The position numbers were made by a program, and so were the translations under genes. From Chthonomonas calidirosea (lineage in GTDB: Bacteria; Armatimonadota; Fimbriimonadia; Fimbriimonadales; Fimbriimonadaceae): a stretch of 37,119 bases of DNA. The notes under the pieces were generated by a model that did not search any database, had not been told where the DNA came from, and worked only from the letters and a program-made list of their open reading frames with translations. Of this stretch, positions 1 to 37,119 are shown in pieces (positions within the stretch are counted from its first letter, which is position 1; every line of letters starts with the position of its first letter). Location: positions 1-37,119 of the forward strand of contig CAMCWC010000022.1 in assembly GCA_945882415.1 (NCBI GenBank). Direction: 5' to 3'.

Positions 1-16
1 CCCCCCCCCCCCCCCC
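1..16. other. poly-C homopolymer at window edge
   Basis: Sixteen consecutive C bases open the window and run directly into coding sequence. Nothing similar occurs elsewhere here. A homopolymer at the very end of a sequence is more likely a contig-end sequencing or assembly artefact than biology. It obscures the true start of the first gene, whose frame stays open through it. Confidence 0.6.
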
Positions 17-36
17 GCCAGTACAGTTGCATTCGG

Positions 37-2520
37 TTGCTCCTGCTGGTCATTTCGCTCTTCCTGCCCGTGCTGGCCATCGCGCAGGCTCCCGCTGACC
101 CAAGTAACCTCGTGGCGAATCCCTACTCACCGGGTCGAATCAACGTTTACTGGTACGACAACTCGAACAATGAAACCTCGTTCGTGCTTGAACGGAAGCG
201 GCCATCAACCGACTGGGCTGTAGTGGCAACTCTTCCCACGAACACATGGCAGTACATTGACAACAATGTTTCGCCGACCAACGGCTACTACTACCGGGTG
301 AAAGCGGTCAACGCGTCTGGAGAATCCGCTTGGAGCAACACTGCTTCGGCAGTGACACCCGCGGCCACGACTTTGACCGTGCCAACATCGGCCCTTGCCA
401 AGTGCATTGCCTACTCCAAAAACCAACTCACCTGGACCGATACCAACACCTCGGAGGACGGCTACCGCATAGAACGCAAAGTCGATGGCGGCAGCTGGAC
501 TTTCGTCGCAAACACCTTGCCGAACGTCATCACGTATAAAGATGAGAGCCTAACCGCAGATACGAACTATTCCTACCGCGTCCGGGCATACAACGTGTAC
601 TACACGTCGACTTGGACTGGTGACCTCGATTCGCCTACGTGGAAGCCATATCTGTCAGGCGTCACCATCACGAACGATGTTTTCTCCGACACGACTGCAC
701 ACACAGTTCGCGTAACGCGCACTGCAAAATCACCGTATCCTCTAACCGTTACACTAAGTACATCGGCCACGAATGCCTCCGTTCAGGCATCTATCACGAT
801 CCCTGCGAATCAGTCTTCGGCAAGCGGATCCATGAATTTGTCCACTACTCCGTCGGAAGCCACAACCGAATATGTTCATGCGAAGTCAGCTGGCATGATG
901 CAGGTGACCAAGATGAACATTCGACCTTCGAGTGAGCCGATCTCGCCGAGCGGACTGATCGTAGACTCTCGGAATGGAGCAATCTGGCTCCGTTGGAATA
1001 ATCCGGCTGAACTCTTTGGCAACCAGTACAAAGGAGTGGTTGTTCAGAGACGAGTTGTAGGCGGCGGCTATGCACCGATTCACTCGAATTCATTGATAAC
1101 GGACCATTACGTTGATCGCTCAGCGGTGGCGGGTACAAATTATGACTACCTAATTTCAACGGTCGACACAAGTGGTACACCCGTCGCTTCCACTGCGCCG
1201 GTGAGCGTGACTGCTACTGCTGGTACTGCCGGAATTGTTCTTTCTGGCGTACCTGTCTCAGTCAACAATAGCTTTGAATGCAACTTGAGCGGACTTCCGG
1301 TTGAAGAAGTCGAAATGTACTTGGACGGGATTCCGCTAAAGAAGGCAGACAAACAGTCTTTCACCGGGCATACGACATCCATCTCGCCGTATATCGACAT
1401 CACGCAGTTATCCCTTGGAACGCACCAGCTTGTTGCCGTTTCTACCTCGCCCGTCAATAACGGATTTAGCCAAGGCGTCACTTTTACGGTCACATCGGTC
1501 CCGGCCAAGGAGCCAAATCCGGGAATTGTTGTCCCGGAACTACAGTGGTATTCGCCGATCGAAATGGAGCTAGCTAGTTCAACGCTCACCTGGAAAGTAA
1601 AAATTGAGAGTACATCTGGCGACATCGTTCGAACCGTAACCGGATTCGGCTCGAATCTTGCCTTTGCATGGGACGGCAAGAACGATGCTGGAACCGTTAC
1701 GGCACCTGGTCGGTACAGTGCAAGAATCACTATAGATGGGGACGAAAGCCAGCAAGTAGGCGGAACAATTATCTGGAATCAAATCGCAAATCCTCAATTC
1801 GTGTCGATAATCATGATCCCAGAAAAAGGCGGGATCATGGCCGAAGTGTGTTTCGGCTTAGCTGACCAAGTAAATCAAGCACTGGGACAAAGAACGCTCT
1901 CGACTGGTCTTAGAGGGTCCGTCATGACTTATACAGAGCGCCGTAACTTGGATGACTATGTGAGGAGGTACTTTAGGTATTGCATTCGAAAAGCGGAATA
2001 TCTACATCTAGATGGCCATGGATCACCAGAATCAGTAGCCATTGGTGATAACCTTAATGTCAGAACTACAACTACTGAACCGGGACATAAACAGGAGATT
2101 CTCGGAATTCTGCAAATTGTCGGAGACAGAGGATTCCCGTATCGCTGGCTGTGGACAGATTCCTGCTCTAGTGCTGGAGCAGGAACTGGACCATTCGATT
2201 ACATGGGACCAGAAGACCTCCGGTTCCCTGTTGCGGCCGGAATCTTGTTTGATCTAGACATGATTTATGAGGGCGGATACATGGGTTGGAACGGATTTTG
2301 CCAGTTCAATGCTGCATCAAGTGGGGAAACAATGTGGGGCCGCTGGCACAGGCAGTTCCTGCTCTCATTTCTTGGCGGTGCTTCCATGCAGGAAGCCATC
2401 CGTCACGCAAGCAACAACTGTGCTCCTCCCAATGCTTCCTATTTCCCTTGGTCGACTTGGCAGAATGGCAGCAACTTGATTCCAAAGTTACTGCGAGGTG
2501 GCGACGTTGTACTGCCCTAA
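37..2520 (+). CDS. secreted FnIII multidomain protein with C-terminal clan CD-like (caspase-fold) domain
   Basis: Large exported protein, 827 aa from a TTG at 37. The frame is open to base 1, so the true start may lie upstream or be hidden by the poly-C. The N-terminus is a signal peptide (LLLLVISLFLPVLAIAQA). Three fibronectin type III-like repeats follow (about 20-107, 111-208 and 303-395, with YYYRVKAVN and YSYRVRAYN strands). An Ig-like stretch (about 400-490) and a FlgD-type Ig segment (about 510-575, FAWDGKNDAGT) come next. The C-terminal 230 residues carry LDGHGSPES (His661) and TDSCSSAG (Cys710). That is the His-Gly and Cys pair, about 49 residues apart, expected of clan CD cysteine peptidases such as caspases, gingipains and CHAT domains. 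It is therefore plausibly a secreted protease or adhesin, perhaps exported by the secretion system encoded downstream; that link is inference. A lipoprotein gene follows 7 bp after the stop. Confidence 0.8.
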   Translation: MLLLVISLFLPVLAIAQAPADPSNLVANPYSPGRINVYWYDNSNNETSFVLERKRPSTDWAVVATLPTNTWQYIDNNVSPTNGYYYRVKAVNASGESAWSNTASAVTPAATTLTVPTSALAKCIAYSKNQLTWTDTNTSEDGYRIERKVDGGSWTFVANTLPNVITYKDESLTADTNYSYRVRAYNVYYTSTWTGDLDSPTWKPYLSGVTITNDVFSDTTAHTVRVTRTAKSPYPLTVTLSTSATNASVQASITIPANQSSASGSMNLSTTPSEATTEYVHAKSAGMMQVTKMNIRPSSEPISPSGLIVDSRNGAIWLRWNNPAELFGNQYKGVVVQRRVVGGGYAPIHSNSLITDHYVDRSAVAGTNYDYLISTVDTSGTPVASTAPVSVTATAGTAGIVLSGVPVSVNNSFECNLSGLPVEEVEMYLDGIPLKKADKQSFTGHTTSISPYIDITQLSLGTHQLVAVSTSPVNNGFSQGVTFTVTSVPAKEPNPGIVVPELQWYSPIEMELASSTLTWKVKIESTSGDIVRTVTGFGSNLAFAWDGKNDAGTVTAPGRYSARITIDGDESQQVGGTIIWNQIANPQFVSIIMIPEKGGIMAEVCFGLADQVNQALGQRTLSTGLRGSVMTYTERRNLDDYVRRYFRYCIRKAEYLHLDGHGSPESVAIGDNLNVRTTTTEPGHKQEILGILQIVGDRGFPYRWLWTDSCSSAGAGTGPFDYMGPEDLRFPVAAGILFDLDMIYEGGYMGWNGFCQFNAASSGETMWGRWHRQFLLSFLGGASMQEAIRHASNNCAPPNASYFPWSTWQNGSNLIPKLLRGGDVVLP

Positions 2521-2527
2521 CATTTTA

Positions 2528-3400
2528 ATGCGCCTTGTGCTTCTTGCCATAACTTGCACTGGGTGTTTTAGCGGACCAAGGTCACGTGAGTCGGCGATCA
2601 CAAGAGCTGGCTCAGGTTTACCGGCGGATGGATGCACGTACTCTAAGACTGCACCCAAGGGATGGCTGTCTCGCGATGACGTCCGATGCGCAATCAATCC
2701 GAATGAGCCGAACAGAAGAATTGATATGGCGGGGGCCAACGGCTTTCCCTCGCTATCCAAGTTTCCTCGGGCAACCTGGACCGAATTGTCCGACGTGCTC
2801 AAGCGAGCACGATATCGCGAAGGCAACCCGCGAGTTACAACCCTTTTCCAGCAAGACTTGACTAAGTCTAGTGACCTCACGTTTCGAATGCTCTCAGACC
2901 GAGAACGCTTTTTCTTTGTCAACTTTAACACGATCGAAGACGATCTGGGACCTGAGGTGGCCAAATGGTTCAAGGAGAACATGCCGGAGTTGCGCCGGTT
3001 GGCAACGGCCGGGCAACCGTCCGAGGCGGAACTCAAACAGAGGCGACCGAACACTGTCGGCCAGAACTTTGCCAAGAAGTTACTGACCAAGAATGTGACC
3101 GAGATCACCCTTACGAATCACCCTCATCCGAACATTGTCTCAATCAAGAAAACAGCGGTTGTCGGCAGACTTAAGGATCCGCAAGCCATCAAGGCCATGC
3201 TGGTAGCGATGTCGAAGTCGACCCATACCTTGGCAGGGGAAGAACCCAAGAACGCCCCAGACCGGCCACAGGAACTTTCGTTTGTGTACAAGGAAGGCAC
3301 AGAGACGAAGATCGAGTCCTTCCGATGGTGGGGCTGGGAAGCGGATACGTGGGGCGAGGAGTTTGCCAGGCTCTTTAGCAAGCACTTCGAAGGACCTTGA
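2528..3400 (+). CDS. hypothetical lipoprotein, 290 aa
   Basis: I do not recognise this family. The chosen start is the ATG at 2528, which gives a short hydrophobic leader MRLVLLAITCTGC with a Cys at position 13 suited to lipidation. The -3 residue is Cys rather than the usual Leu/Ala, so the lipobox is imperfect. An upstream in-frame start at 2498 would overlap the preceding gene and bury the leader. The mature protein is hydrophilic, with mixed charge and a Trp-rich segment near the end (FRWWGWEADTWG). No catalytic motif is visible. It lies 7 bp downstream of the FnIII/caspase-like gene, so the two are probably cotranscribed, and it ends 3 bp from the stop of the convergent deacetylase gene. 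Function unknown. Confidence 0.7.
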   Translation: MRLVLLAITCTGCFSGPRSRESAITRAGSGLPADGCTYSKTAPKGWLSRDDVRCAINPNEPNRRIDMAGANGFPSLSKFPRATWTELSDVLKRARYREGNPRVTTLFQQDLTKSSDLTFRMLSDRERFFFVNFNTIEDDLGPEVAKWFKENMPELRRLATAGQPSEAELKQRRPNTVGQNFAKKLLTKNVTEITLTNHPHPNIVSIKKTAVVGRLKDPQAIKAMLVAMSKSTHTLAGEEPKNAPDRPQELSFVYKEGTETKIESFRWWGWEADTWGEEFARLFSKHFEGP

Positions 3401-3403
3401 GCG

Positions 3404-4510
3404 CTACGCCGCTGGGACACCCGGCAGAACGTCTTCCAGATACTGGCGGATGATCGGTTCGTTGGCTTCGATTCCGAGTCCATGCGGGATGGTTTCGGGG
3501 GCGTCGGAGAAGGTTTGGACTCCCCACTCCGCAGCCAGATCGGCGGGAAAAGCGTCGTCAAACTCAACGCGGGACAGGGTCAGAATTGCCGAAACCCACA
3601 TTCGCGGCACGGTGTGGAGGCTGTAGCCGCCACCGCCGACGGCGACGGTCGGAATCCCGAGATCGCGGCAATGGCGGACGGCGCTGAGCCAGGATGCCTG
3701 GTCGCAATTGACGTGGGCGAGGGGATCTAGAAAGTGGGGATCAGTGCCCATTTGGAGGACCAACGCTTGCGGATGGAAGCGCTCCATGGTTGGCAGGGCG
3801 GTTCGTTCGAACGCATCCAGCCAGGCCGGACCGGAGGTTCGAGCGAGAACCGGCATGTTGGTGCTTGTGCCCGCCGTCCCGGTCTCTTCAACGTAGCCCG
3901 TGCCTGGCCAAAGGGACTTTCCGCTTTCGTGAATGGAATAGGTCAGCACGTTTGGATCGTTCAAGAAAATGCCTTGCACGCCATCCCCGTGGTGAACATC
4001 GATGTCGATGTAGACCACGCGGTCGAATCGCTCGCGCAGGACCGAGACTGCGAGGGCGGGATCGTCGAAGACGCAGAAGCCGCTCGCGCTATTTCGGTGA
4101 GCATGGTGCAGTCCACCACCGATGGCAAAGGCCAGCGGAGCACCGTCGCGCACGGCGTAGGCAGCTTCCATACTCGCACCGCAGTAGGCCGCACTTGTCT
4201 CCCAGATTCCTCGAAACGCCGGGGTGTCGCCGTAGAGCGAATGCTTCCCAATTAGGTCTCCAATCCGCGGAGAGTTTTCTTCCCCGCGCTCAAACGCGGC
4301 TGAAATCTCCTTCACCGCCTCCACGTACTCCTCCGAGTGGACGCGTTGCAGGTCACTTTCGCTGGCCGGGGCTGGCTCAATGACGTCAGTCGGGTGGATG
4401 GCCTGCAAGAGCCGCATGGCGCGACGGAGCCGCTCGGGGCGAAGGGGATGGGACGGTCCGAAATCGTAATTGGTTGTCAACTGGCTGAGGTAGAAGTTCG
4501 GAATTCCCAC
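3404..4510 (-). CDS. AcuC-type histone deacetylase family protein
   Basis: Zn-dependent amide hydrolase of the arginase/deacetylase fold, 368 aa, GTG start. Family hallmarks are visible: the LHHAHR His dyad (His135-His136), the [10 protein letters not shown] metal-binding loop (Asp171 and His173 as Zn ligands), the third Asp in the [11 protein letters not shown] segment, and the catalytic Tyr in GGGGYSLHT. The family removes acetyl or related acyl groups from lysines or small amines. AcuC in Bacillus deacetylates acetyl-CoA synthetase, and HFLDPLAH resembles AcuC more than eukaryotic HDACs. No acs or acetoin genes are nearby, so the substrate is open. It is divergent from aroC with only 40 bp between starts, and convergent with the lipoprotein gene. 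Cytoplasmic; no signal peptide. Confidence 0.9.
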
Positions 4511-4550
4511 CGTTTGGTCTTACCTGAACCCAACCGGTAGACTCCACCCA

Positions 4551-5633
4551 ATGGGCAGTTCCTTCGGTCGCGCGTTCACCATCAGTACCTTCGGTGAATC
4601 GCACGGGGTTGGGGTCGGGGTGGTCGTCGACGGTTGCCCGCCCGGAACGGTCATTTCTCTTGAGGCAATCCAACGTGACCTCGACCGGCGACGGCCCGGA
4701 CAGAGTTCGATCGTCACCCAGCGCAAGGAAGCGGATCAAGTTGAGATTCTCAGCGGCGTCGAGGACGGTCTTGCACTCGGGACGCCGATCGCCCTTCTGG
4801 TCCGAAACGCCGACCAACGTAGTCACGACTACTCAGAAATGCGGGAGAAGTACCGACCGAGCCACGCCGATTACGCCTATGACCAAAAGTACGGCATCCG
4901 CGCTGTCGCGGGGGGCGGACGGGCATCAGCGAGAGAAACGATCGGTCGAGTCGCGGCGGGGGCTATTGCCCGGGAGGTGCTTCGAAGTCTTGGCGTCGAG
5001 GTGCTGGCGTACGTGGAAAAGGTCCATCGAATCTCCGCCGAGATTGATCCGACAACGGTCACGTTCGATGAGGTGGAAGCAAACATTGCTCGATGCCCGG
5101 CCCCGGGGATCGCCGAGCAGATGATCGCGCACATCGAGGAGATTCGGAAGCAGGGCAACTCCGTCGGTGGCGTTGTGGGCTGCGTAGCGAGGGGCGTTCC
5201 GGCGGGCTGGGGGGAGCCGGTTTTCGACAAGATCGAAGCCGACCTAGCCAAAGGGATGCTTTCACTTCCAGCTTGCAAAGGGTTCGAGCTTGGCGGAGGA
5301 TTCGGAATGACGGACTTCACCGGGCTTGAGGTGAACGACGAGTTTGAATCGACCGAAGGCAAGGTTCAGACCACGACGAACAACAGTGGCGGAATCCAGG
5401 GCGGGATCACGAACGGAATGCCCATTACGTTCCGCGTCGCCTTCAAGCCTACGGCGACCGTAATGCGCGAACAAAAGACGGTGACCGCGAGCGGCGAGAA
5501 CACGACGCTCCAAGGCAAGGGTCGGCACGATCCGTGCGTGCTCCCTCGGGCGGTGCCACTGGTGGAGGCGATGACGCTGCTGGTACTTGTGGACCATGCC
5601 ATGCGTCAGCGAGGCCAAACCGGGCATTTTTAA
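4551..5633 (+). CDS. aroC: chorismate synthase
   Basis: Catalyses the last shikimate-pathway step, 5-enolpyruvylshikimate-3-phosphate to chorismate, using reduced FMN. The 360-aa length matches the family (about 360). It begins [16 protein letters not shown], the signature N-terminus, and contains the conserved [10 protein letters not shown] segment, the [10 protein letters not shown] stretch and the C-terminal [12 protein letters not shown] motif. ATG start at 4551, 40 bp from the divergent deacetylase gene. pstB begins 26 bp after the stop, so aroC, pstB and the following kinase are probably one transcript. No other aro genes are in the window. Identification is secure. Confidence 0.97.
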
Positions 5634-5659
5634 GCCCGAAAGTGACAACATAACGTTCG

Positions 5660-6439
5660 ATGAGCGTTCAAGCGCCCGTGATCGAAAACGCGAAGATTGC
5701 CGCGGAACACGTTAACTTCTATTACGGGGCAAAGCAAGCGCTCAGGGATATCACTCTCCGATTTGCGCCGAATACGACGACCGCGCTCATCGGCCCATCG
5801 GGTTGCGGAAAGTCCACCTTCCTGCGCTGTCTGAACCGGATGAACGATCTTATCGACGGCACGCGCCTTGAGGGCCGGGTGACCCTTGATGGTCGGGATA
5901 TCTACGGCGACGAGGTTGATCCGGTCGAACTGCGCAAAGAGGTCGGCATGGTGTTTCAAAAAGCAAACCCGTTTCCGATGTCGATTTTCGATAACGTCGC
6001 CTATGGTCCAAAGATTCACGGCGTTCGAAATCCGAAAGAACTCGCAAACATCGTCGAGCAGAGCTTAACTAAGGCGGCACTTTGGGAAGAAGTAAAGGAC
6101 AAACTCAGAGACAGCGGACTGTCCCTTTCAGGCGGTCAGCAGCAACGACTCTGCATCGCGCGCACGATCGCGGTGCAACCCAAAATCATCCTTATGGATG
6201 AGCCTTGCTCGGCTCTCGATCCGAATGCAACGCTTCGAATCGAAAAGCTGATGGAAGAGTTGAAGCGCGACTTCACGATCATCATCGTGACGCACAACAT
6301 GGAGCAGGCCAAGCGCGCAAGTGAGTACACCGCCTTCTTCTTGCTCGGTGACATGGTGGAATACAACACCACCCAGAACATATTCCTGTCTCCTCAGGAC
6401 GAGCGAACCGAGGCTTACATCACCGGTCGATTCGGCTGA
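5660..6439 (+). CDS. pstB: phosphate ABC transporter ATP-binding protein
   Basis: ATPase of the high-affinity phosphate importer PstSCAB, 259 aa. Walker [10 protein letters not shown] at residues 45-53, a Q-loop region [14 protein letters not shown] typical of PstB, the ABC signature LSGGQQQRL, Walker [14 protein letters not shown] and the switch His in VTHNMEQA are all present. The [17 protein letters not shown] stretch is characteristic of PstB among ABC ATPases. The partner genes pstS, pstC, pstA and phoU are not adjacent, which is unusual because they normally form one operon. It sits between aroC (26 bp) and a GAF histidine kinase (17 bp). The permease subunits are presumably encoded elsewhere. 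Confidence 0.95.
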
Positions 6440-6456
6440 GGTGTAGACTTGATGCA

Positions 6457-7749
6457 ATGGACAACAACGAGCGGCTGATCCGTGCCGTTCAACGCGCAAC
6501 CCGAAAGCTTGCTAGTACCGGCAAATTCGATGCGCTGTTGCAAGAGGTTCTCGCGATTTGCGTCGAGGCAGTCGGCGCGACGAACGGAACGATCTACCTG
6601 CACGATCCGGCGAGCAAGCGGCTGGTGTTTCAACACGTCATTCCAGGCGAGATAGCCGATCGTCTGCCGTCCCGCGACATCCCAGATAACTTTGGCGTTG
6701 CGGGCCAGGCATTCCAAACCAACCGCTCGGTGAAAAAGGAGTTTGCTTCGCGCCCGGAAGATCAATGGAACGACTTTGAGAAGTCAACCGGCGTTCAGGT
6801 TCTAAGCATTCTTGCCACTCCTCTCTCGATGGAGGATGAGGAGCCGATTGGCATCGTCCAGCTAATCAACAAGGACGATGGCCACTTTGCTGATACCGAT
6901 GTTGCGGTCATGGACATCGTGTCTGCCGTTGCGACGATGGCGTACTTGAATGCCCAATTGGTCGAGCAAAACGCCCGCGCGGCGACGCTTCTCGGTATGG
7001 GTCGAGTGAGCCACGATATCGGCAACCTGGCCGCTTCCCTTTACGCGACGCTTGGGTTCGGCGACATGGCGATGTCAGGCTTTCGAACTCACGTGGAGAA
7101 GATAAAGCCAGATCGAACGACGCGGATGTACATCGATTCGCTCGAACCGATTTTCCGGGAACTGAAGGAATCGGTGGACCGGATCGTCGGTTACTCCACC
7201 CTGATTTCGGATATCTCTGCTGGACGCGCTTTGCGCCCTAACTTACAGCCGACGTCGATTGGCGAAGCCGTCTATCACGCAGCAAGCTACTTTGAGATGC
7301 AGGGCAAGTCGCAGCACGTCGCGCTGGAATATAAAATTCAGGAAGACGCGCCGCAAGCAAATTGCGACGAGCTCTATATCGTCCGAATCGTGCAGAACCT
7401 CGTTGGGAACGCGATCAAGGCGGTGCGGGAAACGTTGCCAGAGGACCTTCCTGATGTGGTGGACGATGAGTACCATCCGCCGCTCGGTTCGGTGATTGTC
7501 GGCTACGAATATGCTGACGCCCATAAGATTTGGGTTCAAGACACGGGTCCCGGAATGACCGAGGAAACGAGACTCCGGATTCTCAGCGGCACCGCGCGAA
7601 GCCAATGGGAGCGTGCCGGAGGTTCGGGCTGGGGACTGCGGATTGTGATGGAGCTCACCGCCGCGCTGGGCGGCACCGTGAGCATAGAATCGGAGCTTGG
7701 AAATGGCTCGCGCTTTTGCGTTCACTTCCCCAGTCCGTCGGACACATAA
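6457..7749 (+). CDS. GAF domain sensor histidine kinase (soluble)
   Basis: Cytoplasmic sensor kinase, 430 aa, no transmembrane segment. The N-terminal GAF domain spans about 23-165 (small-ligand or redox sensing; includes YLHDPASKRLVFQHV and GIVQLINKDDG). The dimerisation/phosphoacceptor region follows with His186 in RVSHDIGN, a divergent H-box lacking the usual SHExRTP. A HATPase_c domain ends the protein: N-box QNLVGNAIKAV, G1 DTGPGM, and G2 SGWGLRIV. The divergent H-box followed by NLAASL recalls the HisKA variants of cyanobacterial or myxobacterial kinases. No response regulator gene adjoins. It begins 17 bp after pstB, suggesting cotranscription, so a link to phosphate status is conceivable but unproven. 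A bidirectional terminator follows immediately. Confidence 0.9.
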   Translation: MDNNERLIRAVQRATRKLASTGKFDALLQEVLAICVEAVGATNGTIYLHDPASKRLVFQHVIPGEIADRLPSRDIPDNFGVAGQAFQTNRSVKKEFASRPEDQWNDFEKSTGVQVLSILATPLSMEDEEPIGIVQLINKDDGHFADTDVAVMDIVSAVATMAYLNAQLVEQNARAATLLGMGRVSHDIGNLAASLYATLGFGDMAMSGFRTHVEKIKPDRTTRMYIDSLEPIFRELKESVDRIVGYSTLISDISAGRALRPNLQPTSIGEAVYHAASYFEMQGKSQHVALEYKIQEDAPQANCDELYIVRIVQNLVGNAIKAVRETLPEDLPDVVDDEYHPPLGSVIVGYEYADAHKIWVQDTGPGMTEETRLRILSGTARSQWERAGGSGWGLRIVMELTAALGGTVSIESELGNGSRFCVHFPSPSDT

Positions 7750-7751
7750 AA

Positions 7752-7787
7752 ACGGGCGGGCCAAGTGGCCCGCCCGTCTTTGCTTTT
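7752..7787. terminator. bidirectional intrinsic terminator
   Basis: Perfect 11-bp stem ACGGGCGGGCC/GGCCCGCCCGT with an AAGT loop (7752-7777), followed on the plus strand by CTTTGCTTTT. It lies 3 bp after the kinase stop and 13 bp before the convergent dnaK stop. The minus-strand side has AAAA/TTTT around 7748-7751, so it can serve both genes. Confidence 0.9.
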
Positions 7788-7790
7788 GCC

Positions 7791-9689
<1,899 letters not shown>

Positions 9690-9729
9690 TCAAGCCATTT
9701 GAGCCTCATAGACTCATATGTGTGCTTTA

Positions 9730-9768
9730 AGTATACCAATCCCTGGATTTCAGGTTTCAATCCAGGGA
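9730..9768 (-). promoter_or_regulatory. putative dnaK promoter with overlapping inverted-repeat operator
   Basis: On the minus strand, TATACT (9735-9730) resembles a -10 box. TTGAAA (9760-9755) could be a -35, but the 19-nt spacing is long. A perfect inverted repeat TCCCTGGATT-N9-AATCCAGGGA spans 9740-9768, covering the candidate -35 and abutting the -10. The N9 geometry matches the CIRCE operator of HrcA (TTAGCACTC-N9-GAGTGCTAA), though the arm sequence is different. Alternatively it could act as a terminator for the upstream 81-aa gene, but no U-tract follows. It is the main feature of the 103-bp gap upstream of dnaK. Confidence 0.45.
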
Positions 9769-9783
9769 CTTTCGGTCTTCAGA

Positions 9784-10029
9784 TTAGGCTTGGCCGAGGG
9801 AAACCCGGCGCTTGGATCCGAAAGGGGTAACGACCGATGGCACGTTTTCAGGAAGCGTTACGACATCGCCTCGGCGGACCAAGAATGAGTACTCGCCGAT
9901 GCTTACGAGCGCCTCTCCGGCCAATACTCGAACCATTGCGACTCCTCGCTTGAAGAACGTCTTGGGAACACTCCAACGGGTCGTTCCGGTCACTTCGATT
10001 ACTTTCTGCTCTCTCCTCAGCTCGCTCAT
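9784..10029 (-). CDS. hypothetical small protein, cupin-like
   Basis: Small 81-aa protein that I cannot assign. It starts MSELRREQKVIEVTG and is rich in beta-strand-prone, glycine-punctuated sequence. The stretch VRVLAGEALVSIGEYSFLV followed by RRGDVVTLPENVPSVV looks like half of a cupin barrel (GxALVxxG...V..GDVVxxPxxxPH-like), but it lacks the metal-binding histidines. No signal peptide, so probably cytoplasmic. It lies on the same strand as dnaK downstream (103 bp away) and about 67 bp downstream of the RAYT-like gene. The hairpin between it and dnaK may separate the transcripts. Coding likelihood is good from strand continuity; function unknown. Confidence 0.6.
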   Translation of the reverse strand: MSELRREQKVIEVTGTTRWSVPKTFFKRGVAMVRVLAGEALVSIGEYSFLVRRGDVVTLPENVPSVVTPFGSKRRVSLGQA

Positions 10030-10096
10030 GTATTGTTCAACACCGCGAGCGTTCTGTCTGACGGCAGGCTGGGACTATCGGCTGACTTTTGTTTGT

Positions 10097-10567
10097 TTAG
10101 CCGGCGTCTCGAACGTAAAGTCCGGAGTATTCATCGGGCTCTTCGCAGAGTTCGGACTTAATTGGACTCTCCAAAATGTTCGTCCAGAACTCTTCATACT
10201 CCGCTTCATCGCGCAGTATCCGGTCGTAGCTCTCTCGGTAGAACACGGGACGTTCTTCGCCGGACCGTTTGGTGATCTGCTTGTTAGCACGGTTTTTGGC
10301 TTTCTCCAGAACGTCGGAGAGTTCGTATGGCTCATCGTTAGGCCCGAACTTGACGCGGAAGATCAGCTCCGTTTGTTCCGGCAAGACGCAGATGATGTCT
10401 ATCTCGAGCTTCTTGTCGTCGGGTTTGCGCAATTCGGCCAGCAGCGTTTCGGCTTCCGGACCGGAGAGAGCGCGCCGGTGTTTGAAGGTGGCGTAGTAGG
10501 TCACGTTCTCGGCGCGCCAGTGCGGCAATCGGCCACGCCAGATCGTGAAGTTCTCCCACTTTGCCAT
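10097..10567 (-). CDS. RAYT/Y1-transposase-like protein lacking the HUH histidines
   Basis: 156-aa relative of REP-associated tyrosine transposases. The N-terminal RGRLPHWRAENVTYYATF and C-terminal YRESYDRILRDEAEYEEF with SPIKSELCEEPDEY match the RAYT scaffold (LPHW...TY..TF; ESYDRIIRD; NPVKAGL...Y). Where active members have MPNHVHLL, with the two metal-binding His of the HUH motif, this protein reads LPEQTELI, so the His positions are Gln65 and Glu67. The candidate catalytic Tyr114 (ESYDR) is kept. It is therefore predicted inactive as a nuclease or repurposed, perhaps as a DNA- or RNA-binding factor. The start is 8 bp after the glnB stop on the same strand, so it is probably cotranscribed. 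No flanking repeats of the REP type are seen. Homology is judged by eye. Confidence 0.7.
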   Translation of the reverse strand: MAKWENFTIWRGRLPHWRAENVTYYATFKHRRALSGPEAETLLAELRKPDDKKLEIDIICVLPEQTELIFRVKFGPNDEPYELSDVLEKAKNRANKQITKRSGEERPVFYRESYDRILRDEAEYEEFWTNILESPIKSELCEEPDEYSGLYVRDAG

Positions 10568-10575
10568 TTGCGTCC

Positions 10576-10917
10576 TTAGGTGAGGGCGGTGTCGCCACGC
10601 TCGCCGGTGCGGATACGGATGGCGTCTAGCACTTCGGTGACGAAGATCTTCCCGTCTCCGATTTCGCCAGTGTGAGTCGCTTTGATGATTGCGTCGATGG
10701 CGTCATCAAGCTGATCGTCGGGAACGACGACTTCGATCCTCATTTTCGGGAGGAGGTTCAGGGCATAGGTGCTTCCTCGATACTTGTCGGTTCGACCCTG
10801 TTGTCGACCGTAGCCACGAACTTGTTCACAACTCATTCCGCGAATTCCAACTTCTTCGAGTGAAGCTTTCACTTCCTCAAGTCGGTTCATCCGCACAAAC
10901 GCTTCGATGCGCTTCAC
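10576..10917 (-). CDS. glnB: P-II family nitrogen regulator
   Basis: Trimeric signalling protein that senses ATP/ADP and 2-oxoglutarate and controls nitrogen enzymes or transporters. 113 aa, GTG start, matching the family (about 112). It begins MKRIEAFVR; the T-loop is GRTDKYRGSTYALNLLPK with Tyr51, the uridylylation site of proteobacterial GlnB, and Ser49, the residue phosphorylated in cyanobacterial P-II. The B-loop region TGEIGDGKIFVTEV and C-loop IRTGERGDTAL complete the nucleotide site. glnB and glnK cannot be separated by sequence; without an adjacent amtB, GlnB is the default. A kinase gene diverges 78 bp upstream and the RAYT-like gene follows 8 bp downstream. Confidence 0.93.
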   Translation of the reverse strand: MKRIEAFVRMNRLEEVKASLEEVGIRGMSCEQVRGYGRQQGRTDKYRGSTYALNLLPKMRIEVVVPDDQLDDAIDAIIKATHTGEIGDGKIFVTEVLDAIRIRTGERGDTALT

Positions 10918-10995
10918 GGTGTAGAAGTACCAGATTCCGAAGTTTCTTGCCGCATATCACGATCCCGTGTTGTTTTTGTCGATTCGTACCGCACA

Positions 10996-12264
10996 ATGAT
11001 GCCGGAGAGATTCGACTTCATGCGCCGACTTTGGACCAGCCCGTTTCTTGTTGCAATCTCGTCGGCTGGGCTCATGATCCTCGCAGGGTTTCTCTTCGTC
11101 TTTGGCCCCGGAAATCTAAGTGGCCGATGGATTGCCGTAGCGGCGGTTTCGATGGCTCTGGTGGCTGCCCTGCGTATTCGTGCTCTCGAGAGATCAGCCG
11201 AAACCGACCAAGGCCGACTGACTTCGCAGCTCGCTACTCTGGTCGAGCAAAACGATCGATATCGCTCCACGGTGGATGCCCTTGCCGATGGACTTGATGT
11301 GGCGTTATTCGTATGCGATTCAAAGGCGAACATCGAATACGCCAATCGGCGGGCAATTGCGTTTTTCCAAGCGGAGAGCTGTCGCGGGAAAAGCTTGCTC
11401 GCGGTAAGCCTCAACCCGGAGCTGGAGCAACTGGTGAAGTCAGCCGTGATCAACGAGTTGCCGCAATCCGCCGAACTCTCCTTCCGGCACCCGGTCGAGC
11501 GGATCGGCCAGGCAAAGGCGTGGCGCGCACCCGGGGACCAGGTCTTTGTGAGCGTTTACGAAATCACCGAGCTGCGCCGGCTCGAGCGGATTCGCCAAGA
11601 CTTCGTTGCCAACGTGTCTCACGAAATGCGGACTCCGATGACGGTAATCCGAAACATGGCGGAGACGATGTTAGACGGAGACGATGCTGTGCTTCGGGAT
11701 AAGTACCTCCCGAAGATCATCAGCGAAGTTGATCGCCTCTCAACCATCTCGCAAGACCTGTTGATCCTCAGTGCCGCCGAATCGAATCCGGTTCGAAAGC
11801 AGGACTGCGATATCGTGGATGTGCTTACGAACGTTATTTGGCAGCTCACCCCCAAGGCGGCTGACAAGGGACTCAAGATTGGCTATCGAGGACCTGAGGC
11901 GTTCATGATCGAAGCGAACCCGGCGCAGATGATCCAGGTAGCGCTGAACCTGATCGATAACGCGATCAATTACACGAGTGAGGGGCACATTTCGATCAAC
12001 GTGAAGGAGAACCCTGAAACCATCGAAATCTCGGTTCAAGACACCGGAATGGGCATCCCCAGCGAGCACTTGCCGAGGATTTTTGAGCGGTTCTATCGGG
12101 TGGATAAAGCGCGAAGTCGCGCTAGTGGGGGTACCGGGCTTGGCCTCAGCATCGTGAAGCACATTATTGAAGCGCACGGCGGAAAGCTGAGCGTCCAAAG
12201 CGCGCAGAACGAAGGGTCAACCTTCATTGTTGTCTTGCCAATTGGACACCCAAGCGTTTCCTAG
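10996..12264 (+). CDS. membrane sensor histidine kinase, PhoR/WalK type
   Basis: 422-aa membrane kinase. Two transmembrane helices (about 16-37 and 45-62) with almost no periplasmic loop are followed by a PAS domain (about 90-195: DGLDVALFVCDSKANIEYANRRA), a HisKA domain with His209 in VANVSHEMRTP, and HATPase_c (NLIDNAINYTSEG, DTGMGIP, FERFYRVDKARS, GGTGLGLSIVKHI). This layout matches PhoR and WalK kinases. No response regulator lies beside it, so it is an orphan here. pstB is 5 kb away, which hints at PhoR but does not prove it. ATG at 10996 chosen, with a second ATG one codon later. The stop TAG overlaps the stop of the convergent glycosidase within a CTAG. Confidence 0.93.
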   Translation: MMPERFDFMRRLWTSPFLVAISSAGLMILAGFLFVFGPGNLSGRWIAVAAVSMALVAALRIRALERSAETDQGRLTSQLATLVEQNDRYRSTVDALADGLDVALFVCDSKANIEYANRRAIAFFQAESCRGKSLLAVSLNPELEQLVKSAVINELPQSAELSFRHPVERIGQAKAWRAPGDQVFVSVYEITELRRLERIRQDFVANVSHEMRTPMTVIRNMAETMLDGDDAVLRDKYLPKIISEVDRLSTISQDLLILSAAESNPVRKQDCDIVDVLTNVIWQLTPKAADKGLKIGYRGPEAFMIEANPAQMIQVALNLIDNAINYTSEGHISINVKENPETIEISVQDTGMGIPSEHLPRIFERFYRVDKARSRASGGTGLGLSIVKHIIEAHGGKLSVQSAQNEGSTFIVVLPIGHPSVS

Positions 12265-13718
12265 TTTTCGATGGCGAGGTAAGCGGGCTCGGACATGTTT
12301 CCGCTTCGATCTACCGCGGCGACGGCGACGGCGTCCACTTTGAGATCCTGGCCGGCGGGGAGATCGAACCGATGTTCGCCCGTGGTTCCAGAGTACGGAA
12401 CGACGGTCTTTGTCCAGTTGCCGTTAATCCGTTGCCAAAGCGCCCAGAGAATCGGTGCCTCTCCATCTCCAGCGGTCCATTTCACTTCCCCGGTTTTGCT
12501 CGCTTCCGTGATCTTTGGCGCAGGCGGTGCTTGCGCGTCGAGCCATGGAGTTGCCGGTGGGATCGCATATTCTCGGTAGACCGATCCCCGAAGTGAGCTC
12601 GTGATGTTGTTCCAGTTTCTGGAGAACGCCTTCATGCTGAAGTGCACGTTGCCAGTCGCACCGGCGCCACGGGTGATGGCGATTTGTTGCTGAACCTCGG
12701 CGGGTTTCCAGTTCCCTTCTGCCGGATTGGTTCTGGAAGTGAAGTTTCCGGGCCAGATGTGACGGCCCTGGATGTTTTGCTCCAGCCAGTAGTTCAGGAG
12801 CACGGGATAGCTCTGCGGGGTTTGAGCTACTGGCCAGTACAACTGCGGTGTGAAGTAGTCACACCAGCCTTCTCGCAGCCACTTTTCAGCGTCGGCGTAC
12901 AGCTGAGCGTACTGATCGACCCCGGCTTTGATCCCTTCTGGAATCCCCGGGCGATAGATGCCGAACGGACTGATGCCAAATTTGACCAGGGGCTTCTCGC
13001 GCTTGATCAGTTTGTAAAGGTTTTGCACGAAGTCGTCAACGTTCTTTCTTCGCCAGTCCCCACGATCCAGCTTTCCGCCACGGGTCTGATACTTCGCGTA
13101 GCTCGGTCCATCTGGGAAGTCGACTCCTTTCTCGGGATACGGATAAAAGTAGTCATCAATGTGGATTCCGTCGACGTCGTACCGCTTGAGGATGTCTGCG
13201 ACGACGGCAAGAGATCGCTTTTGGACGTCTGGCTCGCCGGGATCCATCCAGAGATATTTCCCGTAGGATTTCACCAACTCCGGCCGGGTCTTTGAAATGT
13301 GACTGCCGTGCATCGGAGCTTTTTGGGCGGGATGGAATGCTCGGTATGGATTGAGCCAAACATGGAGTTCAAGACCGCGCTTCCGGGCTTCTTGGATGGC
13401 GAACTCAAGCGGGTCATACGCTGGACTCGGGGCTTTCCCTTGCCTACCCGTGAGGTACTCCGACCACGGTTCCAGCTTCGAATTGTAAAGCGCATCGGCA
13501 GATGGCCGAACTTGGAAGATCACGGCATTGAGGCGCAATTCGTGCGACCGGTCCATGATGGCGATGAGCTCTCGCTTCTGCTGCGCGGTCGTGAGGTCTC
13601 GCTTCGATGGCCAGTCGATGTTGTCCACCGTGGCGACCCAGACACCCCGAAACTCGCGTTGGAACGGCGGCAACTCCGGCTTTTGAGTTGCAATCACGAG
13701 CAGCGGAAGGAGGGGCAT
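12261..13718 (-). CDS. GHL10-type glycoside hydrolase (DUF187) with C-terminal FnIII-like domain
   Basis: Putative TIM-barrel glycosidase. The start at 13718 is chosen because the protein then opens with hydrophobic MPLLPLLVIA and goes straight into the family signature PPFQREFRGVWVATVDNIDWPS. Longer in-frame versions only add a charged, low-quality leader overlapping the divergent gene. This gives 485 aa. Conserved GHL10 stretches include VIFQVRPSADALY, LHVWLNPYRAF, VDGIHIDDYFYPYP (candidate acidic residues), KFGISPFGIYRPG and CDYFTPQLYWP. The last 90 residues (PPAPKITEAS to AVDRSGNMSEPAYL) look like an FnIII module. The leader is short and lacks a charged n-region, so export is uncertain. 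Substrates of this family are poorly known, with cell-wall or storage glycans suspected. Confidence 0.88.
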   Translation of the reverse strand: MPLLPLLVIATQKPELPPFQREFRGVWVATVDNIDWPSKRDLTTAQQKRELIAIMDRSHELRLNAVIFQVRPSADALYNSKLEPWSEYLTGRQGKAPSPAYDPLEFAIQEARKRGLELHVWLNPYRAFHPAQKAPMHGSHISKTRPELVKSYGKYLWMDPGEPDVQKRSLAVVADILKRYDVDGIHIDDYFYPYPEKGVDFPDGPSYAKYQTRGGKLDRGDWRRKNVDDFVQNLYKLIKREKPLVKFGISPFGIYRPGIPEGIKAGVDQYAQLYADAEKWLREGWCDYFTPQLYWPVAQTPQSYPVLLNYWLEQNIQGRHIWPGNFTSRTNPAEGNWKPAEVQQQIAITRGAGATGNVHFSMKAFSRNWNNITSSLRGSVYREYAIPPATPWLDAQAPPAPKITEASKTGEVKWTAGDGEAPILWALWQRINGNWTKTVVPYSGTTGEHRFDLPAGQDLKVDAVAVAAVDRSGNMSEPAYLAIEN

Positions 13719-13799
13719 GGTTGAGTCTATCCCGATGAATCTTTGGGCGTTTGTCCCGTGGACCGCATCGAACCTAGCCGAAACGCGGTATCTCTTGCC

Positions 13800-14351
13800 A
13801 TGCCCGAAGAATTGGAGACAAACGCCAAAAACGAACTGACCGCGAGCAGCGTGACCGCCACGCTGACGCAGGTGGTGCTCCCGATGGGCCTGGTTATCGA
13901 TGAGGTCACGTTCTCGGGCAACGCGATCACGGTGCAGATGAACCCGCTGGATATCCGGGCTCCGCATCCCGCCACGGTTGTTGCCACGGTAAAGCTCACG
14001 TCGCTTGACCGATACCTAGAGACCGACGCCCCGGGAGGGCTCAGGAATTTTCACTGCGAAGGCGAGGACGGTTGGCTCTACGTTAACGCAACCAAGAAGG
14101 TCATTTTTGAGTTGGCGGTCAAGGCAAAGTGCCGCGTGAGCATTCGCGATCAGAAGGAGCTTTGGGTGGACCTGGCGAGTGTGGAGGTCATGGGTGGGGC
14201 TTCGGTGACGAACCTCGTGCAGAGTCAGCTTGCGAATCTCAATCCCCTGTTTTCGGTCGCGGAACTGCCGATCGTGGCTCGCCTCACCCACGCTGAGGTC
14301 GCGACGGATCAGATCGTCATCCGGCTGGAAGTTGGACCTCCAAACGCCTGA
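13800..14351 (+). CDS. DUF2993/LmeA-like protein
   Basis: 183 aa from the ATG at 13800; TTG 13743 and GTG 13758 are possible longer starts. The alternating-strand pattern (VTATLTQVVLPMGLVIDEVTF, ITVQMNPLDIRAPHPATVVA, SVEVMGGASVTNLVQSQLAN) recalls DUF2993/LmeA, a family with a BPI/tubular lipid-binding-like fold. LmeA of mycobacteria binds phosphatidylinositides and acts in envelope mannan biogenesis, and cyanobacterial members are uncharacterised. No signal peptide is visible with this start, so it may face the cytoplasmic side of a membrane. It is divergent from the glycosidase by 81 bp and followed 23 bp later by tRNA-Leu. The assignment is by general resemblance. Confidence 0.65.
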   Translation: MPEELETNAKNELTASSVTATLTQVVLPMGLVIDEVTFSGNAITVQMNPLDIRAPHPATVVATVKLTSLDRYLETDAPGGLRNFHCEGEDGWLYVNATKKVIFELAVKAKCRVSIRDQKELWVDLASVEVMGGASVTNLVQSQLANLNPLFSVAELPIVARLTHAEVATDQIVIRLEVGPPNA

Positions 14352-14374
14352 GCGGGTACCTTATTGGTCCGCTC

Positions 14375-14460
14375 GGGCGAGTGGCGAAATTGGTAGACGC
14401 ACTGGATTTAGGTTCCAGCGCCTAAACAGCGTGAGAGTTCGAGTCTCTCCTCGCCCACCA
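14375..14460 (+). tRNA. tRNA-Leu (UAG anticodon)
   Basis: 86 nt including the encoded CCA. Acceptor stem GGGCGAG/CTCGCCC, discriminator A, D-arm GGCGAAATTGGTAGACGC, anticodon stem-loop CTGGA-TTTAGGT-TCCAG (anticodon TAG), a class II variable arm (CGCCTAAACAGCG), and T-arm GAGAGTTCGAGTCTCTC. It reads CUA/CUN leucine codons. The stop of a minus-strand lipoprotein gene lies 2 bp beyond its 3' end. Confidence 0.97.
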
Positions 14461-14461
14461 C

Positions 14462-14803
14462 TTACTTCTTCTTAAACTGCCACTTGTCGCTGCGATTTCC
14501 GTTCTCAAGCGGGATCAGATTCCCGTCGACAAGTTCGTAGCTGGCTCCGATCAGGCCTTGACCTTTGCCGAAGTTGACTTTCGTTCCTTCCATTTTCCAG
14601 TCGGTCGATAGTAGGTTCATCCGACCCGCGTCGAGGCTGACCTTTCCGTCCGCTTTCAGCTCAAGCTCGATCTTGTCGGCCCCGGGCAGCAGCGCACGTG
14701 CTTGCGCGTCCTTGATATCAACGGTGTATCTGCCAACCGGGCTTGGGCCACCACAGCCGAGGACAATTAGGAGTGCGAGCGGGGCGAAGCGGGCAAAGTT
14801 CAC
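14462..14803 (-). CDS. small hypothetical lipoprotein, 113 aa
   Basis: Starts GTG at 14803 with a signal MNFARFAPLALLIVLGCGG. VLGC is a good lipobox with lipidation at Cys17. The mature part is about 95 residues: GRYTVDIKDAQARALLPGADKIELELKADGKVSLD, then WKMEGTKVNFGKGQ and KWQFKKK. This alternating pattern suggests a small lipocalin-like or beta-sandwich domain, similar in spirit to lipoproteins measuring scaled quantities, but I cannot name a family. It begins 9 bp after the acyltransferase stop and is probably cotranscribed with it. The stop is 2 bp from the 3' end of tRNA-Leu on the other strand. Membrane-anchored; role unknown. Confidence 0.7.
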   Translation of the reverse strand: MNFARFAPLALLIVLGCGGPSPVGRYTVDIKDAQARALLPGADKIELELKADGKVSLDAGRMNLLSTDWKMEGTKVNFGKGQGLIGASYELVDGNLIPLENGNRSDKWQFKKK

Positions 14804-14812
14804 AATCAGATT

Positions 14813-15679
14813 CTAGAGCATTTTCTTCGATGGAGCCAAATTCTGAGTCGAGGAGTCCCAGGATCGTTCGCTGGCGCCTTCCTTGATTGACTGCACCATG
14901 CTGGCGTAGATAGCCTCCGGGGTTGCCGCTTCCACTATTCGGAATCGTACTTTCACATCGACTTTTCGGTAGTAGGGCAACAGGATTTGTAGCGTTGCGG
15001 CAGCCCAATCACGGTCGGCGGGTTCTCGCAGGTATTTGAGCATGACCGCTCGATTGGCCCGCTCGGAAATGACGCCTTCCACGAATCCGGTCACGAGGGT
15101 CACGCCCGGAAGCCGAGCAGCCAGCTTCGCAACGCTCGGAGACCACGTGTCCAAACTGCAGATTCCGTCTTTGCGTAGGCGCATGTCCGGTTCAATTCTT
15201 CCCGCCGGAAAGGTTAACAAACTGCCTCCCGCCTTGAGATGCGAAATAGCTTCTCGAATGGCTTCCGTTGAGTGAGGCTGAACGAGGATCAAGTGCTTCT
15301 GAATATTCGGCAAGTGCCGAAGGAGTTCACGTTCTGCGGCAATGATCTTCAGGTCTTCCCGACCAATCGCCGTCCAGACCGCCATCGCATCCGTCATTCC
15401 GGGATGGTTGCAGGCTACGATCAGGGGCCCAGACTTCTGTAGTTCCTTGGCGCCGGTGATTGTCACGGATCGAGTGAACCGATCGAGAATGAACTGTCCG
15501 GACGCGACTAAGCCGTGTTCGAGAACGCAAGCATCGAACTCGCGCAGAAGGCGCGCAAATCGCGTTGCAGGCAGTCCCGCAAGGCGACGCCAAGGTCCCA
15601 CTATGCTAGATAGCTTGAACGCTCGCAGGAGATCGTCGACGCAGAGCTCGGTTAAGGCGTCGGCGTTGCGATCGAACAT
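14813..15679 (-). CDS. PlsC-like phospholipid/glycerol acyltransferase
   Basis: Membrane-associated acyltransferase of the LPLAT superfamily, transferring acyl groups from acyl-CoA or acyl-ACP to a glycerophosphate-like acceptor. 288 aa from the ATG at 15679. A GTG at 15730 is possible but would leave only 15 bp to the divergent GH26 start. Motif I (Hx4D) is NHPGMTDA, with His92 and Asp97 in this numbering. The FPAGRIEP segment corresponds to motif III (FPEGTRS-like), with a relaxed Arg/Glu pattern. LTFPAG and PGVTLVTGF fit the phosphate-binding and motif IV regions. No transmembrane helix is obvious. It precedes a small lipoprotein gene by 9 bp. The exact acceptor is unknown. Confidence 0.83.
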   Translation of the reverse strand: MFDRNADALTELCVDDLLRAFKLSSIVGPWRRLAGLPATRFARLLREFDACVLEHGLVASGQFILDRFTRSVTITGAKELQKSGPLIVACNHPGMTDAMAVWTAIGREDLKIIAAERELLRHLPNIQKHLILVQPHSTEAIREAISHLKAGGSLLTFPAGRIEPDMRLRKDGICSLDTWSPSVAKLAARLPGVTLVTGFVEGVISERANRAVMLKYLREPADRDWAAATLQILLPYYRKVDVKVRFRIVEAATPEAIYASMVQSIKEGASERSWDSSTQNLAPSKKML

Positions 15680-15745
15680 AACCTTACATACCGCCAGATT
15701 CTGCGTAGCGTTGCCCCAAACGCCAATCACGGGAATACTGCAACC

Positions 15746-16675
15746 ATGAGCGCGCGCCTTCCTGTATCACCGAATCCGTCCGTCGGAGCGGTGGAGTTAC
15801 TCAACTATCTGTATGAGATCAACGGAAAGGCAACGTTGTCTGGCCAACATAACCAGCTGTACAACATGTCGAACGAGTCAGCGGCGATTCAGACCCTCAC
15901 CGGAAAGTACCCAAAGGTTTGGGGCGGCGAATGGGGATTTTCGGACGAGCGGCACGATATCGACAACATTGCGTACCGCCCGAAGTTGATGAGCGAGATT
16001 CGGCGGCACCATGCAATGGGCGGCATTGTCGTGATCACCTACCACCAGGCTGATCCGCGCGTTGGAGAACCCTGCGACTTCGATCCGGGCGTCATTGGCA
16101 ACCTGACGGACCCAGAATGGGACGAGCTTTTCGACTCCGGCTCGAAGCTTCACGCCGTTTGGCTAGAGCACGTGGACCGTTTGGCAGAAGCATTCATAGA
16201 GCTGCAGGCCGAAGGGATCCCGATCATTTTTCGGCCGTACCATGAGATGAACGGCGGTTGGTTCTGGTGGGGCGGCGATGCTCCCCGATTCTTGCTTCTG
16301 TGGAAAATGATCTTTGACCGATACGTCGGTCATCACGGGCTGACAAACTTGCTTTGGGCTTGGAACCCGGATAAGCCATGGCCAGGTGTCGAAGAGTTTT
16401 ATCCTGGTCATGAAACGGTGGATCTGCTTGGGACCGACATTTATCCGGGGCAAGACCGAGATGAGACCTATCCGCAAGAGTGGTACGAGAGGATGAAAGG
16501 TCTCGCGGAAGGTCGTCCCCTTGCGCTTTCGGAGAACTCAGAGCTACCGACTGCGGCCGATCTCGAACGCCAACCTTGGGCGTATTTCATGGGCTGGGAC
16601 AACTTAACGCTGAAGGCAAACTCGGAAGATGCCATCCGGGCGACGTACTCCGCATCTAGGGTTATTTCGATCTAA
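15746..16675 (+). CDS. GH26 family glycoside hydrolase (beta-mannanase-like)
   Basis: Retaining TIM-barrel hydrolase, 309 aa; GH26 members cleave beta-1,4-mannan or related glucans. The acid/base is Glu167 in IFRPYHEMNGGWFWWG, a strong GH26 signature. The likely nucleophile is Glu263 in LALSENSEL. Other family stretches are LSGQHNQ near the N-terminus, VVITYHQADP, LLWAWNPDKPWPG and LLGTDIYPGQD. There is no signal peptide from the ATG at 15746, so the enzyme should act in the cytoplasm or leave by a non-Sec route; most mannanases are exported. It is divergent from the acyltransferase. The 219-bp region after it, before gspE, holds two short hairpins and no gene. Confidence 0.92.
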   Translation: MSARLPVSPNPSVGAVELLNYLYEINGKATLSGQHNQLYNMSNESAAIQTLTGKYPKVWGGEWGFSDERHDIDNIAYRPKLMSEIRRHHAMGGIVVITYHQADPRVGEPCDFDPGVIGNLTDPEWDELFDSGSKLHAVWLEHVDRLAEAFIELQAEGIPIIFRPYHEMNGGWFWWGGDAPRFLLLWKMIFDRYVGHHGLTNLLWAWNPDKPWPGVEEFYPGHETVDLLGTDIYPGQDRDETYPQEWYERMKGLAEGRPLALSENSELPTAADLERQPWAYFMGWDNLTLKANSEDAIRATYSASRVISI

Positions 16676-16691
16676 TTCAGCCGCCCGACCA

Positions 16692-16724
16692 CCCCTTCGT
16701 TAAGGGGAGGTTATCGTGAACCTC
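16692..16724. other. two abutting hairpins between GH26 and gspE
   Basis: CCCCTT-CGTT-AAGGGG (16692-16707) is followed without a gap by GAGGTT-ATCGTG-AACCTC (16707-16724, sharing one G). No U-tract follows, so an intrinsic terminator is not convincing; leader or operator structure for the secretion operon is possible. The rest of 16676-16894 contains an AT-rich TAGATAAT near 16790 that could be a -10, but no matching -35 is clear. Confidence 0.4.
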
Positions 16725-16894
16725 AATTGTTCCTGAAGGCCGAGCTTTTCGGAACATCCCAGCCGTCTTGTTCGTACTACGGGCTAGATAATTTGCGTCT
16801 CCTGATTATTCGGTGAACAAATCACCCGCTTCTTCGTCAAAGCCAGCTTCGATCTGTCACGATCTAATCGCTCCAATTCCGCATCTCTTGACTC

Positions 16895-18469
16895 ATGAGC
16901 CTGAACCTTCCCTTACGTTCCCAACCCGAATCGCCTGAGATTGCGAGCAACGGACTCGAGTTTGTTGACCTGAATCTCGTCAAGCCAGAACACGACGCAA
17001 TGGCTTTGGCCCCGGGAGATTTCGCGCTCAAGAATCAGCTTCTCCCCTTGGCCTTGGATGGAGAAACGCTGGTGGTGGCCATGCCGAGCCTGCTTTCGCT
17101 GCCGGCAGTTGATGATCTCAGCATTTTGGTGCAGCGCCCAGTTCAAGCGGTACTCGCCGATCCGAACCTCATCAAGCTCAAGATCGAGGAGTTCTTCCTA
17201 GAGCGGATTCTGAGCCAGTTGCCCGGAGAAGAATCCGGCATTGCCGAGCTTGACGACAGCACAGACCTTGCTGACCTCACTAAGATGGCCGGTGAAACGG
17301 CCGTCGTCCAGATGGCCAACCTGATTTTTGCGCAAGCGGTTCGCGACGGGGCTTCGGACATTCACATTGAGCCGTACGAGCGCGAAGTCAAGGTTCGATA
17401 CCGCGTGGACGGCATGCTGATGGACATGATGCGGCCACCGAAGCGGATGCACGCCGCCTTGGTTTCGCGACTGAAGATTCTTGGCGAGATGAACATCGCC
17501 GAGCGCCGACTACCGCAGGACGGACGAATTAAGGTCACGATCGCCGGACGCCAGATAGACGTTCGCGTGAGCATCGTTCCGACCGTCTACGGCGAGCGCG
17601 CGGTCATGCGAATTCTGGACAAGGGCACGGCGATGCTCGGTCTGGAAGAACTTGGAATGCAGACCGACGTTCTTACCAAATACCGAAAGCTGATCGATAT
17701 TCCTTACGGAATCATCCTCGCGACGGGTCCTACCGGATCTGGTAAGTCGACTTCCCTTTACGCTTCTCTTCAGGAAATCTGGAGCCCGACCACGAACATC
17801 CTCACCATTGAGGATCCGGTCGAGTATCAGGTTCCGGGCATTAGTCAGATTCAGGTTCGGTCGGCGATTGGACTCACTTTCGCCTCAGGACTCCGATCCA
17901 TTGTTCGTCAGGACCCTGACGTCATCATGGTTGGTGAAATCCGCGACCAAGAAACGGCCGACATCGCGATCAACGCGGCACTTACCGGTCACTTGGTCTT
18001 CAGCACCTTGCACACCAACGACGCCGCCGGTGCGACCACGCGATTGCTCGATATGGGCGTTGAGCCATACCTTGTTGCCTCATCGCTGATGGGTGTTATC
18101 GCCCAGCGACTTTTGCGCCGAGTTTGTTCCAACTGTGCCGAGGAGTACATGCCTCGCCAGGAATCGCTCGAAGCAGTGAATATCGACCCAAGCAACATCC
18201 CGGCTGGCTCGGTTTTCCGACGAGGCGTTGGTTGCGATAAGTGCAACCAGACCGGATACAAGGGTCGACAAGGTTTGTACGAATTGCTCCTTATCGACGA
18301 AGAGATTCGCCGAATGACGGTCGCCCGACAATCCTCAAACGCGATCAAGTCGTACGCCATCAAGACCCAAAATATGCGGACCTTGCTGGGCGAAGGAAGT
18401 CTGGCCGTGTTGGCCGGAAAGACGACGCCGGAAGAAGTGATGCGCGTCTGCCACCGAGACGAGTTCTAA
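16895..18469 (+). CDS. gspE: type II secretion system ATPase GspE
   Basis: Cytoplasmic hexameric ATPase that powers pseudopilus assembly, 524 aa. The N1E-type domain (about 20-110) is followed by the conserved VVQMANLIFAQAVRDGASDIHIEP segment. Walker A is GPTGSGKST at 278-286; Walker B and catalytic Glu are in DPDVIMVGEIRDQETADIA; the His box is GHLVFSTLHTNDA. A tetracysteine Zn site is intact: Cys411-x2-Cys414 and Cys447-x2-Cys450. That Zn motif and the downstream gene set favour GspE over PilB, although the two are close. It is the first gene of the operon; gspF starts one base after its stop. No Shine-Dalgarno is evident ahead of the ATG at 16895. Confidence 0.95.
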   Translation: MSLNLPLRSQPESPEIASNGLEFVDLNLVKPEHDAMALAPGDFALKNQLLPLALDGETLVVAMPSLLSLPAVDDLSILVQRPVQAVLADPNLIKLKIEEFFLERILSQLPGEESGIAELDDSTDLADLTKMAGETAVVQMANLIFAQAVRDGASDIHIEPYEREVKVRYRVDGMLMDMMRPPKRMHAALVSRLKILGEMNIAERRLPQDGRIKVTIAGRQIDVRVSIVPTVYGERAVMRILDKGTAMLGLEELGMQTDVLTKYRKLIDIPYGIILATGPTGSGKSTSLYASLQEIWSPTTNILTIEDPVEYQVPGISQIQVRSAIGLTFASGLRSIVRQDPDVIMVGEIRDQETADIAINAALTGHLVFSTLHTNDAAGATTRLLDMGVEPYLVASSLMGVIAQRLLRRVCSNCAEEYMPRQESLEAVNIDPSNIPAGSVFRRGVGCDKCNQTGYKGRQGLYELLLIDEEIRRMTVARQSSNAIKSYAIKTQNMRTLLGEGSLAVLAGKTTPEEVMRVCHRDEF

Positions 18470-18470
18470 G

Positions 18471-19676
18471 ATGTCGACTTTTGCCTACACCGCCCTGGAG
18501 CCGACTGGCAAACGCAAGTCGGGCTTTGTCGATGCGGCCAATCTAGAAGCTGCAAAGGCGCAGATCGCCGCAGAGGGTCGATTTGTCGTCGACATCCAGG
18601 AGAAGCGAGTTGCCGCACCGGCTAATTCGGGACAAAAGAAGAAGGTCAGCAAGTCGGATCTTGCTCTGTTCACGCGACGAATGGCGGACTTGGCTTCGGC
18701 CGGACTGCCGCTGGACCGAGTGCTGCAGGTTGTCTCGGAGCAGTCAGAAAGCTCAACCCTTTCTGAAGTTGCTCAACAAGCGCTAGACGACGTCCGCGGC
18801 GGTTTGCCGGTTTCAGACGCCCTAGCCAAGCATCCGAAGCTGTTCCCCGTGATTTACACCCAGACGTTGAAGTCGGGCGAAGCCAGCGGTCAGTTCCCGG
18901 AAGTTGCCACCCGACTCGCGGAGTTTCAGGAAACCGAAGTTGCCCGCCGGAGCCAGGTAACGAGTGCGTTGGTATATCCGAGCATCTTGGCGTTTGTCGC
19001 CCTCGGCGTGATCATCTTCATGCTCACTTTTGTTGTGCCACGCCTGGCGGGCATCTTCAAGGACCTTGGCGACAACCTGCCGGCGACGACGAAAATCCTG
19101 CTTGCCACCACGGGATTCCTCACCAACAACTACATCGCCATTTTTATCGGCATCGGCGTGACGTACTTTGCCTACCGAGCCTGGGTTCAAACCGACCAGG
19201 GCGCGCTGACCCGAGATAAGTTCTTCTTGAACGCTCCCGTCATTGGCCCGGTTGTTAAGAAGGCAACGGTCTCTCGATTTGCTCGCGTCCTTGGCACTCT
19301 TGTTTACGGCGGCGTTCCGATTCTTCAGGCCCTGGACCTCGCCGGATTGGCTGCTGGCAACCGAGTTTTCTTGAAATCGGCCCAGGCCGTGCAAGACGAT
19401 GTGCGAGATGGCCGACCGATCGCGGACGCCATGCGAGACACCGGAGCTTTCCCGCCCGTCCTCACCAATATGGTAGCGGTCGGCGAAGAAACGGGCGATC
19501 TTCCGAAGATGCTTGGCCGAGTGTCCGACTCCCTCGATTTTGAAGTGGATAACGGCATGCGCCGACTCACAGCGTTGGTTGAGCCAGCCATCGTTCTCAT
19601 CATGGGCGTGTTTGTAGGGTTCGTGGTTTTGTCCGTCCTCCTGCCCATTTTCGCCGCTCAAGACCTGGCTAAGTAA
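18471..19676 (+). CDS. gspF: type II secretion inner-membrane platform protein GspF
   Basis: Polytopic platform protein coupling GspE to the pseudopilus, 401 aa, normal for the family. It begins MSTFAYTALEPTGKRKSGFV, a typical GspF opening. Two T2SSF domains are visible: about 65-190 (LALFTRRMADLASAGLPLDRVL; LKSGEASGQFPEVATRLAEF) and about 265-395 (ATVSRFARVLGTLVYGGVPI; VAVGEETGDLPKMLGRVSD). Transmembrane segments lie near 165-190 (LAFVALGVIIFMLTFVVP), 215-235 and 370-393. The ATG overlaps nothing but lies 1 bp after gspE. Translation is probably coupled. Confidence 0.95.
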   Translation: MSTFAYTALEPTGKRKSGFVDAANLEAAKAQIAAEGRFVVDIQEKRVAAPANSGQKKKVSKSDLALFTRRMADLASAGLPLDRVLQVVSEQSESSTLSEVAQQALDDVRGGLPVSDALAKHPKLFPVIYTQTLKSGEASGQFPEVATRLAEFQETEVARRSQVTSALVYPSILAFVALGVIIFMLTFVVPRLAGIFKDLGDNLPATTKILLATTGFLTNNYIAIFIGIGVTYFAYRAWVQTDQGALTRDKFFLNAPVIGPVVKKATVSRFARVLGTLVYGGVPILQALDLAGLAAGNRVFLKSAQAVQDDVRDGRPIADAMRDTGAFPPVLTNMVAVGEETGDLPKMLGRVSDSLDFEVDNGMRRLTALVEPAIVLIMGVFVGFVVLSVLLPIFAAQDLAK

Positions 19677-19727
19677 CCCAACTGAACAATGAAACTTTCT
19701 CGACGACTACCCACTACACAGAACGAC

Positions 19728-20162
19728 ATGAAGATCAACCGAACTCACAAACTCCGCGGTTTTACGCTCATCGAATTGATGGTCGTCATCTTGATCATCG
19801 CGATTTTGGCGGCCTTGGTTGTGCCGAAAATCGTGGGTCGAGGCGGCGATGCAAAGATCTCGGCGGCAAAGGCCAACATTTCCACGCTCAGTAGCTCGAT
19901 CAACGCGTTCCGCTTGGATACGGGCCGCTACCCAACCACGGAAGAGGGCTTGTCGGTTCTTCGAATTCCACCGAACGACGTTCAAAACTGGAAGGGACCT
20001 TATACGAGCAAGGACATTTCAAACGACCCTTGGGGCAATCCGTACATCTACGAGTACCCAGGTCCGTTCGGCGCTGAGTCCTTTAACATCATCACCTACG
20101 GAGCCGATGGCCAGCCAGGTGGTGAAGGCGAAGCCGCGGATGTGAGCGAGGAAGAGCTATAA
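19728..20162 (+). CDS. gspG: major pseudopilin GspG
   Basis: Main subunit of the secretion pseudopilus, processed by a prepilin peptidase. The start at 19728 gives an 11-residue basic leader MKINRTHKLRG followed by the cleavage and methylation site FTLIELMVVILIIAIL, with Glu5 present. The ATG at 19689 is an alternative giving a 24-residue leader and 157 aa. The C-terminal half is classic GspG: TGRYPTTEEGLSVL, WKGPYTSKDISNDPWGNPYIYEYPG and a Ca-binding-type loop ending ITYGADGQPGGEGEAADV. The acidic GEGEAADVSEEEL tail is normal. The TAA stop overlaps the presumed start of the next pseudopilin. No prepilin peptidase is encoded in this window. Confidence 0.95.
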   Translation: MKINRTHKLRGFTLIELMVVILIIAILAALVVPKIVGRGGDAKISAAKANISTLSSSINAFRLDTGRYPTTEEGLSVLRIPPNDVQNWKGPYTSKDISNDPWGNPYIYEYPGPFGAESFNIITYGADGQPGGEGEAADVSEEEL

Positions 20163-20656
20163 GCCGAAGAGCCTTCACTCTTCTCGAGCTTTCGACCGTT
20201 GTCCTCATCCTCCTCGTTTTGGTATCCACCGTCGCACCGCAGGTGATGGCGTGGGAACGAGGTCGAATCGAACGCAAGTTCATTGGGGACCTCGTTCGGT
20301 TGCCCCGAGAGACTAAAACGGCCGCGGTTAACGCCAGCGAAGAACGGTCGATACGGTACGACGCCGCAACTCGAAAATTCGAAGTGCAAGGCGAGCAGTT
20401 CGTTGCCGAGATTCCGAATGACACCGTGACCATCACGGTGCTTAAGGATGGCAACGATGACGTGTCGGAGAGCGACTGGGAGCTAACGTGCTTCCCTGAT
20501 GGAACGTGTAAGCCGGGCGGTTTGCAGCTTTCGATTGACGGACGCACGTTCTTCATTTCGGTCAGCAAGAACGGGGATGTGACGACGGGTGACACTGAAC
20601 TCCCGCCGTTTGAAGATGAGTCATGGTCCGCTGGAGAAATTGAAACTCGTGGTTAA
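20159..20656 (+). CDS. gspH: minor pseudopilin GspH-like, apparent ATA start
   Basis: 165-aa minor pseudopilin. Reading the frame upstream of the first conventional start (TTG at 20219) gives SRRAFTLLELSTVVLILLVLV, an unmistakable type IV leader with cleavage after Ala and Glu5. Starting at 20219 would delete it. The open frame is bounded by a TGA at 20123, and the only near-cognate start before the leader is ATA at 20159-20161, overlapping the gspG stop (TAA, 20160-20162). A purine-rich GAGGAAGAG stands just ahead. One base change (A20161 to G) would give ATGA, the usual coupled arrangement of this operon. The body (FIGDLVRLPRETKTAAV, ITVLKDGNDDVSESDWEL) is divergent, as expected of GspH. 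It overlaps gspI. Confidence 0.8.
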   Translation: MSRRAFTLLELSTVVLILLVLVSTVAPQVMAWERGRIERKFIGDLVRLPRETKTAAVNASEERSIRYDAATRKFEVQGEQFVAEIPNDTVTITVLKDGNDDVSESDWELTCFPDGTCKPGGLQLSIDGRTFFISVSKNGDVTTGDTELPPFEDESWSAGEIETRG

Positions 20657-21029
20657 GAAACGCGGATTCACGCTGATCGAGGTGCTGGTGGCCATCATTT
20701 TGCTGGGCACCGGGATCGCTGCCGTGAGTCTTGCCCTTGGCAACGTAGCGCGAAACGCAGCTCGGATAGAAGAGAGCGCTTCGCTCAATCGACTTGCGGC
20801 GCGAAAGCTGGATGAGTTGGTGGCGACCGGCGAAGCGACCAATGGAAACGCTTCTGGAACATTTGAAGAAGAAGGTTTTCCGAATGTGAACTGGGCCATC
20901 ACTTCGGAGCCATCCGGGGTTGAAAACCTCAACACGATCACGATAACAGTCTCGAAAGAAGCGAACGACGAAACCGGAAAGCAAATTTCAACTCTCGTGT
21001 TTGTGCCGCCGGTGGAGGAGGAAGCTTGA
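20616..21029 (+). CDS. gspI: minor pseudopilin GspI-like
   Basis: 137-aa minor pseudopilin; a GTG at 20589 is an alternative start. The leader MSHGPLEKLKLVVKKRG is followed by FTLIEVLVAIILLGTG, typical of GspI (FTLLEVLVALAIFA). NLAARKLDELVATGEATNG matches the GspI pattern of helix plus A.(N/R)A. The remaining sequence has beta-strand character (NTITITVSKEANDET). It overlaps gspH by 41 bp and its TGA overlaps the TTG start of gspJ. GspI, J and K form the initiating tip complex; their order here is the canonical one. Confidence 0.85.
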   Translation: MSHGPLEKLKLVVKKRGFTLIEVLVAIILLGTGIAAVSLALGNVARNAARIEESASLNRLAARKLDELVATGEATNGNASGTFEEEGFPNVNWAITSEPSGVENLNTITITVSKEANDETGKQISTLVFVPPVEEEA

Positions 21030-21748
21030 GAAACCGCAGGATTCAGGGGTTGACCCTCATTGAAGTCTTGGTGGTTGTTGCAATTACCGGGCTTCTTACG
21101 GTCTATGCTGCCCAGGCTCTCATTTCTGGTGCGGATTACGAGCGACGTATCCGTGAAGCCAGTTCGCGACAGCGCTCAGATGTCGAGTTGGAGAACGATC
21201 TTCGAATCTTCATCGAATCCGCGTTTCTCTCCCTCGAAAACACGCAAACGACATTCTTTGTGGGATCGGAAGGTCTGTTAAACCAAGGCGAAGGCGGAAG
21301 TAATGCCGACACGCTCACTTTCACCCGGGTCGGGACTCGCCTTTCTTCCGATGCGCTGGATTACGATGACTTCGAACTCGCAAATGAGGAGATCGGCACC
21401 GTTGGCGGCACGGAAGAAGTGACCCTATCGCTCTCGCCAACCGGCTCGGCGAGCGGCAAGACCGGCTTGTTTGTTCGCCAGCAGAACCCGGCCGACGGTG
21501 ACCCATCGCAAGGCGGAACCGAGCGAGTTTTGAACGCGAACGTCACCAGCATTAGCTACGAGTTCTGGGATGGCGCTACTTGGCAGACGGTTTGGGATAC
21601 GCGAAGCCAGGGCACGGCTCGACTTCCGGCCGCCGTCCGCATTACCTACCGGCTTTCAAACAGCGAAACCGATCGAATTGTCACGCTTCGACTCCGTAAC
21701 AGCGATGTGACGCAAGACAACCCAGTGGAACAGGAGCAAATCGGGTGA
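21026..21748 (+). CDS. gspJ: minor pseudopilin GspJ-like
   Basis: 240-aa minor pseudopilin with a TTG start overlapping the gspI stop (TTGA). Leader MRNRRIQG, cleavage before LTLIEVLVVVAITGLLTVYA with Glu at position 5. Then SSRQRSDVELENDLRIFIESAF, similar to the GspJ helix (R...L..l...L..D). The globular part has ordered beta content: NADTLTFTRVGTRLS, ISYEFWDGATWQTVWD, LPAAVRITYRL and RIVTLRL. YEFWDG..W is a common GspJ feature. The stop TGA overlaps the GTG start of gspK. Confidence 0.87.
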   Translation: MRNRRIQGLTLIEVLVVVAITGLLTVYAAQALISGADYERRIREASSRQRSDVELENDLRIFIESAFLSLENTQTTFFVGSEGLLNQGEGGSNADTLTFTRVGTRLSSDALDYDDFELANEEIGTVGGTEEVTLSLSPTGSASGKTGLFVRQQNPADGDPSQGGTERVLNANVTSISYEFWDGATWQTVWDTRSQGTARLPAAVRITYRLSNSETDRIVTLRLRNSDVTQDNPVEQEQIG

Positions 21749-23031
21749 GACGAAATCGCGGTTCGATCTTTATCTTTGCCCTGGGCGTGATGGTTGTTCT
21801 TATCGGGGTGCTCGCGAGCACGGTGGCGACACAACGCGCCTTTGCCCAACAGGTGACCCAAGAGAGCGAGTTGATTGAAGCTCGGATCGCCGCCTACGCG
21901 GGAATCGAGCGAGCTCGACAGACGCTACAAGAAGTTGCGGACCTCACCTCGGATTCAGGAACCGGAACGACCGGACAGACCAGCACGGCAACCACCCTCA
22001 ACGACACTTGGGCCACGCTGGGCAACAATGGCGACGAGAATTTTGTCCTCGGTGGATCCACTTTCCGAATTCAAGTGCTCGATGCTTGCGGATTGATCGA
22101 TATCAATTCTGCGACGGAAGCTCAGCTTCAGAAGCTCCCGCTGGCGCAGGACCAGATCGAATCCCTTTTGGACTTCCGGGAAGGAAGCTTGGACCCTCGA
22201 GCCCTCGGTGCAAAGGACACGTACTACAACAACCTCGAGACGCCATACAACACCAAGCTGGCCCGGTTTGATACGTTCGACGAACTCCTTCACGTTAAAG
22301 GGTTCACGGCCAAACTGCTTTACGAACCGAGTGAGAATACGTCGGGCTCAGACTTGGTACCGGGACGTAATGGCGAGCTGCCCGTGCTCTACGATTTGCT
22401 AACCGCAAATGCCTACTCGCCGAACACGCGGCCCGACGGCACGGCACGCGTAAACATCAACGCTCAAGGAACGACGGCGCAGACGCTCCAGCAGCCACCG
22501 ATCAGCATTCCCGTGAACATAGCAATTCAAATCGCGGCGAGGAAAAATTGGGGCGGCATCGGTGAGGTACTTGCCTTGCCGGGCGCGCAAACAGATGACG
22601 TGCAGCGATCCGTGCTGGACTATCTGACGACAAACGGTGCCACTCGCCTTACCGGAAAGATCAACCTCAACACCGCGAGCGAGAGTGTTCTGAGCTCAGT
22701 TCCAGACCTGACGCCGGACATGGTGCAGGCCATTCTTCAACGGCAATCTCAGACGTTCACCACTTTGAGCGAACTGACTTCCATTCCAGGCATGACGGGG
22801 CAGGCTTTGCAGTCTGCCGCCAACGTTTTCACCGTTCAGTCCCAAACGTTTTTGGTCCGGGTCATTGGTCGACACGGATCTCAGCGTTACGGAGTCGAGG
22901 CCATCATCGAAATACGAAACAACATCCCCACCGTCGTTGCCATTCAAAGTCCGCCGTTTACGGACATGCGATCGCGATGGTATTGGCAGGACGAAACCAC
23001 GACCGAAGTCGTGCTGAAAGAGGCTCAATGA
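21745..23031 (+). CDS. gspK: minor pseudopilin GspK
   Basis: 428 aa, GTG start overlapping gspJ (GTGA). Leader MRRNRGS followed by IFIFALGVMVVLIGVLASTV; like many GspK proteins it lacks Glu5. The large periplasmic part carries two helix-hairpin-helix-like regions: DINSATEAQLQKLP (about 112) and INLNTASESVLSSVPDLTPD (about 308), the latter followed by LSELTSIPGMTGQAL. These are known from the GspK alpha-helical domain. GspK caps the pseudopilus tip with I and J. The final residues overlap the ATG of gspL (ATGA). Confidence 0.9.
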   Translation: MRRNRGSIFIFALGVMVVLIGVLASTVATQRAFAQQVTQESELIEARIAAYAGIERARQTLQEVADLTSDSGTGTTGQTSTATTLNDTWATLGNNGDENFVLGGSTFRIQVLDACGLIDINSATEAQLQKLPLAQDQIESLLDFREGSLDPRALGAKDTYYNNLETPYNTKLARFDTFDELLHVKGFTAKLLYEPSENTSGSDLVPGRNGELPVLYDLLTANAYSPNTRPDGTARVNINAQGTTAQTLQQPPISIPVNIAIQIAARKNWGGIGEVLALPGAQTDDVQRSVLDYLTTNGATRLTGKINLNTASESVLSSVPDLTPDMVQAILQRQSQTFTTLSELTSIPGMTGQALQSAANVFTVQSQTFLVRVIGRHGSQRYGVEAIIEIRNNIPTVVAIQSPPFTDMRSRWYWQDETTTEVVLKEAQ

Positions 23032-24284
23032 GTAAACAACAAACCACGCCATCTCTGGTCATTGAATGGTCCTCGCGCGGCTTGCGAACCTACGATGCCC
23101 TAAACGGGACCTCCGGGCAAACCTTGGATGGACTCAGCGGACGCGAGGCTGTGCTGGCTTTGGGACGGCGAACGGCGTTTCTGAAGACCGCCTTTCTGCC
23201 TTCTACATCGGAAGCCGATTTGCGGCTTATCGTTCAAATGCGAGCCGCCGAGTTTCTCCCGCTGCCCGGAGACCAAATCGCTTTCTCGGTCAACCCGACT
23301 GCTCAGCTAGCGGAGGGTGGTCGGCTCAGCCAGATTGGTGCGGTGGCCATTAATGAGCTTCGCGCGGCGATGAGTCAACTAGCAACTGCAGGCATCAAGG
23401 TAAAGCTGATTACCATCGCGGCAGTCGGATCAGAAAAGCTCGCCGCGACAAACGGATTCTCTAACGTTGCCGTGGTTCAGCAGACCTCCGATGGGATTGC
23501 GGTAGACATCATCGCCGAAGGGACACTTCGGTACTCCCGCGTGGTGAGTCCGGGTTCAGACCTAGAGGGTGAGATTTGTCGAACCTTCACCGTTGCTGGA
23601 CAACCATGCGGATCGGTGATTGCGGCGGGCGGTTTGCCTTACCCCGACGCAGACCGCGCCATTTCAAATCATTCGCTTGAATCTCTCGCTAACGCCGCCT
23701 GGCCATCCCTGGTTATCGAGCTCCCAGAAGCGCGCGAAAAACGGGAAAAGGAAGCCAAGCAGTCGGTTACGCGTCAAGCCCTGTTGCTTGGTGCAGCGAC
23801 GCTTGCGCTCGGTGTCTACGCCTATTCCGATTGGGACGAGAAGCAGGTTGCGGAGAACAAGGAGAAATCTCGCTACGCCAGCCGAATCAAAAAACTAGAG
23901 GCAGCCAAGAAGGTGGTCGAGGCCGATCTGACGAAAGCAACGACCCTCGAGTCCGCACTTCAGCGGGCATTCCAGCCGGCGCAGAAGTTTAGCGACGTGA
24001 TCAAGGTGATTACTTCGGAAGTCCCGGCAAAGGTTTGGCTTTCCGGAATCACCGTCGAGCGAGGCAAGCAGCTGCAGCTTCGCGGCACGGCGATGGACGG
24101 CGCGGCCGTTGCCGACTACGTACGACGCCTTACGGGTCAGCGAAGATTCCGAGACGTCAAGTTAGTGTTTGCAAACAACGCAGAGATTGATAAGAAGCCG
24201 GTGGTGCAGTTCAGCATTTCCGCCTTCCCGGTTGGAAATCTGCCGGTTGTTGAACCGCCCAAGGGCCGAGGAGTAAAGAAGTAA
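23028..24284 (+). CDS. gspL: GspL-like assembly protein (PilM-PilN fusion architecture)
   Basis: 418 aa. The cytoplasmic part (1-240) has the actin-like fold of GspL/PilM (PSLVIEWSSRGLRTYDAL; GVIAAGG-type loop at 195-202). A transmembrane helix follows at 251-267 (ALLLGAATLALGVYAYS), then a coiled coil (270-310). The C-terminal periplasmic domain is ferredoxin-like and resembles PilN (AKVWLSGITVERGKQLQLRG; AVADYVRRLTGQRRFRDVKL). GspL docks GspE to the membrane. The ATG at 23028 overlaps the gspK stop; an earlier in-frame GTG/ATG would lengthen it without a hydrophobic or conserved extension. The TAA stop overlaps the ATG of gspM (TAATG). Confidence 0.88.
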   Translation: MSKQQTTPSLVIEWSSRGLRTYDALNGTSGQTLDGLSGREAVLALGRRTAFLKTAFLPSTSEADLRLIVQMRAAEFLPLPGDQIAFSVNPTAQLAEGGRLSQIGAVAINELRAAMSQLATAGIKVKLITIAAVGSEKLAATNGFSNVAVVQQTSDGIAVDIIAEGTLRYSRVVSPGSDLEGEICRTFTVAGQPCGSVIAAGGLPYPDADRAISNHSLESLANAAWPSLVIELPEAREKREKEAKQSVTRQALLLGAATLALGVYAYSDWDEKQVAENKEKSRYASRIKKLEAAKKVVEADLTKATTLESALQRAFQPAQKFSDVIKVITSEVPAKVWLSGITVERGKQLQLRGTAMDGAAVADYVRRLTGQRRFRDVKLVFANNAEIDKKPVVQFSISAFPVGNLPVVEPPKGRGVKK

Positions 24285-24868
24285 TGAACTTTCGAAATCA
24301 GCAGCATTTGGTGCCAAAGATCGTATCTGCCCTATGCCTTGTACTTCTCATTGGTCTCCTCGGATTTGTACTGTTTGCCCCAAAGCCGAGTAAGCGAGGC
24401 GTTGCGAGCCGACAACGACAGAAGGAGGTTGGCATCCTCTCGGAGACAAATGAAGCGAGAGACCGCATTAAGGAAGCCTCGACCTTTGCGGACGACAAAC
24501 TATGGAAGGGCGATGAACAAAATCTCGCTCCGGCTGCACTTGCGGTCGTGAACCGTCTCGTTTCTGAATCAAAGCTGAAGATGATTCGATTCCAGCCCCA
24601 AAAAACCGCGGCGGCGGGTGAACTGAATCAGGTTCCGTTCGTCCTTACCGTGGAAGGGTCGTATCTGGACACGCTTAAATTGACTGAATCACTCGAAAAG
24701 CCCGAGAATAAGTTTGTGGTGAACCTGGTTCAGATCGCATCTGCCGATCCGAACAGTGATGCCGTCACCGGTACTATCGGGTTATCGGCATTCATTAAGC
24801 CGCCTCTTCCCGACTCGCCGCCCGCACTGACCGTTCCAAAGAAGGAGACCCGTAATGGCAACAGCTGA
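24284..24868 (+). CDS. gspM: GspM/PilO-like inner-membrane protein
   Basis: 194 aa, bitopic: N-terminal transmembrane helix about 10-32 (PKIVSALCLVLLIGLLGFVL), then a coiled coil (QRQKEVGILSETNEARDRI) and a ferredoxin-like domain. VLTVEGSYLDTLKLTESLE resembles PilO/GspM (the FPVTLEGSY..L..FL.SLE core). GspM pairs with GspL. The ATG overlaps the gspL stop and the 3' end overlaps the next ORF by 14 bp. Sequence identity with GspM is low, as usual for this family, so the call rests on size, topology and position. Confidence 0.78.
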   Translation: MNFRNQQHLVPKIVSALCLVLLIGLLGFVLFAPKPSKRGVASRQRQKEVGILSETNEARDRIKEASTFADDKLWKGDEQNLAPAALAVVNRLVSESKLKMIRFQPQKTAAAGELNQVPFVLTVEGSYLDTLKLTESLEKPENKFVVNLVQIASADPNSDAVTGTIGLSAFIKPPLPDSPPALTVPKKETRNGNS

Positions 24869-25598
24869 ACGTAAAAAGCCAAGCATCGTTGTTTGGGCGG
24901 GCATTGTTGCTGCGGTCGTCGTGATTTACGTTTACGCGACTGAAGAAACCCCGGTGGTGGCCAAGAAATCCGGCCGTCCCGTAAGCCGAGCGTCTACAGT
25001 GTCAAAGGGTGGCTTTTTGCCGATCGACTACACGGCGAAGTTCGATTCCGTAACGAGTCCAGCTAAGAACGCCTTTAAGCCGCTGGTCATGAAGACCGAC
25101 ATTAGAGAAACGGTCCCAACGAAAGACAATGGAATTCCCATCGCCTTTACCGGCGGAGAGCCAAATTGGATTTTCACCGGTTCTGCTACCGTGGATGGAA
25201 CGCCCAACGGCCTGTTGGAAAACACGTCGACGGGAGAAGGAGTTTTTCTTGTATCGGGAGAGCGCTGGAAGACTTCGCGCGTACTAACCATTACAAAGGA
25301 CGAAATTGTGATGCAAGGCCCCGAAGGTGATGCACGAACGATCAAGATGGAAACCGAAGAAGCAAGCTCCGATACGAGAACCGCTTCGGTGACTCCACTA
25401 CCATTGCCGATGCCTGGCCAGCTAAACGCGCAACCGATGGCGCAAGGCGGAAACCCAGGGGGTCAAATGACCTTCGGACAACCGGGAGCATTTCCTGGAG
25501 TCCCTGGTAACGCACTTTCGGCACCCGCCGCGGTACCGCAGACCCTTGCGGACCCCAATTTGAACAACAACCAACGGAGAAGAAGACGTGGAAACTAG
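24855..25598 (+). CDS. GspC/PilP-like inner-membrane component (unrecognised family)
   Basis: 247 aa. An N-terminal transmembrane helix (about 10-27, SIVVWAGIVAAVVVIYVYA) anchors a periplasmic part. The region VTSPAKNAFKPLVMKTD, then PIAFTGGEPNWIFTGSATVDGTPNGLLENTSTGEGVFLVSGERW and ITKDEIVMQGPEGDA, has the pattern of GspC HR/PilP domains (F.L.GtV.....a.A.i......v..G......v..I..d.V.l). The tail after about 190 is Pro/Gly/Gln-rich. In its position between gspM and gspD it most likely links the inner-membrane platform to the secretin. The 10-bp overlap with gspD, which starts GTG at 25588, supports translational coupling. Homology is not visible at the sequence level beyond this. Confidence 0.65.
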   Translation: MATAERKKPSIVVWAGIVAAVVVIYVYATEETPVVAKKSGRPVSRASTVSKGGFLPIDYTAKFDSVTSPAKNAFKPLVMKTDIRETVPTKDNGIPIAFTGGEPNWIFTGSATVDGTPNGLLENTSTGEGVFLVSGERWKTSRVLTITKDEIVMQGPEGDARTIKMETEEASSDTRTASVTPLPLPMPGQLNAQPMAQGGNPGGQMTFGQPGAFPGVPGNALSAPAAVPQTLADPNLNNNQRRRRRGN

Positions 25599-28017
25599 GA
25601 AGTTACTGATTGCTGCCCTCGCGATGCTGCCCATGGCGGCATTCGCCCAATTCGATTTTGGTGGCGGCGCCGCGGCTCCTCCCCAGAACAACAAACCTTG
25701 GGCTAGCTTCAAGTTGCCTAAGAAGAGCATTAAGCTGGACTTCCGCAATGCGAATGTGGACATGGTCCTGTCGCTGTTCCAGACGACCTCGGGCGTGACC
25801 ATCGTCAAAGACCCAAGCCTGGTTGATCGCATGACGATCACCAGCGCAAAGGCCGTCCCAATCGCCGATGCATTCCAGATTCTTTCGACCACATTGTCGT
25901 TGAAGGGCTACGACATGTCGAAGGAAGGCAACCTGCTCGTGATCAAGAAGCGAGATCCGAAGCAGCAGCAGCCACAGATGCCGGCGTTCGACATGAGCGC
26001 GATGATTGGCGCGCAAACGCCACAGTCTGAGTTGCGGGTTTATCCGGTGCAATTCGCATCGGCATCTGCCCTTGCTCGCGTGCTCAATGACATCTATCAG
26101 TCGGGTGGTGGCGGACTGGGTGGTTTCTCCTTCCCTGGTGCCATCACTTTTGGTGGAGCAGGCGGACGCGGCGGTCAGGCCAACCGATTTGGCGGTGGTG
26201 GTGGCTTCCAGTTCGGACGTGGTAACTCGACGCCGAGCGTTCGGGCCAGCGCCGACGACTTCAGCAACTCCTTGGTAGTCAACGCTCCCCGCGACCAGCA
26301 TCGTGAAGTGGCAGACCTGATCAAGCAGCTTGACAAGCAGACCGACGCGCCACAGCGACCCGTTGTTTATAAGCTCGAGTTCGCTTCGGCCAGTGATGTC
26401 GCGACTTCGGTGCAAACGGTTCTCACCGCAAACGCACCAAAGGGCCGCGGTCAGACCACGCAGCAACAGCCAACCGGCTTTGCCGCGTTGTTTGGTGGTG
26501 GAAATCGACAGAACCAGAACGTCACGGCGGATACGCGCAGTAACACGATCATCGTGACCGCCACCGATGAGAATCACGCACTGGTCAAGAACATCGTAGC
26601 GGAACTGGATAAAGAGATTCCGATCCAGGCTTCAACTGTCGTTATTCCGCTTGAAAACGCTCGAGCAGACGATGTTGCCGGACTGCTCAATCAAGCCTTC
26701 GGTCAGCGACAAGGGACCGGCCAGAACCGCGGCGGGACGCAGAACCGTAATACGGGAACGCAGAACCGAAACAACCAGAACCGCAACCAAGGCGGCGGAG
26801 GACTTGGCGGCAACAACGCTAACCCGAACGACTTGATGCTGGAATTCCAGGATCCGAACGCGGACGAAGGTGAATTGCTCACCACGGTTGGCGTTGCCGG
26901 ACAGTTCGGCTTCTTTGGTGGCGGCCAGCAGCAGAACCAGAACAACCAGAATCGAAACGCCCAGACGGCGCGAGACTCAACGGGCCGAATCGTGAACGTG
27001 CAGGACCTTACGGGTCAGGTCACGACGATCGCGGATCCGAACACGAACTCGATCATCGTGGTCACCACGCCGCAGGGTGCCGACCTCATCAAGAACATCA
27101 TCAGCCAGCTAGACCGAATTCCGGAACAGGTGATGATCGAGACGATGATCGTGGAAGCGAGCCTTGACGAATCCACAAAGCTTGGTTTCGATTGGACGTT
27201 CTCTCAGGTGAAGGCCTTTGGTCAGACCGGCGTTACCGGAAACGGCTCGACCCGATTCCCAGAGACAGGAACGAATGCTACTCAGCAGAATGGCTTCCGA
27301 TACACGGTAGTCGGCGGAAATCTGGACCTTGTCTTGAACGCGCTGAAGACGGACGACCGTTTCCAGGTTCTCTCGACACCGAGAATCTTCACTTCGAACA
27401 ACGTTGAGGCGCAGATCAACATTAGCCAAAGCGTTCCGTACGTTACGAACAGTCGACAGGACGCGAACGGCAACTTCACCTTCAACTATGCGTTTGAGGA
27501 TGTTGGAATCGTTCTCACGGTTACCCCGCGAATCACGAGCAATGGCTACGTGACGATGGTTGTGAGCCAAACGGCCAACGACCTTCAGGGCTACACCGAC
27601 TTCAACGCGCCGATCATTAACCAGCGCCAAGCCGATACGACCGTTTCGGTTAAGGACAGTGAGACGATTGTGCTTGGTGGAATCATCCGAAGCACGGTCA
27701 CCTCCAACGTTCGAAAGGTTCCGCTCCTCGGCGACATTCCGCTCCTCGGCGAACTGTTCCGATCCACGACGAAGGGCAAGCAGAAGACCGAGTTGATCGT
27801 CTTCCTGACCCCGCGAGTGGTTAAGGACGCCGATGATGCACGACTTCTCCGCGACCGAGTGAAAGGACAGCTTTCACCGGGACAACAAAAGCAGATCGAC
27901 CGAGAGCTTGGCAAGATTCCACCAAACGGTGGCAAGCCGGTTGAGAAAACGAAGGGCGAAGCAAAGCCCGGCGGCACGACTTCTGATCCGAACAAGACCG
28001 GCAAAGGCGGTCAGTAA
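25588..28017 (+). CDS. gspD: type II secretion secretin GspD
   Basis: Outer-membrane channel, 809 aa, GTG start; signal peptide about 1-21 (LLIAALAMLPMAAFAQ). N0 domain about 48-125 (LDFRNANVDMVLSLF). Then N1-N3-type repeats: LRVYPVQFASASALARVLNDIY, YKLEFASASDVATSVQTVL, and STVVIPLENARADDVAGLL; then TTIADPNTNSIIVVTTPQGA. The secretin domain ends with KVPLLGDIPLLGELFRST and LIVFLTPRVV. Three long low-complexity inserts interrupt the N domains: Gly-rich about 172-216, Gln/Asn/Arg/Gly-rich about 370-410, and Gln/Asn-rich about 450-465. The C-terminus is a Pro/Gly/Lys-rich tail. No GspS-type pilotin is seen. The next gene follows 14 bp after its stop. Confidence 0.96.
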   Translation: METRKLLIAALAMLPMAAFAQFDFGGGAAAPPQNNKPWASFKLPKKSIKLDFRNANVDMVLSLFQTTSGVTIVKDPSLVDRMTITSAKAVPIADAFQILSTTLSLKGYDMSKEGNLLVIKKRDPKQQQPQMPAFDMSAMIGAQTPQSELRVYPVQFASASALARVLNDIYQSGGGGLGGFSFPGAITFGGAGGRGGQANRFGGGGGFQFGRGNSTPSVRASADDFSNSLVVNAPRDQHREVADLIKQLDKQTDAPQRPVVYKLEFASASDVATSVQTVLTANAPKGRGQTTQQQPTGFAALFGGGNRQNQNVTADTRSNTIIVTATDENHALVKNIVAELDKEIPIQASTVVIPLENARADDVAGLLNQAFGQRQGTGQNRGGTQNRNTGTQNRNNQNRNQGGGGLGGNNANPNDLMLEFQDPNADEGELLTTVGVAGQFGFFGGGQQQNQNNQNRNAQTARDSTGRIVNVQDLTGQVTTIADPNTNSIIVVTTPQGADLIKNIISQLDRIPEQVMIETMIVEASLDESTKLGFDWTFSQVKAFGQTGVTGNGSTRFPETGTNATQQNGFRYTVVGGNLDLVLNALKTDDRFQVLSTPRIFTSNNVEAQINISQSVPYVTNSRQDANGNFTFNYAFEDVGIVLTVTPRITSNGYVTMVVSQTANDLQGYTDFNAPIINQRQADTTVSVKDSETIVLGGIIRSTVTSNVRKVPLLGDIPLLGELFRSTTKGKQKTELIVFLTPRVVKDADDARLLRDRVKGQLSPGQQKQIDRELGKIPPNGGKPVEKTKGEAKPGGTTSDPNKTGKGGQ

Positions 28018-28031
28018 CTCACAGGAAAACC

Positions 28032-28736
28032 ATGAAAAATCTACTGAAAATTATGGTGGTCGCAGCTGCGATCGCCAGTCTCGCCATTGCTAGTGCACAG
28101 CCAGGAGGCGGTGGACAAGGTCGCGGTCAAGGTCGCGGCGGCATGATGGGCATGATGCGTGGAGGCGGTCAAGGCGGAGCTCTCGCCCTTCTCGGACGAG
28201 AAGACGTTAAGGACGATCTCGGAATCACCAGCGAGCAGAACAGCCAGTTGAAGGCCATCCAAGATGGAATCCGAGACAAGATGATGGCCAAAATGCAAGA
28301 AGCCGGCATCACCTTCGGCGGCGGTCAGCGGCCCGACATGGCTGAGATGCAGAAAGTCATGGCTCCGGTGATGAAGGAAATCGAAACCGAAATGGAGAAG
28401 GTTCTCAAGCCAGAGCAGAAGAAGCGACTGGATGAGATCGACGTTCAGCTCTCCGGGAACCGAATTGCCCAGCGCGAGAAGTACCAGAAGCTTCTCGAAC
28501 TTACGCCAGACCAGATTGCTAAGGTCAAGAAGCTCGGCGAAACGGCTCAGCAGGCTAACCAGGCCGTGATGGAAAAGGCCCGAAATCAGGAGATCGAATG
28601 GACGGAAGTTCGAACGATCAACGAAAAGAACTCGAAGGCGCTTGACGCCGAAATCGGCAAAGTTCTGACCCAAGCCCAGAAAGACAAGATCAAGGAATGG
28701 TCCGGAAAGCCATTCGTCGCTAAAGACGACAACTAG
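28032..28736 (+). CDS. secreted Gly-rich, helical protein (Spy/LTXXQ-like)
   Basis: 234 aa; signal peptide MKNLLKIMVVAAAIASLAIASA. A Gly/Arg/Met-rich spacer (GGGGQGRGQGRGG and on) is followed by long amphipathic helices with the repeated EDVKDDLGITSEQNSQL and LTPDQIAKVKKL pattern. LT.EQ..k is the signature of Spy/CpxP-type periplasmic chaperones and the related planctomycete-style heavy-metal sensors. It begins 14 bp after gspD and precedes a strong terminator, so it is the last gene of the secretion operon. It could be a periplasmic chaperone for secreted or pseudopilin proteins, or a secretion substrate; neither is shown. Cytoplasm-to-periplasm export is supported. Confidence 0.8.
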   Translation: MKNLLKIMVVAAAIASLAIASAQPGGGGQGRGQGRGGMMGMMRGGGQGGALALLGREDVKDDLGITSEQNSQLKAIQDGIRDKMMAKMQEAGITFGGGQRPDMAEMQKVMAPVMKEIETEMEKVLKPEQKKRLDEIDVQLSGNRIAQREKYQKLLELTPDQIAKVKKLGETAQQANQAVMEKARNQEIEWTEVRTINEKNSKALDAEIGKVLTQAQKDKIKEWSGKPFVAKDDN

Positions 28737-28746
28737 TCCTTTCTAC

Positions 28747-28781
28747 AGCCGCCCGACCATTTCGGTCGGGCGGCTTTTTTT
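28747..28781 (+). terminator. intrinsic terminator of the secretion operon
   Basis: A perfect 12-bp stem AGCCGCCCGACC/GGTCGGGCGGCT with a 5-nt loop is followed by seven T. It lies 11 bp after the stop of the Gly-rich protein, a textbook Rho-independent terminator. Confidence 0.95.
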
Positions 28782-28799
28782 GTCACACTATCCCTGCCT

Positions 28800-29141
28800 A
28801 TGCGCGAAACCATCGAAAGACCAGCCCCCTTACAGCTTGACGAAGCCATGATGGGCGGCTTTGGCGGCTTTCCCGACCGCGTTTATCTGATCAGCGTCGG
28901 CGACAACAAGTTTGCTTCGAACAACGTCACCCTGCCAGACCAGCAGAACGTGAACGGGCTCGCATGCTTCCCTACTCCGGATGATGCGACGACCTATATG
29001 GGACTACTCGCAGGTCTAAGCGGCGACATCGTCGCCAAGCCTTTTGAAGAAGCCCGCGAGATCGCGGTGTCGAAGCCAATTTTGTCCTGCCTGTTGCTGT
29101 TCCAAGGCAGCCAGATTGTCGACGTGCACTGGATTCGCTGA
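28800..29141 (+). CDS. hypothetical protein, 113 aa
   Basis: Not recognised. ATG at 28800, about 20 bp after the terminator. The segment VYLISVGDNKFASNNVTLPD, then LACFPTPDDATTYMGLLAGL, VAKPFEEAREIAV and CLLLFQGSQIVDVHWIR, alternates strand and helix. It vaguely resembles the alpha/beta DUF3110 fold (V.vl......l......FesedDA.ry..ll...), but I would not assign it. No signal peptide or metal motif; probably cytoplasmic. It lies 22 bp before the isomerase gene and is likely cotranscribed with it. Confidence 0.55.
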   Translation: MRETIERPAPLQLDEAMMGGFGGFPDRVYLISVGDNKFASNNVTLPDQQNVNGLACFPTPDDATTYMGLLAGLSGDIVAKPFEEAREIAVSKPILSCLLLFQGSQIVDVHWIR

Positions 29142-29163
29142 AGTTTGCGGTATCGTCCGGGCG

Positions 29164-30006
29164 ATGTATCTTGCACTTTCTCCCGGCGCCGTGGGAATTC
29201 ACCCCGCAACTCTCGAAGACGCGATTTCCGCTGCCGTCGCAGGCGGCTTTGGTGGGCTAGAACTGAGCCCGCAGACCATTAAGGAGCGTGGGGTTGACGT
29301 GGTCAAAGGTCTCCTTGCCGAAGCAAATCTGGCTCCCGCGGGATTTGGACTCTCGGTCGACTTTCGCCAAGAGGTCGCTCCAACCGATGCCCAGATACAG
29401 GAGTTCGCGGAGGGCGTTGAGCTCGCTGCAGCCGTTGGCTTCACCCGCTGCATGACCTGGATCATGCCGTGCTCCAACGAGCGACCTTTTGAGGCCAATT
29501 TTGAGTTTCATGTTGAGCGACTCCAGCCGCTCGCAAAGATCCTCCAGGACAATGGCGTGGGCTTTGGGCTTGAATTTGTTGGTCCAAAGACCCTACGAGA
29601 CAGCCAAACCTATCCGTTCGTGTACGACATTCCAGGAATGACAAAGCTTGCTGAGGCGGTCGGACCAGAAGTCGGCTTCCTCGTTGACAGCTTCCACTGG
29701 TATTGCACCGGATCGAACGTAGAGGACCTGGCGGCGGTACCGCTTTCAAAGGTCGTTTACGTCCACATCAATGATGCTCAGCCCGGCAAAACTCCGGAAG
29801 AGCAAGTAGATAACCAGCGCGCCCTGCCGGCCGAGACCGGCGTGATCGACGCGAAGGCTTTCCTCGGCACGCTGAAGTCGATTGGCTACGATGGTCCACT
29901 TGTCGCCGAGCCGTTCCTCGACCTTTCGAACCTTGCAAGCGATGCAGAACGGGCCGTGTTGACTGGCAACGCGGGCCGCAAAATGCTCTCGGTCGCGTTC
30001 GACTAA
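29164..30006 (+). CDS. sugar phosphate isomerase/epimerase (TIM barrel, AP endonuclease 2 fold)
   Basis: 280 aa from the ATG at 29164; longer in-frame reading upstream only runs through the preceding gene out of frame. The protein is a xylose-isomerase-like TIM barrel. Conserved stretches include GGFGGLELS near the N-terminus, RCMTWIMPCSN, GLEFVGPKTLRDS (Glu likely metal ligand), GFLVDSFHWYCTG (Asp, His), KVVYVHINDAQPG (His) and LPAETGVIDAKAFLGTLKSIGYDGPLVAEPF (Glu). These match sugar phosphate isomerase/epimerase members such as IolE/IolI-type or hydroxypyruvate isomerase; the substrate cannot be read from sequence. Probably cytoplasmic. Its stop overlaps the convergent glycosyltransferase stop. 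Confidence 0.88.
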   Translation: MYLALSPGAVGIHPATLEDAISAAVAGGFGGLELSPQTIKERGVDVVKGLLAEANLAPAGFGLSVDFRQEVAPTDAQIQEFAEGVELAAAVGFTRCMTWIMPCSNERPFEANFEFHVERLQPLAKILQDNGVGFGLEFVGPKTLRDSQTYPFVYDIPGMTKLAEAVGPEVGFLVDSFHWYCTGSNVEDLAAVPLSKVVYVHINDAQPGKTPEEQVDNQRALPAETGVIDAKAFLGTLKSIGYDGPLVAEPFLDLSNLASDAERAVLTGNAGRKMLSVAFD

Positions 30007-31103
30007 TCGATCTGACGACCGAGAACTTCGGAATAGACCTTCTTCGTCTTTGCAATCATGTGGTCAAAGGTGAACTCGGCTTCGTACCGTTGCCGACTCA
30101 CCTGCCCCATGCTGGTACGAAGTTCTGGGTCCGAAAGCATGATCCGGAGTTTGGCCTCAACCGCTGCGTCGTCCTTCACCGGCACGGAGAATCCGCTCTT
30201 CCCTTCTTCAATCGCCTCTTTACAACCGTTCACGTCGGTCACGAGAATCGGCAGGCCAGTGCGCATGGCTTCGAGGGTGGAACGCGGAAAGCCTTCGTAG
30301 TTGGTGATCAGGGCGAACAGGGCAGCACTTTGCAGGAACGGCTTAACGTTTTTCTGCGATCCGTGGAAGTGGACCTGCGATCCGATTCCGAGATCGATCA
30401 CCAATTGCTCGTACTCGGCACGCTTCGGGCCATCCCCAACGAGGTCCAGATCCCAGGGGATGTCCTTGATTCTTGAAAGCGCTTTGAACAAAGTCTCGTG
30501 GTCTTTCTGAAGGTCCATCCGCGCAACAACGACAATGCGGTTTGATGTGCCGGGTTCGGCGCGTTCCGGAGCGTCGGGCATACCGTTGTGCACGACGGTG
30601 AAGTGGCTGGCCGGACCGATCTTTTCGTCTAGGGCAACTTGTTTGTCCGCTGCGCATACGCAGATGATCTTCGGGCCCATAGGACGACAGAATCGCTCGA
30701 TGGCCCGAACGATAATACGCTGGACTTTCGAGATGCCATCAACAAAGGTCCAACCGTGCGCGGTGTAAAGGGTCGGAACCTTGATCCGCTTCCCTACGAT
30801 TCGACCGACCATGCCAGCCTTTGTGGAGTGGCAGGACACGAGGTCTGGAGCGTACGCACTGAGGGCCGCCTGAAGCTCTTTCATCGCCTTCATATCGGCG
30901 CTGGGGCTGATAGGGCGATCGAGATGGGTCAGCGAGTGGAACGGAACTTGACGTTCGATCAATTGTTCGGTGAACGCGCCGGTGCCGCCAACGAAGACTT
31001 TTACTTCGTGCCCCTGATTGATCAGGTAGGTGCTGACGTCACGGACATGAACGTAGGAGCCACCGATGATGCTGGCGTGGGTGCAAACAAAAGCGATTCG
31101 CAT
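30003..31103 (-). CDS. GT4 family glycosyltransferase
   Basis: Retaining GT-B glycosyltransferase, 366 aa, transferring sugar from a nucleotide sugar onto a glycan or lipid acceptor. The N-terminal domain has FVCTHASIIGGSYVHVRDVS with the glycine loop typical of GT4. The C-terminal domain contains NRIVVVARMDLQKDHETLFKAL, LVGDGPKRAEYE and the E-x7-E region NYEGFPRSTLEAM, followed by LPILVTDVNGCKEAIEEG. These fit exopolysaccharide or LPS transferases. ATG at 31103. It is convergent with the isomerase (stop codons overlapping at 30003-30006) and lies 100 bp downstream of the porin gene on the same strand. No neighbouring polysaccharide cluster is seen. Confidence 0.92.
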   Translation of the reverse strand: MRIAFVCTHASIIGGSYVHVRDVSTYLINQGHEVKVFVGGTGAFTEQLIERQVPFHSLTHLDRPISPSADMKAMKELQAALSAYAPDLVSCHSTKAGMVGRIVGKRIKVPTLYTAHGWTFVDGISKVQRIIVRAIERFCRPMGPKIICVCAADKQVALDEKIGPASHFTVVHNGMPDAPERAEPGTSNRIVVVARMDLQKDHETLFKALSRIKDIPWDLDLVGDGPKRAEYEQLVIDLGIGSQVHFHGSQKNVKPFLQSAALFALITNYEGFPRSTLEAMRTGLPILVTDVNGCKEAIEEGKSGFSVPVKDDAAVEAKLRIMLSDPELRTSMGQVSRQRYEAEFTFDHMIAKTKKVYSEVLGRQID

Positions 31104-31165
31104 GGTTCAATCGCCCGGCGTCCACTACCGGGCGGAATTGAGTTTGACACGTATCTAGAACAACG

Positions 31166-31197
31166 ATGGCTACCTTAACAATCGTTAAGGCAGCCAT
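31166..31197 (-). terminator. hairpin after the porin gene
   Basis: Imperfect 14-bp stem (ATGGCT, one mismatch, CCTTAAC / GTTAAGG, AGCCAT) with a 4-nt loop, 7 bp beyond the porin stop on the minus strand. The U-tract is lacking, so it may be a Rho-dependent or attenuating hairpin rather than a full terminator. Confidence 0.55.
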
Positions 31198-31203
31198 GTA
31201 GAC

Positions 31204-32307
31204 CTAGAACCGCAGAATGTGCGCGATGGTGAGGGTCGTTCGGTTGTTCGAAAGTCCGCCGTTGGAACTGTTGAACACGTTGAGGTTCGACTTGTCGTAC
31301 CGAAGTTCGGCGCGGAGCGTCGAGTTTGAGCTGAGACCCATATCGTATCCAGCGGTGATCGACTGGTAGCGAGCGGCGAAGCCGGTTCGGAAGCCGTTTG
31401 GATCGTTCACGGACTCGACGCGCAGACCGATCGAAGAATTTGACGAAGCGGTGTACTTGAGGTAGCCAGCGGCGCCGTAGAACTTTCCGCCTGGGTCTCC
31501 GGCATCCAGTCCGGTCGCGCTGGCGTAGTCCGCGTTAACGGTGAACTTCAGCTTTTCGCTGATTGGGTACTGGAAGATAACGTCGCCTTGGTGAACGCTC
31601 GTGTTACCGCCAGCGCCAAAGCCGTTGACGCGGGACGAACCTTCGTTGCCGCCGATGTAGTTGAGCGTGAGGGTGCCCTTTCCGACCGGGACGCTACCAG
31701 ATGCGCCATAGGTCTTTCCAGCGTTGCTGTCTTCGGTTTCGTTCCAACCATTGACAAGGTAGAGCGAAACGGCAACTGGACCGACCGTGGAGTTTGCACG
31801 ACCACCAAGGTGGTAGATCGGCTGGGCCAAGGTGTAGAGGAATGGTCGGGAGTAGTGGTCGCAATCTGCAGCGACGATGCCCTCGTAGCCCACCCAAGCT
31901 GGGAACTTACCGAAGTCGAGGGTGTAGTTCTTGCCTTGATAGGTGACGTAGCCTTGCTGAACGTACTTCAGGGCCGAGTTTGGACCGGCTGGCTCGGTGG
32001 CGGCGAGGATGTCCGCGTTCTTACCGAACGAGAACTGAAGGGTGAAACCCCATGGATTCTCAGCCGTTGGCTTCATGACAGCGGTGCCCTGCACTGATGC
32101 GATGGTGAAGCTGTTGTTCGTGACGTCGAACTGGCGGAAGTTCACCGAACTGCCAGTAGCCGACTTCTTGAAGTTCGACTGGTAGAACATATCGATCAAA
32201 CCGGAGAAGCTAATCTTCGGTTCCTCGGCGTGAGCGGCGATGCTTAGAGTGGAGAGAACGGCGAGCATCGTTGATCGCGCAAAGGTGGACCGGTATGAAG
32301 TTTTCAT
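31204..32307 (-). CDS. outer-membrane beta-barrel porin (BBP2/OmpL-like)
   Basis: 367 aa with a signal peptide ending AAHA|EEPKIS. The body is a run of alternating amphipathic strands (FSGLIDMFYQSNF, WGFTLQFSFGKNADIL, YVQQGYVTYQGKNYTLDFGKF, GRANSTVGPVAVSLYLVNGW and so on), ending HILRF with the terminal Phe recognised by BamA. WGFTLQFSFGKNAD and FGKFPAWVGYEG fit the putative beta-barrel porin-2 (OmpL-like) family. It should form a general or substrate-selective channel, and it demonstrates an outer membrane. A good promoter (TTGAAT-N16-TATGAT) lies 36-63 bp upstream of the start. Substrate unknown. Confidence 0.88.
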   Translation of the reverse strand: MKTSYRSTFARSTMLAVLSTLSIAAHAEEPKISFSGLIDMFYQSNFKKSATGSSVNFRQFDVTNNSFTIASVQGTAVMKPTAENPWGFTLQFSFGKNADILAATEPAGPNSALKYVQQGYVTYQGKNYTLDFGKFPAWVGYEGIVAADCDHYSRPFLYTLAQPIYHLGGRANSTVGPVAVSLYLVNGWNETEDSNAGKTYGASGSVPVGKGTLTLNYIGGNEGSSRVNGFGAGGNTSVHQGDVIFQYPISEKLKFTVNADYASATGLDAGDPGGKFYGAAGYLKYTASSNSSIGLRVESVNDPNGFRTGFAARYQSITAGYDMGLSSNSTLRAELRYDKSNLNVFNSSNGGLSNNRTTLTIAHILRF

Positions 32308-32342
32308 GGATGTATCACCAGAGCCATTTCTGGTTGGGCAAC

Positions 32343-32370
32343 ATCATACGGCGAAACTTTCAGAATTCAA
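32343..32370 (-). promoter_or_regulatory. sigma-70-type promoter of the porin gene
   Basis: Minus strand TTGAAT (32370-32365), 16-nt spacer, TATGAT (32348-32343), about 35 bp before the porin ATG. The surrounding DNA is AT-rich. A TACAAGTCT site lies just upstream at 32389-32397. Confidence 0.6.
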
Positions 32371-32560
32371 AAGAAAAAGTCGAAAATTTACAAGTCTTTG
32401 GCTTGGAATTTAGGTGAAGACCCGCTCTTTCCCCGCAAACATACTTGTACTCAACTTGATATACAAGTCTAAATCAAGAGTGATGTGATGCAGGAGGAGC
32501 GTTGGGGGCTATAACCAGGGAGAGATTGGTCGACAGACTAAACACTGGCGGCCCCGGGTG

Positions 32561-32669
32561 GAGCCGAACAAATCCTGCATCTCGTACGGTAGCCGCACCT
32601 TGCTGGCGACTCGATCTACAACCGGACGTTGTCATTAGCCGGGTACGACTCTCCGAACCTGTTCGGCTC
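32561..32669. other. possible structured RNA or cruciform element in the 32308-32808 intergenic region
   Basis: The 501-bp gap between porin and the next gene holds no convincing gene. Within it GAGCCGAACA (32561-32570) is complementary to TGTTCGGCTC (32660-32669). Inside, TCGTAC (32582-32587) pairs with GTACGA (32643-32648), and ACAAC-CGGAC-GTTGT (32618-32632) forms a hairpin. CCGAAC-CT-GTTCGG (32653-32666) is a local alternative to the outer stem, so two exclusive folds are possible. Strand is undetermined. TACAAGT elements lie further upstream at 32389, 32443 (inverted) and 32462. Confidence 0.35.
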
Positions 32670-32808
32670 AATCCAGCGCTCTGTTTGTGGATTGTAGCCA
32701 TATTGAAGATGTGCCGAAGCGGAGTGGAACAATTGATTGCCGGTACAAGTCGTATGCCATCAGCGGGATCCAAATTCTTGAGATCTGTCACCCATTGGAA
32801 GAATAAAC

Positions 32809-33369
32809 ATGAAGAAACCCATTTCTCTTCTTTGCTTGTGTCTCGTTGTTGCCTCCAGTCAAGCGTTTTTAGTATTCAACACGTTCGGCGCTGGAGAATC
32901 CGCTAAAGTATTTGGCTGGGGCTTCGGCGACATTAAAGATACGCGGGCTGCCGCCCAATTCACTGCAAGCAAAACTGGAGTCTTGAACTTCATCAAGATG
33001 AAATTGCTAAGAAGCGGTGACGGCAAGAGACAGTTTGCAACCATTTCCCTGTTCGAAGATAACGGCAATGATATTGGCACTTTGAAGGCCACCTTTACCG
33101 CAGACCTGAGAACAGCCGGTGTGAAGACCTTTATGAACAATGACCGAAGAGTCCGGCTCATCGGTGGGCGGAAATACTGGATCGAAGCGAAGTCGACGGC
33201 TGGTTCTGGTGTTTACTCAGGCTGGAGCCAGAACGATCAGGGCCGAACTGGTTTGATCAAATTTGGTCAGGTAGAGGCCGAGCCAAGTTCTACCTATCGG
33301 GTGGGCGAAGGTACGTTGCCTGCCTTTAGCGTGGATGTCGAGTCGCGCCCTTGGGGTCGAACTCCGTAA
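32809..33369 (+). CDS. secreted protein resembling choice-of-anchor R domains
   Basis: 186 aa. GGAAG at about 9 bases before the ATG is one of the better ribosome-binding sites here. Signal peptide MKKPISLLCLCLVVASSQA, cleaved near QAF. The mature protein has the pattern of choice-of-anchor R or similar beta-sandwich modules: AAAQFTASKTGVLNFIKMKLL, FATISLFEDNGNDIGTLKAT, then a VRLIGGRKYWIEAKST strand and YSGWSQNDQG. No sorting tail (such as PEP-CTERM) is present. It stands alone, with about 590 bp of non-coding DNA after it. Family assignment is by resemblance. Confidence 0.7.
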   Translation: MKKPISLLCLCLVVASSQAFLVFNTFGAGESAKVFGWGFGDIKDTRAAAQFTASKTGVLNFIKMKLLRSGDGKRQFATISLFEDNGNDIGTLKATFTADLRTAGVKTFMNNDRRVRLIGGRKYWIEAKSTAGSGVYSGWSQNDQGRTGLIKFGQVEAEPSSTYRVGEGTLPAFSVDVESRPWGRTP

Positions 33370-33832
33370 TCAAGCAAGAGTAGTTTACGATTGGGGTTGG
33401 AGCTCGACGGCGGCGTACTCAGGCAACCGCACGGAAGACCAGGTGCGTCCGCGGGTTCTCTTGACTCTTGGCGCGGAAATGTTTCGCTCCAAGACTTCAT
33501 CCTCCAAACGCCTGCACCATTTCAGTAGCCGTTGGGAGAAATTTCGGCAGCCCAGTTCAGAGCGGTTGTTTCGTGCGCGAGGCAAATCCCCAGCGCACGG
33601 TCAGCGCCTCTGCCCCGTAAAGTTCACCATTGAACCGCTGAGCGTGCATGAGTTTTGTGAAGTAATGCGGCCCAAAATGCGGGTCATCGTTGGGTTCAGG
33701 CTCTGCGGGTTTCAAATGTATCCCGACTGGAAAAACCATTCGAGGTTGAAGGGGTAACCGATGTGCCCGGAACAATTTATTCCCTGTGGCTCCGGCTCGG
33801 CATTGCCATCGATCGAATTAAGCCCGGCAAAC

Positions 33833-33898
33833 CGCAGCAGCATGGCTGCGATCAGCGAATGCATCTTACGCTGATCGAGAGCCGATATAGGGCTCTCG
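33833..33898. other. three contiguous hairpins; 33370-33958 otherwise without a gene
   Basis: Three perfect inverted repeats abut with no spacer: CGCAGC-N6-GCTGCG (33833-33850), ATCAGCG-N11-CGCTGAT (33851-33875), CGAGAGCC-N7-GGCTCTCG (33876-33898). More repeats lie nearby: AGCGGTT/AACCGCT (33561 and 33633) enclosing CGTGCGC/GCGCACG (33572 and 33593), and GTTCA-CCAT-TGAAC (33622-33635). Possible outer pair GGGTAA (33752) with TTACCC (33915). Short ORFs in this stretch on both strands have no start signal or recognisable domain. It may contain a structured RNA or the remains of a mobile repeat. Confidence 0.45.
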
Positions 33899-33958
33899 TG
33901 TACCACGTGTTTCTTTACCCAAAGCGCGTTTTGAAGGACTCGAGTTCCATTGACAGCT

Positions 33959-34381
33959 TCAAGACCGGCTTCGTGCGCAAACGATCAGTTCTTGGTCGTG
34001 ATTGTCGGAGATATCTCGTGGCCTCTTTCCCTCCGGAGCAACGATCAGAGTCAAAGAATTTCCGTTGAGCCGATAACCCACTGCCACGGGCTTCGATTTC
34101 TTGTCACTTCCAATTGGCCAAATCAGGCAAAGCTTGGGCTTGCTCATCGGTTCTAACTTAAATGTGTACTTTTCCTCTCGACCGGTTTCGTCGGTGAAAG
34201 TCACTTTGTCGCCCTTGAAAACGTACCGAAAGTTGACTTGCTTGGACTTGCCGTTGAGACTCTCTCTTTGCGCCAGCCAGACGCCTTGGATATTGGTCCG
34301 GTCGTCAGGTGCCTTTGCATTGGCCTGCACAGCGATGAAAAATGCACTCGCGACCATCGCAAGGGTGGGAAAATGCTTCAT
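33959..34381 (-). CDS. TIGR03067-like secreted protein
   Basis: 140 aa with a signal peptide (MKHFPTLAMVASAFFIAVQANA). The mature part follows the pattern of TIGR03067, a short lipocalin-like domain abundant in planctomycetes and relatives: NIQGVWLAQRESLNGK, FRYVFKGDKVTFTDETGREEKYTFKLEPMSKPK, then GYRLNGNSLTLIVAPEGKRPRDI. G.W....E..G, F.GDKV and YTFKLdP..kPK are the hallmark. Exported, function unknown for the family. The C-terminus is shorter and basic. It stops where the structured stretch begins and has no cotranscribed partner. Confidence 0.75.
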   Translation of the reverse strand: MKHFPTLAMVASAFFIAVQANAKAPDDRTNIQGVWLAQRESLNGKSKQVNFRYVFKGDKVTFTDETGREEKYTFKLEPMSKPKLCLIWPIGSDKKSKPVAVGYRLNGNSLTLIVAPEGKRPRDISDNHDQELIVCARSRS

Positions 34382-34480
34382 CGAACTTTGCTAACGTATA
34401 GGCCGAGGGAAGGTTTCAAATCGACTTCAGCTCGACGCGCGGCCCAGATCATCCTTTGGTGGTTTCGGAAATGAAATGGA

Positions 34481-34555
34481 TGGAGCCGATGACGGGATTC
34501 GAACCTGCGACCTGCTGTTTACGAAACAGCTGCTCTACCCCTGAGCTACATCGGC
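34481..34555 (-). tRNA. tRNA-Thr (CGU anticodon)
   Basis: 75 nt with encoded CCA. On the minus strand: acceptor GCCGATG/CATCGGC, discriminator T, D-arm GCTCAGGGGTAGAGC, anticodon arm GCTGT-TTCGTAA-ACAGC (anticodon CGT, reading ACG), T-arm GCAGGTTCGAATCCCGT. Stands between the TIGR03067-like gene and hppD. Confidence 0.97.
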
Positions 34556-34619
34556 TGACGAGAAAAAGATACCCGAACCCTCTCGCAGAAGGCACAATAG
34601 AGAGAACAAGGCCCTTTCA

Positions 34620-35708
34620 ATGACGCAAGATAGCTTCCCCATTCGTCGAGTTGATCACATCCGCCATTACGTGGGCAATGCCCGCCAGGCCGCTTTCTAC
34701 TACCGAAACGTTTTCGGCTTCAACATCACCGCCTTCCACGGTCTAGAAACCGGGTTGCGGCACGAGGTTGACATCCTGTTGGAGCAGAACAACGTCAAGC
34801 TGCTGTTCTCGGCCCCACTTCGGCCTGGACACCCGATGGCCGAGAAGATCGCCCAGCATGGCGACTTTGTCCAGGACATCGCTTTCGAAGTGGACGACGT
34901 CGATTGGGCGTACAACGAAGCAGTTTCGCGAGGCGCGACTTCGGCCCGTGAGCCTTTCACGCTTTCGGACGAAAACGGCGATGTGCGCATCGCAAGCATC
35001 AAAACGTACGGCGACACCCTTCACACCTTTATCAATCGCGACAACTTCCGCGGTCACTTCTTGCCGAACTACCGCGAGCACTTCGAAGCGGGTGAAGGCA
35101 TCGGGATTCAGGAAATTGATCACTGCGTCGGGAACGTCGAGCTCGGACAGATGAACCACTGGGTTCACTGGTACGAAGAGGTTCTTGGATTCAAGCAGCT
35201 CATCTCGTTCGACGACAACGATATTTCAACGGAGTACACAGCGCTGATGTCGAAGGTGATGGCGGGCGGCGGCGGAAGGGTGAAGTTCCCAATCAACGAG
35301 CCAGCCGAAGGGAAAAAGAAGTCACAGATCGACGAGTACCTGGAGTTCTTTGGTGGCGCCGGGGTTCAGCATGTGGCACTTCGTACGGACGATATCATCC
35401 ACACCGTTACCTCGCTCCGCAACAAGGGAATGCAGTTCTTGACCGTTCCAAAGGCGTACTATGCCGCACTGCCCGACCGAGTTGGCACGATTGACGAGGA
35501 CATCGCCACCTTGGCCGACCTCGGAATTCTTGTGGACAGAGATGATGAGGGGTATCTCCTCCAAATTTTCACAAAGCCGGTGACGGACCGTCCGACGCTG
35601 TTTTACGAGATCATCCACCGCAAGGGCGCGACGAGTTTTGGCAAGGGCAACTTCAAAGCTCTGTTCGAAGCGATTGAACGAGAGCAGGAACTTCGCGGGA
35701 CTCTTTAA
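34620..35708 (+). CDS. hppD: 4-hydroxyphenylpyruvate dioxygenase
   Basis: Fe(II) enzyme of tyrosine catabolism converting 4-hydroxyphenylpyruvate to homogentisate, 362 aa. Two vicinal-oxygen-chelate halves are seen: RVDHIRHYVGNARQAAFYY at the start and EIDHCVGNVELGQMNHWVHWY at 166. Metal ligands are His168, His251 (GVQHVALRT) and Glu330 (FYEIIHRKG). The C-terminal FGKGNFKALFEAIEREQELRGTL is the conserved helix closing the active site. The related hydroxymandelate synthase cannot be fully excluded but the C-terminus fits HPPD. No hmgA or other tyrosine catabolism genes adjoin; it is probably monocistronic. Confidence 0.96.
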   Translation: MTQDSFPIRRVDHIRHYVGNARQAAFYYRNVFGFNITAFHGLETGLRHEVDILLEQNNVKLLFSAPLRPGHPMAEKIAQHGDFVQDIAFEVDDVDWAYNEAVSRGATSAREPFTLSDENGDVRIASIKTYGDTLHTFINRDNFRGHFLPNYREHFEAGEGIGIQEIDHCVGNVELGQMNHWVHWYEEVLGFKQLISFDDNDISTEYTALMSKVMAGGGGRVKFPINEPAEGKKKSQIDEYLEFFGGAGVQHVALRTDDIIHTVTSLRNKGMQFLTVPKAYYAALPDRVGTIDEDIATLADLGILVDRDDEGYLLQIFTKPVTDRPTLFYEIIHRKGATSFGKGNFKALFEAIEREQELRGTL

Positions 35709-35718
35709 CAATTCTTAA

Positions 35719-35746
35719 CAGTGTTGCGAAATTTTTCGCAACACTG
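35719..35746. promoter_or_regulatory. perfect 13-bp palindrome upstream of CHRD gene 1
   Basis: CAGTGTTGCGAAA and its exact reverse complement flank a central TT. It lies 10 bp after hppD and 55 bp before the CHRD ATG. It could be an operator or an hppD terminator, but no U-tract follows it. A degraded version (TTGCGA, GATTTT, CCCAACAATT) precedes the second copy of the gene. Confidence 0.5.
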
Positions 35747-35800
35747 ATTGGCGAATCGGTGTAGATTGTGTTTGGGTCATTTGACCTAAGGAATCTATTC

Positions 35801-36301
35801 ATGCTTAAGAAAGTTGCATCGACGCTTCTCATCGCCATGATCGCCGTTGTCGCACAGGCAGATCTGTTTGTCTTCCGCGCAAATCTCACCACGGGTCAGG
35901 AAATTCAGACCCCGGCGGTGACCACTCCAGCATTCGGTCTCGGTCGCCTGAAGGTGTACACCGATACCAACGGTCTCGTCTACTACGAAGGCTTCTTGGA
36001 AGCTCGAAAGCTCTCCGGCGCACCCACCGGGTTTCACATCCACCGCGCGGCTGCCGGCTCGAACGGTCCGGTTGTCGTTGACTTCCTGAGCCAGTTCGTC
36101 CAAACGGTTGACCTAGGTGGTGGCAATCGGAACATTTACTTCCGAGGAAGAATCACCGACCGAACCGTTGGCGGCGTTTTGGTTACCCGATTCCAGATTC
36201 TTGATGCGATCCGGGCTGGAAACGGATACTTCAACGTGCACAACGCGTCTTTCCCTGCCGGGGAGATTCGTGGCCAACTCGCCGAAGTCATCGCTCCCTA
36301 G
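35801..36301 (+). CDS. CHRD domain protein, copy 1
   Basis: 166 aa, secreted. The start at 35801 follows a good AAGGA site 8 bases upstream and gives the signal peptide MLKKVASTLLIAMIAVVAQA; upstream ATG readings would bury it. The mature part is one CHRD domain: LFVFRANLTTGQEIQTPAV, GFHIHRAAAGSNGPVVVDF and GNGYFNVHNASFPAGEIRGQL. CHRD domains (from chordin) are immunoglobulin-like and widely used in bacterial secreted proteins; their function is unclear. Twin of the next gene in a 710-bp tandem repeat. Own intrinsic terminator follows. Confidence 0.9.
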   Translation: MLKKVASTLLIAMIAVVAQADLFVFRANLTTGQEIQTPAVTTPAFGLGRLKVYTDTNGLVYYEGFLEARKLSGAPTGFHIHRAAAGSNGPVVVDFLSQFVQTVDLGGGNRNIYFRGRITDRTVGGVLVTRFQILDAIRAGNGYFNVHNASFPAGEIRGQLAEVIAP

Positions 36302-36317
36302 TTTTCAGCGAAACTTT

Positions 36318-36352
36318 GCCCCGAGCAGCCAACGGCTGGTCGGGGCTTTTTT
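36318..36352 (+). terminator. intrinsic terminator of CHRD gene 1
   Basis: GCCCCGA...TCGGGGC stem with inner CAGCC-AAC-GGCTG, followed by six T. Located 17 bp after the stop; the same element recurs 710 bp downstream. Confidence 0.9.
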
Positions 36353-36510
36353 GTTCGTCAGGACCCATAGTTTCTTCGGGAGCCGAAGTATGTTCAGATG
36401 CCTTGAATCTCACAATGAATAAAATCCTCAATCGCTTTGCGAGATTTTCCCAACAATTCGGCGAATCAGTGTAGATTGTGTTAGGGTCGTTTGGCCTAAG
36501 GAACCTATTC

Positions 36511-37011
36511 ATGCTTAAGAAAATTGCATCGACGATTCTCATCGCCATGGTCGCGGTTGTCGCACATGCCGATCTGTTTGTCTTCCGCGCCAATCTCACT
36601 ACAGGTCAAGAAATTCAGACCCCGCGGGTCACCACGCGAGCATTCGGCCTTGGCCGACTGAAGGTGTACACCGATAAAAACGGACGCATGTACTACGAAG
36701 GCTTCCTTGAGGCCCGAAAGCTCTCCGGCCCGCCAACCGGGTTCCACATTCACCGAGCTGCAGCTGGCTCGAACGGTCCGGTTGTCGTTGACTTCTTCGA
36801 CCAGTTCGTCCAAACGGTTGATCTTGGGAGAGGAAACCGAAATATCTACGTCAAGGGCCAACTCCTGGACCGTATCGTTGGCGGAGAAATTGTCACTCGC
36901 TTCCAAATTCTTGACGCACTTCGCGCCGGAAACGGATATTTCAACGTTCACAACGCTTCATTCCCTGCTGGAGAAACCCGCGGACAGCTGGTTGAAGTCA
37001 CCGCTTCCTAG
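36511..37011 (+). CDS. CHRD domain protein, copy 2
   Basis: 166 aa paralogue of the preceding gene, same length, same AAGGA site and signal peptide (MLKKIASTILIAMVAVVAHA). Domain residues are mostly conserved: GFHIHRAAAGSNGPVVVDF and GNGYFNVHNASFPAGE are identical. Differences are concentrated in TPRVTTR, RKLSGPP, FFDQF and RGNRNIYVKGQLLDRIVGG. Full-length and apparently intact. The terminator is repeated after it, and homology to the region downstream of copy 1 continues to the window edge, so a further copy may follow. Confidence 0.9.
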   Translation: MLKKIASTILIAMVAVVAHADLFVFRANLTTGQEIQTPRVTTRAFGLGRLKVYTDKNGRMYYEGFLEARKLSGPPTGFHIHRAAAGSNGPVVVDFFDQFVQTVDLGRGNRNIYVKGQLLDRIVGGEIVTRFQILDALRAGNGYFNVHNASFPAGETRGQLVEVTAS

Positions 37012-37027
37012 ATGTTAGCGAAACTTT

Positions 37028-37062
37028 GCCCCGAGCAGCCAACGGCGGTTCGGGGCTTTTTT
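37028..37062 (+). terminator. intrinsic terminator of CHRD gene 2
   Basis: Same GCCCCGA/TCGGGGC stem as after copy 1, with a substituted inner loop (GGCGGT instead of GGCTGG) that weakens the inner helix, followed by six T. Confidence 0.88.
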
Positions 37063-37119
37063 GTTCTTCAGGACCCATAATGACTCTGGGAACCGTAGTA
37101 CTCCTTGGTGCCTTGAATC

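Follow-up and report, generated by a model that had tools for sequence, protein, structure and literature searches.

A homologue of the RAYT (TnpAREP) transposases that has lost its catalytic residues is carried, in exactly one copy and as a full-length open reading frame, by all 70 good genomes of the Fimbriimonadaceae (Armatimonadota), a good genome being one of 90% completeness or more and 5% contamination or less. The copy described here lies in a window of 37,119 nucleotides, the whole stretch of DNA analysed (Chthonomonas calidirosea, contig CAMCWC010000022.1). Three conclusions are well supported: that the protein has the RAYT fold, that the whole catalytic quartet has been lost, namely both HUH histidines, the nucleophile and the third metal ligand, and that the dead RAYT has been inherited vertically as a core gene of the family. 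We consider it reasonably probable that this homologue, its catalysis gone, was fixed as a nucleic-acid-binding core protein that is often, not obligatorily, co-expressed with P-II.

The locus

The gene occupies 10097..10567 on the minus strand (ATG at 10567, stop at 10097-10099) and encodes a protein of 156 amino acids. Directly upstream, on the same strand, is a P-II gene of the glnB/glnK family (10576..10917, GTG start; PF00543, 96.8 bits), with a gap of 8 bp between its stop codon (10576) and the start of the RAYT-like ORF. The ORF, this spacing and the motifs quoted in the original prediction for this DNA were all as described there. Beyond P-II, and divergently transcribed, lies a PAS-HisKA-HATPase histidine kinase (10996..12264, plus strand), a homologue of which is found upstream in 30 named loci; it is followed by a GHL10 glycosyl-hydrolase-like protein (12261..13967, minus strand; PF02638, 222.6 bits) that recurs as a neighbour in 21 named loci. 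Downstream, the recurrent neighbour is DnaK (Hsp70; 7791..9680, minus strand; PF00012), in 16 named loci, one deep-branching member among them.

The interval between the RAYT-like gene and dnaK holds, in the window and its closest relative only, a short cupin-like ORF (9784..10029, minus strand; weak Cupin_2 match). Between this ORF and dnaK there is a perfect 10-bp inverted repeat (9740..9768, unstranded) that is terminator-like by eye only; the terminator scan did not return it.

Profile and fold

If the protein is a RAYT homologue, as had been proposed, by what features can the kinship be recognized? Its sole family match is to NCBIfam NF047646 (REP_Tyr_transpos), which at 45.2 bits falls below the cut-off of 80. 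The same profile matches 43 of 55 orthologues, and the window protein has the best E-value of these. The other profile that had been suggested, Pfam Y1_Tnp (PF01797), gave nothing for the window protein and a single weak match (E 0.23) among the 55 orthologues.

An AlphaFold2 model built on the 55 orthologues (pLDDT 86, pTM 0.80; residues 1-17, the most conserved stretch, are modelled at pLDDT < 50) recovered the RAYT fold. Its top match in the PDB is 4ER8, the E. coli TnpAREP with a REP hairpin (Foldseek E 5.8e-7), and in VIA-align the same structure scores Z 14.4 over 137 residues. The runner-up, an IS608 transposase, reaches Z 10.9, the IS200/IS605 transposases about 10 and Thg1 proteins at most 9.7. 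We attribute the Thg1-like and ribosomal S6 matches to the common ferredoxin-like arrangement only. Searched against the PDB, the single sequence matched nothing but unrelated proteins (TFIIH p62), all of them weakly, and these matches were set aside. By profile, albeit below its cut-off, and by predicted fold, the kinship of the window protein to the RAYTs is thus supported, and the proposed homology is borne out.

Loss of catalysis

What has become of the active site? In a profile alignment to 4ER8, the two histidines of the LPEHMH motif (chain residues 59 and 61) align with Gln65 and Glu67 of the window protein. The original prediction had read the motif LPEQTELI as a replaced HUH site, and correctly so; the codons of Gln65-Thr66-Glu67, aligned with His-Met-His (chain residues 59-61), lie at 10367..10375 on the minus strand. 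It had further regarded Tyr114 as the catalytic tyrosine that was kept, and on this point the alignment disagrees. The catalytic tyrosine of E. coli TnpAREP is Tyr115, Y115F being a catalytic mutant (PMC8266576), and its third metal ligand is Asn119 (PMC6006769). Aligned to 4ER8 and to the relatives, Tyr115 becomes Asn130 (10178..10180) and Asn119 becomes Ser134 (10166..10168), both on the minus strand, and the Y---NP motif of class 2 (PMC6006769) reads Asn130---Ser134-Pro135. Tyr114 (10226..10228, minus strand), in ESYDRI, precedes the nucleophile column by 16 residues. It is a scaffold residue, Tyr or Phe in orthologues and relatives alike; of 19 aligned relatives, 18 of them HUH-intact, nine have Phe in its column. 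Because the Tyr115 and Asn119 columns hold Asn130 and Ser134, the catalytic loss is more complete than had been held.

The orthologues repeat this pattern. Sixty of the 61 that were aligned have none of the four catalytic residues and the remaining one has a single histidine, while all four are present in each of 18 HUH-intact RAYT relatives from other lineages. Taken column by column, the first HUH histidine is kept in 0/61 orthologues and the second in 1/61; the nucleophile is Tyr in 18/18 HUH-intact relatives and in 0/61 orthologues, and the third ligand is Asn in 18/18 and in 0/61, respectively.

The one remaining histidine, at the second HUH position, belongs to L142 and is possibly a relic. 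L142 and L159 are deep-branching, fast-evolving orthologues from 1.5-Mb reduced genomes that lack P-II (G047 and G110). Outside the clade, a RAYT-like paralogue (L239, at G007:C5) has Gln in place of the second HUH histidine (MPDHVQVV) and may have been inactivated independently.

A core gene of one bacterial family

Of 85 genomes of the Fimbriimonadaceae, 80 have the orthologue, and all five genomes without it are less than 90% complete. Since all 70 good genomes carry it, the protein is a trait of the family and not a product of local decay. The remainder of the order yielded only two far weaker matches, of 40.6 and 30.7 bits. HUH-less orthologues were sought outside the family, in the order and in the phylum: matches outside the clade score at most 99.8 bits, and 16 of the 17 examined have an intact HUH. 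The lone exception comes from within the family and has the second histidine alone changed.

On a tree made by a quick method, without bootstrap, the orthogroup forms one side of a branch with an SH-aLRT of 100. A single branch of this kind is consistent with one loss of catalysis. Across eight pairs of at least 88% protein identity, pairwise NG86 dN/dS ranges from 0.018 to 0.19; for the window protein and its nearest relative it is 0.028. The gene has the marks of a host gene, being single-copy, universal in good genomes, vertically inherited, under strong purifying selection and set in recurrent synteny. Together with its monophyly and the loss of the quartet in 60 of 61 orthologues, these observations strongly support the earlier view of a domesticated, nuclease-dead RAYT.

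Association with P-II

Is the protein also tied to nitrogen regulation, as was suggested from the neighbouring P-II gene? Of 66 P-II-bearing genomes, 42, spread over 17 genera, have a P-II gene on the same strand no more than 1.1 kb upstream, in some with intervening genes; these counts are not independent of each other. One extra linked case, beyond the 42, is at a contig end. Frequently only a few bases separate the two ORFs, and several genomes show an overlap of 1-4 bp between them. Junctions of this kind suggest that the two genes are transcribed together and their translation coupled. The linkage of HUH-less homologues to glnB is neither unique to one genome nor accompanied by decay. By its conservation, the adjacency is that expected of a P-II operon partner.

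Co-dependence was not observed, however. In 14 genomes no P-II was matched at E 1e-10, and all 14 have the RAYT-like gene. Two of the 14 (G060 and G026; loci L133 and L139) still have it beside the same histidine kinase and the GHL10 gene, with glnB missing. The two 1.5-Mb genomes without P-II also keep it, in one case with dnaK 124 bp downstream. In 24 further genomes the P-II gene is elsewhere, and the tree calls for 13 or more switches in the state of linkage. Since P-II-less genomes retain it, the RAYT-like gene outlives P-II; since it persists where P-II is not found, P-II is a frequent context for expression, not a requirement. The suggested tie to nitrogen regulation thus stands as a recurrent arrangement, at times with overlapping start and stop, and falls as a dependence, given the 14 genomes and the two syntenic places from which P-II is gone.

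These data bear on a different reading, in which the dead fold acts as a protein partner in P-II signalling, binding P-II itself or one of its targets and relaying nitrogen or energy status. It would account for the adjacency in 17 genera and for the overlapping ORFs. It also draws on several g30 genomes with P-II elsewhere (loci L084, L085, L099 and L124, none with an adjacent P-II), where, some 1.4-1.7 kb upstream of the orthologue, there is an ORF that looks by eye like glutamine synthetase. The persistence of the gene without P-II, in the same place or in a reduced genome, and the frequent switching of linkage make this reading unlikely in our judgement.

Retained and remodelled residues

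Which parts of the RAYT have been kept? Among columns that are near-invariant in the HUH-intact set, Pro15, His16, Trp17, Tyr24, Glu112, Ile117 and Arg119 are retained in 61/61 orthologues, and Lys91 and Asp115 in 60/61. Asn99, Gly106 and Trp109, likewise conserved in the HUH-intact set, are lost in the orthologues. In E. coli TnpAREP, residue 100 (Asp100) and Arg104 contact the GTAG foot of the REP (PMC8266576), and it is with these that Asp115 and Arg119 align in 4ER8. At the column of Gln95, another GTAG contact, most orthologues have Tyr. Because of this change, and of the conserved columns that were lost, the original REP specificity has probably not been kept. From the predicted fold and the retained contact residues, nucleic-acid binding is plausible; the conservation is just as compatible with a role in protein-protein contacts.

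The former HUH site has a conservation of its own. Thr66 is found in 56 of 60 orthologues and Glu67 in 50 of 60, while residue 65 is free; elsewhere Glu82 and Glu88 are clade-specific and near-invariant. On this pattern of conservation the old active site, with its Thr66-Glu67, is remodelled and not left to drift. Might it have been rebuilt into a new enzyme or a ligand pocket around Thr66-Glu67 and the clade-specific residues? The selective conservation of Thr66, Glu67, Glu82 and Glu88 speaks for such a pocket. However, beyond the RAYT fold there is no clear likeness to any ligand-binding or catalytic family, and the Thr-Glu pair may merely stand in structurally for the metal; we regard a new pocket as improbable.

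Active elements in the same genomes

Does the dead protein have REP-like repeats of its own? In about 0.84 Mb of the genome sampled, the outstanding repeat family was GTAG-CCAGGCATT-GAA-AATGCCTGG. The GTAG palindrome (GTAGCCAGGCATTGAAAATGCCTGG) occurs at 18 places genome-wide, at G000:C3:56252-57646 (L001) and also on contigs C4, C5, C9, C21 and C33. Five of the 18 flank an intact IS200-type Y1 transposase at G000:C3:56824. No GTAG-tagged repeat was found in the window contig; the inverted repeat of 10 bp there is unrelated. Among 20 genomes of the genus the palindrome was seen in two, that of the window and its closest relative (G014), which has several copies near two Y1_Tnp genes. Because the palindromes cluster round other, intact transposases, we rule them out as the REP population of the dead protein, and a hairpin target for the latter was not found in the 0.84 Mb. 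The palindrome is, on this evidence, the mark of a separate active element, a REP-like system in the Fimbriimonadaceae.

Could the dead protein then repress the active RAYTs or REP elements of its own genome, or compete with them? Dead transposases can be dominant inhibitors, and the genome of the window has both the GTAG-tagged palindromes and the intact IS200-type transposase. Against this, the palindrome is confined to two of the 20 genomes of the genus and lies away from the RAYT-like locus. Y1_Tnp genes are moreover patchy, with 0 to 26 copies, and were matched in 42 of 70 good genomes; the other 28 therefore keep the dead protein with no detectable Y1_Tnp, although Pfam may miss some RAYTs in this count. 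A role in restraining active elements seems to us quite improbable.

A surviving nuclease that uses other residues is compatible with the retained fold, and the original prediction had recognized that the HUH histidines might lie elsewhere in the protein. An HxH motif was sought throughout and found in none of the 61 orthologues, and the nucleophile column holds Ala, Glu, Ser, Gln, Lys or others; we give this reading very little weight. That the gene is a decaying transposase relic, for which the lost catalytic residues might speak, is refuted by purifying selection (dN/dS far below 1), and the ORF, of full length in each of the 70 good genomes, and the positions invariant throughout the family leave the idea a negligible chance.

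Proposed role

We return to the dead RAYT as a nucleic-acid-binding core protein. Catalysis would have been lost once, before the known Fimbriimonadaceae diverged, and the dead RAYT would then have become fixed in the core genome, in one copy and by vertical inheritance. To judge from its residues it could neither cut nor rejoin DNA. It may still recognise a structured single strand, the foot of a hairpin in ssDNA or RNA, by means of the retained contact residues and the highly conserved N-terminal arm, and could act as a binding regulator or a chaperone. Where glnB is upstream, the short or overlapping junctions would provide for co-transcription and coupled translation.

A more specific form of this proposal we offer only tentatively, as possible but less than probable: that the dead RAYT is a universal core regulator of the family with a rebuilt active site, co-expressed with P-II in most members that have P-II, and that its recognition of hairpins is perhaps coupled to nitrogen or energy sensing.

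Relation to known systems

RAYTs have hitherto been described as domesticated yet catalytically active. The main survey of the RAYT superfamily, in 2018, took in only sequences that have the HuH and Y motifs (PMC6006769), and the dead clade would for that reason have escaped it. We found no description of a HUH-less RAYT clade in the literature searched, a body that leaves most subscription journals outside its scope. The clade offers a natural separation of binding from cutting, the scaffold being kept throughout the family without the chemistry, and it makes testable what use there is for a RAYT scaffold unable to move DNA. Transposase homologues that have become core genes throughout a bacterial family are rare, and this is one of them.

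How does the clade compare with its nearest counterparts? With TnpAREP/RAYT (NF047646; 4ER8; class 2 of PMC6006769) it shares the fold, the length, the N-terminal LPHW...TYF and the ESYDRI-RD motifs, the residues aligned with the REP-foot contacts, the single copy and vertical inheritance. It differs in having neither HUH nor Y---NP, in scoring below the family cut-off, in that no REP-like repeats were found at the gene, and in being universal across a bacterial family. With the IS200/IS605 TnpA (PF01797) it has in common the ferredoxin-like HUH fold (Z about 10); unlike these enzymes it has no Pfam match and no HUH-Y---Q site, and it is not mobile. The domesticated REP-associated RAYTs (PMC8266576) are, like it, transposase homologues fixed as host genes, but they work on REPs with a HUH-Y site that is still active, whereas the dead clade has lost catalysis altogether. 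We conclude, from sequence and predicted fold, that the clade is RAYT-derived and RAYT-folded but lacks the catalytic features by which membership of the RAYTs is recognized.
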